The notes below the pieces were generated by a model, which searched no databases, was not told where the DNA came from, and saw nothing but the letters and a program-made list of their open reading frames with translations. This document shows, in pieces, positions 1 through 64,000 of a DNA stretch of 64,000 nt. This DNA is from Aquificaceae bacterium (GTDB lineage Bacteria > Aquificota > Aquificia > Aquificales > Aquificaceae): NCBI GenBank assembly GCA_026981975.1, contig JALSHV010000010.1, forward strand, positions 62,001-126,000, given 5' to 3'. How positions within the stretch are numbered: position 1 is the stretch's first letter; the number at the start of each line of letters is the position of its first letter. The position numbers and the translations under genes were made by a program.

Positions 1-2
1 TA

Positions 3-650
3 GAAAAAGAAACGGATCTCATTCAGAAGAAGATAAACGTAAACCGTATAGAGAAGAATTTGTATGAAATAAATCTGCATTTGAAAAATATCTCCGATAA
101 AGAGTTAAAAGAACTGCACCTTGAACAAAAGGTAAAGGATTCATTCCCTCAAAGCATAGAAGGAATTAAAGTTCTTTCACGAACCCCCTTTATTTTTGAA
201 TATCTAATCTTGTATGTTACAGATGTAACTGATGGTAAGATGATTGTTAAACTACCACCACTGTCTTCCGGAGAGGAACTTGAATTAACTTACAGAATAA
301 GCTCCTTAGAGAAACCGGAAGTTCCAAGAATTGTAGGAAATACTTTTTACATTAAAGAAGAAAGAAAAGAAGTTTACATTCTTGTTGCAAAATACACTTT
401 CCTATTCGGATACGGAAAAACAAAAACAAAAAATCCAAATATTAAAAATCTGAAAGAGGTAATAGAAGGTTTTAGAAAAATAGGAATAAAACCTGTTGTT
501 AAGATAACAGGTGTAGCAGATGGAAAGACAAAAAATCCTAAGAGGAATGAAGAAATAGCAAGCGAAAGAGCTAAATTTATAGCTACACAGATAATAGGAG
601 AAAACTACGCCTGCTTTTTACGACGTAGTTTTGCAGTAGAATTCAAATAA
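3..650 (+). CDS. OmpA-domain envelope protein, C-terminal part (cut by window edge)
   Basis: The frame is open from the first base of the window, so only the C-terminal part is seen; the first internal start-like codon is TTG at 60, but the codons before it continue the same protein. The N-terminal visible part is a beta-rich region like the DUF11-type repeats of surface proteins. The last ~90 residues resemble an OmpA/MotB peptidoglycan-binding domain: a strand followed by a helix, then K-I-T-G-V-A-D-G, then N-E-E-I-A-S-E-R-A. It would anchor an outer-membrane or periplasmic protein to the cell wall. The 3' end overlaps the convergent hisF by 8 bp. The domain call is reasonable; the function of the full protein is unknown. 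Confidence 0.6.
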
Positions 651-1401
651 CCCTTATGGGTAATCCTCTTTTAGAGAGAAACCTTTTAAGATCCGGAATA
701 CTTATCTCTCCAAAATGAAAAAGAGACGCAGCTAAAGCTGCATCTGCTAAACCTTCTGTAAAAACTTTATAAAAATGCTCCTTATTACCCGCACCGCCAC
801 TGGCTATTACAGGAATGTTTACCGCTTGTGCTACCGCTTTGCAAAGCTCTAGGTCATAACCTTTTTTTGTGCCGTCCCTATCCATTGAAGTGAGGAGAAT
901 TTCACCTGCTCCCAGTTCTTCTACTTTTTTAGCCCATTCAACTGCACATAGTTCTGTGGGTTTTCTTCCTCCATGGGTGTAAACTCTCCAACCTTCCTTA
1001 TCTCTCTTAGCATCTATAGCCACCACTATGCACTGAGAACCGAAAAGTTCCGCTCCTTCTTTTATAAGTTGGGGATTCAAAACTGCAGCTGTGTTTATTG
1101 AAACTTTGTCTGCTCCCGCTTCAAGAAGTCTTCTCATATCCTTTACAGTTCTTATTCCCCCTCCTACTGTGAAGGGCATGAAAACAGTTTCGGCAACTTT
1201 TTTAACCACGTCTATCATAATGCTCCTTTGCTCCGCTGAAGCGGTTATATCTAAGAAGACTAATTCATCGGCTCCTTCTTCCTCGTATCTCTTAGCCGTT
1301 TCCACTGGATCTCCCGCGTCCCTAAGGTTGAGAAATTTTATACCTTTTACAACTCTACCGCGATCCACATCAAGACAAGGAATAATCCTTTTAGCAAGCA
1401 T
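643..1401 (-). CDS. hisF: Imidazole glycerol phosphate synthase, cyclase subunit HisF
   Basis: Cyclase half of the HisFH synthase. It closes the imidazole ring using ammonia from HisH, giving imidazole glycerol phosphate and AICAR (histidine and purine pathways); cytoplasmic. At 252 residues it has normal length, and both catalytic aspartates are in place: Asp11 in the N-terminal I-P-C-L-D-V segment and Asp130 in V-A-I-D-A-K-R. A (beta/alpha)8 barrel with phosphate-binding glycines (T-V-G-G-G-I, S-G-G-A-G). No other his gene lies nearby, so the pathway is scattered. The ATG at 1401 lies 9 nt from a TATAAC box (1416-1411), suggesting a very short or absent leader. Confidence 0.97.
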
Positions 1402-1410
1402 AGGAATTAA

Positions 1411-1418
1411 GTTATATT
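1411..1418. promoter_or_regulatory. Overlapping divergent -10 boxes for hisF and tRNA-Arg
   Basis: TATATT at 1413-1418 on the plus strand lies 9 nt before tRNA-Arg. TATAAC on the minus strand (1416-1411) lies 9 nt before the hisF ATG. No clear -35 is visible for either. Assignment rests on position and base composition only. Confidence 0.4.
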
Positions 1419-1427
1419 ATTAAAAAA

Positions 1428-1501
1428 CGGGGCGTAGCTCAACAGGATAGAGCGCGGGACTACGGATCCCGAGGTTGTGGGTTCGACTCCCACCGCCCCG
1501 G
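1428..1501 (+). tRNA. tRNA-Arg (ACG)
   Basis: Full cloverleaf. The acceptor CGGGGCG (1428-1434) pairs with CGCCCCG (1494-1500), with discriminator G at 1501. The D arm has GCTC/GAGC, the anticodon arm CGGGA-CTACGGA-TCCCG with anticodon ACG, and the T arm GTGGG-TTCGACT-CCCAC. CCA is not encoded. The smpB start codon follows 8 nt after the discriminator, so processing of a joint transcript would leave smpB almost leaderless. Confidence 0.95.
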
Positions 1502-1509
1502 AGAGGATT

Positions 1510-1980
1510 ATGAGGAAAACTCAAACAGTTTTGATAGCAGAGAACAAAGAAGCACGTGCGAGATACGAAATAGCGGAAAGATACGAAGCAGGAGTTTCCT
1601 TAGAGGGATCAGAAGTAAAATCTCTTAGAAGCAGAGGAAATGTTTCCTTCAAAGACAGCTTTGTAAGGGTGGAAAACGGAGAAGCATGGCTGTATAACCT
1701 TTACATCGCACCCTATAGGTATGCTACACTAAAGCCACCTGATCCTCTCAGAAAGAGAAAACTTCTCCTTCACAAAAGGGAAATAATAAGGTTGTTTGGA
1801 AAAGTCAAAGAAAAAGGCTATACGATTATTCCCCTTAAGCTTTACTGGAAAAATGGTTGGATTAAAGTGGAAATAGCTCTTGCAAAAGGCAAAAAATTAC
1901 ACGATAGAAGAGAGGAGCTTAAAGAAAGAGCTATAAAAAGGGAACTGGAAAGGGAGTTAAAAGGAAAGCTTAAACTCTGA
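1510..1980 (+). CDS. smpB: SsrA-binding protein SmpB
   Basis: Binds tmRNA and brings it to stalled ribosomes for trans-translation. 156 residues, the usual family length. The N-terminal half has the OB-fold signature (Y-E-A-G-V-S-L-E-G-S-E-V-K-S-L-R) and the C-terminal tail is highly basic, as expected for the tmRNA/ribosome-binding tail. A longer frame begins with GTG at 1477, but that lies inside tRNA-Arg. The ATG at 1510, with GAGAGG at 1501-1506, is the sensible start. It lies directly downstream of the tRNA gene and is probably co-transcribed with it. Convergent with queE, which ends at the next base. Confidence 0.96.
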   Translation: MRKTQTVLIAENKEARARYEIAERYEAGVSLEGSEVKSLRSRGNVSFKDSFVRVENGEAWLYNLYIAPYRYATLKPPDPLRKRKLLLHKREIIRLFGKVKEKGYTIIPLKLYWKNGWIKVEIALAKGKKLHDRREELKERAIKRELERELKGKLKL

Positions 1981-2637
1981 TTAAGGAATTCCAAGAAATT
2001 TATGAATTTGAGGTATTACCCTAACCCTGTAACCCGCTTCACTTAGTTTTTTTTGAAGTTCAAAAGCTTTCTTTAAAAAGTTGGGTTTATTTCCCTCGGG
2101 CTGTAAAACCACTCTTCCTGTTAAGAGAAAGTGTATAAACTCGCTTCTGAGTAAATTCTCTTCTTCCAAAGTCCCATCAACCACGAACTTAAGCTCTGAA
2201 GCGTATTTTAAAACTGATGGATTTACAAAGAAAGACGCTGTAGCTTTAGGTGAGCAAGTTATGTGAATCCGGGAGGCTAAATCTTCCATACCCTCAAGCC
2301 AAATTGTTCCATTGGTTTCTATTTGCAGGCTATAACCTGTTTCAAGCAGAGATTTTGAAAGAGTTATAAGTTCCTTGTGACAAAAAGGTTCTCCACCTGT
2401 AATGACAACGTGTTTTGCTTTAAAATTTCTTATTATCCTCAGGACTTTTGTCAGTTCCATATTGGGATCTGCAAACTCCAAAGCCTCCGGTTGGTCACAC
2501 CAAGAGCATCTGAGGTTGCAACCCTGAAACCTTAAGAATACCGAAAGTGTGCCTACTAAAAGCCCTTCTCCTTGGATACTTTCGTAGATGTCTCTTAGAC
2601 TCAAATAGATCTTTGTTCCAGCTTTACCTCGTAGCAT
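1981..2637 (-). CDS. queE: 7-carboxy-7-deazaguanine synthase QueE
   Basis: Radical-SAM enzyme that converts 6-carboxytetrahydropterin to 7-carboxy-7-deazaguanine in the queuosine (preQ0) pathway. The cluster motif C-x3-C-x2-C is Cys40, Cys44, Cys47. The substrate-side S-I-Q-G-E-G precedes it and the T-G-G-E-P SAM motif follows. Two starts are possible: ATG at 2637, overlapping infB by 37 bp, or TTG at 2604, which forms a TTGA overlap with the infB stop and gives a 207-residue protein. Both leave the catalytic part intact. Most likely translationally coupled to infB. Confidence 0.93.
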
Positions 2638-4931
2638 TCTATTATATCACCGACTTTTATATCGTTGAAATTCTGAAGTTTTATCCCACATTCATAACCT
2701 TTTGTTACTTCCTGAACGTCCTCTTTAAAACGCTTTAGGGATTCTATTTTTCCTTCATACACTATTACTCCTTCTCTTATGAGCCTTGAATTTTTACCTC
2801 TTACTATCTTTCCTTCTAAAACGTAACAACCAGCCACTGTGCCGATCTTTTTGATTTTAAAAACAGCTCTTACTTCAGCAGAACCAAGTATTTCTTCCCT
2901 TTCTATAGGTTCTAAAAGACCTTGAAGGGCTTTTTTAACATCGTCTATAACTTGATATATTATGCTGTAGAGTCTTACATCTACCTTTTCACGCTCCATC
3001 AATTCCCTTGCCTTAGGATCAGGTCGTGTGTTGAATCCTATCACAATTGCAGAAGAAGCTTTAGCAAGCATAATGTCGTTCTCTGTTATACCACCTACAG
3101 CTCCGTGAATAACTCTAACAGCTACTTCTTCAGTGGAAAGCTCTTCAAGGGACTTTCGCAGAGCTTCTAAGGATCCCATTGTGTCCGCCTTAATTACAAG
3201 CCGTAATTCACGGGTTTCTCCCGCTTCTATTTTTTTGTATATATCTTCAAGTCTAATTCCCTGAGCAGTTTTTTCCTCCTTTTCTCTTTTCTCTTTTATT
3301 TTTTCCGCAATATCACGTGCCTTTCTTTCGCTTTCTACCACCACCAACGTATCCCCTGCCACAGGAAGTTCTTCAAATCCGAGAACTTCAACAGGAACAG
3401 AGGGTCCGGCACTTTTCACTTGCCTACCCTTGTCGTCAAACATAGCTCTTACTCTTCCGTATGTTATTCCTGCAACAAATACGTCTCCTACGTGCAGTGT
3501 TCCTTCCTGGAGAATAACAGTAGCGGTAGGTCCTTTCTTGCGATCCAGTTTTGCTTCTATGATAATTCCCTTTGCTCTTTTATTAGGATTTGCTTTGAGT
3601 TCAAGAATATCTGCCAATAAGGTTATCATTTCAAGAAGTTGTTCCACGTTTTCTCCAGTTTTTGCGGACACATCTACAAATATGGTATCTCCTCCCCAAT
3701 CTTCGGGGATCAGTCCATGATCAGATAGTTCTCTTCTTACCTTCATCGGATCCGCACCGGGTTTATCTATCTTGTTTACAGCCACAATTATGGGAACATT
3801 AAAAGTTTTTGCATGGTTTATCGCCTCTATTGTCTGAGGCATTACACCATCGTCCGCGGCTACCACAAGAACCGCTATATCGGTTATCTGTGCGCCTCTT
3901 GCGCGAAGGGAAGTAAAAGCTTCATGTCCTGGTGTGTCTAAGAAAGTTATGGTTCTCCCGTTGGGTAGTCTTACCTGTGAAGCTCCTATATGTTGAGTTA
4001 TTCCCCCTTTTTCCTTCTGTGCTACGTTGGTCTTACGAATTCTGTCCAGCAAGGTTGTCTTACCGTGATCTACATGTCCCATAATAACCACTATAGGAGG
4101 TCTGGGTTTTAAGTCTTCTGGTTTATCTTCTATCTCTTCTATAAGGACTTCTTCTTCTTCTTCTTTTTTTATTTCCGCTAAAACACCAAAAGATTCTGCT
4201 ATTTCCATAGCTGTTTCGGGAGGAACACTTTGATTTATTGTTGCAAGAATTCCTCTCTTTAAAAGCTCTTCTATTATTTTGTTGGCAGGAACTTCAAGTC
4301 TTTGAGCCAATTCCCTTACTGTTATTCCTTCTTCTATTTCTATTATCTTTATTTCTTCCTTTTTCTCCTTTGGTTTTTCTTTTTTCTTTTCCTTCTCTAT
4401 TTGTTGTTGTAGTTTTCTTAAGATCTGTTCTTCTTCTTTTATCAGTTTTTCCTGTTTCTCTTCTTTGGAAGTTTTAATTTCTTCTTTTTTTTCTTCTTCA
4501 GTTTTGGGTGTTTCTACCGGCGGTTTTTCAATAGGTTTTCTAAATTCTCTGACTTTTTTCGGAGGTTTAGCTCTAAGTCGCGGGGGTTCTACTTCTTCTA
4601 AAGGTTTTTCCTTTATCTCTTTGCCGAGAGCTTCCGCAACAACTTCTTCTATGGGTTTTTCTTCAACGGAAATTTCCTCTTCCTCCTCTTCAGAAATCAA
4701 AGGTGCTTTTTCCTCCCTTTCGGGAATAGCCTTGCTTTTTTCCTTTTCTCTTTTATCCTTAGGTTCTCCAAATTCTTGATATATCATCTCCAACTGAAAT
4801 TCTTCCAGAATATGGAAGTTAGACCACTTCTTATTGTCTTCCCGCGGAGACCACTTTTCAAGAAACTCTATGAGTTTCTTAGGTTTAATTCCCAGCTCCT
4901 TTGCAACATCTTGAACTCTTTTCTTTTCCAA
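2601..4931 (-). CDS. infB: Translation initiation factor IF-2
   Basis: GTPase that delivers initiator tRNA to the 30S subunit. 776 residues. There is an N-terminal IF2N helical domain, a long charged Lys/Glu linker (about residues 58-200), a second IF2N domain (about 200-250), then the G domain with G-H-V-D-H-G-K-T at 285-292, D-T-P-G-H and N-K-I-D, and C-terminal domains II-IV. The start is TTG at 4931, supported by AGGAGG (4946-4941) 9 nt upstream; no nearby ATG fits. A -10 TATAAT lies at 4961-4956. The unusual TTG start on a core translation gene is noted. Confidence 0.97.
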
Positions 4932-4955
4932 TACTCCAAACCTCCTAAGAGATAT

Positions 4956-4996
4956 ATTATAGGCATAGGAAACCTTAATGCACAGATGGGTATAAT
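4956..4996. promoter_or_regulatory. Divergent -10 boxes between infB and the APH-like gene
   Basis: TATAAT on the minus strand at 4961-4956 serves infB and leaves a leader long enough for its AGGAGG. TATAAT on the plus strand at 4991-4996 lies only 8 nt before the GTG at 5005, so that transcript would be leaderless or nearly so. -35 matches are weak on both sides. Confidence 0.5.
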
Positions 4997-5004
4997 ATCT
5001 AAAG

Positions 5005-5967
5005 GTGATTGAACAACTGGCAAGGGAACTAAAAGCTGAACTGGTTCAAACTCATACTTCCTGGGTTCTTCTGTTGAAGGATACTGTTTACAAAATAAAA
5101 AAACCTGTAAACTTCGGATTTTTAGACTATTCTACTCTTGAAAAGCGAAAGGTAAACTGCGAAAAGGAAGTTTTACTGAATAAACGTCTTTGCTCCTCAA
5201 TTTATCTTGGAGTTGTTCCTGTAAGTGAAAAAAACGGCAGGCTTGTGCTGGAAGAAGACAGCAATGTAGTTGACTTTGCGGTAAAGATGAGAAGAATACC
5301 GAAGGATAGTATTTTGCTGAATAAGCTTTCGGAAATTTCCAATGTTCAAATGAGAGAAATTGCCAAGGTGATAGCGGAGTTTCATTTATCAGCTGAAAGA
5401 GCTGATGAATTTGGAAGTATAGAGATAATGAAATTCAATACAGATGAAAATTTTAAACAAACTGAGAAATATGTGGGAATAACTATTCCCCAACAAGTTT
5501 ATGAATTTATAAGAGATAAAACTGATCTTTTTTATAAAAAATATGAAGAAATTTTTGAAAAAAGGATAAAAGAAGGTAGGATAAGAGATGGTCACGGAGA
5601 CATAAGGTTAGAACACATTGCTTTTCTTAAAGAAGGTATATGTATTTTTGACTGTATAGAGTTTAACGATCGCTTCAGATGCACAGATGTTATTAATGAT
5701 ATGTGTTTTTTATCTATGGAATTAGATTTTTACGGTAAAGAAAAACTATCTCGTGCGTATGAACAAGAGTATTACAAGATCACAGAAGATCCGGAATTTT
5801 ATTTATTTCTACCTTTTTTCAAATGCTATAGAGCCTACGTCAGAGGAAAGGTCACCAGCTTTCTGCTGGACGATCCTTTTGTGCCAGATAGTCAAAAGGA
5901 AGAAATCAGAAAAAAAGCGGAGAAGCTTTTTAGACTCGCTTACAAGTATGCACAAGCAGTGAAGTAA
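5005..5967 (+). CDS. Aminoglycoside-phosphotransferase-like kinase (COG2187-type half)
   Basis: A protein-kinase-like fold of the APH family. Asp-x-x-x-Asp catalytic region [10 protein letters not shown] at residues 195-204, followed by I-F-D-C-I-E-F-N-D at 214-222 as the metal-binding D. In many bacteria this domain is the N-terminal half of a ~500-residue protein whose C-terminal half is a COG0645 AAA/P-loop kinase. Here it ends after 320 residues, and the matching P-loop half is a separate gene at 21088-21630. The substrate is unknown; antibiotic resistance should not be assumed. Starts with GTG right after a -10 box (see 4956-4996). Family assignment is from my own motif reading. Confidence 0.75.
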
Positions 5968-5970
5968 GCT

Positions 5971-6591
5971 TTAACCTATAACTTCTAAAACTATTTCACC
6001 GTAAGGTTCTTTCTGGTGAAGTTCAATTTTACCTTCATGATACAAATACATAAGAGCCATAAATTGAGGAACAAAGTTAACTTTATCTAAAAAGGTTATA
6101 AACTCTATGCGTTTACCTACTTCTAAACTCCCCAAAAATTCCCACATTTCCCTAAGGATATCTTCAAAACGTGATATGTGAAGAGGTATTATCCTGCCTG
6201 CTTTTCTTCCACCTTTTCCGTTCCTAACTGTGGAGCGTTTACCGAAAATCCTTTTAGCTTTTTCAATATTGTCAGTAAGAGTTTCCTCTACCTTAGGGCT
6301 TTCTTCATCAAACATTTCTACCAATTCTTCTAAAGTATAGTTGCGCCTCTGTTTTGGTTTGCGTTCTGGTTTTGGGAACAGAACTTCTACTTTCTTTTTA
6401 AGAAGGAAAGAAGCTGCCACTACTGCTCTGGCGGGAATTCTCAAATCAAGACTTTCTCTTTTTCTAAGTTCTTCTATATAAAGATTAGCCAATTCAACTA
6501 TATCTACTTTCCACGGATCTAATCTCCCTTCTTCTATAAGAGGCACAATAAGAGCAAAAGGGTGATCTTCCTCAAATCTAAAGCTTACCAT
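5971..6591 (-). CDS. scpA: Segregation and condensation protein A (ScpA)
   Basis: Kleisin subunit of the SMC-ScpAB complex that organises and segregates the chromosome. 206 residues. The N-terminal part (about 10-65) carries the kleisin pattern P-L-I-E-E-G-R-L-D-P-W-K-V-D-I and the helix Y-I-E-E-L. The C-terminal winged-helix region (about 145-205) has V-P-Q-F-M-A-L-M-Y-L-Y-H-E-G-K-I, typical of ScpA. A charged linker lies between. Last gene of a five-gene minus-strand operon (cpoB-like, uppS, cdsA, galT, scpA). scpB is not in the window. Confidence 0.9.
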   Translation of the reverse strand: MVSFRFEEDHPFALIVPLIEEGRLDPWKVDIVELANLYIEELRKRESLDLRIPARAVVAASFLLKKKVEVLFPKPERKPKQRRNYTLEELVEMFDEESPKVEETLTDNIEKAKRIFGKRSTVRNGKGGRKAGRIIPLHISRFEDILREMWEFLGSLEVGKRIEFITFLDKVNFVPQFMALMYLYHEGKIELHQKEPYGEIVLEVIG

Positions 6592-6601
6592 CTTTATAAA
6601 A

Positions 6602-7510
6602 CTATTCGGTTCGGGAAGCGTATTTTACAGCTCTTAATTCTGATGCTGCTTCCTCGGGCGCTACGCTTACAATAACGTTTTCTGTCCCAAATTCAAATCC
6701 GCCGAATACGGAAACTCTGGGTAGTATTCTCAAGTAGTAATGGTAATCCCTATCCCAAGGGGGGGCTGACTGTAGTGTGAGATTATAGGAGATATTTTCT
6801 CCTAAATAAGTCTTAAGCAAAGAAACCGTCTCCTTTATGATTTCTCCGAGTTCCTCAAATCTACTTTCAAATACGAAGGAATTAATTCTATCCTTAGGGA
6901 TTATCCAGATTTCATAAGGTGTTACGGGAGCATAAGCCAGCAGAACGGAAAAGTTTTTTGAGTGAATGAGTATTCTCTCTTGAGATTCCATTTCCCTTTT
7001 TAAAAAATCCCTTAGGGCGTTTCTGTTTATTCTTTCATACTTTTCTTTTTCCTTCAAAAATCTGCGGGGATAAAAAGGTAAGGCAAGAACCTGTGAATGA
7101 GGGTGAGGAATTGAAGCTCCTGCTTTTTTACCTCTGTTTCTAAAAACAGCAACGTATTTAACATTTTCTAAGTTATAGTAGTAAACCAATCTCTCTTTAT
7201 AAGTCCACAGAAGTTTATCTAAATGGTTCATTCTATCAAGATCTTCATTATGCTGGGGAGAATCTACTATTACATCGTGCATGTGGGGAATTGCTGAAAA
7301 TTTGTTGGGAATTACTCTAACTATCCATCTGCTGTTCTCTTCTACTCTGAAAGACTCGCGCGGTGTAAGAGATTCATTCCCGGGGCAGAAGGGACATTGG
7401 AAAGGTTCTTCTTCTATTATTTCCTTTATAACATGAGGTCTTCTACTTCTTATAGAAGCTATTATGCACCTATCACCGGTAAGCGGATCTTCCCTTATGA
7501 AAAAACTCAT
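6602..7510 (-). CDS. galT: Galactose-1-phosphate uridylyltransferase-like protein
   Basis: HIT-superfamily nucleotidyl transferase, 302 residues. An N-terminal zinc site C-P-F-C (Cys39, Cys42) is followed by P-G-N-E, and the active-site H-P-H-S-Q lies at 136-140 with His138 as the likely nucleotide-accepting residue. H-D-V-I-V-D and late W-I-I-P-K fit GalT. The reaction would move UMP between UDP-glucose and galactose-1-phosphate. Since no other Leloir genes are present, it may instead be an ADP-sugar-type relative in sugar-nucleotide metabolism. It lies 3 nt after cdsA in the same operon. Confidence 0.85.
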   Translation of the reverse strand: MSFFIREDPLTGDRCIIASIRSRRPHVIKEIIEEEPFQCPFCPGNESLTPRESFRVEENSRWIVRVIPNKFSAIPHMHDVIVDSPQHNEDLDRMNHLDKLLWTYKERLVYYYNLENVKYVAVFRNRGKKAGASIPHPHSQVLALPFYPRRFLKEKEKYERINRNALRDFLKREMESQERILIHSKNFSVLLAYAPVTPYEIWIIPKDRINSFVFESRFEELGEIIKETVSLLKTYLGENISYNLTLQSAPPWDRDYHYYLRILPRVSVFGGFEFGTENVIVSVAPEEAASELRAVKYASRTE

Positions 7511-7512
7511 TC

Positions 7513-8241
7513 TTATAATTCTACATATTCGGCAATTAAACGGTAAAATATAGGAGCTGCAAAAATTACTGCGTCAAAGCGATCCACAAATCCACCGTGA
7601 GGACCTAATATTCCGGAAAAATCCTTAATGCCTGTTTGCCTTTTTATGAAACTTTTAAAGTAATCACCGATAACACCTGTTATAACTGTTATAACACTGA
7701 TAGGAAAAGCCTTGGAAATATCCAACGGTGATATGAGAAGAAAAAGAACAACAGCGATAACAAGTCCACCTATAAAGCCTTCCAAAGTTTTCCTCGGAGA
7801 TAATTTTGGAAAAAGAGGACGCTTACCGAAGTTTTTCCCTATATAGTAAGCAAAAACATCGTTAGCCCATATTGTTAGAAAAAATATCAGAAGAATATAA
7901 GTATCCTTTTCCTTTAAATCTATTAAGTATGAAGGAAAAAATCCAGTGTAAAGTAAAACGAAAATAGCCTTTAAAAATTCGTTTAAATTCCATCTTATAT
8001 ACCCGTAAGATAAAGCGATAAGAGAAATATACAGAATTCCTACAACTGTATCAGCGTAAAACAAAGCGGGAGATAAAAAGGAAGCAAACCATAGATTCTC
8101 AATTTTCAAAGAATCCAATAATTCCTTAGCCATAAAAAGGGAAAGAAGTGAAACTGCGAAGATAAAAAGTTTCAACGGTAGAAAAATAACCCCTAAGGTT
8201 ACAAAGGCTATCAACAGACCGTAGAGTTCTCTATTCATCAA
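7513..8241 (-). CDS. cdsA: Phosphatidate cytidylyltransferase CdsA
   Basis: Integral membrane enzyme making CDP-diacylglycerol from CTP and phosphatidic acid. 242 residues, with about seven hydrophobic segments. The family signature is visible in S-P-R-K-T-L-E-G-F-I-G-G (about residue 147) and, near the end, G-G-x-x-D-R-F-D-A-V. The start overlaps the uppS 3' end by 11 bp, so the two envelope-lipid genes are translationally coupled. Confidence 0.95.
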   Translation of the reverse strand: MMNRELYGLLIAFVTLGVIFLPLKLFIFAVSLLSLFMAKELLDSLKIENLWFASFLSPALFYADTVVGILYISLIALSYGYIRWNLNEFLKAIFVLLYTGFFPSYLIDLKEKDTYILLIFFLTIWANDVFAYYIGKNFGKRPLFPKLSPRKTLEGFIGGLVIAVVLFLLISPLDISKAFPISVITVITGVIGDYFKSFIKRQTGIKDFSGILGPHGGFVDRFDAVIFAAPIFYRLIAEYVEL

Positions 8242-8932
8242 GAATTCTTCCGAATTTTCTGGTTCTTCGTGAAAAATCTTCCACTGCTTTTATCAACTCA
8301 GCCGGAGTGAATTCGGGCCAGCAAAGATCTGTAAAGTAAAGCTCAGTGTAGGCAATATGCCACAGAAGAAAGTTTGAAATTCTCTTCTCTCCTGCTGTTC
8401 TGATGAGAAGATCCGGTGGTGGGATATTTCCAAGATCCAAAAGTTCAGAAAAGGTTTCTTCATCTATACTACTAAACTCAAGGCGCAAAGCCTTGTTAAT
8501 TGCTCTTAATATATCATCTCTACCACCGTAATCTACCGCGAGTATTACAGTGATTCTACAGTTTTGCGATGTATCTCTTTCAAGTTCCTCCATTAACAAT
8601 CTGAGATCTCTGCCTATACGATCTCTTCTTCCTATGAACTTTAGCCTTACTCCTTGTTCTAAAAGTTCCTCCTTTTTCTGACTTAGGTAACTTTTAAGGA
8701 GATCAAAAAGCAGATTAACCTCTTCTTGAGGTCTGTTCCAATTCTCCGTGGAAAAAGCAAAAAGTGAGAGATATTTTACTCCAAGATTTGCACAAGCTTT
8801 TACTATCTCTTCTGCTACCTCTGCTCCCCTGTAATGTCCTACAATGCGAGGTAAACCTTGGCGATTAGCCCATCTGCCGTTGCCGTCCATTATTATAGCT
8901 ATATGTTGCGGTATTTTAATGTGTCCCATCAT
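8231..8932 (-). CDS. uppS: Undecaprenyl diphosphate synthase (cis-prenyltransferase)
   Basis: Condenses isopentenyl diphosphate onto farnesyl diphosphate in cis to make the C55 carrier lipid for peptidoglycan and O-antigen. The catalytic motif I-M-D-G-N-G-R-W-A lies at residues 14-22 with Asp16. S-T-E-N-W and the C-terminal R-T-A-G-E-x-R-I-S-N-F-L-L-W are intact. Starts at ATG 8932 in an ATGA overlap with the upstream cpoB-like gene; the next codon is also ATG (8929), so the exact start is open by one residue. Confidence 0.97.
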   Translation of the reverse strand: MMGHIKIPQHIAIIMDGNGRWANRQGLPRIVGHYRGAEVAEEIVKACANLGVKYLSLFAFSTENWNRPQEEVNLLFDLLKSYLSQKKEELLEQGVRLKFIGRRDRIGRDLRLLMEELERDTSQNCRITVILAVDYGGRDDILRAINKALRLEFSSIDEETFSELLDLGNIPPPDLLIRTAGEKRISNFLLWHIAYTELYFTDLCWPEFTPAELIKAVEDFSRRTRKFGRILDE

Positions 8933-9738
8933 TCCCCTAATAAAACTCTCTGTTCCCTAGCTCTGACAGCTGCATCAGAGGTAGGGAATTTTTCAAGGAG
9001 TATAGTGTAATATTTGTCCGCTTCTTCTTGATTTCCTCTTTCTGTATAAATTTTCATTAATTGATAGTAAGTATCTGGTAATTTATTACAATCAGGTAAT
9101 TTCCCCTCTTCACATTTTTGAACAAGGCGTTTATACACTTCCTCCGCTCTACTTTCATTACCGAGTTCTTGGTATATCTTCCCTATCCAGAAAAAAGCGT
9201 TATCCGTGTATTTATTTTCAGGAAAATCCTTTATGAAGTTCACAAAAGCATCTCTTGCTTCATGGAGTTTTTTTATACTGTAAAGTTCTATTGCCTCTCT
9301 ATAGGCTGTCTCCGCATCTTTAACCTTAGGTTTTTCGGTAGTGGGGGGTTCTTCTTTTACTTTCACAGTTGGCTGAGGAATTTTCTCAGCTGGAGTATGC
9401 TCGGGAGCAGGCGCTTCTTTGCGTGTTATCTTCTGCGGTGTTTTCTCTTGAATTCCCACTTCCATTCTCAACCTAATTCTTTCTATTTCAAGTCTGAGCT
9501 CGGAAATCAGTTCTGTTAATCTGTCTATCCGCTCGTTAGTTCTTTCCATATTTCTTTCAAGATCTATCTGTTTTTGTTCAAGGCGTGTAAGTTTTATCTC
9601 CAATTCGGAAATTCTCTCAAATCTTTTATCCTGAGCCACTGGTGCACAAGCCAAGGGAAGAATTCCCAAAAGAAATAGGGCTTGTATTACACCCTTTAGA
9701 GCCGAAACTGTAGTATTCTTACCCATCTGATTGTTCAT
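8929..9738 (-). CDS. CpoB/YbgF-like periplasmic TPR protein, probable lipoprotein
   Basis: 269 residues. An N-terminal hydrophobic signal (about 13-30) ends in L-P-L-A-C, a plausible though imperfect lipobox with Cys at about residue 31. Residues 38-95 form a coiled coil (E-R-x-x-x-L/I repeats), followed by a Pro/Lys/Glu linker and three TPR repeats from about residue 140. This is the architecture of CpoB (YbgF), the Tol-Pal-associated coordinator of peptidoglycan synthesis and outer-membrane constriction. No tol genes are adjacent. AAGGAGG at 9750-9744 precedes the ATG. First gene of the uppS-cdsA-galT-scpA operon. Confidence 0.75.
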   Translation of the reverse strand: MNNQMGKNTTVSALKGVIQALFLLGILPLACAPVAQDKRFERISELEIKLTRLEQKQIDLERNMERTNERIDRLTELISELRLEIERIRLRMEVGIQEKTPQKITRKEAPAPEHTPAEKIPQPTVKVKEEPPTTEKPKVKDAETAYREAIELYSIKKLHEARDAFVNFIKDFPENKYTDNAFFWIGKIYQELGNESRAEEVYKRLVQKCEEGKLPDCNKLPDTYYQLMKIYTERGNQEEADKYYTILLEKFPTSDAAVRAREQRVLLGE

Positions 9739-9818
9739 CTCAGCCTCCTTAATAAAATAATAGCAATTCTTACTAACTGTGGATTTTTGGACTTTAAACC
9801 ATTATTATTAACCTATAA

Positions 9819-10625
<807 letters not shown>

Positions 10626-10635
10626 AAAACTTGAT

Positions 10636-11442
10636 ATGAGTAAGGAAAATCTGCGTATAAACTTCGTAGGTGTTGTAGATCCTATAGAAGTAAGCAAAGA
10701 AGGCTGGGAAAGAATTCTCATCAGTCCGCGAGAGCTTAAGATTTATCTTGATAAATATCTCTGGCTTGCAGGAAGAACCCGTAAGGAAAGGCTTATTCTT
10801 TCCGGAATCAGGCTAATGCCCTTTGGACTTGGAAGAGAACCAATTCTTATATCCCTTTGGAGAAGTGAATATATAAGCTTATATGAAATTGAAGAACTGC
10901 TAAAAAAAGAAGGACCTCGCACTCTTTTAAAATTAGTAGGGGACATGTCTGAAGCTGTTGAATTCGGTCAGCGTGAGTTCAGATATTTACTCGTTTCACC
11001 AGCGGAAGAGTTTACCAGATTTACTTCTTGGGTGTTTAAATTGGGTAGAAGAGCAATTGAAACATTTGGTTGGCCTCCTGTTAAACCCCCTCCTCCTGAT
11101 CAAGTTGAAAGAATTATAAAGAAAATGGAATTGGAAGGAATAAGACAACCTGAAAAGTATAAACCACATTCTACCTATAGACCTACAAAATTGTCCTCTT
11201 TGCTGAAGCTCTTTATAGCCAGTTGGAGAAACGCTTTTTTAAAAGCTTACGGACTTTCAATTACCCGCAAAGGAGAAAAGCTAATATACACTGCGTATCC
11301 TTCAAAAGCGGAAGACAATCTCCTTCCTGAACCTTCCGCAGAACTTTGCGGTATAAAGCTAAAAAGCGTAGGAAGCGGTGGAGTGGATCGCACCCTTGAA
11401 GAGGAATGTATTGATCTTCTGCTCAATTTGGGAGCGTGGTGA
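10636..11442 (+). CDS. Uncharacterised protein (268 aa)
   Basis: I do not recognise a family. No signal peptide, membrane segment or metal motif is seen. The protein mixes basic and hydrophobic stretches, with a Pro-rich turn (W-P-P-V-K-P-P-P-P) near residue 155 followed by a basic helical region, and a Gly-rich tail (V-G-S-G-G-V-D) near residue 250. It lies 10 nt after kdsA. TATAAA at 10621-10626 overlaps the kdsA stop and is 9 nt from this ATG, so it may have its own leaderless transcript. Probably lineage-restricted; codon use is like its neighbours. Confidence 0.7.
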   Translation: MSKENLRINFVGVVDPIEVSKEGWERILISPRELKIYLDKYLWLAGRTRKERLILSGIRLMPFGLGREPILISLWRSEYISLYEIEELLKKEGPRTLLKLVGDMSEAVEFGQREFRYLLVSPAEEFTRFTSWVFKLGRRAIETFGWPPVKPPPPDQVERIIKKMELEGIRQPEKYKPHSTYRPTKLSSLLKLFIASWRNAFLKAYGLSITRKGEKLIYTAYPSKAEDNLLPEPSAELCGIKLKSVGSGGVDRTLEEECIDLLLNLGAW

Positions 11443-11471
11443 TTATATTTAAAAATTAGGAGGGTTTAGCT

Positions 11472-11612
11472 ATGGAAGAAAAACCCAAAATAGAGCCTGT
11501 TGTTCCTGTAGAACCTGTTGATCCGGACGTTTATCCTGAATGGGAGCCAAGACGTTTATGTCCAGATCAGAAAATAGATCACACGGTTCCCGATGAACCA
11601 ACTGATTCCTAA
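11472..11612 (+). CDS. Small acidic proline-rich protein (46 aa)
   Basis: ATG at 11472, stop TAA at 11610-11612, with a strong Shine-Dalgarno (AGGAGGG starting near 11458) about 8 nt upstream. The peptide is acidic and Pro-rich (E-P-V-V-P-V-E-P-V-D-P), has one Trp and one Cys, and lacks a membrane segment. The good ribosome site, the in-frame start after the 268-aa gene and the clean stop just before the convergent rpsU support translation. Function unknown. Confidence 0.6.
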   Translation: MEEKPKIEPVVPVEPVDPDVYPEWEPRRLCPDQKIDHTVPDEPTDS

Positions 11613-11614
11613 GA

Positions 11615-11818
11615 TTATATAAGCTGTTGTTGTTTCTTGAGTGCTTTCATTATTCTTTTGCGTCTGGCTCTTTCACGTTTTTTCTTTCTTTCACTGGGTT
11701 TTTCGTAATACTCCCTTCTTTTAACTTCTGTCAATATCTGCTCTTGATCAACTAAACGTTTAAATCTCTTCAAGACCTTCTCGGGAGATTCATTTCCATG
11801 AATGATTACTATAGCCAA
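11615..11818 (-). CDS. rpsU: 30S ribosomal protein S21
   Basis: Small-subunit protein near the anti-Shine-Dalgarno helix. 67 residues, very basic. E-S-P-E-K-V-L-K-R-F-K-R and the R-R-E-Y-Y-E-K-P-S-E-R-K-K-K segment are diagnostic. The start is TTG at 11818 behind a strong GGAGG; no ATG is available. Monocistronic here, between a small-protein gene and the HD-GYP gene. Confidence 0.95.
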   Translation of the reverse strand: MAIVIIHGNESPEKVLKRFKRLVDQEQILTEVKRREYYEKPSERKKKRERARRKRIMKALKKQQQLI

Positions 11819-11897
11819 TTAATAACCACCTCCTTAATTTATTAAGCAATATCCATTATACTACCTTATATTATTGCATTGCTTGAGATTTTTTCGC

Positions 11898-12992
11898 ATG
11901 AGAGAAGTTGAAAGGATTAAGCTTCTTCTTGCTTCAGCTGAAAGAATAAGTAAAGAACAAGATATAGATAAACTTCTTATTTTGTTGTCCGATCTTGCCA
12001 GAGACGTTTTAGAAGCTGATAGATGTAGTTTGTTTCTATTGGACGAAAAAAGAAGAGAACTATGGACAAAGGTTGCACACGGTGTAGAAGAAATAAGAGT
12101 CCCTGCAAACAGCGGTATAGTGGGGTGGGTAGCTGAGAAAGGTGAAAGCCTTATAGTTAATAACGCGTATGCGGATTCACGTTTTAATCCAGAGGTAGAT
12201 AGGGAAACAGGTTACAAAACTCGTAATATAATAGCTATTCCTCTTTTTGATAAAAAAGGTAATATTTTAGGAGTTTTCCAAGCGGTTAATAAACGTAACG
12301 GAGACTTTTCCCAACAGGATTTAGAGATCTTCACTCTCTTAGGAGGATATGCTTCTTCCGCTATTGAGAATTCCATACTACAGGCTAAGGTAAAGTCTGC
12401 TTATAGAGAAGCTATTATGAGACTTTCTCATGCTGCGGAATACAAAGATCCAGAAACCTATAATCATATTGTAAGAGTTGGACTATATACTCGGTTAATG
12501 GCAGAAGGGTTAAACTTTGAAAAAGAAATATGTGAGAACGTAATGCTTGCCACTCCCATGCACGATATAGGAAAAATAGGCATACCCGATGCGATTTTGC
12601 TTAAAAGAGGAAAACTCAACGAATGGGAATGGGAAGTTATGAAGAAACACACGATTATCGGTTTTGAGATTCTAAAAGATAGCTCCAGTGAACTGCTCCA
12701 AATGGCTGCTCTTGTAGCTCTGGATCATCACGAACGATGGGACGGAAAAGGATATCCATCTGGTAAGAAAGGTGAAGAAATAAGCCTTTGGGGAAGAATG
12801 ACTGCAATAGCAGATGTGTTTGACGCTCTTCTTTCAAAAAGACCTTATAAAGAACCTTGGACTTTTGAAAGAGCTATAGACTATCTTATAGATTTGAAAG
12901 GAAAAGCCTTTGATCCAATACTTGTGGATCTTTTTTTAAATAACATCTCTCAAGTAGAAGAAATAAGAGAGAAGTATAAAGATGAGAATTAA
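11898..12992 (+). CDS. GAF domain plus HD-GYP cyclic-di-GMP phosphodiesterase
   Basis: 364 residues. GAF sensor (about 20-165) followed by an HD-GYP domain (about 175-355). The catalytic residues are present: H-D-I-G-K-I-G-I-P-D, D-H-H-E-R-W-D-G-K-G-Y-P (the HHE and GYP signatures) and I-A-D-V-F-D-A-L. The reaction is hydrolysis of cyclic di-GMP, gated by whatever the GAF domain binds; no transmembrane segment, so cytosolic. A longer frame starts with TTG at 11874, but the ATG at 11898 fits better behind a TATATT box (11867-11872). A PilZ receptor is encoded at 50139-51197. Confidence 0.9.
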   Translation: MREVERIKLLLASAERISKEQDIDKLLILLSDLARDVLEADRCSLFLLDEKRRELWTKVAHGVEEIRVPANSGIVGWVAEKGESLIVNNAYADSRFNPEVDRETGYKTRNIIAIPLFDKKGNILGVFQAVNKRNGDFSQQDLEIFTLLGGYASSAIENSILQAKVKSAYREAIMRLSHAAEYKDPETYNHIVRVGLYTRLMAEGLNFEKEICENVMLATPMHDIGKIGIPDAILLKRGKLNEWEWEVMKKHTIIGFEILKDSSSELLQMAALVALDHHERWDGKGYPSGKKGEEISLWGRMTAIADVFDALLSKRPYKEPWTFERAIDYLIDLKGKAFDPILVDLFLNNISQVEEIREKYKDEN

Positions 12993-13011
12993 ATCCTATA
13001 ATGTGCGTTGA

Positions 13012-14469
13012 CTACTGTAAAAGAATTTTTACTTTGTAAAGGCTTCCTCTATTGTTCAGGGATAGCGTTCCTTTTTTTGCAGTCAATACTAAGACTTCCG
13101 TTTCAGAAATAGGAACTATTGATTGTATAGCTTTTTTAAAACTTTTCCCTTCTGCTTTTTGAATTTCGCTTCCTATTTCCAGTTTGAGAAGATATACTTC
13201 TCCTTCTTGGAATTCGGAAAGGTTCAAAAGATTATGAGCTGGACTACCTGAATTTTTAATAAATAGCGCATATGCCTTATTCTGAAGGAAAATAATAGAA
13301 ACTCTTGGATTAAAAGAATAGTTCTCCTCCATCTCGTAGATATCTGGTAATTCCGCTGTGGTATAGGATCCTCCAAACTTCTTTCTGGAAAGAACAAGTT
13401 CACTTCCTTTAAAAACTTTTAAATATCCGTTGCTGTCAATAAAAATTAAAAAGTCTTTATACATGTAAGCGGAATCTACTCTAAATCCCGGAGGAGCGGG
13501 ATACTTTTCCTTTAAAATCAACCTACCTGATTTAAATTTAAGGCGCTTAATTTCTCCCCACAGGTTTCTACTGTCAAACTCCTGCCCTACAAAGGTATTT
13601 TGTGGATTCCTTTTATCAAGAACAGCAATGAGTAAGGGTATATCTTTCTCCAGTATAAAAGGAGTTTTGTTCTCCAATTTAACAATTAGTGAATTTGCGG
13701 AGTCACCTGTGATCATACTGATGAGAATAAAATCTTCAGAATCTTCTAGTTGCACACATTGAATCCAAAGAGGAAAGCCGGCAGGTAAATACATTTTAGT
13801 GTATTCCGATAGTTTTTTCTCAAATCTGTAAACTACTAAAAACTCCTCAAAAAGGATTGCAATATATCTTTTTCCACCGAATTTACACAGATCAGCGGAT
13901 AATGGTAATCCGTTGAAGGATTTTATAAGCTGTGCTTTAATTTTAAAGACTTTTCCTTTTGAGGGTAAACTATAAGGGAAAAAAGCTATTGGCTTGTTTT
14001 TAAAGGTAATTCCGTAACCTTCCTTAAGTTCTTTTACAGTATAATCACACTTCTTTCCCTTTATAACGTTTTTTAAAACAGAACTTATAAGAAAGAAAGA
14101 CTCTTCACTACCTTCAAAACATATACTTCCTATTTTGAGTTTTATTTTATATCCTTTCTTTATTCCTTTATCTTCTAATACACGAGCAAAAGAAAAGTTC
14201 TTTTTTAAATCTGTAATCTCTATCAAACCCTTAATCTCTTCTTTTCTACCCAAGATCCTACCAGTTACAGGGTGAACGATTTTACTGCCTTCTTTTAATA
14301 CAATGAACTGTTCACCTACAAAAGTTTTATCCTGACCCAAATCTGTTACTACGCTACCTTTATCAGTTTCAACTATATAACCTTCTCTTAAAAAGAAGTT
14401 TCTTAGCTCTTCCAAGGAAGAGGAAAAACCTAATATTGGAATTAAAATTGTAAGAAGAATACTCCTCAT
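13012..14469 (-). CDS. Secreted protein with FlgT-C-like N-terminal domain, function unknown
   Basis: 485 residues. Residues 1-17 look like a signal peptide. Residues about 35-95 resemble the small beta domain found at the C-terminus of FlgT and in other secreted proteins (V-V-T-D-L-G, V-G-E-Q-F-I-V, then P-V-T-G-R-I-L-G). The rest is beta-strand-rich with recurring short strands and loops, possibly a propeller; I cannot assign a family. The start overlaps the leuB stop as ATGA, so it is coupled to leuB although no functional link is apparent. Confidence 0.6.
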   Translation of the reverse strand: MRSILLTILIPILGFSSSLEELRNFFLREGYIVETDKGSVVTDLGQDKTFVGEQFIVLKEGSKIVHPVTGRILGRKEEIKGLIEITDLKKNFSFARVLEDKGIKKGYKIKLKIGSICFEGSEESFFLISSVLKNVIKGKKCDYTVKELKEGYGITFKNKPIAFFPYSLPSKGKVFKIKAQLIKSFNGLPLSADLCKFGGKRYIAILFEEFLVVYRFEKKLSEYTKMYLPAGFPLWIQCVQLEDSEDFILISMITGDSANSLIVKLENKTPFILEKDIPLLIAVLDKRNPQNTFVGQEFDSRNLWGEIKRLKFKSGRLILKEKYPAPPGFRVDSAYMYKDFLIFIDSNGYLKVFKGSELVLSRKKFGGSYTTAELPDIYEMEENYSFNPRVSIIFLQNKAYALFIKNSGSPAHNLLNLSEFQEGEVYLLKLEIGSEIQKAEGKSFKKAIQSIVPISETEVLVLTAKKGTLSLNNRGSLYKVKILLQ

Positions 14470-15548
14470 TCCTTGAGTTTCTCCATATTCTCAGCTATTT
14501 TTACTGTCATTTGAACAGTATTAACCTCTTTAAATCCCGCACTGTATATATCAGGAGTTCTATAACCTTGAATAAGAGCTTCCTCTACCGCTCTCTCTAT
14601 AAGATCAGAAACATTCCACATACCAAAGGAGTATTTAAACATCATTGCAGTAGACAATATCGTAGCAATAGGGTTAGCTATTCCTTTCCCCGCTATGTCG
14701 GGTGCAGATCCGTGAACTGGTTCATACAAAGCATAACGATCTCCTATACTCGCTGAAGGAAGCATTCCTAAACTACCTGAAATTACAGCTGCTTCGTCGG
14801 AAATTATATCTCCGAAAATATTCCCCGTTACAATTACATCAAAATCAGCAGGGCGCTTTATAATCTGCATCGCGCAGTTATCAACGTAAAGATGTTCCAA
14901 GCTAATATCAGGATAGTTTTCTTTCTCTTCTTCTACTATATCTCTCCATAAAGCGCTCACTTCCAAAACATTAGACTTGTCCACACTGGTCAGCTTTTTA
15001 CGGCGGAGTCTTGCGATCTCAAAGGCTTTTCTAACAACTCTTCTTATCTCGTCTTCTGTATATTTCATAGTGTTTATACCTACTCTTTTACCCTTCTCTT
15101 TAAAAACACCGCGTGGTTCTCCGTAATATACATCTCCTGTTAACTCTCTTATCACAAGAAGATCTGTATCTTTAACAATTTCAGCTTTTAAAGGAGAAGC
15201 TTCTATCAGCGCTTTCCACACCTTGGCGGGTCTCAGATTAGCGTAAAGATCTAACTCTTTTCTTATTTTAAGCAAACCTTTCTCAGGTCTTTTTTCGGTA
15301 GGTAAACTGTCCCATGCAGGTCCTCCTACAGCTCCCAATAGAATAGCATTTGATTCTTTACACAAGTTAAGAGTTTCCTCTGGCAGCGGTGTGCCTTTTT
15401 TATCAATAGCTATACCACCTATAAGTCCTTCCTTGAGTTCAATAGAAAATCCAAATAAATCTTGAGCTTTTTTTATAATCTGTAAGGCACTCTCCACTAT
15501 CTCTGGACCTATACCATCTCCTTTTAACACTGCCACTTTATACTTCAT
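14466..15548 (-). CDS. leuB: 3-isopropylmalate dehydrogenase
   Basis: NAD-dependent oxidative decarboxylation of 3-isopropylmalate in leucine synthesis. 360 residues from the ATG at 15548. The N-terminus V-A-V-L-K-G-D-G-I-G-P-E is the family start. R-E-L-T-G-D-V-Y-Y-G, the catalytic Lys/Asp region L-Y-V-D-N-C-A-M, G-N-I-F-G-D-I-I-S-D and the NAD site H-G-S-A-P-D-I-A-G are all present. The open frame extends 73 codons upstream, but that part crosses into fabZ and is not family-like. TATAAT (15564-15559) is 10 nt from the ATG. leuA lies far off at 46482. Confidence 0.97.
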   Translation of the reverse strand: MKYKVAVLKGDGIGPEIVESALQIIKKAQDLFGFSIELKEGLIGGIAIDKKGTPLPEETLNLCKESNAILLGAVGGPAWDSLPTEKRPEKGLLKIRKELDLYANLRPAKVWKALIEASPLKAEIVKDTDLLVIRELTGDVYYGEPRGVFKEKGKRVGINTMKYTEDEIRRVVRKAFEIARLRRKKLTSVDKSNVLEVSALWRDIVEEEKENYPDISLEHLYVDNCAMQIIKRPADFDVIVTGNIFGDIISDEAAVISGSLGMLPSASIGDRYALYEPVHGSAPDIAGKGIANPIATILSTAMMFKYSFGMWNVSDLIERAVEEALIQGYRTPDIYSAGFKEVNTVQMTVKIAENMEKLKE

Positions 15549-15558
15549 TATCAAGAGT

Positions 15559-15564
15559 ATTATA
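15559..15564 (-). promoter_or_regulatory. -10 box for leuB
   Basis: TATAAT on the minus strand, 10 nt upstream of the leuB ATG. It shares the 103-bp divergent spacer with the fabZ promoter. No clear -35. Confidence 0.45.
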
Positions 15565-15616
15565 GAAAACCTGAAAGGATAAAACTGATACAAATGTAAA
15601 TTTGGCGTGTAATATC

Positions 15617-15645
15617 TTGCATTTGCGGACTTTATGTAAGATAAT
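15617..15645 (+). promoter_or_regulatory. fabZ promoter (TTGCAT - 17 - GATAAT)
   Basis: The best sigma-70-type match in the window: TTGCAT at 15617-15622, a 17-nt spacer, GATAAT at 15640-15645. The expected initiation point falls at or next to the fabZ ATG (15652), implying a leaderless mRNA. Confidence 0.6.
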
Positions 15646-15651
15646 GTCTTC

Positions 15652-16098
15652 ATGGATATACTGGAGATAAGGGAAATCATTCCCCACAGATATCCTATTC
15701 TTTTAGTGGATAGAATTCTTGAACTTGAAGAGGGAAAGAGAATTGTAGGGTTGAAAAATGTTTCCATTAACGAACCCGTGTTTCAAGGACATTTTCCACA
15801 GTTTCCCCTTTTTCCGGGTGTTTACATTCTTGAAGCTATGGCACAAGTAGGCGGTATACTGATGATCAAATCTCTAAAATTAGAAATAGGTAAATACGCT
15901 ATAGTGTTTGCAGGAATAGATCAAGCGCGTTTTAAGAAACCTGTATTTCCGGGAGATAGTTTGATTTTAGAGCTTGAAGTTATATCTCTTAAGAGAACTC
16001 TTTCTAAAATGAAAGGAACTGCAAAAGTTAAGGACGAGACAGTTGCTACGGCGGTTCTTTATGCCGCTGCTAGGAAGCTTGAGGAAGTGAAGAGATAA
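15652..16098 (+). CDS. fabZ: 3-hydroxyacyl-[ACP] dehydratase FabZ
   Basis: Hot-dog fold dehydratase of type II fatty-acid synthesis, cytosolic. 148 residues. The catalytic stretch [12 protein letters not shown] has His47, and Glu61 lies in L-E-A-M-A-Q. No Shine-Dalgarno upstream; the promoter suggests initiation at the start codon itself. Alone on the plus strand, ending against the convergent ftsB-like gene. Confidence 0.97.
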
Positions 16099-16099
16099 C

Positions 16100-18594
<2,495 letters not shown>

Positions 18595-18608
<14 letters not shown>

Positions 18609-19212
18609 AATCTTTGAGTTTTTTTTCCAAGGAGTTACGGGATAAATACCTTATTACATATTTCCCTATTATATCCGTTTCTACGTTGACTTTATCTCCC
18701 GGCTTTCTGTATTTGAGATTTGTTTTCTCAAAGGTATGGGGAATTATATTTATATAAATTCTGTTTTCTATAACACGATTTACTGTCAAGCTTATACCGT
18801 CTATAGCTACTGATCCTTTTTCTACAAAATAAATCAAATAGGAGGAAGGGATTTCCAAAACAAGTTCTTTATGAATACTTCCTCTTATAGATATTACGGA
18901 ACTCGTAAAATCCACGTGTCCAAGGAGAAAATGTCCTCCCATAGTTGAGTTGGCTCTTAATGCCCTTTCCAAATTCACCGGATCTCCTCTTTTGAGTAAG
19001 CATAGATTTGTCTTCTCAAAGGTTTCAGGAGAAACTTCAAATAGAAGGGAATTACCGCGTGTTTCTACCACTGTAAGACAAGCTCCGTTAACTGCTATAC
19101 TGTCTCCAACACTAACTTCCTTTAAAGAAGTTTTTACTTCAATGAAACCACCTAAGGAGGTTCTTTTAACACTAAGAACTTTGCCTATTTCTTCTATCAA
19201 GCCCGTAAACAT
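18595..19212 (-). CDS. ribE: Riboflavin synthase alpha chain
   Basis: Dismutates two lumazines to riboflavin. 205 residues. Begins M-F-T-G-L-I-E-E-I-G, and consists of two homologous beta barrels: the first with D-S-I-A-V-N-G-A-C-L-T-V, the second with S-V-A-I-D-G-I-S-L-T-V-N. Both F-E-K-T-N-L motifs are present. Coupled to pyrK by a TAATG junction; a flavin producer next to a flavoprotein gene. Confidence 0.97.
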
Positions 19213-19958
19213 TAGATAAAAACCTCCTCAGCTTTGAAAACTGGTCCTTCATAGCACACTCTTGCGTATCCTTTTACAGTCTTCACTACACAACCTAAGC
19301 AAACCCCCCACCCGCAAGCCATACGACTTTCCAAAGACAGATAGAGTTTGAATTTTTTCCCTTCTTCCTTAATAGCTTTTAACATCGCTTTCGGTCCGCA
19401 GGCGTGAACTGTCCAAGAGTTGTCAAACCCTAACAAGGCTTCTGTTACTTTTCCTTTTCTCCCTTCTGTTCCGTCTTCAGTGTAGATAATATAAGGTATA
19501 TTCTCTTCTTCTAACCAGCTTTTCATTCCCAAATCTTTTGCAGACTTTGCACCGTAGATAAGCATGACTTCTTTACCTTCTTTCATCGCTCTTTTAGCGT
19601 GCAGTGTTAAACCCGCAAGTCCTACTCCACCTCCTATAAACAGGTGTTTTTCTCCTTCAAAGGTAAACAATCCCTTACCAAGCGGTCCAAAAACCCTTAA
19701 ACTCTGTCCTTTTTTCATGTTAGCCATCAGATACGTTCCCCTTCCTACTGTTTCGTAGAAGATTGTTATGTTTTCTTTGCGCACATCTGCCACTGCGAAA
19801 GCTCTTCTTCCCATAGGATCGTATGTGGGAGAAACTTCCAACATTACAAACTGTCCTCCTTTAACACAACAGGCAATATGAGGAGCGTATAGTTCCATTT
19901 TCCACAAACGAACAGAGATAGGTTTGTTTTCTACTATCATGACTTTTCTATCTTGCAT
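19212..19958 (-). CDS. pyrK: Dihydroorotate dehydrogenase electron-transfer subunit PyrK
   Basis: FAD/[2Fe-2S] subunit of class 1B dihydroorotate dehydrogenase, linking PyrD to NAD. 248 residues: a ferredoxin-reductase-like FAD domain (G-Q-F-V-M-L, G-R-R-A-F, V-G-R-G-T), an NAD domain (I-G-G-G-V-G-L-A-G, A-C-G-P-K-A-M-L), and the C-terminal iron-sulfur ligands Cys215, Cys220, Cys223 and Cys235. The pyrD partner is not in the window. Confidence 0.93.
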   Translation of the reverse strand: MQDRKVMIVENKPISVRLWKMELYAPHIACCVKGGQFVMLEVSPTYDPMGRRAFAVADVRKENITIFYETVGRGTYLMANMKKGQSLRVFGPLGKGLFTFEGEKHLFIGGGVGLAGLTLHAKRAMKEGKEVMLIYGAKSAKDLGMKSWLEEENIPYIIYTEDGTEGRKGKVTEALLGFDNSWTVHACGPKAMLKAIKEEGKKFKLYLSLESRMACGWGVCLGCVVKTVKGYARVCYEGPVFKAEEVFI

Positions 19959-19986
19959 AGCTGTTATATTTTATACATATAATTGC

Positions 19987-20058
19987 GCGGGCGTAGTTCA
20001 GTGGTAGAACGCCTGCTTCCCAAGCAGGAGGTCGCGGGTTCAAATCCCGTCGCCCGCT
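19987..20058 (+). tRNA. tRNA-Gly (CCC)
   Basis: Cloverleaf complete. Acceptor GCGGGCG (19987-19993) pairs with CGCCCGC (20051-20057), discriminator T at 20058. Anticodon arm CCTGC-TTCCCAA-GCAGG gives anticodon CCC; the T arm is CGGG-TTCAAAT-CCCG. CCA is not encoded. AT-rich -10 candidates lie at 19971-19983 (TTATAC, TATAAT). The murG ATG follows 12 nt later with no terminator between. Confidence 0.95.
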
Positions 20059-20070
20059 TTTGAAGTTAAG

Positions 20071-21129
20071 ATGAAATTGCTCGTATCCGGAGGAGGAACA
20101 GGAGGACACTTTTTCCCTGCTTTTGAAATTCTAAAAAAAGCTCATGAACTTGAAATAGAAACTCTTTACGTTGGAACACTTCGCGGAATTGAAAGTGAAT
20201 ACAAGAAAGAAATTCCGGGAGATGCTGTTTTTTTAGAAACCTATCCCTTTAGAAATACTTCCCTTAAGAAAAAAATAAAATCAACCACTAACTTGATAAA
20301 GGCAGTTTATTTCTTAAATTCAGAGATTAAAGAAGACTTTCTCACAATCATCTTCGGAGGCTACTCCAGTCTGCCAGCCGGTATATTAACTCTCTTGCAC
20401 AGGAAAAGTTTGTTTATTCATGAACAGAACTCTGTCCCAAGTTTAACCAATAAAACTCTCTCGGTTTTTGCCCGCAAGGTATTTATTTCCTTTGAATACA
20501 CAAGAAACTATATAAAAGGATCTCATGTTATAAAAACAGGAACACCCGTTAGAGAAGAAATACTTAGATCAAGAAAAGAAAAGAAAGAGGCAAGAAAACT
20601 GCTTCACCTTGACACGGAAGGAACTCTTATCCTATTCATGGGAGGAAGCCAGGGAGCGGGATTTATCAACAACTTAGCTTTGGACTTTGTCCGAAAAACA
20701 AATATCCGAACACTTTTAATTACAGGAAAAAGGGATTTTCCCAGAATAAAGGAAACTGCTCATACTCAAAGAAATTTGAAAATAATTCCATTTAGCAAAA
20801 ATATGGGGCTTATATACTCAGCAGTAGATATTGCTGTTTGCAGATCGGGTGCTGGAACTATTGGAGAACTTTCCGCTTTTGGAATTCCCGCTTTATTTAT
20901 TCCCTACCCTTATGCAACGGACGATCACCAATTTTACAACGCTAAGGAAATAGAAGAACTCGGTGGAGCTTTTGTTATCAGGGAGAGTGAAGCCTCCTTA
21001 GAGAAAGTTGTTAAGCTTGTAGAACGTATACAGGAAAACATAGAAAGTATGGGAAAAAGCATAAAGAAGTTCTATTCCCCACGTGCTTCAACTGCAATTC
21101 TTAAGGAGATCTTTAACAAGAACTCTTAG
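20071..21129 (+). CDS. murG: UDP-GlcNAc:lipid I GlcNAc transferase MurG
   Basis: GT28 enzyme that turns lipid I into lipid II at the inner face of the membrane. 352 residues. The N-terminal G-G-G-T-G-G-H-F-F-P and the C-terminal donor site C-R-S-G-A-G-T-I-G-E-L plus P-Y-P-Y-A-T-D-D-H-Q are diagnostic; H-E-Q-N-S-V-P is also kept. No mur/fts cluster is nearby. Lies 12 nt behind tRNA-Gly and has no Shine-Dalgarno of note (GAAGTTAAG). The 3' end overlaps the convergent kinase gene by 42 bp. Confidence 0.97.
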   Translation: MKLLVSGGGTGGHFFPAFEILKKAHELEIETLYVGTLRGIESEYKKEIPGDAVFLETYPFRNTSLKKKIKSTTNLIKAVYFLNSEIKEDFLTIIFGGYSSLPAGILTLLHRKSLFIHEQNSVPSLTNKTLSVFARKVFISFEYTRNYIKGSHVIKTGTPVREEILRSRKEKKEARKLLHLDTEGTLILFMGGSQGAGFINNLALDFVRKTNIRTLLITGKRDFPRIKETAHTQRNLKIIPFSKNMGLIYSAVDIAVCRSGAGTIGELSAFGIPALFIPYPYATDDHQFYNAKEIEELGGAFVIRESEASLEKVVKLVERIQENIESMGKSIKKFYSPRASTAILKEIFNKNS

Positions 21130-21630
21130 GGTTTCCAAATCTTTATCGGTATCAAGCACTTTATAGTTTTCTTCCTTAGGAAATTCAAAAATTTCCTTTT
21201 GTTTTTTATAAATACTGTAGTTCGCATCGGAAACATCACCTTTTCTTTGCCTTAGTCTTTCAGCGATTATTCTCTCGGGTGCGGTTGTTAAAATAAAAAG
21301 AGATTTTTTAAATTTTGATCTAATCATATCCCTTTGCCATTTTCTAAGAAACGTTGCGTCTAAAACAACCTTGCTTCCAGAATGAACGAGTTTTTCCGCT
21401 CTTTTAATCATCTCTTGATATACCCTTCTTGTAATTTCTTCCGTATATATACCCTTTCCAAACTGAGCTGTTGCTTCAGTGTAAGGATCAATTCCCACAA
21501 GTTCCTTTCTGATAACATCACTTCTAAGCCATACGTATCCTAACTCTTCGCTCAGTATCCGAGCTACAAAGGATTTTCCTGTTCCCGACAGTCCAAATAC
21601 AACCACAACATCGGGCAAGCAAGACTTCAT
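21088..21630 (-). CDS. P-loop (AAA/zeta-type) kinase, COG0645-like
   Basis: 180 residues with a Walker A site G-L-S-G-T-G-K-S at 13-20, a following S-D-V-I-R-K element and V-V-L-D-A-T-F near residue 85-91, as in the predicted kinases of COG0645. In many bacteria this domain is fused behind the APH-like domain found here at 5005-5967, so the bifunctional protein is split in this genome. Coupled to ffh by an ATGA overlap. The substrate is unknown. Confidence 0.75.
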   Translation of the reverse strand: MKSCLPDVVVVFGLSGTGKSFVARILSEELGYVWLRSDVIRKELVGIDPYTEATAQFGKGIYTEEITRRVYQEMIKRAEKLVHSGSKVVLDATFLRKWQRDMIRSKFKKSLFILTTAPERIIAERLRQRKGDVSDANYSIYKKQKEIFEFPKEENYKVLDTDKDLETLRVLVKDLLKNCS

Positions 21631-22934
21631 CGGAAAGGAAACTTAAAAGAGGGAATACCCGCAGAGCTTTTCATCTTTCTTATCATCTTTCTCATCTCTT
21701 CGTATCTCTTCAGGATTTTGTTAACCTCCGAAACGCTTGTCCCGCTTCCTTTTGCTATTCTTTTTTTCCTGCTCAGATTTATTATCCGCGGATTACGCCT
21801 TTCTTCTGGAGTCATTGAATTTATTATCGCTTCTATTTTTTTAAACTGGCTTTCATCTACTTTTAAATTCCTGATTTGACTTCCTATACCGGGAATCATA
21901 CTGATAAGTTTATCAAGAGGTCCCATATTGCGGATCATACGTATCATTTCTTTAAGGTCTTCAAGATCAAAGTCCCCTCCCATAACCTTAGTAGACAGGT
22001 TTTGTGCTTTATCTTCTGGAATAGCTTCTTGAGCTTTCTCTACTAAGGATTGTATATCTCCTAATCCTAAAATTCTCTGAGCTATTCTGTCTGGATAAAA
22101 AGGTTCAATATCTTCTATTTTTTCCCCAACACCTATGAACTTTACGGGAATTCCTAAAACTTCCCTTATGGAAAGAGCTAGTCCTCCGCGTGCATCTCCG
22201 TCCATTTTTGTCAGAACAACGCCAGTCAGCTCCAGTAATTCGTGAAAAGCTCTTGCAGTCTCAAGAGCTGTTTGCCCCTGCATAGCGTCCGCCACGTAGA
22301 GAATTTCAGCAGGGTTTACCTTTTCTTTTATGAGCTTAAGCTCTTCCATTAAGTCCTCATCTATATGAAGCCTACCTGCGGTATCCATTAAAAGGTAATC
22401 AACGTTGTCCGCCGAGGATTTTTCAGTGGCTTTGTAGGCAATTTCCACAGCGAAAGAAACATTTTCAAAGGAAAAGTAACTTACACCTACTTTTTCCGCA
22501 AGTCTTTCCAGCTGAAGCATAGCAGCGGGTCTTCTAAGATCGGTGGAAGTTACAGCCACACTGTAACCTTTTTTTCGCAGAAGATTGGCTATTTTAGCTA
22601 TGGTGGTGGTTTTCCCAGTTCCCTGTAATCCCACAAAGAGAATTGTTCCTTTTTTTAGATCTTCCTTTTGCTTTCCTAAAACCCTTACAAGTTCTTCATA
22701 GACAATGGTGATAACTTGCTCCGCGGGTGATAGGTTTGTCTTTACTTCCGAAGACAAAGCTCTTTCCCTTACTCTTTTGAGAAATTGTTTAGTTACTGTA
22801 TAGTCCACATCAGCTTCAAGGAGAGCCAATCTTATATCCCTTAGAACATCGTTTACCAGTTTATCTGTTAATTTTCTTGCCTTCTTTAATCTATCCAGAC
22901 TTTTGGTAAACTTCTCCGTTAGAAGTTCCAACAT
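21627..22934 (-). CDS. ffh: Signal recognition particle protein Ffh
   Basis: GTPase that binds 4.5S RNA and signal peptides and delivers nascent membrane proteins to FtsY. 435 residues: N domain (1-85), G domain with G-L-Q-G-T-G-K-T-T, D-T-A-G-R, T-K-M-D-G-D-A-R-G-G, and a Met-rich M domain with M-T-P-E-E-R. The C-terminus is short and ends in a basic, Phe-rich tail. No SRP RNA is visible adjacent to it. Confidence 0.97.
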   Translation of the reverse strand: MLELLTEKFTKSLDRLKKARKLTDKLVNDVLRDIRLALLEADVDYTVTKQFLKRVRERALSSEVKTNLSPAEQVITIVYEELVRVLGKQKEDLKKGTILFVGLQGTGKTTTIAKIANLLRKKGYSVAVTSTDLRRPAAMLQLERLAEKVGVSYFSFENVSFAVEIAYKATEKSSADNVDYLLMDTAGRLHIDEDLMEELKLIKEKVNPAEILYVADAMQGQTALETARAFHELLELTGVVLTKMDGDARGGLALSIREVLGIPVKFIGVGEKIEDIEPFYPDRIAQRILGLGDIQSLVEKAQEAIPEDKAQNLSTKVMGGDFDLEDLKEMIRMIRNMGPLDKLISMIPGIGSQIRNLKVDESQFKKIEAIINSMTPEERRNPRIINLSRKKRIAKGSGTSVSEVNKILKRYEEMRKMIRKMKSSAGIPSFKFPFR

Positions 22935-23020
22935 TATGTATAAAAGTATATCAATTTCCTTTTGTGAATTTTCTGTTGTTACATGTTAAAATAAAGCTTT
23001 ACAAAACAGGGGGGTGCGAT

Positions 23021-24328
23021 ATGAAGGGATTTACCAGAAGGGAAATTGTAAAGTTAGCGGGACTGGGAGCGTTAACTGGAGCTTTTCAGTTAAGCTACGG
23101 AGCGGTGAAATCTCCGTTGAGAATACTTCCTTCCCCTAAGGGTAAAAGAATTGTTATAGTAGGAGGTGGTTGGGCGGGTGTAACAGCTGCAAAGTATCTC
23201 AAAAAAGAAGAACCTTCCTTAGAAGTTATCTTGATTGAAAAAAGAAGTATATTTATGTCATGTCCTATAAGTAATTTATGGCTTGCAGATCTTGTGCAGA
23301 TGGATTTTCTTATGCACGATTTTCACACCCCTGCAGCGAAATACGGTTATACTTTTCTAAACGCAACAGTGACAGATATAGACAGGGACAGAAGAAGAGT
23401 TTATACGGATAAAGGTTACATTGAATACGACTACTTAATCCTTGCTCCCGGTATAGACTACAACTACGAAGCTTGGTTTGGGAACGATGAGAAAATGAAA
23501 AATCTATGTTCCGTAAAGTTTCCTTCCGCCTTTATTCCGGGTGCGGAACATGTGGCTCTTAAAAGGAAAATAGAAAACTTTGAAGAAGGGACTTTTGTCC
23601 TTATTGTTCCGCCTCCTCCTCACAGATGTCCACCAGCTCCTTATGAAAGAGCAGCTATGATAGCACATGTTTTCAAGAGAAACGAAGTTGAAGGAAAACT
23701 TATAATTCTTGATCCAAAAGACGGCATAAGTCCCAAGGGTCCGGGTTTTATGTCCGCTTATGAGGAACTTTACTCTGGAATTGTGGAATATATTCCTAAA
23801 GCAAAGATAAAAGAAGTAGATCCTGTTAATAGAGTAATAAAAACAACAGCAGGTGATTTTAAATTTGACGATGCTAATCTTAACCCTCCTCATAGAGCTG
23901 GAGATATAGCTAAAAAAGCGGGTTTAGTAAATCCAAAAACAGGCTGGTGTGATGTAGATCCTCTCACTCTTCAATCTAAGGAAGATCCGAGAGTTTTTAT
24001 TGCAGGTGATGCTTCTTCAGTAAAAGGCTTTCCTAAAAGTGGTGACATGGCTCACAATCATACTCAAAATATGGTAGTAAAAGCAATAGTAGCTTTGATC
24101 AGGGGTAAAGATCCAAGGGAAGCGGTAAAAGCACCTACTAACACCTGTTATTCAATGGTAAACGGAAGTCCAAAAGAAGCAATAGTTATAAACGTGTTAT
24201 ACGCTTTGGATAAGAAAAAAGGCTTGCCTACTAAGAGAAAAGTCAACGTTGAAAATGACAGATCTCCAAACTTGGCACGTGCTACTTTGGAATGGGCGCG
24301 TGCTCTTTACAGAGATATGTTCAACTAA
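23021..24328 (+). CDS. fccB: Flavocytochrome c sulfide dehydrogenase, flavoprotein subunit (FccB/SoxF-like)
   Basis: Periplasmic FAD enzyme oxidising sulfide. 435 residues from the ATG at 23021; the upstream open frame (from 22964) is not used because the ATG has a GGGGGTG ribosome site and begins a Tat signal (T-R-R-E-I-V-K, Arg6-Arg7). The FAD site is V-G-G-G-W-A-G (47-53). Cysteines at 81 (C-P-I-S-N), 203 (R-C-P-P-A-P-Y-E-R) and 376 (N-T-C-Y-S-M) match the family; the last two are the redox pair. I-A-G-D-A-S near 328. There is no cytochrome c subunit next to it; a Rieske protein follows instead. Confidence 0.9.
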   Translation: MKGFTRREIVKLAGLGALTGAFQLSYGAVKSPLRILPSPKGKRIVIVGGGWAGVTAAKYLKKEEPSLEVILIEKRSIFMSCPISNLWLADLVQMDFLMHDFHTPAAKYGYTFLNATVTDIDRDRRRVYTDKGYIEYDYLILAPGIDYNYEAWFGNDEKMKNLCSVKFPSAFIPGAEHVALKRKIENFEEGTFVLIVPPPPHRCPPAPYERAAMIAHVFKRNEVEGKLIILDPKDGISPKGPGFMSAYEELYSGIVEYIPKAKIKEVDPVNRVIKTTAGDFKFDDANLNPPHRAGDIAKKAGLVNPKTGWCDVDPLTLQSKEDPRVFIAGDASSVKGFPKSGDMAHNHTQNMVVKAIVALIRGKDPREAVKAPTNTCYSMVNGSPKEAIVINVLYALDKKKGLPTKRKVNVENDRSPNLARATLEWARALYRDMFN

Positions 24329-24341
24329 GCGGGGTGCATAC

Positions 24342-25049
24342 ATGCACAGGAGGAGTTTTCTAAAGTTATGCACTTCCGTTGCCGCCGCTTCCCTTGCTTT
24401 TTCTCCCTCTTTTTTAAAAGCAAAAAATATAAGCTTTAAACCCTATAAAAAGGCTTTACTTTTGGAAAAGGACGGTTCGCCTCTTAAAGCGGAAAGTGTT
24501 GATCCTTCTAAGGAGTATATATTTTTTTATCCCTACAGAGCAACACCTTGTATTCTCTTAAACCTTGGGAATAAATTAGATCCAGTAGAAGTAAAGCTTT
24601 CTGATGGTTCTACATACAATTGGATAGGAGGTGTAGGTCCTAAGGGTAGTATAGTTGCGTATTCTGCTATCTGTCCTCACCAGCTAAGCTATCCCACACC
24701 GGAAACTTCTTTTATAAATTTTTATCCAAAAGGAGAGGTCTCCAAAATAATTAAAAGAGATAGGGTTATCCAGTGTTGCGCCCACCTCTCGGTCTTTGAT
24801 CCTTCTCACGGCGGGAAAGTTGTGGAGGGTCCCTCCCCTTTCCCGCTTACCACAATTGTATTAAAATATGAGAACAGCAAGATTTACGCAATAGGAACTT
24901 TGGGAAAAGAACTATTTGAGGAATTCTTTGATGCATTCAAACCAGATTTAAGAAAGCTCTACAAGTCTTCAAAAAGAGCAAAAAAACTCATGGACATCTG
25001 TAAGGTTGTAGAACTTGAGGAATACACAAAGGAAATTATCAAATGTTAA
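24342..25049 (+). CDS. Tat-exported Rieske [2Fe-2S] protein lacking the disulfide cysteines
   Basis: 235 residues starting at ATG 24342, 13 nt after fccB, with a Tat signal R-R-S-F-L-K. Cluster ligands: Cys111-Pro-His113 and Cys145-x-x-His148. In bc1 Rieske proteins two further cysteines form a disulfide; here those places hold Ser116 and Ala147, so it is lost on both sides at once. C146 sits between the ligand residues. Probably the electron acceptor or membrane-complex partner of the sulfide dehydrogenase; this pairing is an inference from adjacency. The 3' end overlaps the convergent ktrA by 4 bp. Confidence 0.8.
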   Translation: MHRRSFLKLCTSVAAASLAFSPSFLKAKNISFKPYKKALLLEKDGSPLKAESVDPSKEYIFFYPYRATPCILLNLGNKLDPVEVKLSDGSTYNWIGGVGPKGSIVAYSAICPHQLSYPTPETSFINFYPKGEVSKIIKRDRVIQCCAHLSVFDPSHGGKVVEGPSPFPLTTIVLKYENSKIYAIGTLGKELFEEFFDAFKPDLRKLYKSSKRAKKLMDICKVVELEEYTKEIIKC

Positions 25050-25690
25050 GAAAGGGTCAGAAGAGATTCTTCACTTCCTAAGATAAGAAGAACATCTCCT
25101 TTCAATATTTTTTCCTCTGCTGAAGGATTTACTATAACCTTATTCCCTCTTTTTATGGCTAAAACATTAATTCCGTATCTCCTTCTAAGATCAGCTTCCT
25201 TTAAAGTTCTGTTTATGAGATTAATAGGAGCTTTTATTTCAAATATGCTATGACCAGGAGCAAAGGGTATTTCCTCTAAAACACCTGTTACTAATAGGGA
25301 TCTTGCCAACCTTGTAGCTATTTCTTTTTCTGGATATACTACCCTTGCAACTCCTAATCTTTTTAACACCTCTCCGTGAAGGGGACTAACCGCTTTTGCA
25401 ATCACCTCTTTGATTCCTCTACCGATAAGAAGCATAGTTACAAGAATACTGGCTTCAATATTCTCTCCTATACTTATCACTACAGTATCCGCCGAAAGTA
25501 TCCCCGCTTCTTCTAAGGACTGTTCTTCAAGAGCATCAGCTAAATAGGCGTGAGTAACTAAGTCACTTATTTTTCTGATTTTATCTTCATCTTTATCTAT
25601 TGCTATAACCTCAGCTCCAGCTTCCGCAAGTGTTTTGGCAACGTAAAAACCGAACTTTCCAAGCCCTATAACACCGAATACTTTTTTCAT
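25046..25690 (-). CDS. ktrA: K+ uptake regulatory subunit (KtrA/TrkA-type RCK protein)
   Basis: 214 residues. N-terminal Rossmann NAD-binding domain (G-V-I-G-L-G-K-F-G, then D-K-D) and a C-terminal RCK-C domain (about 135-210). One RCK unit, as in KtrA; TrkA has two. Gates the membrane subunit encoded just upstream, with which it shares an ATGA overlap. Confidence 0.9.
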   Translation of the reverse strand: MKKVFGVIGLGKFGFYVAKTLAEAGAEVIAIDKDEDKIRKISDLVTHAYLADALEEQSLEEAGILSADTVVISIGENIEASILVTMLLIGRGIKEVIAKAVSPLHGEVLKRLGVARVVYPEKEIATRLARSLLVTGVLEEIPFAPGHSIFEIKAPINLINRTLKEADLRRRYGINVLAIKRGNKVIVNPSAEEKILKGDVLLILGSEESLLTLS

Positions 25691-26970
25691 AGTAAAATTC
25701 TCTCTTCTGGGTATCTTATAGAAGTTTTCTTTTTTCTGCCCATTAAGGCTACAGCAAAGCTTAGAATTCCTACTCTACCAGCTATCATACTAAGCACTAT
25801 CAACAACTTACCTTCCGAACTCAAAAGAGCGGAAAAACTTAAAGTTTTCTCAGAACCAGTAGAAAGCCCAACAGTGGAGAAAGCGGATATTACTTCAAAA
25901 AGTGTTTTCAGAAAATCCTTTTCTTCCAACCTGTCAAGTAAAAGATTAACTATAGAGACAAAGGCAACAGATAAGGAAAGAATTACCATGGCTTTGTATA
26001 TTTGATCGTTGCTTATTCTTCTTCTAAATATTTGAGCTTCCGAACCTCTTATATAAGAGTAAACTGCAATTACTATAACAGCAAAAGTAGTGGTTTTTAT
26101 TCCCCCTCCTGTTCCGCCCGGAGAAGCTCCTATGAACATTAGAATCATCAACAGGAAAAGTGAAGATTCTGAAAGAGTTCCCACATCTACAGGACTGAAA
26201 CCTGCTGTTCTTGAATACACACTTAGAAAAAAGCAGTTAAAAATTTCCGCCTTTGGCTCTGTCATACAAAGTGATAAAACTCCCAATACTGTTAAAGACA
26301 GACTTGTAAATAGGACTATTTTTGTATGAAGTGAAAGTTTCCTTACCCTGTGTCTGAAATACAGAAAAAGTTCATTTATAACTACAAAACCCAAACCACC
26401 TAAAATAACTAGGGAAGCCATTATAATGTTTGCCATAACTCCAAAATTATCTTCAAATAAAGTAAAACCTGCATTATTGAAAGCGGAGATTGAATGAAAT
26501 ACACCAAACAAAATGGCTTTTTCTAAGGGGAAATCTTCTATAAAAACTATAGTAAGTAAAACAGAACCTATAAGCTCTGAAACAAAAGCAAAAACTACTA
26601 CTTTTTTTAAAAAAGACATTAAACTGTGCAAATTAGGGTAATTTAACGATTCTGATAAAACTAACTGTTCTCGCAAGTTAATCCTTTTTCCCATTGCAAG
26701 AAGAAAGAAAGAAGCAAGTGTCATATAACCTAAACCGCCTATTTGAATAAGTATTAGAATAAAAATCTTACCGCCCAAATTAAAATCACTGCTTGTTTCA
26801 ATAACGGTAAGCCCCGTTACTGTTACAGCAGATGTAACGGTAAAAAGAGCATCTGTAAAAGATACTTCCCTATAAGTTAAAGGCAGACTTAAAAGTAAAA
26901 AAGTGCCGACTGTAATTGTTACTAAATAGGACAAAAGGATAACTTGTGGAGGTTTTAAAAACTTCACCAA
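25687..26970 (-). CDS. ktrB: K+ transporter membrane subunit (KtrB/TrkH family)
   Basis: 427 residues, with many membrane segments and pore-loop glycines: T-V-T-G-L-T, A-F-N-N-A-G-F, S-R-T-A-G-F and S-T-V-G-L-S mark the four repeats of the SKT family. Imports K+, usually coupled to Na+ in KtrB. Starts at TTG 26970 or the next codon GTG 26967; neither has a Shine-Dalgarno, and TATAAA (26984-26979) is 8 nt upstream of the TTG. Together with trehalose synthesis genes it suggests osmoadaptation. Confidence 0.92.
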   Translation of the reverse strand: MVKFLKPPQVILLSYLVTITVGTFLLLSLPLTYREVSFTDALFTVTSAVTVTGLTVIETSSDFNLGGKIFILILIQIGGLGYMTLASFFLLAMGKRINLREQLVLSESLNYPNLHSLMSFLKKVVVFAFVSELIGSVLLTIVFIEDFPLEKAILFGVFHSISAFNNAGFTLFEDNFGVMANIIMASLVILGGLGFVVINELFLYFRHRVRKLSLHTKIVLFTSLSLTVLGVLSLCMTEPKAEIFNCFFLSVYSRTAGFSPVDVGTLSESSLFLLMILMFIGASPGGTGGGIKTTTFAVIVIAVYSYIRGSEAQIFRRRISNDQIYKAMVILSLSVAFVSIVNLLLDRLEEKDFLKTLFEVISAFSTVGLSTGSEKTLSFSALLSSEGKLLIVLSMIAGRVGILSFAVALMGRKKKTSIRYPEERILL

Positions 26971-26980
26971 CTATCTATTT

Positions 26981-26986
26981 TATAAT
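26981..26986 (+). promoter_or_regulatory. -10 box for the peroxiredoxin gene, overlapping that of ktrB
   Basis: TATAAT 10 nt before the ATG at 26997. On the opposite strand a TATAAA (26984-26979) overlaps it and faces ktrB. Both messages would have almost no leader. Confidence 0.4.
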
Positions 26987-26996
26987 TATTTTTGTT

Positions 26997-27476
26997 ATGC
27001 CGTTAAAAGTCGGACAGAAAGCACCTGATTTCAAATTGAAAGATACCAAGGGAAATATGTGGAAATTTCCTCTCACTACTAATACATGCCTGCTTGTTTT
27101 TTATAAGGTCTCTTGTCCCACCTGCCAGCTTACGTTACCCTTTGTAGAAAAGCTTTACAAAGCTTACGGTTCTAAAATAACCTTCTTAGGTATAGCTCAA
27201 GATACTGAATCCGAAGTTAAGGATTTCCTTCTCAAATACAAGCTAAGTTTTCCACAGTTGATTGATGCTCCCGCATACAGCGTTTCTTTAACTTACGATA
27301 TAAAGGTTGTCCCTACCCTTTACTTGATAAATGCTGAAGGGGAAATTATCAGCGTGGAAGAGAGTTTTGTAAAGAGCTTTATGGAGTTTTTAAATGAAAA
27401 ATTGGCTCATTTGTGTGCAATAGAACCTATTTCCCTGTTTGAAGGGATTTCTGTTCCTTCCTTTAAACCGGGTTGA
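26997..27476 (+). CDS. Thioredoxin-fold peroxiredoxin/TlpA-like protein
   Basis: 159 residues from ATG 26997; 17 further open codons upstream overlap ktrB and are not needed. AhpC/TSA-type fold: starts with V-G-Q-K-A-P-D-F, then the active site C-P-T-C (Cys40, Cys43) in V-S-C-P-T-C and a cis-proline V-V-P-T-L. The C-x-x-C favours a TlpA/ResA-like thiol oxidoreductase over a classical peroxiredoxin. No signal peptide, so cytosolic. Target unknown. Confidence 0.75.
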   Translation: MPLKVGQKAPDFKLKDTKGNMWKFPLTTNTCLLVFYKVSCPTCQLTLPFVEKLYKAYGSKITFLGIAQDTESEVKDFLLKYKLSFPQLIDAPAYSVSLTYDIKVVPTLYLINAEGEIISVEESFVKSFMEFLNEKLAHLCAIEPISLFEGISVPSFKPG

Positions 27477-27488
27477 GGATCAAAGAGT

Positions 27489-27507
27489 AGGCGTTAGGTT
27501 AACGCCT
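27489..27507. terminator. Hairpin between convergent genes
   Basis: AGGCGTTA (27489-27496) and TAACGCCT (27500-27507) form a perfect 8-bp stem with a 3-nt loop, between the ends of the peroxiredoxin gene and recG. No T-run on either side, so it is a weak terminator candidate or a 3'-end stabilising structure. Confidence 0.4.
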
Positions 27508-29867
27508 CAGGCAACAAATCCAAGATCAAGTTTCTTACCGTATCTGTGTAGTAAAAGGGTTTTAAGATCTTTAAATTTTTCAAGGGTAGGATCCATTTCC
27601 AAAAGCTTCAGAGCATCTTCCCTTGCACTCAGAAGTATAGATCTATCAGAAGAACGGGCAAGATTGGCAACGTTGAATCCGAAATAACCTGACTGTGAAA
27701 TTCCTATGAGTTCACCCGGACCTCTGAGTTTCATATCCATCTCTGCAATCTCAAAACCATTATCAGTTTTAACGAGAATTCTTAAGCGCCTTAGAGCTTC
27801 TGAGTTTTTTTTCAATTCGTCAGGAATAACAAGATAACAACCAGAGGGTTTATCAGATCTTCCAACTCTTCCTCTGAGTTGATGAAGTTGAGAAAGTCCA
27901 AATCTGTGCGCAGATTCTATTATCATTAAAGTCGCTTGAGGAACGTCTATACCTACTTCTATCACGGTTGTGGATACCAAAACGTTAACTTCCCGGCGAA
28001 ACCGTTCTATAATTTCTTCCTTTTCTCTATCACTCATGCGCCCGTGCAGTAAAAGAACTTCTTCTTGGAGATCTCTTTTCCATTTTTCGTATTCTTCTAC
28101 CGCCGATTTTAGATCCAACGCCTCTGATTCTTCAATAAGGGGATAAACTATGAAGATTTTGTTTCCCAATGCAGATTCCTTCTTAATCAGCTCTATGAGC
28201 CTTCTTCTCTCGCTTTCATAAACAATAACAGTTCTTACACTCTTTCTACCGGGTGGCATTTCATCTATTATTGATATATCAAGATCTCCGTAGAGAGACA
28301 AAGCTAAGGTTCTGGGTATAGGGGTCGCGCTCATAATAAGACAGTGAGGGTGTAAACCTTTTCCTTTTTCAAGTAAAAGTTTGCGTTGCATTACACCAAA
28401 GCGATGCTGTTCGTCTATTATAACAAGACCGAGTTTTTTAAATTCTACTTTTTCTTGGATAAGAGCATGAGTTCCTACAACAATGCTTATACAGCCTTCC
28501 TTTATGAGTTTATAAGCACTTCTCTTACGAGCGGGAGTGAGACTACCCGTAAGTAAGCCAACTGCAATACCCTCCTTTCCGAAAAATTCTTTGAACTTCT
28601 CGTAATGCTGGTGTGCAAGAACTTCTGTAGGAACCATAAATGCTACCTGATAACCTGCTTTGACAGCGGCAAGGGCTGCTCCCATTGCCACTGCGGTTTT
28701 TCCACTTCCGACATCTCCCTGAAGAAGTCTGTTCATAGGAGATGATTTCTCCATATCAGAAAGAATTTCCTTTAAAACACGCTTTTGAGCAAAGGTAAGA
28801 CTAAATCCGAGAATTTTTTCAAGATAGGAAGTAAGCTTAAAGTTAACTTCTATTCTTGGTGCTTGTTCTCTTTTAGTTTCCGATCTCTTGATTAACAGTG
28901 CCAGTTGAAAAAGAAATAGATCTTCGTATATAACTCTTCTGTGATACGTATCTTTGAAGCTGTTCAATTCAGCAACACTAATGCCAACAGGTATGTGAAG
29001 CTGCTTTACCGTTTCCGAAGGGTGCGGGAATGAATACTTCTTAACTATGCCTTCAGGTAGATATTCTGGCAGATAAGATACGGCTTTAGTCACTATTTTC
29101 TCAATAGCTTTCCTTATTCTTTTTTGTCTTGTAGTAGAAGAAATTTTAGTAATTTCTCCTTTTACACGGTTGTAATAGATCGGAAATATTCTACCGCACT
29201 CATCAGAGTTTAAAATTTTCGGATGAACCATGTATCTCTGACCTTTAAAGCTTTTTATTTTACCCATTACCAGAATTTCCTTACCTTTTCTATAAAGAAA
29301 AGGAATAAAATCAACTTTTTTATAGCGAAATTTAAGTCTTAAATCTTCCTGTCCATCTGTGCATATAACTTCAGCACTATAAGAACCTTCCGTAATCCTT
29401 TTTGAATCTTTGACTCTTAAACGTAAGACTACCTTTTCCCCTGACTTTGCAAGCTTTAGATTTTCTGTAACCCTTCTGTCTTCGTATTTAAGAGGAAAGT
29501 AAAAAAGGGCATCAAGTAAGCAGGATATGCCAAGTTTCTTTAAAATATCAACTTCTTTTTTTTCTAAGAATTTCAAGTTATCAATAAGAATTAAAAAATC
29601 CTGTATAGATCTGGATTTTATTTTTCCGCTTTCTTTTTTTCTTAAAGATAGATATTCCGAAATAAACTTATTTACTTCACTCAAAATAATTTTTTTCTTT
29701 TCAAGAGACATTTTATCAAACTGTTGGAGATTTGTAAGAAGATAGGAAGGAGCTATATCCCTAAGCTGGTTGTAGAGAAACAAACCTATTCCTAATCCTC
29801 TTCTGAGCTTAAGACAGTCATCTTCAAAAAGACTTTTAATAAATTCCTGTAGCTTTTCCGTATCCAT
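27507..29867 (-). CDS. recG: ATP-dependent DNA helicase RecG
   Basis: Branch-migrating helicase for replication-fork rescue and recombination. 786 residues: an N-terminal lineage-specific extension (about 1-110), an OB wedge domain (about 150-260), then SF2 helicase motifs: Walker A G-D-V-G-S-G-K-T, D-E-Q-H-R-F-G, S-A-T-P-I-P-R-T, T-T-V-I-E-V-G-I-D-V-P and Q-L-R-G-R-V-G-R. Last gene of the HTH regulator-tamB-recG operon, 6 nt after tamB. Confidence 0.96.
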   Translation of the reverse strand: MDTEKLQEFIKSLFEDDCLKLRRGLGIGLFLYNQLRDIAPSYLLTNLQQFDKMSLEKKKIILSEVNKFISEYLSLRKKESGKIKSRSIQDFLILIDNLKFLEKKEVDILKKLGISCLLDALFYFPLKYEDRRVTENLKLAKSGEKVVLRLRVKDSKRITEGSYSAEVICTDGQEDLRLKFRYKKVDFIPFLYRKGKEILVMGKIKSFKGQRYMVHPKILNSDECGRIFPIYYNRVKGEITKISSTTRQKRIRKAIEKIVTKAVSYLPEYLPEGIVKKYSFPHPSETVKQLHIPVGISVAELNSFKDTYHRRVIYEDLFLFQLALLIKRSETKREQAPRIEVNFKLTSYLEKILGFSLTFAQKRVLKEILSDMEKSSPMNRLLQGDVGSGKTAVAMGAALAAVKAGYQVAFMVPTEVLAHQHYEKFKEFFGKEGIAVGLLTGSLTPARKRSAYKLIKEGCISIVVGTHALIQEKVEFKKLGLVIIDEQHRFGVMQRKLLLEKGKGLHPHCLIMSATPIPRTLALSLYGDLDISIIDEMPPGRKSVRTVIVYESERRRLIELIKKESALGNKIFIVYPLIEESEALDLKSAVEEYEKWKRDLQEEVLLLHGRMSDREKEEIIERFRREVNVLVSTTVIEVGIDVPQATLMIIESAHRFGLSQLHQLRGRVGRSDKPSGCYLVIPDELKKNSEALRRLRILVKTDNGFEIAEMDMKLRGPGELIGISQSGYFGFNVANLARSSDRSILLSAREDALKLLEMDPTLEKFKDLKTLLLHRYGKKLDLGFVA

Positions 29868-29873
29868 TGCTCT

Positions 29874-32800
29874 TTAAAAGTCAAATTTTTTAATAACCCT
29901 TAATTTTATCTCCGATGAGTTATCTGAAAATATCCTACCGTAAAAAGAGAAACTTGAAGGCAGGTTTACGCTTCCTCCGTAGTAAGTTGCTCTTGGATCA
30001 CCCAAGGTGCTTTGCTGATACTCTATGGAAAATATCTTAGATATTCTTTTTTTTATGTTAAGATTAATACCCAACTCCCCGCGAGAACTCGTTTGAGTAG
30101 AGAGGGACATTTCAACGCCTAAAAGATCAGCCAGCCCACTCCTTGCTTTTCCTATGTAACCTAATTGTTTAAGAAGAGTTTGAGCTACGGGTATAATCCC
30201 CTCCGCTGTGCTTCCTATTATTAGTCTTGTAAGTATTTCCTGTGTGCTTATGGGAGGTTCTGACCATACGAAAAGCTTAGGGTTTTCAAGATTTCCTTTT
30301 AATTCTATGAATATACTCAAATCCTTTTCGGGATTTACCATTGATATATCTATTAGTTTTTCTTCTAAGCCTGCTTCTCTGATTACAGTAAACGTTCCTC
30401 CTTTGAGAATAAATCTCCTACCAAAGTAGTTAAGTTCTCCCGAAATCAGCTCCACGTTTATACTGTAATCAGGGCTTTTATAGGGACCTTCTATCCAACC
30501 ACGCACATGAGCGTATAGATATCCTTCAGGAAGCCTAATCCTTATAGGTTTTGGAGAATCAAACCTTACATCAAGCTCAAGTTCCATTTTAGTTTCTTTT
30601 CTTCCTTTCCCTTGTTTTCTTTCAAAGAAGATTTTCGTTATATCTAACTCCCCTTCCAAGAGAGCATCTGTTTTAACTTTAATCTTTTTGTAATCTGTTG
30701 CGGAAATCCAACTTTCCGAAGTTAGCTTTATATAAGCTGTGAGATTTTTGTCTCTGTAGAAAAGGGGTAAATCTCTTGAAATTGCGTAAATATACCAATC
30801 TCTAAGATTAAGAGATCCCATATTCATACTAAGTCCTGCATTCTCATGCCAAAGAGTAATAAAAGCTGCTAAATTTTTGTTAATCATTTTAAAATTCAAA
30901 AAAGCTTCCACAGGCAGAGACAAGTATCGGGAAAAAGCTACAACCCTATTTTTATTACTGAGCTGGAACTTGAATAGTCCACTCCGATAGGAAACCGTAT
31001 AGTTCAAAGCTCCCTGAGCTTTCCCGCCAAGGGGAGTTGCGGTGAAGAAGGAGAGATTTTCAAGATCTATAAATCCCTTTGAATAAAGAGAAAAGCCTTT
31101 CTTAGGTTCGGAAAGGAGATTTACGCTTCCTTTTACCGCACCCTCAACGGATAAAGAAAGTTTGAACATTTTCTTTTCAAGAGAGAACTTACCTTCCTTT
31201 TGTTTTAGGATAATCGCTTCACGCTCCATTAGGTAAACTCTCAGAGGTTCAAAGTTTACAGTTCCTCTTTTGAAATCCCCTTTGAGTTCCATACCCGCAA
31301 AAGCAACTTTCACTGTTCCGTATTGCCAGTTAGTGGGATTCACTTTTAATCTATATCTCCCATTTCTGTATTCAGCTAAACCTTTAATACTGAACACCTC
31401 ACTAAAAGTCTTAGCTGAAGCTTTAAAAAGTAAAGATCCTCTTGTTTTGTCTCCTTCAAAAGAATACAAAAGGGTGAAAGGTTCTTTCTTAAAGACACCT
31501 TTTGTTTCCATTTTTATCTTCTGAAGATGAAAAACTGCAGTTCCTTTTAAAATGTTATCAAGCCAGTAATCGCCTTTGAATATCCCTTCTTTTATATTAC
31601 CCTTCAGAGCGCCTTTTTGAAAAGGATATCCGTAGAAAACACCTCCTTTCAGGATAACCGCCGTAGTTCCTTTAAGTTCTTCCCTTTGACTTAAATCCGC
31701 CTTCAAAGAAGCTCGGATAGAAATCTTTTTCTCTTTAAGAGAAACATCTTCTATGTTAACTGTTACATTTGTTTTGTCTCTAAGCTTTTCTACTTTAAGA
31801 AATCCTTCACTTATTTCTAAGTAAAAGTCTTTTATTTTCCTTTTGACTTTTCGGATTTTAAGCTCTGAAAAAAGATTTTTTCTTAAAGATCCCTTTACAA
31901 AACCTGAAAATCCGTCCCCTTTAAGAATTAGGTTAAGCTTATCTCCGCGCAGGCTTACTTTGTAGTTCATATCTCCTATGTAAATATCCCTAAGGAAAAC
32001 ATCTCTTATCTCACCGCTTCCGGATAAGCTTAGTGTTCTCCTATAAAAGAGATCTCCCTTATATGAAAGGAAAAGGGAAATACCTCTGTCTATTAAAATA
32101 AAATCTTCAGTCAAAAACTTAGCTTTAAAAGATTTTTCTCTCACATAGCCGGATAATTGAGTGTAGAAAGGTTGAGCCACAAGAAGATCAACTTTGCCTG
32201 AGGCTGTTGCGTAATTATAAGAGAGAACAATTTGTGTTTTTCCTGTATTGATAAGTGAAGAGTTTATCCCCTCGGTTTCTGCAAACAAGTATAATTGCTT
32301 GTTGTCAAAGTTTAAAGTCACTTCTGCTCTTAGCCAAGAAAATGCCGGTTGTTCTAATCCTAGTATTTTATTGTCAAGAAGTAATTCATCTATCCACAGC
32401 TTAAGCTTTTTTTTTGGCAATAAGCTTAGTTTATAATTGCTTTTTAAAGTCTCACCTTCTAAATAGCCTTCTAAGAGTAAAGCCTTTCCGAATTCAAAGT
32501 TGAGTTTTCCTTTAAGAAGGAGCGGACCGAATTCCTTTCTGCTTTTTAGAATTGCCTTCTCTGTAAAAGCTTCAAGATCTGCGGTAAATTTTTTATAGGT
32601 AAGAATTCCCTTGCCTTTAATTTCTACAGGATAAATCTTTATCTGATTCGTTTCAACTGTTTTTACTTTTCCTTTTATCAAAAACATTCCCTTCAGATTT
32701 CCTTCCTTTAATGCTCCTTTGATTGAAAATTCAAAGAGTTCAGAACTTGCTATAAGATCCCTGATTTCCACACTTTTTTCTTTCAGTCTTATATCCTTTA

Positions 32801-33275
32801 CGTGAACCGTAAGATCTTCACCTTTGCTATGAACGAGTAATTTTCCTTTCAACTTTCCTTCTATAAGCTGGGTATTTTCAAAAATAAGAAGAAGATCTTT
32901 ATCGCTTTGAGCAAAAAGAAAAAAATCTACTTTTATATTTGCACTTTTCAAGAAAGATGGAAAAGATGGAATAGTTGCTTGGGAGATATTCCTTTTACTT
33001 TCTGAAGAAGAGCCTTTTATCAAAAGATAGCCTTCTTTCAAATACACTTTTAAAGTCTTTTCTAATCTTAGATGAATATTTCTTAAATTCAAAAAAAACC
33101 CTCCTTTATAAGAAGGAAGAGATATAAGGATTTCTTTTACTTTTAAACCTACGGGATTAAGATTGAAAGATAATCCCTCAATGTGATATACAACTCCTTT
33201 ATGGGTTAATAAAGGCTTAACGAATAAAAAGTAAAAAGATATAAGCAAAATAATAAATAAAGCTACATGACGCAT
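29874..33275 (-). CDS. tamB: TamB-like translocation/assembly module protein
   Basis: 1133 residues. One N-terminal membrane anchor (about 4-20), then ~1000 residues of repetitive beta-strand sequence (the periplasm-spanning AsmA-like/DUF490 groove), and a C-terminal TamB domain near 920-1130 with G-E-L-N-Y-F-G-R-R-F and S-T-Q-E-I-L-T-R-L. In diderms TamB moves phospholipids or assists outer-membrane protein assembly. No tamA neighbour. Four nt after the HTH regulator gene. Confidence 0.88.
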   Translation of the reverse strand: MRHVALFIILLISFYFLFVKPLLTHKGVVYHIEGLSFNLNPVGLKVKEILISLPSYKGGFFLNLRNIHLRLEKTLKVYLKEGYLLIKGSSSESKRNISQATIPSFPSFLKSANIKVDFFLFAQSDKDLLLIFENTQLIEGKLKGKLLVHSKGEDLTVHVKDIRLKEKSVEIRDLIASSELFEFSIKGALKEGNLKGMFLIKGKVKTVETNQIKIYPVEIKGKGILTYKKFTADLEAFTEKAILKSRKEFGPLLLKGKLNFEFGKALLLEGYLEGETLKSNYKLSLLPKKKLKLWIDELLLDNKILGLEQPAFSWLRAEVTLNFDNKQLYLFAETEGINSSLINTGKTQIVLSYNYATASGKVDLLVAQPFYTQLSGYVREKSFKAKFLTEDFILIDRGISLFLSYKGDLFYRRTLSLSGSGEIRDVFLRDIYIGDMNYKVSLRGDKLNLILKGDGFSGFVKGSLRKNLFSELKIRKVKRKIKDFYLEISEGFLKVEKLRDKTNVTVNIEDVSLKEKKISIRASLKADLSQREELKGTTAVILKGGVFYGYPFQKGALKGNIKEGIFKGDYWLDNILKGTAVFHLQKIKMETKGVFKKEPFTLLYSFEGDKTRGSLLFKASAKTFSEVFSIKGLAEYRNGRYRLKVNPTNWQYGTVKVAFAGMELKGDFKRGTVNFEPLRVYLMEREAIILKQKEGKFSLEKKMFKLSLSVEGAVKGSVNLLSEPKKGFSLYSKGFIDLENLSFFTATPLGGKAQGALNYTVSYRSGLFKFQLSNKNRVVAFSRYLSLPVEAFLNFKMINKNLAAFITLWHENAGLSMNMGSLNLRDWYIYAISRDLPLFYRDKNLTAYIKLTSESWISATDYKKIKVKTDALLEGELDITKIFFERKQGKGRKETKMELELDVRFDSPKPIRIRLPEGYLYAHVRGWIEGPYKSPDYSINVELISGELNYFGRRFILKGGTFTVIREAGLEEKLIDISMVNPEKDLSIFIELKGNLENPKLFVWSEPPISTQEILTRLIIGSTAEGIIPVAQTLLKQLGYIGKARSGLADLLGVEMSLSTQTSSRGELGINLNIKKRISKIFSIEYQQSTLGDPRATYYGGSVNLPSSFSFYGRIFSDNSSEIKLRVIKKFDF

Positions 33276-33279
33276 AAAC

Positions 33280-33918
33280 TCAATCTATACCGTGCATCTT
33301 GAGATTCTCCTTTATCCTGTGTAAAAGTTCCGCAGGATTCTTTACAGGAAAGTCTATTTCCTCTATGACCTCTTCTGCCCTTCTACCTTTTATCATTAAA
33401 CCGGAAAGTCTGCCTTTTAAAGCTTCAGATGAGTTAATGGGAAAGTGAATACCCTTTATGCGCTTGAGAATCATATAAGCCCATGGAATATCCAAAGCCA
33501 TAGCTGTTTGTGTGCAATACTCCAGAAATACTCTAGCTTCCTCATGTCCTTCTTTTACTAATTTGTAAGCGAGTTTTGCTATCCCGCCTGCGGTATGGAC
33601 ACGAAGTTCCTTTTTCTCCTCCTGCGTAAGTTCGTCTATATGTTCTATCTTATAAAGAGCAAGTTCCGGATCAGCTCTTAGTATATTTCTAACCGTTTGA
33701 CGGGTAAGTCCTACGATCTCCGCTATTTCTTCCTCTGTTTTAAGATATTCTTCTCTAAGAACCACCGCAAAGGAAGCTCTTGCTAAGGAAGGTAACCAAG
33801 TAAGAGTTCTAAACTCCGCGAGTTTTTGAAATCCTCCAAGCAGATCAATGGCTTTAAGGAATACTCTGACAACAAGAGGTTCAGCATCAACTTCCATAGG
33901 TTTAAGTTCTACTACCAT
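33280..33918 (-). CDS. Helix-turn-helix regulatory protein
   Basis: 212 residues, no membrane segment. A helix-turn-helix lies at about 61-81 (T-E-E-E-I-A-E-I-V-G-L-T-R-Q-T-V-R-N-I-L), preceded by a helical region. I tentatively connect this to the 'probable regulatory domain' that occurs near KaiC-like genes in archaea and Aquifex; that link is from memory and uncertain. The C-terminal part is helical without a recognised ligand domain. Heads an operon with tamB and recG. Its promoter region carries copy A of the 68-bp element shared with hfq. GGAGGG (33928-33923) precedes the ATG. Confidence 0.65.
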   Translation of the reverse strand: MVVELKPMEVDAEPLVVRVFLKAIDLLGGFQKLAEFRTLTWLPSLARASFAVVLREEYLKTEEEIAEIVGLTRQTVRNILRADPELALYKIEHIDELTQEEKKELRVHTAGGIAKLAYKLVKEGHEEARVFLEYCTQTAMALDIPWAYMILKRIKGIHFPINSSEALKGRLSGLMIKGRRAEEVIEEIDFPVKNPAELLHRIKENLKMHGID

Positions 33919-33931
33919 TTTTCCCTCCAGA

Positions 33932-33957
33932 ACCCGGCTGCTGATACTTAGCCGGGT
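33932..33957 (-). promoter_or_regulatory. Leader hairpin of the HTH-regulator operon
   Basis: ACCCGGCT (33957-33950) pairs with AGCCGGGT (33939-33932) over a 10-nt loop. It begins in the last three bases of the 68-bp element and ends 4 nt before the Shine-Dalgarno, so it could affect ribosome access. A hairpin of different sequence but the same position precedes hfq. Confidence 0.55.
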
Positions 33958-34022
33958 GCCGGGCTATTTATACCGCGCCCCTTTGGGTGTCCACGAACCC
34001 GGCAGGCGCCATTTGGACACCC
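33955..34022 (-). repeat. 68-bp element, copy A (upstream of HTH regulator)
   Basis: 66 of 68 bases identical to copy B at 54753-54820; both point towards their downstream gene. Contains the inverted repeat GGGTGTCCA ... TGGACACCC (9-bp arms, 20-nt centre) and a TATAAA box at 33973-33968. About 60% G+C in an AT-rich region. Can be read as a promoter with an operator over its -35 region, or as a structured RNA leader. No -10 box is seen just upstream of this copy; tRNA-Pro ends 32 bp before it. Confidence 0.8.
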
Positions 34023-34054
34023 AGAAAAGCGCTTCCAACTTTACGGAATCCAAA

Positions 34055-34127
34055 TCGGGGTGCCGGGACTTGAACCCGGGACCTCAGGCCCCCCATGCCT
34101 GCGCGCTGCCACCTGCGCTACACCCCG
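34055..34127 (-). tRNA. tRNA-Pro (GGG)
   Basis: Acceptor CGGGGTG/CACCCCG, D arm GCGC/GCGC, anticodon arm CAGGC-ATGGGGG-GCCTG with anticodon GGG, T arm CCGGG-TTCAAGT-CCCGG, discriminator A at 34055. The C1-G72 pair is typical of tRNA-Pro. CCA is not encoded. Its -10 (TATAAT, 34142-34137) overlaps the stop of the HU gene. Confidence 0.95.
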
Positions 34128-34136
34128 TTATTATTA

Positions 34137-34142
34137 ATTATA
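34137..34142 (-). promoter_or_regulatory. -10 box for tRNA-Pro
   Basis: TATAAT, 9 nt upstream of the tRNA 5' end, overlapping the HU stop codon. No clear -35. Confidence 0.45.
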
Positions 34143-34440
34143 ATTTTCTTAGCTTGAGTTCTACCTGTTCCAGAAGTTTCTTACTTGGTTTGAAAACTAT
34201 AACTCTGCGATCCGGAACAGGCACTTCCTCCCCGGTGCGGGGATTCCTTCCTCTTTTTCCTTTTCTCTCCTTTACAAGAAAGGTTCCAAAGCCGGAAATC
34301 TGAACTTTCTCTCCTTTGCGCAGTGTTTCCTCTATTATTTGGAACACCTCAGACACTATTTCGTAAATTTCTTTTTTTGTTATACTGAACTCTTCTTCGC
34401 ATTTGTTGTAAATAAAATTAGCAATATCCCTTTTAGTCAT
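34138..34440 (-). CDS. HU/IHF-family DNA-binding protein
   Basis: 100 residues. The fold and signature are typical: T-K-R-D-I-A at the start, G-E-K-V-Q-I-S-G-F-G-T-F near the middle and the beta-arm R-G-R-N-P-R-T-G-E-E-V with P-D-R-R-V-I-V-F-K-P-S-K. It bends DNA and compacts the nucleoid; HU versus IHF cannot be told from one subunit. Follows rpsA by 18 nt in the same direction. Confidence 0.93.
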   Translation of the reverse strand: MTKRDIANFIYNKCEEEFSITKKEIYEIVSEVFQIIEETLRKGEKVQISGFGTFLVKERKGKRGRNPRTGEEVPVPDRRVIVFKPSKKLLEQVELKLRKL

Positions 34441-34458
34441 TTTGTAGCCTCTTAAAAC

Positions 34459-36063
34459 TTAGATCTTCCACTTCTTTTTGAGAATATCTCCCAACTTAAA
34501 TCCTGCAGATTGGGAATCCTGAACAGTTTCCTTTTCTTCTGTTTTTCCTTCTTCAGCAGCCTGTAAGGCTTTTATAGAGAAAGTAACTTTTCCTTCCTTA
34601 GGATTCAGATCTATTATTTTAACCTTATATTCTTTTCCAACTTCTATTTTCACATCTCGTGGCACTTCTGAAAAAGGTAGCAATCCTTCCACTCCTTCAG
34701 GCAATTCCATGAAAGCTCCGAAGGGCATAACTTCTTTTGCTTTCAAGCTAAGAACATCTCCTACGTTGTAGTTTTCCTCCACTAACTCCCACGGATTACG
34801 CGTTAATTGTTTTATCCCAAGCTTTATGTATCTTCCCTCAAGTCCTAAAACCACGAACTCCCGCTCCTCTCCTTCTTTTAAAAATTCCTCAATTCTCTTG
34901 GGTTTAGTCCAAGAAAGATCACTTCGGTGTATTATTCCCTTAAGAGCCTTATTGCCTATATCTATAAAAGCCTTACTACCTTCTATCTTATCTACCCTAC
35001 CTTTAAGTTTTGTTCCCTGGGGATTTTTACGTAAGAACTCTTCCCATGGCTTGGGTTGTGCTTGTTTTATACTGAGGATTATTCTCTTCCGTTTAGGATC
35101 TATTTTTAAAATTTTAGCTTTTACAAATTCTCCCTTCTTAGGTTCACTGCCGTTCCAACTGATCTCCTCAACAGGAACAAACCCCTCCAATCCTTCCTCT
35201 ATATCAAGGACTATTCCTCTCTGAGTTGTTTGAGAAACTTTACCCTCAATAACATCTCCTGTTTTGTGTTCCTTTGTAAAACGATGCCAAGGGTTTTCTT
35301 TCATCTCCCTGAGAGATACAATGAGAAAATCCTTCCCCTTGCTTTTCTTCTTCACCTTCACCTTTATAAACTCATCTACTTCAGCGTAGTTAAAAGGATT
35401 TCTATCTCTACCCCATGAAAGCTCTTCCTTGGGAAGGAAAGCTCTTAGAACACCTTCTATAAGAAGAGTAATTCCCTTCGCGGGATCTATCTTCACAACT
35501 CTACCTTCTACAACATCTCCCTTTTTCAAACTTCTTAAAAGCTCCTGTTTATGGCGTTCTTTTTCCTCTTCTATATACGCTTTATGGGAAACAACAATTC
35601 TGGCTTTGCTTCTGTGAAAAGTTATTTCCAAGATCTTAACTCTAATAGGTTTTCCAGAAGTCAGTTTTTTACCCGCTTCGCTGGAAGGTAAAAAGGCTTT
35701 GATACCTTCTATGTTTATAAGAAATCCTCCACGTGTCTTCTTTTCTACTATACCTATCACTTCCTTACCTTCCGTGTAGAACTTTTTCAACTTTTCCAGC
35801 TCTTTACGCTGGGCTATGATCTTATAAGAGAGCAAAGGATGTTCAAGTCGTGTGGGAACCTTTAGCACCACAGCTTGTATTTCTTCACCCTCACGAGGAT
35901 TAGGTATTTCTCCTTTCGGAATTATACCTTCTACTTTATACCCTATGTCCACGTATACGTATCTGTCGTTTACCTTTATTATTTTACCAGTTACCACCTT
36001 TCCCTTTTTAAAGGTTTCCTCTTGAGGGAGGGCTTCTTTTAGGAGTTTTTCAAATTCGTCCAT
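34459..36063 (-). CDS. rpsA: 30S ribosomal protein S1
   Basis: 534 residues from the ATG at 36063, chosen because GGAGG lies 5 nt upstream; an in-frame ATG at 36087 lacks a ribosome site. Six consecutive S1 (OB-fold) repeats of about 70-80 residues, each with G-x-V and G-F/G-I-x-P/H-x-S elements, as in proteobacterial S1. Binds mRNA on the 30S platform. Divergent from the 154-aa gene. Confidence 0.95.
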   Translation of the reverse strand: MDEFEKLLKEALPQEETFKKGKVVTGKIIKVNDRYVYVDIGYKVEGIIPKGEIPNPREGEEIQAVVLKVPTRLEHPLLSYKIIAQRKELEKLKKFYTEGKEVIGIVEKKTRGGFLINIEGIKAFLPSSEAGKKLTSGKPIRVKILEITFHRSKARIVVSHKAYIEEEKERHKQELLRSLKKGDVVEGRVVKIDPAKGITLLIEGVLRAFLPKEELSWGRDRNPFNYAEVDEFIKVKVKKKSKGKDFLIVSLREMKENPWHRFTKEHKTGDVIEGKVSQTTQRGIVLDIEEGLEGFVPVEEISWNGSEPKKGEFVKAKILKIDPKRKRIILSIKQAQPKPWEEFLRKNPQGTKLKGRVDKIEGSKAFIDIGNKALKGIIHRSDLSWTKPKRIEEFLKEGEEREFVVLGLEGRYIKLGIKQLTRNPWELVEENYNVGDVLSLKAKEVMPFGAFMELPEGVEGLLPFSEVPRDVKIEVGKEYKVKIIDLNPKEGKVTFSIKALQAAEEGKTEEKETVQDSQSAGFKLGDILKKKWKI

Positions 36064-36139
36064 TAGATCCTCCACGGGAAAATACATTATATCAAAAAGT
36101 GTAACTGGATTATATTATTAACCCTAAGGGAGTGAAAAG

Positions 36140-36604
36140 ATGGAATTTTTTTTCTTTCTTGATGTTTATGCAGATAGGCAACTGATAGACTATTACATAC
36201 TGTCTTTTAAGTTGGGAAATTTAAAAACAGTGGAACTCAAAGAGTGGTCCGGAAAGAGTTATATAGTTAGCATTAAAAACTGGGAGCGTTTTAAAAAATC
36301 TACTTATGACATAATACTTTACGAACTGGGAGATGAAATAGAGCGCTTTGGGGATATAGAAACGGCTTTTAGAGAAGGGTATAAAATAGCTTACAAAGAA
36401 GCAGCAAGAAGAGGAGCTAAGAAAATTCTACCCGCCATAGGCTATGGCAACCCTCCACCTGAAGTGGTAGAACGTTTCTTTCCTGTAAAACCGGCTTTTG
36501 ATAAGTTTCCAGAAGACATAGAAAAATTCTTAGAGGATATAGTAAAAAACACTCCTGATCAAATGAGTCGCAGAGGTATAGAAGATGATGAAATCCCTTT
36601 CTGA
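36140..36604 (+). CDS. Uncharacterised protein upstream of hslU (154 aa)
   Basis: I do not recognise a family. No signal or membrane segment; an acidic protein with a Phe-rich N-terminus and a helix-strand region [16 protein letters not shown] followed by [10 protein letters not shown], faintly like the end of a macro domain. It occupies the place hslV normally takes, but lacks the N-terminal catalytic Thr-Thr motif of HslV. Its 3' end overlaps hslU by 20 bp, so the two are coupled. Confidence 0.65.
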
Positions 36605-37934
36605 ACTGTTAGAGGACTTGACACCTAAGAAAATAGTAGAAGAATTGGACAAGTATATAGTAGGTCAAGAGGAAGCAAAGAAAGCTGTTGCAACCGCTCT
36701 GAGAAATCGTTGGAGAAGACAGAAGCTTCCAGAGTATATAAGAGATGAGGTAGCTCCCAAAAACATACTTCTTATAGGACCCACTGGCGTGGGTAAGACA
36801 GAAATAGCTCGCAGACTTGCGGGACTTATAAAAGCCCCTTTTGTAAAGGTTGAAGCCACAAAATACACTGAAGTGGGTTATGTGGGAAGAGATGTGGAAT
36901 CAATGGTGCGTGAGCTGGCAGAAGTTTCTTATCAAATGGTAAAAAGGGAAAAGATGGAGGAGGTAAAAGAAAAGGCAAGGAAGCTTGCGGAAGAGAGAAT
37001 TCTTGATTATCTTGTCCCTCAACAGTTTACCAGTTTCGGTGTCAGGGAAACTTACGATGCGAGCAAGCGGGAAAGCTTAAGAGAAAAACTCAGAAAAGGG
37101 GAACTTGATGAAAGACTTGTTGAAATAGATGTTCAGGAAAAGGTAGTTCCCATGATAGGCATAGCGGGTCCTCCAGGTTTGGAAGAGCTTGAAAATCAGA
37201 TCAGAGAAATGTTTTCTAATATAATGCCTTCCAAAAAGAGAAGAAAGCTCAAAGTAAAAGAAGCGCTTAATCTTCTAGAACAAGAAGAAGCGGAAAAGCT
37301 AATAGATGCAGAAGAAGTTTCAAGAGAAGCACTTTTCAGAGCAGAAAACTTTGGAATAATATTCATAGATGAAATAGATAAAATAGCTGTAAAAACACCG
37401 GGTGCAGGACCTGGTGTGTCCCGAGAAGGAGTTCAAAGGGATCTACTTCCTATACTGGAAGGGACAACAGTTAATACCAAATACGGATCTCTTAAGACTA
37501 CTCATATACTTTTCATAGGTGCTGGTGCTTTTCATATGTCTAAACCTTCGGATCTTATACCTGAACTTCAGGGAAGATTCCCCATACGTGTTGAACTCAA
37601 ACCCCTTACTAAGAAAGACTTTATCAGAATTCTTACAGAACCTGAAAATGCCCTGACAAAACAGTATAAGGAACTTCTTAAAACAGAAGGGGTTGAAGTA
37701 GAATTTACAGAAGATGCGGTAGAAGAAATAGCCGCTATCTCTGAGGATATAAACAACAGAACGGAAAACATAGGAGCCAGAAGACTACATACTGTTATGG
37801 AAAAACTTCTTGAAGATATATCTTTCAACGCCCCCGAACTTAGTGATCAGCACATAATAATAGACAGCAAGTTTGTAAAAGCTAAGCTCAAAGGGATTGT
37901 AGAAGATGAGGAATTAAGCAGATATATCCTTTAA
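36585..37934 (+). CDS. hslU: ATP-dependent protease ATPase subunit HslU
   Basis: AAA+ unfoldase of the HslVU protease. 449 residues. Walker A G-P-T-G-V-G-K-T at 65-72, the I domain inserted between about 110 and 240, Walker [10 protein letters not shown] near 262, sensor G-R-F-P-I-R and a C-terminal L-S-R-Y-I-L tail that docks into Hsl[17 protein letters not shown] is the pore loop region. hslV is not adjacent and is not in the window. Overlaps otsA by 21 bp (convergent). Confidence 0.95.
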
Positions 37935-39287
37935 AAACTCACTGAGCCACCATTTAACGTCCATTTCTTCTACTATTTGTCGGAGAGCCTTTAACCTTTC
38001 CTTCTTCTCCGAAGGTTTCATCTTAAGAGCCATGTATATAGCTTCCGCTATTTCATCTTCATCAAAGGGATTTACAATAAGAGCCTTTTCCCTAAATTGA
38101 ACACTAACACCAGCAAATTCACTGAGTATTAGAACTCCTTCTTCATTGTCCTTAGATATAACGTATTCTTTTGCTACAAGATTAAGACCGTCTATTATCG
38201 GAGTTACAAGGGCAAAGTCTGCTATTCTGTAAAGAGAAGCGAGTCTTTCATCGTTGTAGTTTTTGTAGTAGTAGTAAACAGGCACCCAACCCGGCTCTCC
38301 AAATCTTCCTTCTATCATACCCACTATCTCGTCGGTTTTTCTTTTTATATCCATGTAGTCTTCAAGTTTCGTTCTGGTAGGTGCTGCTATCTGTAGAAAA
38401 GAAACCTTTCCCCTAAAAGAAGGATACTTTTCAAAAAACCTTTCTATACCTCTGAATTTCTCTTCAAGTCCCTTTGTGTAGTCAAGTCTGTCCACCCCTA
38501 TACCCACAAACTCAGCACTCAGATTTTTCTTAAGATTTCTTGCATATCTCTTTACCTTGGGATCAGCACAAAATTTTTTCCATCGTTGAACATCTATTCC
38601 TATAGGAACAACTCTGATTCTTATCCTTCTACCTTCCCAGTAAACTCTGTCCCCATCAGGAAAAGCACCCAATATCTCCCTGACACATTCTAAAAAGTTG
38701 TCCGCATAGTGTTGTGTATGAAATCCTATAACATCTGCTCCTAAAATACCTTCCAACAGTTCTCTTCTTGAAGGGAGGAATCTTAGCATAAAGTAGGGAG
38801 GGAAAGGAATATGCCAAAAGAAATAAATAGTATCACTAACTCCCATATCTCTCAGCAATCTGGGGACTAAGGCTAAGTGGTAGTCATTAACTAAAATTTT
38901 TGAACCTTTCTGGTATATTTCCATTACTCCGCGGGCAAACTTTCTGTTTACTCTTCGGTATCCTACCCAGTAATTGTGGTTAAAGCGAGTTCGCATAAGA
39001 AACATATGGGAAAGGGGCCAAAGAGTCTCATTAGAGTATCCGTAATAATACTCATAAACATCGGTGCTGGTTAAGGGAATTTGCTTTATAAGAAAAGAAT
39101 CCGTTACCTTAAATTCCAACGGAGTTTTTTGTCCTTTCCTTCCCCAGCAAACCCAAATTCCCCCTTTTTCTCTTAACACAGGTTCCAAAGCCGAAACCAA
39201 TCCTCCTACGGTTTTTTCAAATTTGGATCTCCCCCGGGAAGCCTCTATTTTATAAGGCTCCCTATTAGACACTACTATTAATTTCAT
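37914..39287 (-). CDS. otsA: Trehalose-6-phosphate synthase (GT20)
   Basis: Transfers glucose from UDP- or ADP-glucose to glucose-6-phosphate. 457 residues, N-terminal V-S-N-R-E-P-Y and G-G-L-V-S-A-L, then [19 protein letters not shown] and [10 protein letters not shown], and the nucleotide site [11 protein letters not shown] relative, glucosylglycerol-phosphate synthase, has the same fold and cannot be excluded, but the divergent trehalose phosphatase 64 bp away favours OtsA. Confidence 0.9.
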
Positions 39288-39336
39288 TGTTAATCATTAA
39301 ATATTAAATTTACTAACACATGTGTCAAGTTTTCAA

Positions 39337-39342
39337 TATAAA
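39337..39342 (+). promoter_or_regulatory. -10 box for otsB
   Basis: TATAAA, 8 nt before the otsB ATG at 39351; no Shine-Dalgarno in between, so probably leaderless. Confidence 0.4.
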
Positions 39343-39350
39343 ATAAGTAA

Positions 39351-40040
39351 ATGATATTGTTTCTTGACTATGATGGAACACTTGTTCCTATTGTAAATTC
39401 ACCACAAGAAGCAATAATAGATAAAAACAAGAAAAAAATTCTAATATCTTTATCACAGAAACATAAAATAGTTATAATAACTGGAAGGGATATAAAAAGT
39501 TTTAGAAAGGTTTTCGGCAAAATTCCTAATTCTATTTTTGTTATAAGCTCTCATGGTTCAAAGATATTTAGAAATGAAACTTTGGTAAAGATTATATCTT
39601 ATTACAGTATGCCTGATGTTACCTATCTTAAGAAAAAAATAAAAAACATGAAAGGGGTAATCTTGGAAGAAAAGGAAGGTTGTATCGCTCTTCATTACAG
39701 GAATTATACAGGAGATGAATATCTGCTTAAAAGAATATTTGAAGAATTTACCAAACTATATCCTCCGCAGAAGGTAATAGAGGGAAAAAAGGTTATTGAA
39801 GCTTTTTATATAGATTCCGATAAAGGAAAAGCGGTGGAAAGCTTTCTAAGGTTCGTGGCTTGGGAGGGAAAAGATCCTATCCTTTACATAGGAGATGATA
39901 AAACAGACCTTTACGCTATTAAAAAAGTAAAACAGCTCGGCGGTAGAACCTTCTTTGTAGGCGATAAAAAGCCTCCCGAAGCTGATTGCCTGTTCAGGAG
40001 TGTAGAGGAAGTTTACAGATTTCTTCTATCCTTTAAGTAA
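39351..40040 (+). CDS. otsB: Trehalose-6-phosphate phosphatase
   Basis: HAD-family phosphatase, 229 residues. Catalytic D-Y-D-G-T at 6-10, I-I-T-G-R near 44, conserved Lys with a cap domain in between, and G-D-D-K-T-D near 181-186. Completes the OtsAB route by removing phosphate from trehalose-6-phosphate. Divergent from otsA; its 3' end overlaps the convergent treT by 15 bp. Confidence 0.92.
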   Translation: MILFLDYDGTLVPIVNSPQEAIIDKNKKKILISLSQKHKIVIITGRDIKSFRKVFGKIPNSIFVISSHGSKIFRNETLVKIISYYSMPDVTYLKKKIKNMKGVILEEKEGCIALHYRNYTGDEYLLKRIFEEFTKLYPPQKVIEGKKVIEAFYIDSDKGKAVESFLRFVAWEGKDPILYIGDDKTDLYAIKKVKQLGGRTFFVGDKKPPEADCLFRSVEEVYRFLLSFK

Positions 40041-41228
40041 CCTATGTATAACAAGAAGATAATCTCTTATATGACGGGTTATAAGGAAACTATGCCTTAC
40101 TCTTTCGTAGGCATTTATTCCCATTTTCATTCTCTGTTCTGGGTTACCAAGTAGAAGCTTTATTCTAAAAGCAGCTCCTTCTATGCTGTTTATAAGATAA
40201 CCCGTTACCCCGTGGATTATCTGCCGTCTTATTCCGCCTATGTTGCTTCCTATAACAGGTTTGTATTTCCACATGGCTTCCGAAACCACAAGACCAAAAC
40301 CTTCCCTTAAAGATTTTTGTATTACAACTGTAGCACTGCGTTGAAGGGCGTTTATTTCAAGGTGACTGTCCGGAGGAAGATTTAGAACAAATATATCAGG
40401 ATCTTCTCCTTTTGCTTCTATAACATCTCTGTAAACCTCTTCCCCTTCAGGATCATCGCTTGCATAAGATCCCGCCAAGACCAGCTGACAATCGTATCTT
40501 CTTTTAACAATCCTGTATGTCTCCATTACACCTATGGGATCTTTTAATCTGTCAAAGCGGGAAACTTGAATAATAATAGGCCTCCTTGGATCTATGCCGT
40601 ATTTCTCAAGCACGTGACGGATAAAATCCTCTTTAAGTTCTCTGTTTTTATCGTGTAATGGATCTATTGAGGGTGGTATAACAAAGGCGGGAATTTTGAC
40701 CCCTTCTCTTACAAATTCTGGTATGTGAAATATACTGGCATCGTAGCCGTTTACAAACATCTCTAAGAATTTCCAAGTTTCTTCATCAGGTGTAGATATA
40801 TCTATATGGCATCTCCATATCCACTTTTGGTTTTTTTTCTTTTTCACTATAAGACCTAACGGTTGCGGATCGTGTATAAACACAACATCATAGGGATCCG
40901 TATCTATGACTGAAACGTTTTCATAAGTGTATTTCATATAAGTTATGACATCTTCATGTTCAAGTTTATCACGCCCAGACATGTGAAGAAGATTGTGTAT
41001 TTTCTTAGTAACTTTAAAAAAGTCAACGTCTCCCTTAATAACTTCCCAGTGGGTTTCTACACCCAGTTCGTTCATTAAAGGAACCATTCTGTAAAGTATC
41101 TCCGCAACTCCACCACCTAATTTGGTGGAGTTTACGTGAAGAACCTTGATCCCTTTTAGCTCCTTCGCGACTATTTCCAATTCCCTCAGAGTTCCTTCGT
41201 CTATAAATTTAGCGTAATCTTCAAACAT
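40026..41228 (-). CDS. treT: Trehalose synthase TreT (GT4, NDP-glucose plus glucose)
   Basis: 400 residues. Matches archaeal/thermophile TreT: N-terminal L-H-V-N-S-T-K-L-G-G-G-V-A-E-I-L and G-V-E-T-H-W-E-V-I-K-G-D, then F-I-H-D-P-Q-P-L-G, H-I-D, V-S-R-F-D-R-L-K-D-P and the donor site E-G-F-G-L-V-V-S-E-A-M-W. Makes trehalose directly from NDP-glucose and glucose, a route beside OtsAB. Behind the DUF5752 gene with a 1-nt gap. Confidence 0.88.
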   Translation of the reverse strand: MFEDYAKFIDEGTLRELEIVAKELKGIKVLHVNSTKLGGGVAEILYRMVPLMNELGVETHWEVIKGDVDFFKVTKKIHNLLHMSGRDKLEHEDVITYMKYTYENVSVIDTDPYDVVFIHDPQPLGLIVKKKKNQKWIWRCHIDISTPDEETWKFLEMFVNGYDASIFHIPEFVREGVKIPAFVIPPSIDPLHDKNRELKEDFIRHVLEKYGIDPRRPIIIQVSRFDRLKDPIGVMETYRIVKRRYDCQLVLAGSYASDDPEGEEVYRDVIEAKGEDPDIFVLNLPPDSHLEINALQRSATVVIQKSLREGFGLVVSEAMWKYKPVIGSNIGGIRRQIIHGVTGYLINSIEGAAFRIKLLLGNPEQRMKMGINAYERVRHSFLITRHIRDYLLVIHRLLKG

Positions 41229-41229
41229 T

Positions 41230-41847
41230 TCAGTTCTCCAAAATATCCAGTATTCTTTCTCTTACTTCATAAAGGCTATAAGCCATAAGATCCAGTTTCT
41301 CTATTCTACGAGCTTTTGCTTCCTCCCCTATTTCCAAGAGCCATCGGGAGAAATCGTTAAGCGGTTCTCTGTAAGAAAGACGAGATGTTACCAAGTGGTA
41401 AAAAAGAGAATGAGTGCCTACTCTTCTTATACCCATGCTGAACTCTTTTAAATTACTAGCCCTAATACCTGTATCTATTATTTTCCTGACAGCTCTTATA
41501 AAGTAAAAGGGTTTACAGATCTTATCAGCACTTTCACTGTTACCGTATAGAATATCAAGCATCTCTTCTCTAACATGATCCAAGCAAGTGCATTCCATAA
41601 GATCTATTGCCGAAAACTTTTCCGCAAGAATAGGAAATCCGTTTTCCGCCAGCCAGTAGGCGAAACTGTTGCCATACTCTGTAGGAAGAAAGTGATATTC
41701 AAACAGATTTCTATAAAGGTGATAGTAAATGGTGTCGTTATCTACCTCTCTTAAAGCCTTTGAAAAGGAAGCAAGGGTATTTGCTTTAATACCAGTGTAT
41801 TGAGCTGTCCACAATTCTGACTTGAACACAAATTCACTTGCAGACAT
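41230..41847 (-). CDS. DUF5752-family protein upstream of treT
   Basis: 205 residues from the ATG at 41847; an open frame of 38 more codons lies upstream but overlaps bcp and its start region. Two similar all-helical halves with recurring S-L/T-I-x-Y-H-L and F-A/S-x-W-L elements, as in DUF5752, which accompanies glycosyltransferases of the TreT/sucrose synthase kind in thermophiles. The role is unknown; possibly a regulator or partner of TreT. Confidence 0.7.
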   Translation of the reverse strand: MSASEFVFKSELWTAQYTGIKANTLASFSKALREVDNDTIYYHLYRNLFEYHFLPTEYGNSFAYWLAENGFPILAEKFSAIDLMECTCLDHVREEMLDILYGNSESADKICKPFYFIRAVRKIIDTGIRASNLKEFSMGIRRVGTHSLFYHLVTSRLSYREPLNDFSRWLLEIGEEAKARRIEKLDLMAYSLYEVRERILDILEN

Positions 41848-41881
41848 ATAATAAATGTTAAACCAAAAAGGGAGTAAAGTA

Positions 41882-42373
41882 ATGCTTAAAGAGGGTGACA
41901 GGATCCCTGACTTTTGTCTTAGAGGAGTCAATGAAAAAGGAGAGGAAAAGGAATTCTGCACAAGAGATTTAAAGGGAAAAAAGCTTGTAATCTACTTTTA
42001 TCCTAAGGACAACACTCCCGGTTGCACTACGGAAGCCTGCGACTTTAGAGATAACATGAGTATTCTTACAGAATACGGATATCAAGTAATAGGTATAAGC
42101 CCAGACAGTATAAATTCCCATAAGAAGTTCAAAGAAAAGTATCACCTTAACTTTGTTCTTTTGAGTGATCCACAGAAAAAAGTGGCAAAGCTGTTCGGAG
42201 CTTACGGAGAAAAAAAACGGTGCGGTAAAATAACCGAAGGAATTATACGTTCTACATTTCTTATAAATGAGAAGGGAAGGGTGGAAAAGGTATGGCACAA
42301 CGTAAAAGCAAAAGGACATGTTCAGCAAATTCTGAAAAGCTTAAAGATCTTAAAGGACGAATCCGCAAAGTGA
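41882..42373 (+). CDS. bcp: Peroxiredoxin, BCP/PrxQ type
   Basis: Thiol peroxidase reducing hydroperoxides. 163 residues from ATG 41882 behind AAAAAGGGAG. The active site is D-N-T-P-G-C-T-T-E-A-C with peroxidatic Cys48 and resolving Cys53. Cytosolic. A TATAAT at 41847-41852 fits as its -10. Overlaps nth. Confidence 0.93.
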   Translation: MLKEGDRIPDFCLRGVNEKGEEKEFCTRDLKGKKLVIYFYPKDNTPGCTTEACDFRDNMSILTEYGYQVIGISPDSINSHKKFKEKYHLNFVLLSDPQKKVAKLFGAYGEKKRCGKITEGIIRSTFLINEKGRVEKVWHNVKAKGHVQQILKSLKILKDESAK

Positions 42374-42978
42374 GAAAGCGTCTTAAGGAACTTTATCCTG
42401 ATCCTCATCTTGAATTGGAATTTACAGAACCGTTTCAACTGCTCATAGCAGCTATTCTAGCAGCTCAAGAATCAGATAAGAAGATCAATACTGTAGGTAA
42501 AGAGTTTTTTAAAAAATTCGGAACTCCTCAAAAAGTGGTAAACGCTTCCCTTGAAGAGATAGAAAAAGTGCTGAGTTCCGTGAACTTCTACAGAAGAAAA
42601 GCACGTCTTATAAAAAGGTGCTGTGAAGTTCTTCTTGAAAAATTCAGAGGAAAAATTCCGACGAGTATTGAAGAAATGGTCAAACTGCCCGGCGTAGGAC
42701 GGAAAACCGCCAACATGGTTTTAGGAGGAGCTTTTGGCTTACCTGCTCTTATAATGGACAGACATGTTTTAAGAGTATCTCATAGACTTGGACTTACAGC
42801 GGAAAAAAATCCCGACAAAGCGGAGAAAGAACTTGAGAAAGTCACAGAACCTCAATGGAGAACAGAAATTTCCCTTCTTTTAATGAATCACGGAAAAAGG
42901 ATTTGCTTAGCTCGGAATCCTGTATGTGAAAAATGCCCATTGTGTGATTTGTGTCCATCATGCAAAACAGGGATATAA
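42370..42978 (+). CDS. nth: Endonuclease III (DNA glycosylase/AP lyase)
   Basis: Removes oxidised pyrimidines. Helix-hairpin-helix L-P-G-V-G-R-K-T-A-N-M-V with the catalytic Lys, the catalytic Asp in I-M-D-R-H-V-L-R-V (usually V-D-T-H-V), and four C-terminal cysteines C-x6-C-x2-C-x5-C for the [4Fe-4S] cluster. I choose the GTG at 42370, which overlaps the bcp stop (GTGA). An ATG at 42292 would add 26 basic residues and overlap bcp by 82 bp; the shorter form is nearer the usual length. Confidence 0.9.
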   Translation: MRKRLKELYPDPHLELEFTEPFQLLIAAILAAQESDKKINTVGKEFFKKFGTPQKVVNASLEEIEKVLSSVNFYRRKARLIKRCCEVLLEKFRGKIPTSIEEMVKLPGVGRKTANMVLGGAFGLPALIMDRHVLRVSHRLGLTAEKNPDKAEKELEKVTEPQWRTEISLLLMNHGKRICLARNPVCEKCPLCDLCPSCKTGI

Positions 42979-43005
42979 TGCTTTCTCATATACGGGGGGA
43001 CGAAG

Positions 43006-44190
43006 GTGAAAAGAATAATATTTAAAAACCTTGATATTAATGTTATCAATCTGGAAAACATCTTAGGTGAAATACGTCGCAGGGAGTCAACCGGATTTCT
43101 CAGAGTAATTTACTGGGATAAAGAAGATTTTCTTTTGTTTTCCGTTGGAATACCTTTTAAATTGGTTTCTTTAAATACAGAAGGTCATAGGTTAGTTCTC
43201 AACCCACAGCGTTTTAAGTTTGAAACCAAAGAAGGAAGTGCTTCTCTTATAGAAACTACCTTAGACGATCTTGTTGCTTTTCAAGAATACAGATACAGTT
43301 TAAAAGAAAACGGCTCTCTTATCCTTTTCCCCTTTGGAACTCTTATTCAAGAACCCATCTCCTTAGGATTTCTTGATCTCAGCAGACAGTTCACCCTTGC
43401 CCAGAGAAGCCATTTAAGCGGATACATGGCTTTTTTCACCGAAGAAACCCTCACAGGGATTGTAGTCTTTGAAAACGGTAAACCAATAACCATAGTAGGG
43501 GGAAACTTATCCTTTGATCACAGTGCAATAGAGTATATAAGCTCTTCCATTATACCTTCTGATACACGTCTTGCTCTTTATGCGGTTGAACCTGAATTTC
43601 TTCCCTTTTTTTATTCTCTTAAGCCGGAAAATATAAAAAAAACAGAAACACTCTTTATGACATATCAGGAAGCCGTTGATTACGTAATTTCCAACAAAAG
43701 CTCAGCGGTTGTGGTTATTGAAAGCGACGGCATACACCGTTACGATTTCTTTTTCAGAGGACAACTCGTAGAACGAATAGTTAAAGAAAAGGGATTCATA
43801 GTAACAGAAGAAGAACTGAAAACAAGATTAGCGCTGAAAGTTGAAAATCTTCCCCATCGGACGGTTACTCTTTATGAAGTTGAAATAGCTGAGAGAGTAA
43901 AACCCTTAGATATTCCTTTAGAAAGTATTTTTCACACGATATCTCCACCGGAGGGAGAATTTTCCCCTGAAACAATTGCAAGAATCAAATCCGCTTTTGT
44001 GGAAGAAGTAGGTCCTGTCGGAGGAATTTTGTGGGGTAGAATAATGGCAGATTTAGGGTTCAGAGAAAGCACTTTAAACCGCAGGAGAATGAAAATACTG
44101 ATAGAAAGACTCAGAAAAGAAATACCTGAAGAAGAAGCTTCTCGCAAATTTGTGGAAAAAGTAAGGAGTATTTTACCCGATATAATCTAA
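43006..44190 (+). CDS. PATAN/DUF4388-like signalling protein, first gene of an Mgl-type module
   Basis: 394 residues, no membrane segment. The N-terminal part (E-I-R-R-R-E-S-T-G-F-L-R-V) and a second region near 130-170 (S-G-Y-M-A-F-F) resemble the PATAN-type domains found in regulatory proteins. The C-terminal ~70 residues (E-V-G-P-V-G-G-I-L-W-G-R-I-M) resemble the DUF8082 helical domain often found with them. These assignments are by eye. GTG start. Followed within 20 nt by a HAMP sensor, then by roadblock and MglA-like genes. Confidence 0.6.
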   Translation: MKRIIFKNLDINVINLENILGEIRRRESTGFLRVIYWDKEDFLLFSVGIPFKLVSLNTEGHRLVLNPQRFKFETKEGSASLIETTLDDLVAFQEYRYSLKENGSLILFPFGTLIQEPISLGFLDLSRQFTLAQRSHLSGYMAFFTEETLTGIVVFENGKPITIVGGNLSFDHSAIEYISSSIIPSDTRLALYAVEPEFLPFFYSLKPENIKKTETLFMTYQEAVDYVISNKSSAVVVIESDGIHRYDFFFRGQLVERIVKEKGFIVTEEELKTRLALKVENLPHRTVTLYEVEIAERVKPLDIPLESIFHTISPPEGEFSPETIARIKSAFVEEVGPVGGILWGRIMADLGFRESTLNRRRMKILIERLRKEIPEEEASRKFVEKVRSILPDII

Positions 44191-44207
44191 GAGAAAGGAG
44201 GGGCTAA

Positions 44208-45323
44208 ATGATAGGAAATTTCTTACGGAACGCTTCTCTTGTGGAGAAGTTCTTAATTCCTAACATCTTTGTAATAATAATCTTCTTTATATCTGTTGGG
44301 ACGTTGAGTTACATTCTTCTCAAGCAACAACTGAAAAAACAGGCAGAAGATATATTGAACAACAGCTATAAGCTTTTTCAAGAGCAGGTGAAAGTCAAAG
44401 AAAGAATAGGTCTTGCTATTTCATATCTTATAAGTAAAGATCCCGATGTAAAAAGAGCGTTTTCCCTTAAAAGCAGATCACCTCTTCGTAAATACGTAAA
44501 GATAAGATCAGACTTAGAATTACTTACAGATATATACGATCCAAGACTTCAATTCCTAACACCTTTGGCTGTATCCTTCTTTAAGACATGGAATCCTGAA
44601 GAATTCGGTATAGATGTTTCTAAGTTTCGCAGAATAATCGTTACAGTAGCGCAAAGGCAAGCACCTCAGAAGGGAATAGAAGTAGGCTTAAAAAGAGTTA
44701 TAGTTAGCGGAGCTTTTCCAGTAATAGATGGGAAAAAGTATCTGGGAACAGTAGAATTCATGACTCCTTTTGATCCATTAATGGATAAACTTAAGGAACT
44801 CACGGGTGTGGAATCAACAGTGCTTATAAAGGGAGCCTCAGGCGGTTATTCCGATTGGGCAAAAGAAGCTGAAAAGGTGGGTGATTATTTAATCTACTAT
44901 GAAACAAATCCCATTCTAAGAAATATTATGCTCAAAGCTTTAGAAAAACCCGGTTCTGTTTTTATAGAGCAGAACTTTGCGGTAGTAGCAAAACCCGTAT
45001 TTGATTTTTCCCGTAAAAATATAGGTCTTCTTCTTCTAGGTTATGATCTTACTCCTATAGTTGACTCCTTTAAACAGTTGGGTATCTATGTGCTTATGTT
45101 TATTTTCATTTTCGTAGTAGCCACCTTTTTTATGAGCTATATGATATTCAAAAAATACGTAGAAGAACCCATAAATACACTAATAGAACACACAGAAAGG
45201 ATAAGTATGGGCGATGTAGATCAAAAAATACCTTTAAAATCAAAGGACGAAATAGGTAGATTGGCAGAAGCTTTTGATAGAATGAGAATCAGCATTAAGA
45301 AAGTAATGGATCTCCTTAAGTGA
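44208..45323 (+). CDS. Membrane sensor with periplasmic Cache-like domain and HAMP, no output domain
   Basis: 371 residues. TM1 at about 16-38, a periplasmic region of ~250 residues of Cache/methyl-accepting type, TM2 at about 290-312, then a HAMP domain (E-E-P-I-N-T-L-I, then D-E-I-G-R-L-A-E-A-F-D-R-M) that ends at residue 371. There is no kinase, cyclase or methyl-accepting region, and the stop is clean (TGA 45321-45323). Signal must go to another protein through the HAMP; the two genes that follow are candidates. SD AAGGAGG. Confidence 0.75.
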   Translation: MIGNFLRNASLVEKFLIPNIFVIIIFFISVGTLSYILLKQQLKKQAEDILNNSYKLFQEQVKVKERIGLAISYLISKDPDVKRAFSLKSRSPLRKYVKIRSDLELLTDIYDPRLQFLTPLAVSFFKTWNPEEFGIDVSKFRRIIVTVAQRQAPQKGIEVGLKRVIVSGAFPVIDGKKYLGTVEFMTPFDPLMDKLKELTGVESTVLIKGASGGYSDWAKEAEKVGDYLIYYETNPILRNIMLKALEKPGSVFIEQNFAVVAKPVFDFSRKNIGLLLLGYDLTPIVDSFKQLGIYVLMFIFIFVVATFFMSYMIFKKYVEEPINTLIEHTERISMGDVDQKIPLKSKDEIGRLAEAFDRMRISIKKVMDLLK

Positions 45324-45373
45324 GGGTTGCTGGAAGAATTTCTTGGGTTATCATTTAATCTCAGGAGGCAAGA

Positions 45374-45865
45374 ATGGAACTTGATATAGTTCAATACGAA
45401 ATAGACGAGGGGGTAGAAAAAAGACTTGTGGGAGCGCTTAAAAACTTTGTTACAAAAACAGACGCTGATCTTGTCCTGCTTTCCGACGATGCAGGTAGAA
45501 TTATTTCTTTTTACGGCAAGAATTTAAATGAAACACAAGCAGAGTTTTTAGCCAGTATAATAAGCGGAATATTCGGAGCAGCTTTTGAAATGGCGAAGAT
45601 GGTTTCCCGAGAAGATCTGCTTGATGCAATTCAGTATGAAAGTAAAAAACAAAATGTTGTTGTAAAATCAGTGGGTGGAAGGTTTTTAGTGGGTGTTTTG
45701 TGTCCAAAAAGTGTTGCACTGGGAACGGTAAGGTTATTTCTCAAAGATTTAACAGAAGAATTAAATCGTATATTTTCCGAAGTAAAACCTAAGCCATCAA
45801 AACTAACAAAGCTGTCACCTCAAGCCATTGAAGATAAGCTCAACAGAATCCTTGGTTCGGCATGA
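45374..45865 (+). CDS. Roadblock/LC7-domain protein (MglB-like)
   Basis: 163 residues. Roadblock fold at about 10-130 (D-A-D-L-V-L-L-S-D-D-A-G-R-I, I-S-G-I-F-G-A-A-F-E-M, L-V-G-V-L-C). A Pro/Lys-rich tail follows. In MglA/MglB pairs this protein acts as GTPase-activating partner. Its stop codon overlaps the start of the GTPase gene (ATGA). AGGAGG ribosome site. Confidence 0.8.
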   Translation: MELDIVQYEIDEGVEKRLVGALKNFVTKTDADLVLLSDDAGRIISFYGKNLNETQAEFLASIISGIFGAAFEMAKMVSREDLLDAIQYESKKQNVVVKSVGGRFLVGVLCPKSVALGTVRLFLKDLTEELNRIFSEVKPKPSKLTKLSPQAIEDKLNRILGSA

Positions 45866-46425
45866 AACTCAAAGTAGTTTACTTCGGGGCTTCCTTAGCG
45901 GGGAAAAGCACCAATGTCAGAGTTTTATACGAGAGACTTAAGAAAAAGGGAATTACCAAAGGTGATTATATTTCCATGGAAACCGATGAAAACAGAACTC
46001 TGTTTGTTGAGTTATTCCTCAGCTCCTTTGAAATAGAAGGTCACAACATAGATGTAAAGGTCCTCACGACACCGGGACAATTCAGGCTTCACCCTTTACG
46101 AAAAGTGATAATGAAAGGGGTTGACGGGCTTGTATTTGTGGTAGACAGTTCTAAAGAAAGGGAGGGAATAAACTTCCTTGTATTGAGGGAAACCGCAGCG
46201 GTATTGAAGGAACAAGGATACAATTTGTATTCCTTACCTGTTGTAGTGCAGTATAACAAAAGGGATCTGTCCGACGCTCTACCCGTAGAAGAACTTCAAC
46301 CAGTATGTAATCCATGGGGAACAGAATACGTGGAAGCTGTTGCTCCTGAAGGAATAGGAGTGGTGGAAACTTTCAGTGCAATAGTCAGAAAAATCCTCAC
46401 CAGTAAGTTGTGTGTAGGAAAGTGA
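45862..46425 (+). CDS. MglA-like small Ras-type GTPase
   Basis: 187 residues. P-loop G-A-S-L-A-G-K-S-T at 9-17, switch II T-T-P-G-Q-F-R-L-H-P-L-R at 69-80, guanine site N-K-R-D at 132-135. Like MglA it has a T-x-P-G-Q instead of the D-x-x-G-Q of Ras, and a Lys-rich region after it. In Myxococcus MglA sets front-rear polarity of motility and type IV pili; here the same role is inferred only. No effector binding partner is adjacent. Confidence 0.85.
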   Translation: MKLKVVYFGASLAGKSTNVRVLYERLKKKGITKGDYISMETDENRTLFVELFLSSFEIEGHNIDVKVLTTPGQFRLHPLRKVIMKGVDGLVFVVDSSKEREGINFLVLRETAAVLKEQGYNLYSLPVVVQYNKRDLSDALPVEELQPVCNPWGTEYVEAVAPEGIGVVETFSAIVRKILTSKLCVGK

Positions 46426-46434
46426 AAATTCTCC

Positions 46435-46464
46435 TTGACAAATATTAAATGATAATAATTTTCA
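46435..46464 (+). promoter_or_regulatory. leuA upstream region with TTGACA and a Fur-box-like palindrome
   Basis: TTGACA at 46435-46440. TGATAAT-A-ATTTTCA at 46450-46464 matches the 7-1-7 Fur box (TGATAAT-N-ATTATCA) at 13 of 14 positions. The -10 is unclear; TAATTT at 46456-46461 is possible with a short 15-nt spacer. AT-rich sequence makes chance matches likely. Confidence 0.35.
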
Positions 46465-46481
46465 ATTAAGAGGAGGAAAGA

Positions 46482-48044
46482 ATGGAAAAGAGAGTTTTCG
46501 TATTTGATACCACCCTAAGAGACGGCGAGCAAGCACCGGGATTTTCTATGACAACAGAAGAAAAACTTCAACTGGCACAACAGCTTGCCAGATTAGGTGT
46601 TGATGTAATAGAAGCTGGTTTTGCCGCTGCTTCTGCGGGAGATTTTGAAGCCATAAAACTCATATCGGAAAGGGTAAAAGGGCCTGTAATCTGTTCTCTT
46701 TCTCGTGCTCTTGAAAGGGATATAGAAATAGCAGCTGAAGCTTTAAAAACAGCCGAAAGGAAAAGGATTCACACCTTTATAGCTACTTCTGAAATACACA
46801 TGAAGTATAAACTTAAGATGGATCCACCTCAAGTATTGGAAAGAATTAAAAGAGCCGTTTCTTTTGCAAGAAACTTCACCGATGATGTAGAGTTCTCCTG
46901 TGAAGATGCAACCCGCAGTGAAAGGGAGTTTCTTTACAGAGCAATAGAAACAGCCATAAGTGCAGGAGCTACTGTTATAAACATACCCGATACAGTAGGT
47001 TATGCTGTTCCCGAAGAATTCGGACAGCTAATAAAGGATATAAAAGACAACGTTCCAGATATAGATAGAGTTGTTCTAAGCGTTCATTGTCATGATGATT
47101 TAGGACTTGCAACTGCCAATTCTCTTACCGCTATTAAATACGGTGCAAGACAAATAGAATGCACCATAAACGGAATAGGAGAAAGAGCTGGTAACGCCGC
47201 TCTTGAAGAAGTGGTAATGGCACTTAAGGTAAGAAAAGATCACTTCGGAGATTTAAAAACCTCTGTTAATACAAGAGAACTTTATAAAACCTCAAGATTG
47301 CTGTGTAGAATAACAGGAAGTTTTGTTCAACCCAACAAAGCGGTTGTGGGAGACAACGCTTTTGCTCATGAATCCGGCATTCATCAACACGGGGTTTTAA
47401 AACACAGAATCACTTATGAAATTATGAATCCGGAAGAAGTAGGATTTCCCATGAGCAGGATAGTCCTCGGTAAGCATTCTGGAAGGCATGCTTTAAGGAA
47501 ACGCCTTGAAGATCTTGGCTTTAGGTTTACAGAAGAGGACATAAACAGGATATTTGAAAAGTTTAAAGCCTTAGCGGATAAAAAGAAGGAAGTATACGAT
47601 GAAGATCTTGAAGCTCTTATATATCAAGAGTTTATGAAAATAGAAGATCAAGAACCCATTAAAATAGAGCATTTCCAAGTGCAGAGTGGTGATAGTATAG
47701 TCCCGACTGCTACCGTTAAACTGCTGTATAAAGGAGAAGAGAAAACTGCTACCTCAACAGGCAACGGACCTGTTGACGCTACTGTAAAAGCCATACAAAA
47801 AGCGCTGGGTATAAATCCTAAATTCTTAGATTACTCTATAAAGGCTTTAACACCTAACACAGACGCTCAAGCGGAAGCAAGAGTTGTTCTTGAATTCGGT
47901 GGAGTGAAAGCTTCCGGCAGAGGAGTGGACACTGACGTGATAAGAGCAAGTGTTAACGCTTTTGTAGATGCTTTAAACAGAGCCATAGTTCGCAAAGAGT
48001 ATATACTTCAAAGAAGTGAAATAAGAGAAGAAGGAACAGTGTAG
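46482..48044 (+). CDS. leuA: 2-isopropylmalate synthase
   Basis: Condenses acetyl-CoA with 2-ketoisovalerate, first step of leucine synthesis. 520 residues, normal for LeuA type 1. The catalytic start T-L-R-D-G-E-Q-A-P-G, the metal site H-C-H-D-D-L-G-L-A, N-G-I-G-E-R-A-G-N, H-E-S-G-I-H-Q-H-G and the regulatory C-terminal LeuA dimer domain (from ~390) are present. AGGAGG precedes the ATG. Confidence 0.96.
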   Translation: MEKRVFVFDTTLRDGEQAPGFSMTTEEKLQLAQQLARLGVDVIEAGFAAASAGDFEAIKLISERVKGPVICSLSRALERDIEIAAEALKTAERKRIHTFIATSEIHMKYKLKMDPPQVLERIKRAVSFARNFTDDVEFSCEDATRSEREFLYRAIETAISAGATVINIPDTVGYAVPEEFGQLIKDIKDNVPDIDRVVLSVHCHDDLGLATANSLTAIKYGARQIECTINGIGERAGNAALEEVVMALKVRKDHFGDLKTSVNTRELYKTSRLLCRITGSFVQPNKAVVGDNAFAHESGIHQHGVLKHRITYEIMNPEEVGFPMSRIVLGKHSGRHALRKRLEDLGFRFTEEDINRIFEKFKALADKKKEVYDEDLEALIYQEFMKIEDQEPIKIEHFQVQSGDSIVPTATVKLLYKGEEKTATSTGNGPVDATVKAIQKALGINPKFLDYSIKALTPNTDAQAEARVVLEFGGVKASGRGVDTDVIRASVNAFVDALNRAIVRKEYILQRSEIREEGTV

Positions 48045-48088
48045 TTTAAGCTGAGATATACTTAATAGATTAAAAACTGGAGGTGAGC

Positions 48089-48829
48089 ATGAAGAAACTT
48101 CTGAGTATGGTGGTTATAAGTCTTTCTCTTCTCTACGCCTGTAAAGCTTCTACCAAAGCTTCTTGTCCTTCCAAGCAAACTGTCAGAGACAGTCTTAGCA
48201 AGCTTATAAACAGAGATTTCACAGTAGAGAAGGTGTCCCCTTTGAAAGAAATAAGCGGTTTGTGTGAGGTGGTGGTAAAAGTTGGATTAAGACCCATTGT
48301 AGTTTATACAGATTCAAAAGTCAAGAACATAATAGTAGGTAATGTCTTTAACGTAGATACAAAAGAAAACCTTACTCAGAAAACAGCAAATGCTCATATG
48401 GTAGTCTCAAAGGATATTCTTCAGAAACTTGAGAACTTAACCAACTTTACTTACGGCAAGGGAACTAAATTTGTTTACTACATTTCAGATCCGGACTGTC
48501 CCTTCTGTGCACGTTTGTCTCCTATGCTTAAGGATTGGGCTGATAAAAACAACGTCCAGATAAAAGTTATCCTATACCCCCTACCCATACATCCAGAAGC
48601 TAAGAAGAAATCTGTTGCAATGGTATGTGATAAAAAAGGATATGACTATATGCACAAAAAGATAAACACAAAAAACCAATGTGAGGAAGGAAAAAAAGCC
48701 ATAGAAGAAAACCTGAGATTTCTGAAAAGCATAGGAGTAAGCGGAACACCCACCATAATAGGAATGAACGGCAAGTATATAGTGGGAGTCCCTCAATCTA
48801 TAGACGATTTAAGGGGATTAATTCAGTAA
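48089..48829 (+). CDS. DsbC-like thiol-disulfide isomerase, lipoprotein
   Basis: 246 residues from ATG 48089 behind GGAGGTG. Signal with lipobox L-Y-A-C (Cys18). A DsbC-like N-terminal region (about 25-100) and a thioredoxin-fold domain with D-P-D-C-P-F-C (Cys137, Cys140) and a cis-Pro loop G-T-P-T-I-I. A periplasmic disulfide isomerase or reductase is implied; the DsbD-type electron source is not in the window. Two extra cysteines (C-D-K and N-Q-C) lie after the active site. Ends at the base before the der stop. Confidence 0.85.
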   Translation: MKKLLSMVVISLSLLYACKASTKASCPSKQTVRDSLSKLINRDFTVEKVSPLKEISGLCEVVVKVGLRPIVVYTDSKVKNIIVGNVFNVDTKENLTQKTANAHMVVSKDILQKLENLTNFTYGKGTKFVYYISDPDCPFCARLSPMLKDWADKNNVQIKVILYPLPIHPEAKKKSVAMVCDKKGYDYMHKKINTKNQCEEGKKAIEENLRFLKSIGVSGTPTIIGMNGKYIVGVPQSIDDLRGLIQ

Positions 48830-50128
48830 TCAATTTCTTTCTTTAAAGATAAGCTTTATGGGTGAGTGTTCTATTCCCAGAAGTTTCCTCAATCTTTTTA
48901 TGAAAAAACGCTTATAGCTTTCTTTCCAACCTTCTGGATAATTAGTTATCAAAACCACCTGTGGTGGTTTTATTCCCTGTTGAAAAGAGTAGTAAACTTT
49001 TACCTCTTTTCCTCTGTAATTGGGGGGAGCTTTTTCTTTAAGTATCTTCTGAACAGCTCTGTTTACAAAGGAAGTCTTGTGCTTTTTAGTAAAATCAGCG
49101 TAAACTTTGAGAACTGCCTTGAGCATATCACTAAGCCCTGACCCCTCCGTTGCTACTGTAAAAACAATCGGTGCGAAATCCAGAAAGAAAAGTTCCTTTT
49201 TTATTAGAGAAATGGCTTTCTCCCGTGGAAGGGGGCAAAGATCCACTTTATTAACTACAATTACACAACCTTTATAACGTCTTTCTATAAGACCGCCTAT
49301 TCTTTTATCCTGACGGGTTACTCCCTCACTACCATCTATAACGAGAAAAAGAACTTCTGAATTTTCTATAGCTTTCAAAGCTCTATTAACGGAGAAGAAT
49401 TCTACTCCGTATTCAACCTTAGAAGGTCTCCTAATGCCGGGAGTATCAATCAATACAAAGTAGTTGTTTTCCCAGTTAAAGGGGATTTCTATCATGTCTC
49501 TGGTTGTTCCCGCTCTGTGTGATACTATAAGGCGCTCTTCTCTTAGAAGAGCATTCATCAAAGAGGATTTCCCCACATTGGGTCTTCCCACAAAAGCAAT
49601 TCTTATTCCTTCATAATTCAAAGCCGCAGGAATTCTTTTTAATTTCCCGGCGATTTCCTCTAAAAGATCTTCCACACCTCTGCCGTGAATAGCTGAGAGA
49701 AAGATTACCTTTTCAAAACCTAAGGAAAAAAATTCAAAGGCGTTTTTTTCTTCTTCGGGAGAGTCTACTTTGTTTACCGCAAGGATTACCTTCTCCCTGA
49801 ATGGGTAGAGAAGTTTGGCAATTTCTTCATCAATAGGAGTTATGCCTTCCTTTACGCTTACTGTAAATACAATAACGCTTGCTTTCTTAACTTCTCTTTT
49901 AACAGCTTCCTTTACCTTTTCCGTTATTTCGTCACTGGTCTTAGGTATGAAGCCACCAGTATCTACGAGAATAAACTTTTTACCAGCCCACTCTGTCAAA
50001 GCTTCTAAGTAATCCCTTGTTACACCGGGTATGTCTTCTACTACCGCTTTTCTCTTCCCTATTATTCTGTTAAAAAGAGAAGACTTCCCTACATTAGGTC
50101 TCCCTATTATTACAACTCTATTAGCCAT
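48830..50128 (-). CDS. der: GTPase Der (EngA)
   Basis: 50S ribosome-assembly GTPase with two G domains in tandem. First G-R-P-N-V-G-K-S-S (residues 8-16) with D-T-G-G and N-K-V-D; second G-R-P-N-V-G-K-S-S near 178 with D-T-P-G and N-K-V-D; then the KH-like domain with R-A-V-Q-K-I and P-P-x-V-V/L-x-T-N-Y-P. 432 residues, standard length. 10 nt after the PilZ gene on the same strand. Confidence 0.97.
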   Translation of the reverse strand: MANRVVIIGRPNVGKSSLFNRIIGKRKAVVEDIPGVTRDYLEALTEWAGKKFILVDTGGFIPKTSDEITEKVKEAVKREVKKASVIVFTVSVKEGITPIDEEIAKLLYPFREKVILAVNKVDSPEEEKNAFEFFSLGFEKVIFLSAIHGRGVEDLLEEIAGKLKRIPAALNYEGIRIAFVGRPNVGKSSLMNALLREERLIVSHRAGTTRDMIEIPFNWENNYFVLIDTPGIRRPSKVEYGVEFFSVNRALKAIENSEVLFLVIDGSEGVTRQDKRIGGLIERRYKGCVIVVNKVDLCPLPREKAISLIKKELFFLDFAPIVFTVATEGSGLSDMLKAVLKVYADFTKKHKTSFVNRAVQKILKEKAPPNYRGKEVKVYYSFQQGIKPPQVVLITNYPEGWKESYKRFFIKRLRKLLGIEHSPIKLIFKERN

Positions 50129-50138
50129 ATTTTCCTTT

Positions 50139-51197
50139 TCAATCCGCTTCTCCTATCTTATAGGTTTTTATAAGCCTTCTTTGTTCTTCTAAAATAAAGC
50201 GATCTATTATTTTTTCCTCCTGGCGTGATATTTTAAGGAATTTAATCCCCATGCATATTTGACTTTGAAGAGATCTTACGTTAACTACCTGACCCAAGAG
50301 ATTTTCAAATCTGTGCTCCTTTATGGAAAAGTTTAGAACCACATAACTACCCTCACGGGGTTTTGTAAGAATATCCGAACAAACTCTCACACCCTTGGTG
50401 CTGATGTCTTCTATTCTTCCCCCAGTAAATAAAGCCGATTTAACAGCTTCTTCTGTTAGATCTTCAAGAATAGCAAATTCAACAGGAATGTTAACCTTCC
50501 ACCTTAAACTTTCTCTGAGCTGAACTCTGTGTAAAGTTTCAGAATGTTCAAGAACAAAAACAAGCCTGTCACCTTCGGTATATTTATCCCTTAGGATACT
50601 CTCAAAAGTGTATCTTCCTTCATTTTCCCTTACAAAGTGGAATTTTACTCTTTCTCCTATTTTTACAGATCTCGGTAAGGCTTCAAGGATTGCTATGTGA
50701 AGTTCCGTTTCCGTCTTATCCCATACAGCTGCGTCTATGTATATACCGTCTATGATCAACTTACCCGTTTGGTAAAGATCTATATCTCTTGTATTAGTAA
50801 GAGGTATAAACCAAGGAACTGTATCAAACCTGAGTTTTGCCCTTATAGAGGGGATTAATCTAACACCGTTGAAATTCTCCTTAACTATACGGGATACGAC
50901 TCTTTCAAAGAGAGATTTGTTATCGTAAATCATCTGTGGATCATAAGGAAAACGCTTAGCGTAACTCCACAAAAGTTGAATTTCCTCTGGTGTTAACCCG
51001 AGGGATTTTCCCCGTGTAAAAAAAGATTTTTCAATATCCTTTAATCGTGATATTCTTCCCCATATATACGGAACCGATATAACTACAAGTGTTATTGTTA
51101 AAACCATAAAGAAAATAGCTATCTCTCTGCTTGTGGGACCTTTGAACATGTATCTGGAAGCTTCAACCAGTGTATCCCATGCTGATTGTATTTCCAT
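50139..51197 (-). CDS. Membrane-anchored PilZ-domain cyclic-di-GMP receptor
   Basis: 352 residues. One membrane segment (about 25-48), a cytoplasmic N-terminal region with a YcgR-N-like beta domain (about 115-220), then PilZ (about 228-330). The ligand motif is R-x-x-x-R (Arg228 and Arg232 in R-E-S-L-R) followed by D-x-S-x-x-G (Asp264, Ser266, Gly269). Likely links cyclic di-GMP to motility or pilus output; partner of the HD-GYP enzyme at 11898. In an operon between trxA and der. Confidence 0.85.
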   Translation of the reverse strand: MEIQSAWDTLVEASRYMFKGPTSREIAIFFMVLTITLVVISVPYIWGRISRLKDIEKSFFTRGKSLGLTPEEIQLLWSYAKRFPYDPQMIYDNKSLFERVVSRIVKENFNGVRLIPSIRAKLRFDTVPWFIPLTNTRDIDLYQTGKLIIDGIYIDAAVWDKTETELHIAILEALPRSVKIGERVKFHFVRENEGRYTFESILRDKYTEGDRLVFVLEHSETLHRVQLRESLRWKVNIPVEFAILEDLTEEAVKSALFTGGRIEDISTKGVRVCSDILTKPREGSYVVLNFSIKEHRFENLLGQVVNVRSLQSQICMGIKFLKISRQEEKIIDRFILEEQRRLIKTYKIGEAD

Positions 51198-51237
51198 AAT
51201 ATATTAATATCCTCCCCCTGAAGGATTTTTTAAATTT

Positions 51238-51564
51238 CTATATATGGTTTAAAATCATTTGCTTTAAAGAATCCTTAGACTGAACCCCTATTCTTGTATC
51301 TATAACTTCACCTTTTTTAAAAAGGATAACCGTAGGTATAGCTCTAATACCGTATTGCATGGCAACATTGGGGTTTTCATCAGTATTCAACTTACCGACT
51401 TTTATCTGATCTTCGAACTCTTCTGCAAGTTCTTCTATTATGGGTGCTATTATTCTACAAGGACCACACCAAGGAGCCCAAAAATCTACCAAAACGGGTT
51501 TATCGGAGTTTACTACTTCGTCATTCCAGTTGCTTTCGTTCAAAGTCAAAACTTTCTCCGCCAT
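51238..51564 (-). CDS. trxA: Thioredoxin
   Basis: 108 residues with W-A-P-W-C-G-P-C (Cys33, Cys36) and cis-Pro A-I-P-T. General disulfide reductant. Cotranscribed with the ArsR-type gene, whose stop lies 1 nt upstream. Confidence 0.97.
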   Translation of the reverse strand: MAEKVLTLNESNWNDEVVNSDKPVLVDFWAPWCGPCRIIAPIIEELAEEFEDQIKVGKLNTDENPNVAMQYGIRAIPTVILFKKGEVIDTRIGVQSKDSLKQMILNHI

Positions 51565-51565
51565 A

Positions 51566-51856
51566 TTACTCCTCCTTGAAAAGCATATCGTAAAGCTTTA
51601 AAATGCGAGAATCCTTTATATAGTAGCATATGATAGAACCTTCCCTTTTCCAACCTACTATACCTCTACTTCTGAGTATGGAAAGATGCTGGGAAACACT
51701 GGGCTGGGACATATTCAACAGTTCTCCAAGGTTTTTTACACACTGTTTACCGTCAATGAGTATGGATATAATTCTCAGTCTAACTGGGTGGGAAAGAGCT
51801 TTAAAAAACTCCGCCAGTTCCTCCAACTTCTCTTCATCTGCTACAGGTGTAGTCAT
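51566..51856 (-). CDS. ArsR-family transcriptional repressor with two cysteines
   Basis: 96 residues from ATG 51856, with GAGGG 8 nt upstream; a GTG at 51871 is the longer alternative. A winged-helix with F-F-K-A-L-S-H-P-V-R-L-R-I-I and helix-turn-helix M-S-Q-P-S-V-S-Q-H-L. No C-V-C-D-L arsenic site, but Cys39 near the first helix end and Cys77 in the wing could form a thiol switch, as in the sulfide-responsive SqrR/BigR type. It is coupled to thioredoxin, which fits redox or persulfide sensing; inference only. TAAAAT -10 upstream. Confidence 0.8.
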   Translation of the reverse strand: MTTPVADEEKLEELAEFFKALSHPVRLRIISILIDGKQCVKNLGELLNMSQPSVSQHLSILRSRGIVGWKREGSIICYYIKDSRILKLYDMLFKEE

Positions 51857-51905
51857 TTTTAAAACCCTCACGAGAATTTTAACATAATTAGAATATAAGC
51901 AATTA

Positions 51906-53789
51906 TTAAATTTTTCTCAACATTCTATAACCTTTTTTCAGTTCATTAGAAGATATCTTATAAGGAGAATATCTATGCCTTCTATAAAGGTTTATAATGA
52001 ATTCAACCTCTTTGTAGTAAGATTTGTCACAAATTTCATTGAGTATTTCCTGAGGTAAGCTATTGGTAAAATCTTTACCTTCTATATCTTTTAATTTTTC
52101 TAAGAGTCTCCTGTAAAGATTCTCTGGTGTTTTTCTCCACTTGTATATGTAAAACCGAATAGCGAATACTAAGATGGAAAGGACAAAAGACCACGTTAAA
52201 AGAAGTAGAAAAATTTCTTTAATTTGTTCCACCTTTAACTTTGTGGGTTTTTCCCATAGGCTCTTAAACAGAGAAATTTGTTTTTTTGCCGAAAAATCCA
52301 CTACGTTTCTATACCAGAAGGAAACAATCCAGTCCCTTACAAGATCTAAATCTGATATATTCCTTACAGCGGGAGAAAGGTAAGGAGGTGTTGTATCCAA
52401 TCTTATCCATTTGTCTCCAATATAAGCTTCAACCCATACATGAGCCATTGAATTGGTAACTATGTAGTAATCACCGTAGTCATTTTTTATATATCCCCTA
52501 AATCCTCCGACAATTCTACTTGGAATACCCATAAGTCTTAAAAGCAAAGCTGTAGCTGAGGCGAAATACTCACAGTTTCCCTTTTTACTTTTAAAAAGAA
52601 AGTGTTCAAGCGGATTTCCCTCCGTAGCTTCCAGTTTTAGTGAATAAGAAAATCCCTTTTTAAAAAAGTTCTTAAGATTAATGATCTTTTCCTCTGGCGT
52701 TTGTGTATTGCGTGATAGTTGCTCCGCCAGTTTTTTTATTGTTGAAGGAAGATCTTCTGGAACTTTAAGAAAAACAGGATCAGGAAAATCCTGTGCTGTT
52801 TCAAGAGAAGAAACAGCCTTGTATTTTAAAGGTTTAAGAACAAGTTTCTTAAGAAGGTAATATCCACCTTTAAGTCTTTCTGCCTTTACGTTTAAACCCT
52901 CTATGGACTTAATTTCTAAAGGATAATCAAGAAGGGGAAGATAGTTTTCATAGGTTGGTTCTAATAAAACCGTATAAATGTAATCTCCGCTCTTATAAAC
53001 AGGAGGCGGTTCTCTTTCTTTAATAGTCTTAACCCACTTTACACCTACAAGGGTATCAAAAACGGATACTCTCCAGTAGGCTGTTACAGGAAGTTTTCCG
53101 TAAATTCTCATTACCACACTGTTGTCCTGTTGAATTTCACCCACCTTTCCAAGTTTTATTTCACCAGCTATACCACTTACAAGACCTTGTTTTCTTTTAA
53201 CGCCTATATCAAAAAGAGGTGTATGAGTTCGCGGAAGTATCAGAAAGAAAGGAACAGCAGATAGAGCAATGGTAAGAGGGAATAAAAGGGCAAATTTGCT
53301 GTAAGCTCTTAAAAAGGAATAGGTTAAAACTCTATCCCCCGCGCTGGCGAATAAACTTGTAAAAAGAAATGCTACAGTTCCTAAAAAAAGTTCGTAAAGA
53401 AAAAAGAGAAGAAAACTCGGATCAAGTCTTGCAGTAGTAGAAACTGCCACACCGAAGACACTCAGAAGCAGGATTTGGTATATATCTCTAGCTCTTTTAT
53501 CTTCCAAAGATTTAATGACTATTAAGAGCAAGAGAATATTTGCAAAGGGGGTTATAATCTTTTCAATATTTAAATCTAAAAGAAATAAAAGAGATATTAA
53601 AATACCGCCTATATTCAGAAGCCATCTCGGCAGGTAAGTTTTGAACTTAAAATCATTTATTATTCCTAAAACAAAAAGAAATAAAAGGGGAAAGAAGTAA
53701 GTATTGGTGGCTATATCAAGGAGAGAAGCAAAACAACCACCAGCTACAAGGTATGTTAGTGTTAAACTTATTTTCTTTGTAGAAGGCAT
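51906..53789 (-). CDS. Transmembrane transglutaminase-like protein (TgpA type)
   Basis: 627 residues. Several membrane helices in the first ~180 residues, a periplasmic transglutaminase-like domain (about 370-470) with the Cys of G-N-C-E-Y-F-A, the His of M-A-H-V-W-V-E and Asp of R-L-D-T-T-P, then a last membrane helix near 530. This is the DUF3488/TgpA arrangement. Usually next to DUF58 and MoxR genes; here only a 303-aa unknown gene precedes it, overlapping by 22 bp. Confidence 0.85.
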   Translation of the reverse strand: MPSTKKISLTLTYLVAGGCFASLLDIATNTYFFPLLFLFVLGIINDFKFKTYLPRWLLNIGGILISLLFLLDLNIEKIITPFANILLLLIVIKSLEDKRARDIYQILLLSVFGVAVSTTARLDPSFLLFFLYELFLGTVAFLFTSLFASAGDRVLTYSFLRAYSKFALLFPLTIALSAVPFFLILPRTHTPLFDIGVKRKQGLVSGIAGEIKLGKVGEIQQDNSVVMRIYGKLPVTAYWRVSVFDTLVGVKWVKTIKEREPPPVYKSGDYIYTVLLEPTYENYLPLLDYPLEIKSIEGLNVKAERLKGGYYLLKKLVLKPLKYKAVSSLETAQDFPDPVFLKVPEDLPSTIKKLAEQLSRNTQTPEEKIINLKNFFKKGFSYSLKLEATEGNPLEHFLFKSKKGNCEYFASATALLLRLMGIPSRIVGGFRGYIKNDYGDYYIVTNSMAHVWVEAYIGDKWIRLDTTPPYLSPAVRNISDLDLVRDWIVSFWYRNVVDFSAKKQISLFKSLWEKPTKLKVEQIKEIFLLLLTWSFVLSILVFAIRFYIYKWRKTPENLYRRLLEKLKDIEGKDFTNSLPQEILNEICDKSYYKEVEFIINLYRRHRYSPYKISSNELKKGYRMLRKI

Positions 53790-54679
53790 TCTCTTTTATA
53801 TGGAAATGCTTGAACTTTTCTTAGATTAGTATTATCTGCGAGAATAAGATTTAATTTTTTCCTTCTTATCTCTGCTAATTTGTTGAAAACCTTTTCAAAG
53901 ATTTCTTTGAAAAACCCTTTCTTGTTGCCTGAAGATAACAGAAAAGGAATCTTTAAAACAAAATAACGCTTCCCTCTTTCTATATCTCTTAAAAGTGTTT
54001 CTATGTCTCTTTTTAGCCTCTCTACACTTATACCGTAATAGGGATCTCTTAGCTCTTCTAAAAGGGAAAGGGATTTTTCCAATAAAGAAGTTTTCAACTC
54101 CCTTTTTTCATTAACTCTTATGTAAAATTCACTCATATTCTTCAAAGCGTAAAAGAAAGATCTTTCTTCAGGGAATCTTAGGCTCTGCATACTGACAAAG
54201 TGAACAGCTTCGGGAAAAAGTTCCTCGTTAAAGATAAGAGCTGATAGATATACTTGTTCGGCGGGGATACTCCTACGGGAGTAACTGGATATTTTACTCA
54301 ATACCGTCCAGTATTTAAGTAGTTTGGAATAAACTTCGTAAAATACCTCCCTGTATTCGGGAAGAAAGGAGATTTTAAATCCTTCCGGTGATTGAATTTT
54401 TAAGAATTCCTTTCCATACAGAACATCACCCTTAGGGGTTATAAGCTGAAATAAGTCCAGTTCAAGCAGTATATCCTGCCATCTTCCTTTAAAGGTATGA
54501 AAGGTCTTACTGGCGCAGGATATCAATTTCGTAAGTTCTATCTCAAAGTTGCTATCTTTTCTTACAAGTTGACAATAACATATAGGATAGAGCAAGATCT
54601 CTTTTTTTGTGGGATCTTCTATTATTTCAAGGAATATATTCTCCAACCTCCCTGCTTCTTGCCATATGTCTTTTAACAT
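53768..54679 (-). CDS. Uncharacterised protein (303 aa) upstream of TgpA-like gene
   Basis: I do not recognise a family. Mostly helical and hydrophilic, rich in Leu, Glu and Lys, with a repeating helix-turn pattern from about 135 to 225 that could be TPR-like. No signal or membrane segment. It overlaps the transglutaminase gene by 22 bp, taking the place DUF58 genes often have, but shows no DUF58 signature. Divergent from hfq. Confidence 0.6.
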   Translation of the reverse strand: MLKDIWQEAGRLENIFLEIIEDPTKKEILLYPICYCQLVRKDSNFEIELTKLISCASKTFHTFKGRWQDILLELDLFQLITPKGDVLYGKEFLKIQSPEGFKISFLPEYREVFYEVYSKLLKYWTVLSKISSYSRRSIPAEQVYLSALIFNEELFPEAVHFVSMQSLRFPEERSFFYALKNMSEFYIRVNEKRELKTSLLEKSLSLLEELRDPYYGISVERLKRDIETLLRDIERGKRYFVLKIPFLLSSGNKKGFFKEIFEKVFNKLAEIRRKKLNLILADNTNLRKVQAFPYKRECLLQRK

Positions 54680-54739
54680 AAAAAATAATTTAATTTATAG
54701 ATATTGTCCTTGCAACAAGATATAAGTTGTAATATTAGT

Positions 54740-54745
54740 TATAAT
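54740..54745 (+). promoter_or_regulatory. -10 box upstream of 68-bp element copy B
   Basis: TATAAT; the first base of the element (54753) lies 7 nt downstream, so a transcript starting here would begin with GGGTGTCC and contain the entire structured leader. No clear -35. Not present in front of copy A. Confidence 0.4.
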
Positions 54746-54752
54746 GTGCAAA

Positions 54753-54820
54753 GGGTGTCCAAATGGCGCCTGCCGGGTTCATGGACACCCAAAGAGGCGC
54801 GGTATAAATAGCCCGGCACC
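54753..54820 (+). repeat. 68-bp element, copy B (upstream of hfq)
   Basis: 66/68 identical to copy A. Inverted-repeat arms at 54753-54761 and 54782-54790, TATAAA at 54803-54808, and a second pair TGCCGGG (54771-54777)/CCCGGCA (54812-54818) that can pair across the first stem, a pseudoknot topology. About 62% G+C. The two differences from copy A are at 54781 and 54795, both outside the paired arms. Confidence 0.8.
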
Positions 54821-54841
54821 TGAGCCGTGAGTGGTTCAGGT
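54818..54841 (+). promoter_or_regulatory. Leader hairpin of hfq
   Basis: ACCTGAGCC (54818-54826) pairs with GGTTCAGGT (54833-54841), with one G-U pair and a 6-nt loop. It begins at the same place relative to the 68-bp element as the hairpin in copy A, though the bases differ. Confidence 0.55.
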
Positions 54842-54867
54842 ATAAAAGGTGTAAGGAGATGTTTCCT

Positions 54868-55071
54868 ATGGAAAAAGAAGTAAACATTCAAGACGAAATT
54901 TTAGATAACTTCAAATCAAAAGAAAGCACTGTTACGATTTATCTGACGCGGGGGAACAGAATTACGGGTAAGATTTTGAATCACGATAAATACACAATAC
55001 TTTTAGACGTAGACGGTCAACCCAATCTCATCTACAAACACGCTGTCAGCACAATAGTAGAAGGTAAATGA
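54868..55071 (+). CDS. hfq: RNA chaperone Hfq
   Basis: Sm-like hexameric RNA-binding protein that pairs small RNAs with mRNAs. 67 residues from ATG 54868, which has AAGGAG at an ideal 9-nt distance; the earlier ATG at 54859 would sit directly on the ribosome site. Sm1 (V-T-I-Y-L-T-R-G-N-R-I-T-G-K-I) and Sm2 (I-Y-K-H-A-V-S-T-I) are clear, with Y/K-H present. Short tail, as in other thermophiles. Overlaps hflX as ATGA. Confidence 0.95.
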   Translation: MEKEVNIQDEILDNFKSKESTVTIYLTRGNRITGKILNHDKYTILLDVDGQPNLIYKHAVSTIVEGK

Positions 55072-56171
55072 AGGCTATTCTGGTAGGTATATGGAATCGC
55101 CAAATTGGAAAAGAGACTGCCAGAGAATCAATAAGAGAATTAATGGATCTCGTATCGGCTGTAGGGGGTAAGAGCTTAGGATACATTCTACAGAACAGAA
55201 GTAGTCCAGATGTAAAATACTATGTAGGTGCTGGAAAAGCTGAGGAATTGAAGGATATAGCGAAAGGAACAGGAGCCGACACTGTTGTATTTGATGATTT
55301 CCTCACTCCTTCACAAATTAGAAATCTTGAAAAGGTTATAGGTAAAACAGTTTTGGACAGAACAGATCTTGTAATAGAAATATTTTCCCGCAGAGCTAAA
55401 AGCAGAGAAGCAAAGCTTCAGGTTGAATTAGCTCGTTTAACTCATCAGCTTTCCAGATTATACGGAAAAGGAAAACTTCTCTCACGTCTCGGTGGAGGTA
55501 TAGGAACCAGAGGACCCGGAGAGCAAGAAGCAGAAATAAGGAAAAGACTGATAAAGAAAAGAATTTATCAGATAAAGGAAGAGCTGGAGGAAATCAAGAA
55601 AAGAAGACGCCATCAGAGAAAGAGACGTGAAGGTAAAGGTATTGTAAAAGTTGCTCTCGTAGGTTACACAAATGCGGGAAAATCCACTCTTTTAGAAGCT
55701 CTAACCGGAAGACAAACCTTTACAGCGGATATGTTGTTTGCCACATTGGATACAAAAACTTCCGCTCGTCCGATAACCAATCAGGTGAAAGTGCTGTTTA
55801 CAGATACCGTAGGTTTTATAAAAAAATTACCCCCGGAGCTTATAGAGTCTTTTAAAGCAACTCTTGAAGAGGTTACCACTGCTGACATTTTATTACATGT
55901 AGTTGATATATCTGATAACAGATGGTTGGATTACATAAAAACTGTCCAGAGTGTTCTTAAAGAGCTTTCCGCTGATAATAAGCCTGTTCTTTACGTTTTA
56001 AACAAAGCAGACAGATTGGTTGGTTCTCCTTTGGAAATGAAAGATCTTCCTCATAGAGCTTTTGTAGAAGGAAAGGCTGTTGTGATTTCAGCCAAAAAGC
56101 GGTGGGGTATTTCGGAACTCCTAAAGGAAATTAAAAATCTCTGTCAGGAGGAAGCCTGTTTGCCTATTTAA
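55068..56171 (+). CDS. hflX: GTPase HflX
   Basis: Ribosome-splitting GTPase, often next to hfq. 367 residues. N-terminal HflX domain (V-G-x-G-K, D-D-x-L-x-P-x-Q, R-L-G-G-G-I-G-T-R-G-P-G-E), then the G domain G-Y-T-N-A-G-K-S-T, F-A-T-L-D and N-K-A-D. Ends overlapping the convergent fumarate reductase gene by 4 bp. Confidence 0.96.
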   Translation: MKAILVGIWNRQIGKETARESIRELMDLVSAVGGKSLGYILQNRSSPDVKYYVGAGKAEELKDIAKGTGADTVVFDDFLTPSQIRNLEKVIGKTVLDRTDLVIEIFSRRAKSREAKLQVELARLTHQLSRLYGKGKLLSRLGGGIGTRGPGEQEAEIRKRLIKKRIYQIKEELEEIKKRRRHQRKRREGKGIVKVALVGYTNAGKSTLLEALTGRQTFTADMLFATLDTKTSARPITNQVKVLFTDTVGFIKKLPPELIESFKATLEEVTTADILLHVVDISDNRWLDYIKTVQSVLKELSADNKPVLYVLNKADRLVGSPLEMKDLPHRAFVEGKAVVISAKKRWGISELLKEIKNLCQEEACLPI

Positions 56172-57880
56172 TAGGTTCTCTGAGCGGGTTTGTATTCAGT
56201 TATATCTACAGGAATGTATTCAAGAATTAACTTCCCTTCTTTGTAATACAAGAGAGAATGTTTAAGGAATTTTTCATCGTCTCTTGAAGGGTAATCTTCC
56301 CTTGAGTGTCCCCCGCGGGATTCTTTTCTGTAAAGAGCTGCAAAAGCTACAGCTCTTGCAAGTTCCAACATATTTCTCAACTCAAGGAGTTCTATGAGAT
56401 TAGTATTGAAAATTTTTGATTTATCGTTTACAGGTATATTTTCCCATCTCTCAAGGAGTTCGGATAAATCCTCTACCGCTGAGCTTAGGGATTTTTCATC
56501 TCTGAAAATACCCATCTTAGACCAAGTTATTTCTCCCATTTGACTTCTTATTTCAGCAAGTTTTTCATTTCCTTCTCTTTTCATCAAAGAACTTATAAAA
56601 TCTTCATACCTTCTTATTTCATAGGCAGGTATCTCCCTATAATCAACGTCTTCCACATACTCCCTGACAGCCATTCCGCAGAATTTCCCGAATACCAAGA
56701 TTTCAGTAAGGGAATTACCTCCGAGCCTATTAGCACCGTGGACAGATACACAGGCACATTCCCCTACAGCGTATAGTCCTTTCAGAGGAGTTTCTGAAGT
56801 CTTGAAGTTACTTACATGAATTCCTCCCATACAGTAGTGAGCTGTTGGTCTTATGGGAACGAGATCCTTAACAGGATCTACACCTTCAAAGTCTATTGCC
56901 AACTGGCGAACTTGAGGTAGTCTTTCATTTATCTTTTCTTCACCAAGATGTTTAAGATCCAGATAAACGTAAGCTTTAGCACCCCTTCCCACACCTCTTC
57001 CTTCCCTTATTTCTTGCTCTATAGCTCTGGAAACCATATCTCTGGGAGCAAGCTCCATTTTCTCAGGAGCGTATTTTTTCATAAATCTTTCACCAAACTT
57101 GTTTATAAGATAACCTCCTTCTCCCCTGCAAGCTTCAGACAGAAGAATACCCGTTTTGGCAAGTCCTGTAGGGTGAAACTGAACAAACTCCATGTCTTTG
57201 AGAGGTATTCCATTTCTAAAAGCTACCGCCTGTCCGTCCCCGGTGTTTCCTACCGCATTTGTGCTTCTGAACCAGTAAATTCTTGCAAAACCACCAGTGG
57301 CAAGGATAACAGCTTTAGTTTGAAGGATAACCACTTCTCCATTTTTAATGTCGTAAAGAGAAACACCTTTTACCCTTTCACCGTTTTGGATAATGTCCAA
57401 TAAAAAGAATTCATTGTAAAAGTCTATATTGTCTTTGGAAAGTGCCTGTTCAAACAATACGTGTAAAAGAACATGGCCAGTCTTATCCGCAGCATAGACT
57501 GTTCGTGGAAAGGAAGCTCCGCCAAAGGGTCTTTGAGCTATTCTTCCGTCTTCCAAACGGGAAAAGGGAACTCCCCACCTGTCCAGTTCGTATACTATTT
57601 CAGGAGCGTTTTCCGTCATAAAGAAAACTGCAGACTGATCCGCCAAAAAATCAGAACCTTTTATAGTGTCGTAAGCGTGAGCTTTTGGATTGTCATCGGG
57701 AATTACATTACCAAGAGCAGCATTCATACCACCCTGAGCGGCACCGGTATGAGAACGGGTGGGATAAACCTTAGAGACTAACGCTACCTTCAACACCGGA
57801 TTTCTCGCTACCTCTATGGCGGTGCGTAAACCTGCCCCACCACCGCCTATTATAACTACGTCGTATTTTTTTACAAACAT
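56168..57880 (-). CDS. Succinate dehydrogenase/fumarate reductase flavoprotein subunit
   Basis: 570 residues from ATG 57880 (a TTG lies just before it). FAD site V-I-I-G-G-G-G-A-G-L, the covalent-flavin His in S-H-T-G-A-A-Q-G-G, the substrate motif H-P-T-G and R-G-E-G-G, C-terminal helical domain. In Aquificota a fumarate reductase works in the reductive TCA cycle; direction cannot be told from sequence. No iron-sulfur or membrane subunit gene is adjacent. TATAAT (57894-57889) is 8 nt upstream. Confidence 0.92.
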   Translation of the reverse strand: MFVKKYDVVIIGGGGAGLRTAIEVARNPVLKVALVSKVYPTRSHTGAAQGGMNAALGNVIPDDNPKAHAYDTIKGSDFLADQSAVFFMTENAPEIVYELDRWGVPFSRLEDGRIAQRPFGGASFPRTVYAADKTGHVLLHVLFEQALSKDNIDFYNEFFLLDIIQNGERVKGVSLYDIKNGEVVILQTKAVILATGGFARIYWFRSTNAVGNTGDGQAVAFRNGIPLKDMEFVQFHPTGLAKTGILLSEACRGEGGYLINKFGERFMKKYAPEKMELAPRDMVSRAIEQEIREGRGVGRGAKAYVYLDLKHLGEEKINERLPQVRQLAIDFEGVDPVKDLVPIRPTAHYCMGGIHVSNFKTSETPLKGLYAVGECACVSVHGANRLGGNSLTEILVFGKFCGMAVREYVEDVDYREIPAYEIRRYEDFISSLMKREGNEKLAEIRSQMGEITWSKMGIFRDEKSLSSAVEDLSELLERWENIPVNDKSKIFNTNLIELLELRNMLELARAVAFAALYRKESRGGHSREDYPSRDDEKFLKHSLLYYKEGKLILEYIPVDITEYKPAQRTY

Positions 57881-57888
57881 CAATGATA

Positions 57889-57894
57889 ATTATA
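57889..57894 (-). promoter_or_regulatory. -10 box for the sdhA/frdA gene
   Basis: TATAAT on the minus strand, 8 nt before the ATG at 57880. Confidence 0.4.
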
Positions 57895-57923
57895 AGTAAT
57901 GACTGAAATTCAGGAGTAAGTCA

Positions 57924-58691
57924 ATGAACTTGTTTTTCACACTTCTTCCTTTAATAATCAGTGTAGGACTTTTAACAAGTGCAGGATTTGTTTATATAAC
58001 TTTCAAGAATTCCTTAGAATTTACAGAAGTGCCTGAGATAAGCAGGACGGAGCCTGATATAGAACCTATAAGAACTGCTCTTAGTAGAGTTTTTTCCGAG
58101 GATAAAGAAGAATTTCCTTCTGATATTCATCGGGAAGTCGGATCTCCCGATATATCCCTCTTAGGTATTGCCTTAGGCAAAAGAAATCTTGCTCTTCTTC
58201 AAAAAGACAGAGAGATTCTTATACTTGAGGAAGGAAAAGAAAAAAAAGGTATAATTTTGAAAAAAGTTTTTAAAGATAAAGTGGTTTTAGTAATAAGGAA
58301 TAGAGAAGTTGTTTTGAAGATAAAAAAAGCAACACCTTCTCCACCACCGGACAGGCAAAAATCAACTCCTACTTCTGAAATCAAGATCTCCCGCCGAGAA
58401 GTAGAGCGCCTTACCAAGGACCCTGCTACGATGTTCAGGGAGGTGAGAATGGTTCCTTACATAAGAGGTGGGAGAACAGAAGGATTTATCTTTGAATGGA
58501 TCAAGCCCGGAAGCCTTCTTCACAGAGCTGGTTTACGTAAGGGAGATGTTCTTTTATCAATAAACAACATGACTATAGAAAGTGCTGAAGATGCCTTCAG
58601 ACTTTTGCAAATTTTGAGAAACGAACCCTCACTCAAGGTAGTGATACTAAGAAGAGGACGTAAGAAGGAGATAAATGTAAGAATAGAATAA
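57924..58691 (+). CDS. GspC-like type II secretion protein with PDZ domain
   Basis: 255 residues. Membrane helix at about 5-27, a homology region (about 65-130: L-L-G-I-A-L-G, then repeats of short strands) and a PDZ-like domain from ~170 (L-L-H-R-A-G-L-R-K-G-D-V-L-L-S-I-N-N). This is the layout of GspC, the inner-membrane protein contacting the secretin. No other gsp gene is in the window. CAGGAG ribosome site. Confidence 0.8.
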   Translation: MNLFFTLLPLIISVGLLTSAGFVYITFKNSLEFTEVPEISRTEPDIEPIRTALSRVFSEDKEEFPSDIHREVGSPDISLLGIALGKRNLALLQKDREILILEEGKEKKGIILKKVFKDKVVLVIRNREVVLKIKKATPSPPPDRQKSTPTSEIKISRREVERLTKDPATMFREVRMVPYIRGGRTEGFIFEWIKPGSLLHRAGLRKGDVLLSINNMTIESAEDAFRLLQILRNEPSLKVVILRRGRKKEINVRIE

Positions 58692-58692
58692 G

Positions 58693-59970
58693 TCAGCTGA
58701 TTTTTGCCAGTTTATTTTTATACTTTTCAAACTCTCCGGGAAACTTCTCCATGGCTTGTCTTATAAGTCTCCCCGCCACCGCACCCAGACCGCATATAGA
58801 AGCAGGTTGAATGTGTCTGTTGACAAAAACAAATCCCTCCCAATCTTTTTCCGTAGCTGATCCCGAAAAGATCTTTTCCAAGAGATAAGCTTGTTCGTGG
58901 CAACCAACCCTACAAGGTGTGCATTGTCCACAAGTTTCGTGTTCGTAGAATTTAGCGACTCTAAGACAGGCTTCTACTATATTGTCTTCTTCCGTTAATA
59001 CGATAACCGTTCCCGTTCCACCGAAACCGAAAGGTGAATAATCCATGGGCATATCCAGCTCTTCGTTGGTAAAACAATCCAGCGCTCCGGAAAACACCGC
59101 TTTTACCTTTCTGTTGTTTAAAGTGCCTCCTGCGTATTTGAATATCACTTCCCTTAAAGTGGTGTTCATCGGAAGCTCATATACACCCGGTTTCTTTACC
59201 TTTCCACTTACAGGAAAAAGTTTGGGTCCTGCATAATCACTGGGTCCGATATACCTGTATTCCTCCCAACCGAGATTTATGATGAAGGGTATATTAGAGA
59301 TCGTTTCCACGTTGTTAACAACAGTAGGCCTTCCCCATAACCCTCTTTGAACTGGAAAGGGTGGTTTCAATCTTGGATGTCCCCTTTTACCTTCCAAGGA
59401 TTCTATAAGAGCTGTTTCTTCTCCGCATATATAAGCTCCTGCTCCTCTTGCAACGTATATTTCCAAATCAAAACCGCTTCCTAAGATGTTTTTCCCCAAA
59501 AACCCTTTCTTACGTGCTTCTTCTATGGCATCTCTTAGAATTCTGTAGCCTGCGGGATATTCTCCTCTTATGTAAATAAACGCTGTGTTAACTCCTAAAG
59601 CGTAAGAAGATATTACTATTCCCTCTATTAGAAGGTGCGGATCTCTTTCTATTATTATCCTGTCTTTAAAAGTGCCTGGTTCTGACTCGTCCGCGTTACA
59701 TATAAAGTATCTAGGGGGTGGGTTTTGAACCGCAAACTGCCATTTTTTTCCCGTAGGGAAACCCGCACCACCTCTACCCCGTAAGGTGCTTTTATCCACC
59801 CAATCTATTATCTCTTCAGGTGTCATGTTCAGAGCTTTTTCAAGAGCCTGATAGCCTCCTTCCCGTAAATACTCTTCTATAAAATGAGTTCTCGGTTTTT
59901 TCGCACGTTTTAGAAGCATATTAAGAACAGTCTCCGCGTATATGTTAGGTGTAACGGGATAAGATTTCAT
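58693..59970 (-). CDS. nuoF: NADH-quinone oxidoreductase subunit F
   Basis: NADH- and FMN-binding subunit of complex I. 425 residues. G-R-G-G-A-G-F-P-T-G, N-A-D-E-S-E-P-G-T-F, G-A-G-A-Y-I-C-G-E-E-T-A-L, and the N3 [4Fe-4S] ligands C-G-Q-C-T-P-C with a downstream Cys (S-I-C-G-L-G). Overlaps nuoE by 26 bp. Could instead belong to an NAD-linked hydrogenase or formate dehydrogenase module. Confidence 0.93.
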   Translation of the reverse strand: MKSYPVTPNIYAETVLNMLLKRAKKPRTHFIEEYLREGGYQALEKALNMTPEEIIDWVDKSTLRGRGGAGFPTGKKWQFAVQNPPPRYFICNADESEPGTFKDRIIIERDPHLLIEGIVISSYALGVNTAFIYIRGEYPAGYRILRDAIEEARKKGFLGKNILGSGFDLEIYVARGAGAYICGEETALIESLEGKRGHPRLKPPFPVQRGLWGRPTVVNNVETISNIPFIINLGWEEYRYIGPSDYAGPKLFPVSGKVKKPGVYELPMNTTLREVIFKYAGGTLNNRKVKAVFSGALDCFTNEELDMPMDYSPFGFGGTGTVIVLTEEDNIVEACLRVAKFYEHETCGQCTPCRVGCHEQAYLLEKIFSGSATEKDWEGFVFVNRHIQPASICGLGAVAGRLIRQAMEKFPGEFEKYKNKLAKIS

Positions 59971-60409
59971 TCAGATCCTCCTCACTTTCAAATTTATAGG
60001 TATCCTCGTCTACCATGAAGACGGGAGCTTCGGAACAGGCACCCAAGCACTGGGCAGGGACTATTTTAAATCTACCGTCTGGTGTTACCTGACCGGGTTT
60101 TATTCCGAGATTTTTTTCCAAAGCTCTTAGCAGTTTCGCTTTTCCCAAAAAGTGGCACACTATGCTAACACACACTCTTATTCGGTGCTTTGCAGGCGTT
60201 TCTCTGTCAAACATATCGTAGAAGGCAACTACCTGTTCTACTTGGCTTAAAGGCAGTTCCAACATATCCGCAAGAGGTCTAAGTGATGCTGGAGGAATAT
60301 AACCGTAATAACTCTGAATTGTATGAAGGCACATAAGGATTGCCTGCTCTTTTCTGGGAAAGTAGTTAACATGTTCGTTTAACTTTTCCATTAACTCCTT
60401 CTCAAACAT
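59945..60409 (-). CDS. nuoE: NADH-quinone oxidoreductase subunit E
   Basis: 154 residues. The [2Fe-2S] ligands are C-x4-C (C-V-S-I-V-C) and C-x3-C (C-L-G-A-C), with S-Y-Y-G-Y-I-P near residue 34 as usual. Works with NuoF in electron entry to complex I. Confidence 0.93.
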   Translation of the reverse strand: MFEKELMEKLNEHVNYFPRKEQAILMCLHTIQSYYGYIPPASLRPLADMLELPLSQVEQVVAFYDMFDRETPAKHRIRVCVSIVCHFLGKAKLLRALEKNLGIKPGQVTPDGRFKIVPAQCLGACSEAPVFMVDEDTYKFESEEDLNEILSRYT

Positions 60410-60421
60410 GACTATTAAATT

Positions 60422-61954
60422 TTATATTTCCCTGTTAAAAATGCAAAGCTTAAACTTACCGAAATTCCTATTCTCCTTTATGTGAATTAAAAACTTGAAA
60501 AAGCGTGATTCTGATCCTAAGTAGAGATTCCATTCAGCAACAGGATTGCACTTGTAGATGTTTTCTTTTACCAGTATAAGAGCTTTTCCTTTTATTTCTT
60601 CCACAGAGGATTTTCTTAAGACAATTCTATCGGTGTAGAAAGGTAAATTGTAATGAAAAGCGCCCACTTCGTAAAACTTAAGCTTTGCGGAAGGATCAAT
60701 TTGTTTTATTTTATCTCCTATACTCTTGTAAGGTCTGTATTTTTCCACGTGCGGAAGGATAACCGCTGAAAGGTATAGGAAGAGTGAAACAGCTCCAAAA
60801 GCTGGGATTAATCTGTAGTTTTTAAGAATTACAGGCAAGAAAAAAACCACTCCGCTCAGGAGTAGAACTGGGAAGTTAAACTTGAATAAAACAGCTGATG
60901 TTAAAGTTGCTAACAGTAAAAGTATTCCCAGAAAAACATACAGTCCTTTAAGAATTCGCATCGGTTCTACCGTTTTTACAAACTCCGCCGTTAACACAGC
61001 CATAGCAGGAAAGGCAGGCATTATATAAACGGGCAATTTCATCTTAACGAAAGAAAAAACAAGAAACACGATTGTAAACCATACCACTGGAAATAACAAA
61101 TTTCTTAATTTGTTTTTCAAAATCCAAAAAAACGCTATAAAAAATACAAAAGAATAAGGAAGAAAGGAAACAGGAATATCCAACAGGTAAAAGTAAAAGG
61201 GATCTTGTTGAAGGCTATAGATTCTCTTTATGTTCTCTTTTATAAATACTTCCGAAAAAATCTCTTGGTTTTTTATAAACTGATAGACAAACCACCAACC
61301 GCTTATAAGGAAAACATACATAGATCCGATGTAGTATTCTTTTCTAAGAATTTCCTTAGGATTTGTGAACAGTAAAAACATAAAAATTATAAGAGCGGGC
61401 AGTAAAAAACCAACAGGTCCTTTTGTTAAAACAGCTAAGGCGGAAGCGGTAAAGGATAGGAAGAGTAACAGCTTGCTGTTTTTCTCATAGCTTATATACC
61501 ACAGGTAAAGGGATAAGGTTATGAAAAAAGTCAGGAGAACTTCTGGAGATGTGTATCTTGCGTTGGCTATGAACTGAAAGGAAAGTGTTAGTAATACAAA
61601 AGCTAAAAGTGCTGTTTCCCTTTCTGTAAATTTGCATGCGATCAGAAAAGTCAAAATTCCTGTTCCTAAGCCTGCGATTACCTGAAAGAATCTTAAAGCG
61701 AATTCATTTACACCGAATATATAGAAACTCAAGGCTGTAAGCCAGTATGTCATGGGTGGTTTGTTTAGTCTGATCTCTCCGTTAAACACAGGAGTTAAAA
61801 AATCCCCGCTCCTTAGCATATTCTTTGCAGCTTCTGCGTAAAAAGCTTCATTGGGTTGCCACACTTGATTAAACCCTAGATTGTAAAAGTAAAGGAATAG
61901 AGTTGCAAATACAAGGAATGCAAACAGCATAAGTTTAAAGTTTATCGCATACAA
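60422..61954 (-). CDS. GT39/ArnT-like membrane glycosyltransferase
   Basis: 510 residues with about ten membrane helices. The N-terminal Q-P-N-E-A-F-Y-A-E-A-A and R-L-N-K-P-P-M-T-Y-W-L carry the acidic residue and the K-P-P motif of the PMT/ArnT family, which use polyprenyl-phosphate sugars on the periplasmic side. Likely modifies lipid A or another envelope glycan. TTG at 61954 or ATG at 61930 could start. Upstream of nuoE by 12 nt but unrelated in function. Confidence 0.85.
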   Translation of the reverse strand: MYAINFKLMLFAFLVFATLFLYFYNLGFNQVWQPNEAFYAEAAKNMLRSGDFLTPVFNGEIRLNKPPMTYWLTALSFYIFGVNEFALRFFQVIAGLGTGILTFLIACKFTERETALLAFVLLTLSFQFIANARYTSPEVLLTFFITLSLYLWYISYEKNSKLLLFLSFTASALAVLTKGPVGFLLPALIIFMFLLFTNPKEILRKEYYIGSMYVFLISGWWFVYQFIKNQEIFSEVFIKENIKRIYSLQQDPFYFYLLDIPVSFLPYSFVFFIAFFWILKNKLRNLLFPVVWFTIVFLVFSFVKMKLPVYIMPAFPAMAVLTAEFVKTVEPMRILKGLYVFLGILLLLATLTSAVLFKFNFPVLLLSGVVFFLPVILKNYRLIPAFGAVSLFLYLSAVILPHVEKYRPYKSIGDKIKQIDPSAKLKFYEVGAFHYNLPFYTDRIVLRKSSVEEIKGKALILVKENIYKCNPVAEWNLYLGSESRFFKFLIHIKENRNFGKFKLCIFNREI

Positions 61955-62004
61955 AGAGTAGAGTGCACAAAAAAGCTTTAAATTTAACTTAAGGAGGTGA
62001 AACT

Positions 62005-64000
62005 TTGAACTTGAAGGAGAAACTCCTTAGAAAAGGAGACTTTGTATGGGAGCTTCCCGCTGGCAGTGCTGAAGATCAGAAAATCCCAATTGTGCTTTAT
62101 ATCAGTGATGATCTCTTTGAATTCCTTGAAGAAGAAGCCCTCAGGCAAGCTGTTAACGCAGCAACTCTTAAAGGAGTTGAAAAAGCAATATACATAATGC
62201 CCGATGTTCACGTAGGATACGGATTTCCCGTAGGTGGTGTTATGGCAACCAATGTAGAAGAAGGAATAATAAGTCCAGGCTCTGTAGGATACGATATAAA
62301 CTGTCTGCCAACGGGAACACAAGTGCTTTCAGAGCTTGGATACAGTTTTAAAATTGAAAACTTTAAAGGTGAAAGAGTTGTAGGCATATCTAAAAATGGA
62401 AAAAAGGTAATGACTCCTGTTCTTTTTTTCACCAGAAGGGAAAAACTTCTTATAAAGATAAAAACTTCCCTAGGTTATACTCTGAGAGCTTCTGCAGATC
62501 ATCCTATTTTGACGCCTTACGGAATGAAAGAAATTTCAAAACTGAGAATCGGAGATAGAGTCGCTGTGTATCCTTTTAAAGGAATAGCTTACGAAAAACC
62601 ACCAAAGCTCGGAATAAAGCTGCATATTCAGGACTTTGAACTCCCTTATTTACTGAAGCTCGCAGGATTTCTCCTTGTAAGGGGGAATCTGCACAAAGAA
62701 ATCGTTGAGTTTAACGGCACTTCAGAAGAAATCTCTGAAGTTATTACAGATCTTACTCGTCTTGGTTACAAATACACCTTAGGAAAACAACTGCATATAG
62801 AAACACCACTTTTAGCTCATCAGCTGAAAAACTTAGGTATTGATCCCAATGCTCCTTCTGTTCCAAACTGGCTTTTTAGACTCCCTCTTTGGCTAAAGAG
62901 ATTGTTCCTGAGCGCAGTTTTTGGAGGTAGCCCGCAATTTCTTTCCGTTGAATCCGATTCTTATTCTTTTCTGGTTTCCTTGGGAAATCTGCTCAGGGAA
63001 TTCAACATAGCGTTTAGTTTAAAGAGAAGAGAAATCTCCATAGTGGAAGAGAAAAACAATATCCTACGCTTTTTTGAAAAAATCTTCTTTGAATACAGTC
63101 CCCATAAAAGAAGAAAAGCTTCTCTTATCATTTCCCAAATAAAAGGTCTAAATTCAGCACTGGCTATGGCAGTCGGAGCGGAAATATCGGAGAGGAGCTT
63201 AAGTTCAGGAGAGATAATCTGGGATTCAATAGAGAGTATTACAGAAGAACCTTATGGAGGTCAAGTGTATGACTTCACCCTTAAAGAAAGGGAACACAAT
63301 TTCATCGCTGACGGTTTCGTGGTCTCCAACTGCGGTGTAAGGTTGGTAGCTACTAACTTGGAAAGAAAGGAAGTAGAACCCCGTATAAGAGACTTGATGA
63401 AAAGTATCTTACAGAAAATTCCCGCGGGTGTGGGATCAAGAGGGGAAATAAGACTCTCCAAAAGTTCCATGAGAGATCTACTTTCTAAAGGAGCAAAATG
63501 GGCGGTGGAACAAGGTTATGGCTCAGAGAGAGATTTACATTACATAGAAAGTTACGGATCCCTTCCCTCCGCGGATCCTGATAAAGTTTCCGATGAAGCC
63601 TATGAAAGGGGTTCTGATGAATTAGGAACGGTAGGATCCGGTAATCACTTCGTTGAAATCCAAACCGTTGAAGAAATCTACGATGAGAAAACAGCTCTTT
63701 CAATGGGGATAAGGGAAAATCAAATTCTTTATACGGTCCATTCAGGATCAAGAGGATTGGGTCATCAGATTTGCACTGATTACCTGAAGATAGCTCTTAA
63801 AAGCGTTGAAAAATACGCAATAAAATTACCGGATCCTCAGCTTGCCTGTATGCCTTTTTCCTCAGAAGAGGGACAATCTTACTTCAAAGCTATGTGCGCT
63901 GCTGCGAATTACGCCTTTGCAAATAGACAAATTCTCGGTTTTAAAGTTGCTTTAATACTGAGTGAGTTCTTCGCCATAGAATGGGAAGATCTGGGATACA
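62005..64000 (+). CDS. rtcB: RNA-splicing ligase RtcB with in-frame intein (cut by window edge)
   Basis: RtcB joins 2',3'-cyclic phosphate and 5'-OH RNA ends using GTP and Mn2+. The frame starts at TTG 62005 behind AAGGAGGTG and is open to the last base; no stop is seen, so the 3' end is missing. Residues 1-99 and from 443 onward form RtcB: M-P-D-V-H-x-G-Y-G-F-P-V-G-G, G-Y-D-I-N|C-G-V-R, G-T-V-G-S-G-N-H-F and S-R-G-L-G-H. Residues 100-442 are an intein. No archease gene is adjacent. Confidence 0.93.
   Translation, partial: MNLKEKLLRKGDFVWELPAGSAEDQKIPIVLYISDDLFEFLEEEALRQAVNAATLKGVEKAIYIMPDVHVGYGFPVGGVMATNVEEGIISPGSVGYDINCLPTGTQVLSELGYSFKIENFKGERVVGISKNGKKVMTPVLFFTRREKLLIKIKTSLGYTLRASADHPILTPYGMKEISKLRIGDRVAVYPFKGIAYEKPPKLGIKLHIQDFELPYLLKLAGFLLVRGNLHKEIVEFNGTSEEISEVITDLTRLGYKYTLGKQLHIETPLLAHQLKNLGIDPNAPSVPNWLFRLPLWLKRLFLSAVFGGSPQFLSVESDSYSFLVSLGNLLREFNIAFSLKRREISIVEEKNNILRFFEKIFFEYSPHKRRKASLIISQIKGLNSALAMAVGAEISERSLSSGEIIWDSIESITEEPYGGQVYDFTLKEREHNFIADGFVVSNCGVRLVATNLERKEVEPRIRDLMKSILQKIPAGVGSRGEIRLSKSSMRDLLSKGAKWAVEQGYGSERDLHYIESYGSLPSADPDKVSDEAYERGSDELGTVGSGNHFVEIQTVEEIYDEKTALSMGIRENQILYTVHSGSRGLGHQICTDYLKIALKSVEKYAIKLPDPQLACMPFSSEEGQSYFKAMCAAANYAFANRQILGFKVALILSEFFAIEWEDLGY
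62302..63330 (+). mobile_element. Intein in RtcB, 343 aa, degenerate LAGLIDADG endonuclease
   Basis: Starts at Cys100 (C-L-P-T-G-T-Q-V-L, block A), block B is A-S-A-D-H-P-I-L-T, block F V-Y-D-F-T-L-x5-H-N-F-I-A-D-G, and it ends in V-V-S-N followed by Cys443 of RtcB. The middle region has two LAGLIDADG-like helices, L-A-G-F-L-L-V-R-G and F-L-S-A-V-F-G-G-S, both without the catalytic acidic residue, so DNA cleavage is probably lost. The penultimate residue is Ser where most inteins have His. Confidence 0.88.

Follow-up and report, generated by a model that had tools for sequence, protein, structure and literature searches.

A repeated mRNA leader ahead of hfq and other Aquificota genes, with a probable origin in the guide-RNA scaffold of IS607 transposons

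The window analysed here, a stretch of 64,000 nucleotides from an Aquificaceae genome (G000), contains two copies of a 68-bp element at 54753-54820 (+) and 33955-34022 (-), which are identical at 66 of 68 positions (97%) and stand ahead of hfq and of a gene for an HTH protein. What is such a repeat doing in front of two unrelated genes? A preliminary description had drawn attention to the pair and to a 9-bp inverted repeat inside it with a 20-nt centre (GGGTGTCCA/TGGACACCC), both of which we confirm, and had offered a shared promoter-operator, a structured leader or a small mobile repeat as explanations. The comparisons presented below identify the element as a structured mRNA leader, an assignment that is well supported by covariation, by position and by conservation at orthologous genes.

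The two window copies are members of a larger set. A DNA-level search of the same genome returned 17 matching places (E-values 1e-29 to 8e-6), and a covariance model trained on 11 own-genome copies identified 18 strong copies and one weaker (26.5 bits). All 18 strong copies are in the sense orientation directly 5' of start codons, and the genes that follow, named from their translations, are unrelated: hfq, the HTH gene, ppa, moaD, rpmF, ftsZ, rpsT, rseP, tatA and others. The earlier proposal that many genomic copies unrelated to promoters would favour a dispersed repeat is thus borne out as regards number, but nearly all copies lie directly upstream of start codons.

All copies can be described by a common fold, which was beyond the preliminary description in its helices P2, P3 and P4. 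A 65-nt core (54753-54817), approximately the repeated 68 bp, is composed of three helices in the order P1-P2-P3-P1'-P2'-P3' (ABCABC), in which every helix crosses both others, and is followed by the variable hairpin P4. The sequence of P4 is copy-specific, yet a hairpin is found there in nearly all copies. The features of the two leaders are given below; the strands of the hfq leader rest on the alignment of 79 sequences (A5) and on copy comparison, and those of the HTH-gene leader on copy comparison.

54740-54745, + strand: TATAAT, a -10-like box of hfq read from the sequence, 7 nt upstream of the element
54753-54761, + strand: P1 5' strand of the hfq leader, GGGTGTCCA, pairing with 54782-54790; two-sided changes at 8 of 8 counted pairs in 79 sequences
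54766-54770, + strand: P2 5' strand, GCGCC, pairing with 54796-54800
54772-54778, + strand: P3 5' strand, GCCGGGT, pairing with 54811-54817; two-sided changes at 7 of 7 pairs
54782-54790, + strand: P1 3' strand, TGGACACCC
54796-54800, + strand: P2 3' strand, GGCGC
54801-54810, + strand: conserved A-rich single strand between P2' and P3', GGTATAAATA, with TAnAARTA kept in nearly all copies
54811-54817, + strand: P3 3' strand, GCCCGGC, at which the common core ends
54818-54841, + strand: P4, copy-specific hairpin ACCTGAGCC..GGTTCAGGT, which varies between copies and remains paired
54853-54858, + strand: Shine-Dalgarno sequence AAGGAG of hfq, read from the sequence, with the start ATG at 54859 or 54868
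54859-55071, + strand: hfq, which this copy precedes as leader (Pfam PF17209, E 5e-21; NCBIfam TIGR02383 above cut-off)
34055-34127, - strand: tRNA-Pro(GGG), its 3' end 32 nt upstream of the second copy
34014-34022, - strand: P1 5' strand of the HTH-gene leader
34005-34009, - strand: P2 5' strand of the HTH-gene leader
33997-34003, - strand: P3 5' strand of the HTH-gene leader
33985-33993, - strand: P1 3' strand of the HTH-gene leader
33975-33979, - strand: P2 3' strand of the HTH-gene leader
33965-33974, - strand: conserved A-rich single strand of the HTH-gene leader, GGTATAAATA
33958-33964, - strand: P3 3' strand of the HTH-gene leader
33932-33957, - strand: P4 of the HTH-gene leader, copy-specific hairpin ACCCGGC..GCCGGGT (sequence and copy comparison)
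33924-33928, - strand: Shine-Dalgarno sequence GGAGG of the HTH gene
33280-33918, - strand: probable regulator gene served by the second copy (NCBIfam TIGR03879, 'near_KaiC_dom')

Pairing is almost complete wherever the copies differ. Among the 11 own-genome copies, 99.3% of cells are paired, with two-sided changes at 13 pairs. For the 79 distinct sequences from many genomes in A5, 99.0% of 1940 cells are paired and two-sided changes are seen at 23 of 25 pairs; none of 500 shuffles reaches the observed score, and sliding the partner by one column lowers pairing to 50% or less. Because the A5 alignment model was fitted to P1 and P4 only, the evidence for P2 and P3 is independent of the alignment. 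P4 is paired in 99.2% of cells with two-sided changes at 5 of 5 counted pairs, its ends having been located by a simple script that is wrong in a few rows (e.g. L081). Each of the three mutually crossing helices is backed by two-sided changes, and their simultaneous formation in three dimensions is the predicted fold; a nested double pseudoknot of the HDV type is ruled out by the ABCABC helix order. P2 shows how the strands are exchanged: GCGCC/GGCGC in the hfq copy is CCGCC/GGCGG in other copies, and in the weaker own-genome copy (L044, G000:C13:70437-70526), which is divergent and has the usual fold, it is replaced strand for strand by GCGGG/CCCGC. The base before P2 also covaries with the second base after P2' (G with G or U; A with A) in alignments A1 and A5, although both are unpaired, which suggests a non-standard contact or two subtypes. 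The TATAAA that had been put forward as a -10 box is part of the conserved single strand that links P2' to P3', and the TATAAT of hfq lies outside the element; inspection of the hfq locus by eye revealed no good -35 sequence.

The fold does not correspond to a described family, in agreement with the preliminary description. With the 4227 models of Rfam 15, matches in the window at or above gathering score were to tRNAs only, and no match was returned over the element there or in 12 further loci; a known riboswitch, ribozyme or Rfam family is ruled out on these grounds. The available excerpt of a survey of Aquificales non-coding RNAs (Lechner 2014; PMC4227106) describes no such element.

The search was extended to other genomes, as had been suggested for this locus. 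By covariance model 86 of 136 Aquificota genomes carry copies, at 0 to 35 per genome. The 35 copies are in G024 (1,500,577 bp), which we take to be Thermocrinis albus; no copy occurs in six further genomes of that genus. This genome has two hfq-like genes (L088 and L098), with a leader at each. Relatives of the element are also carried by thermophiles of phyla beyond Aquificota. A pattern scan of named genomes places the taxonomic range at no less than the following groups, found among the matches listed: Fervidicola, Caldanaerobacter, Thermovorax, Thermoanaerobacter, Thermosyntropha, Carboxydothermus, Caldicoprobacter, Caldisericum and Thermodesulfobacteriaceae. Copies number 7 to 19 in each of Carboxydothermus, Fervidicola, Caldanaerobacter, Thermovorax and Caldicoprobacter. 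The named isolates among the listed carriers are, we presume, all thermophiles.

A probable source of the element is indicated by copies from Caldanaerobacter and Thermoanaerobacter wiegelii, in which homology continues upstream into a reading frame that ends about 40 nt before the element. Its product matches TIGR01765 and TIGR01766, with the guided-TnpB family NF040570 below cut-off, and in one locus (L164) an IS607-family TnpA (NF033518, E 1.5e-67) is encoded upstream of the TnpB-related frame. These copies possess an extra 5' hairpin, P0, with a loop (CUUGG or CCUGG) that complements a CCAGG directly after P4; the pairing of a CYUGG loop with CCAGG is found in 54 of 63 copies with tnpB. 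In the reRNAs of IS607 elements, the loop of a 5' hairpin forms PK2 by pairing with the scaffold end that immediately precedes the guide (PMC11061315). The tnpB-linked copies lie directly downstream of an IS607-type TnpB gene, as such reRNAs do, and by their sequence organization they are the right end of an IS607-type transposon with the reRNA layout, in which binding and guiding of TnpB are putative. The three-crossing-helix fold is an addition to the IS607 guide RNAs that has not been described before. A genuine P0-type copy occurs at approximately 3880-3924 of a viral-classed IMG/VR contig (L258; 172,670 bases), and a second viral-contig match to the pattern (L257) is spurious.

The copies fall into two sharply separated classes. 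Of 216 non-redundant copies with sufficient upstream sequence, 54 combine tnpB, P0 and CCAGG, 141 lack all of these, and the other 21 are mixed. Both window copies belong to the class without tnpB: neither the hfq nor the HTH copy adjoins a TnpB gene, and neither has P0 or the CCAGG with which PK2 would form. Their genome contains no tnpB of the element-linked family and, genome-wide, two short TnpB-like fragments only. Seven solo copies without tnpB or P0 retain a transposon-like P4 and an ACCAGG-like end, the pattern to be expected of intermediates. The earlier suggestion of a mobile repeat is accordingly upheld for the likely origin, the tnpB-linked copies being an IS607 right end, but not for the window copies themselves, which have no transposon genes and show the conservation of functional leaders.

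The position of the copies is that expected of a leader. A start codon with an open frame follows P4 by 5-25 nt in 184 of 216 copies, and in 136 of 153 without tnpB, as compared with 25% of random same-strand positions and 17% of those on the opposite strand. For copies without tnpB or P0, 47 exact TATAAT boxes fall within 60 nt, and 25 of these sit 5-9 nt upstream of P1, which predicts a transcript starting at P1. In many other cases the element comes within about 25 nt of the end of a long upstream open frame, and several copies sit between cistrons with no obvious promoter. A tRNA gene lies within about 30 nt ahead of two copies, namely the HTH copy of the window, possibly cotranscribed with tRNA-Pro(GGG), and L191 (7136-7221; tRNA-Leu, in a deltaproteobacterial MAG). 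Since these two follow a tRNA gene closely, maturation of the tRNA may be what generates the 5' end of the mRNA.

Comparison of orthologous genes, also proposed at the outset, argues for selection on the fold. The htpX leaders of nine relatives are paired in 97.8% of cells; P2 and P3 are common to all, while P1 has two-sided changes at 5 of 8 pairs, and 0 of 500 shuffles attain the covariation score. Leaders recur at rpoA in family f3 and at napA in genus g13, and those of ftsH, hfq, rho, infC, rpsT and rpmF recur across genera. The HTH-gene element is found in two families: an apparent ortholog in f3 (G095, L385), which has the segment KAIDLLGG..WLPSLARASF in common with the window protein, is preceded by the same element with a P1 that is different in sequence but paired. 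As pairing persists at orthologous genes despite the change of P1, the fold is under selection at transposon-free loci.

From these observations we propose that the leader probably descends from an IS607 guide-RNA scaffold. In this account the 68-bp core, together with P4, serves as leader for hfq, the HTH gene and some 16 other genes of this genome, and the core is homologous to the reRNA scaffold of an IS607-type TnpB transposon family of thermophiles. IS607 inserts at GG without duplication (PMC6188088), and the TAM of IS607 TnpB is AGGAG in most tested strains (PMC11061315). The left border of nine full copies reads GGAGG in eight and GGCGG in one, which fits with a GGAGG belonging to the host Shine-Dalgarno sequence; its variable extension to AGGAGG or GAGGAGG is consistent with this, the alternative being bases borne by the element. 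Insertion at the GG within such a sequence would leave the right end, sense-oriented, immediately ahead of a start codon, and would account for both the position and the orientation of the copies. If so, the SD-like GGAGG is at once target and TAM, which offers an explanation for IS607-type elements landing ahead of start codons. In L301 (G137:C6:541-1829) and L210, a Caldanaerobacter P0-type copy abuts a SAM riboswitch or terminates within it, just past the presumed position of its conserved GGAGGGA; this is probably an insertion into the SD-like GGAGGGA upstream of an apparent SAM synthetase gene.

Certain lineages would then have lost the transposon genes, the left end and the guide-proximal P0, and with them presumably the DNA-guiding function, while gaining a promoter at the 5' edge and retaining the folded core. 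Folded compactly, whether at the start of the mRNA or at the front of a cistron further along, the leader would keep its 5' end base-paired and leave the ribosome-binding site just outside the structure; it could slow decay that depends on the 5' end and help translation at high temperature. A role as 5' stabiliser or translation support is plausible from the arrangement of the leader. RNase J, the classic 5' exonuclease, was not detected in G000, G024 or G017, in which controls were positive and RNase E/G and RNase Y are present; protection from RNase J is therefore excluded as the stabilising role. RNase E/G favours free 5' ends, and protection from this enzyme is for that reason the most concrete proposal. 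Taken as a whole, domestication of an IS607 scaffold as an mRNA leader that slows decay and aids translation is the explanation towards which we lean, and it would make mRNA 5'-end protection in hyperthermophiles open to test.

The main rival to the stabiliser mechanism is a regulated leader, riboswitch-like or protein-bound, that tunes translation of a regulon (Hfq, FtsH, HtpX, Rho, ribosomal proteins, RNA polymerase alpha and others) to a common ligand or protein. It could conceivably account for the conserved unpaired bases (TAnAARTA and others), for the recurrence of genes that act in translation, in proteolysis and in RNA metabolism, for the Shine-Dalgarno sequence directly adjoining P4 and for the presence of up to 35 copies in a single genome. 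However, no expression platform is visible in the element sequence, the Shine-Dalgarno sequence being normally outside the structure with no alternative pairing found; the genes have no common pathway, and certain relatives within the same genera have no copy at all. We regard regulation as possible, with a clearly smaller chance than stabilisation. The bolder form of the idea, in which a scaffold domesticated without its protein has spread as a knotted 5' leader over dozens of hyperthermophile core genes to form a global post-transcriptional regulon under a common ligand or RNA-binding protein, is a speculation that we think unlikely to hold.

A second rival accepts the leader and reverses its history: an IS607 transposon would have taken up an ancient bacterial 5' leader as part of its guide RNA. 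Such a capture would give much of the same pattern, which counts against the explanation favoured here. The leaders are indeed the more diverse group, the P2 forms GCGCC and GCGGG occurring mostly or only without tnpB (29 of 34 for GCGCC), and some genes carry leaders across families. On the other hand, the SD-like GG position follows from IS607 insertion, solo copies with a vestigial transposon-like P4 and CCAGG exist, and the arrangement of P0 and pseudoknot in the tnpB-bearing copies is the general IS607 reRNA layout. We hold capture to be a rather doubtful course of events, if one to be kept in mind.

The copies might instead be relics or non-autonomous mobile units, merely tolerated at start codons. 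Cores that are near-identical from P1 to P3 are found in the window (54753-54817 and 33958-34022), in four copies of G000 (L001-L004) and in about ten of G024 (among L074-L092), and copy number differs strongly between close relatives (35 versus 0 within one genus). In the near-identical copies P4 and all flanks differ, as if the core alone had been homogenised or copied. Simple vertical maintenance does not account for this pattern; gene conversion inside the core, or selection for one sequence, would each produce it. Tolerated relics are nevertheless improbable, as compensatory evolution at single orthologous loci and 99% pairing show that the fold is selected, and as the window's own genome has only the short TnpB fragments.

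It is very improbable that the copies are active guide RNAs serving in trans a TnpB or a nuclease-dead, TldR-like repressor. The homology to an IS607 reRNA scaffold, after which the sequence would be guide, and the five TnpB genes of another clade in G024 (C1 724926, 350676, 796323, 638212 and 330885) could be taken in its favour, but none of the five adjoins a copy, G017, G054, G144 and G145 carry copies and have no TnpB family match at all, and P0, required for the guide-proximal pseudoknot, is lost in copies of the window type. A TldR-like guide function is rejected, several carriers being without TnpB. Scarcely credible is the shared promoter-operator through which the HTH protein would control itself and hfq, a reading suggested by the two near-identical palindromic copies: an operator is a conserved sequence of double-stranded DNA that precedes or overlaps a promoter, and it would not tolerate compensatory replacement of its arms, whereas here the arms vary freely provided that pairing holds, the element begins at the predicted +1, 5-9 nt downstream of TATAAT boxes, and it stands ahead of many unrelated genes, so that covariation and position rule this reading out.

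Among known systems, the leader of ompA is a protective 5' stem-loop in which the 5' end is paired and the ribosome-binding site that directly follows is open. The present element resembles leaders of this type in its paired 5' end and differs in being knotted, in having many copies per genome and in its probable transposon ancestry. In fold it is closest to the ABCABC 'pseudotrefoil' pseudoknots (PMC3390330), which have the identical three-helix crossing pattern; the available part of that report gives 51 sequences with the pattern, and Rfam has no such family with the sequence of the element. The RAGATH-18-derived reRNA of IS607 TnpB (PMC11061315) is likewise situated directly downstream of TnpB, with a PK2 hairpin loop and a compact structured motif between the PK2 partners, and its TAM, AGGAG, is similar to the GGAGG left border described here. 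In contrast, the middle motif of our element is a three-helix crossing fold, and most Aquificota copies are without TnpB and PK2; no RAGATH-18 match was obtained in TnpB-linked or window copies, taking RAGATH-18 to be among the 4227 Rfam models. The ISXfa1 TnpB reRNA, also of IS607 (PMC10711439), has in common with the element a crossover insertion at GG, a flanking G in the scaffold and a required pseudoknot near the guide; it is reported to consist of three simple stem-loops, and the excerpt of that work at hand reports no use as a leader. A functional parallel is TldR, in which, according to the portion of the report available, exapted TnpB repressors with guide RNAs turn a TnpB system to control of host or prophage genes (PMC13418256). 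TldR keeps the protein, and its RNA guides DNA binding, whereas the exaptation proposed here would have dispensed with the protein and kept the RNA scaffold as a part of housekeeping mRNAs, and the evidence that its fold has been selected over the long term is strong.
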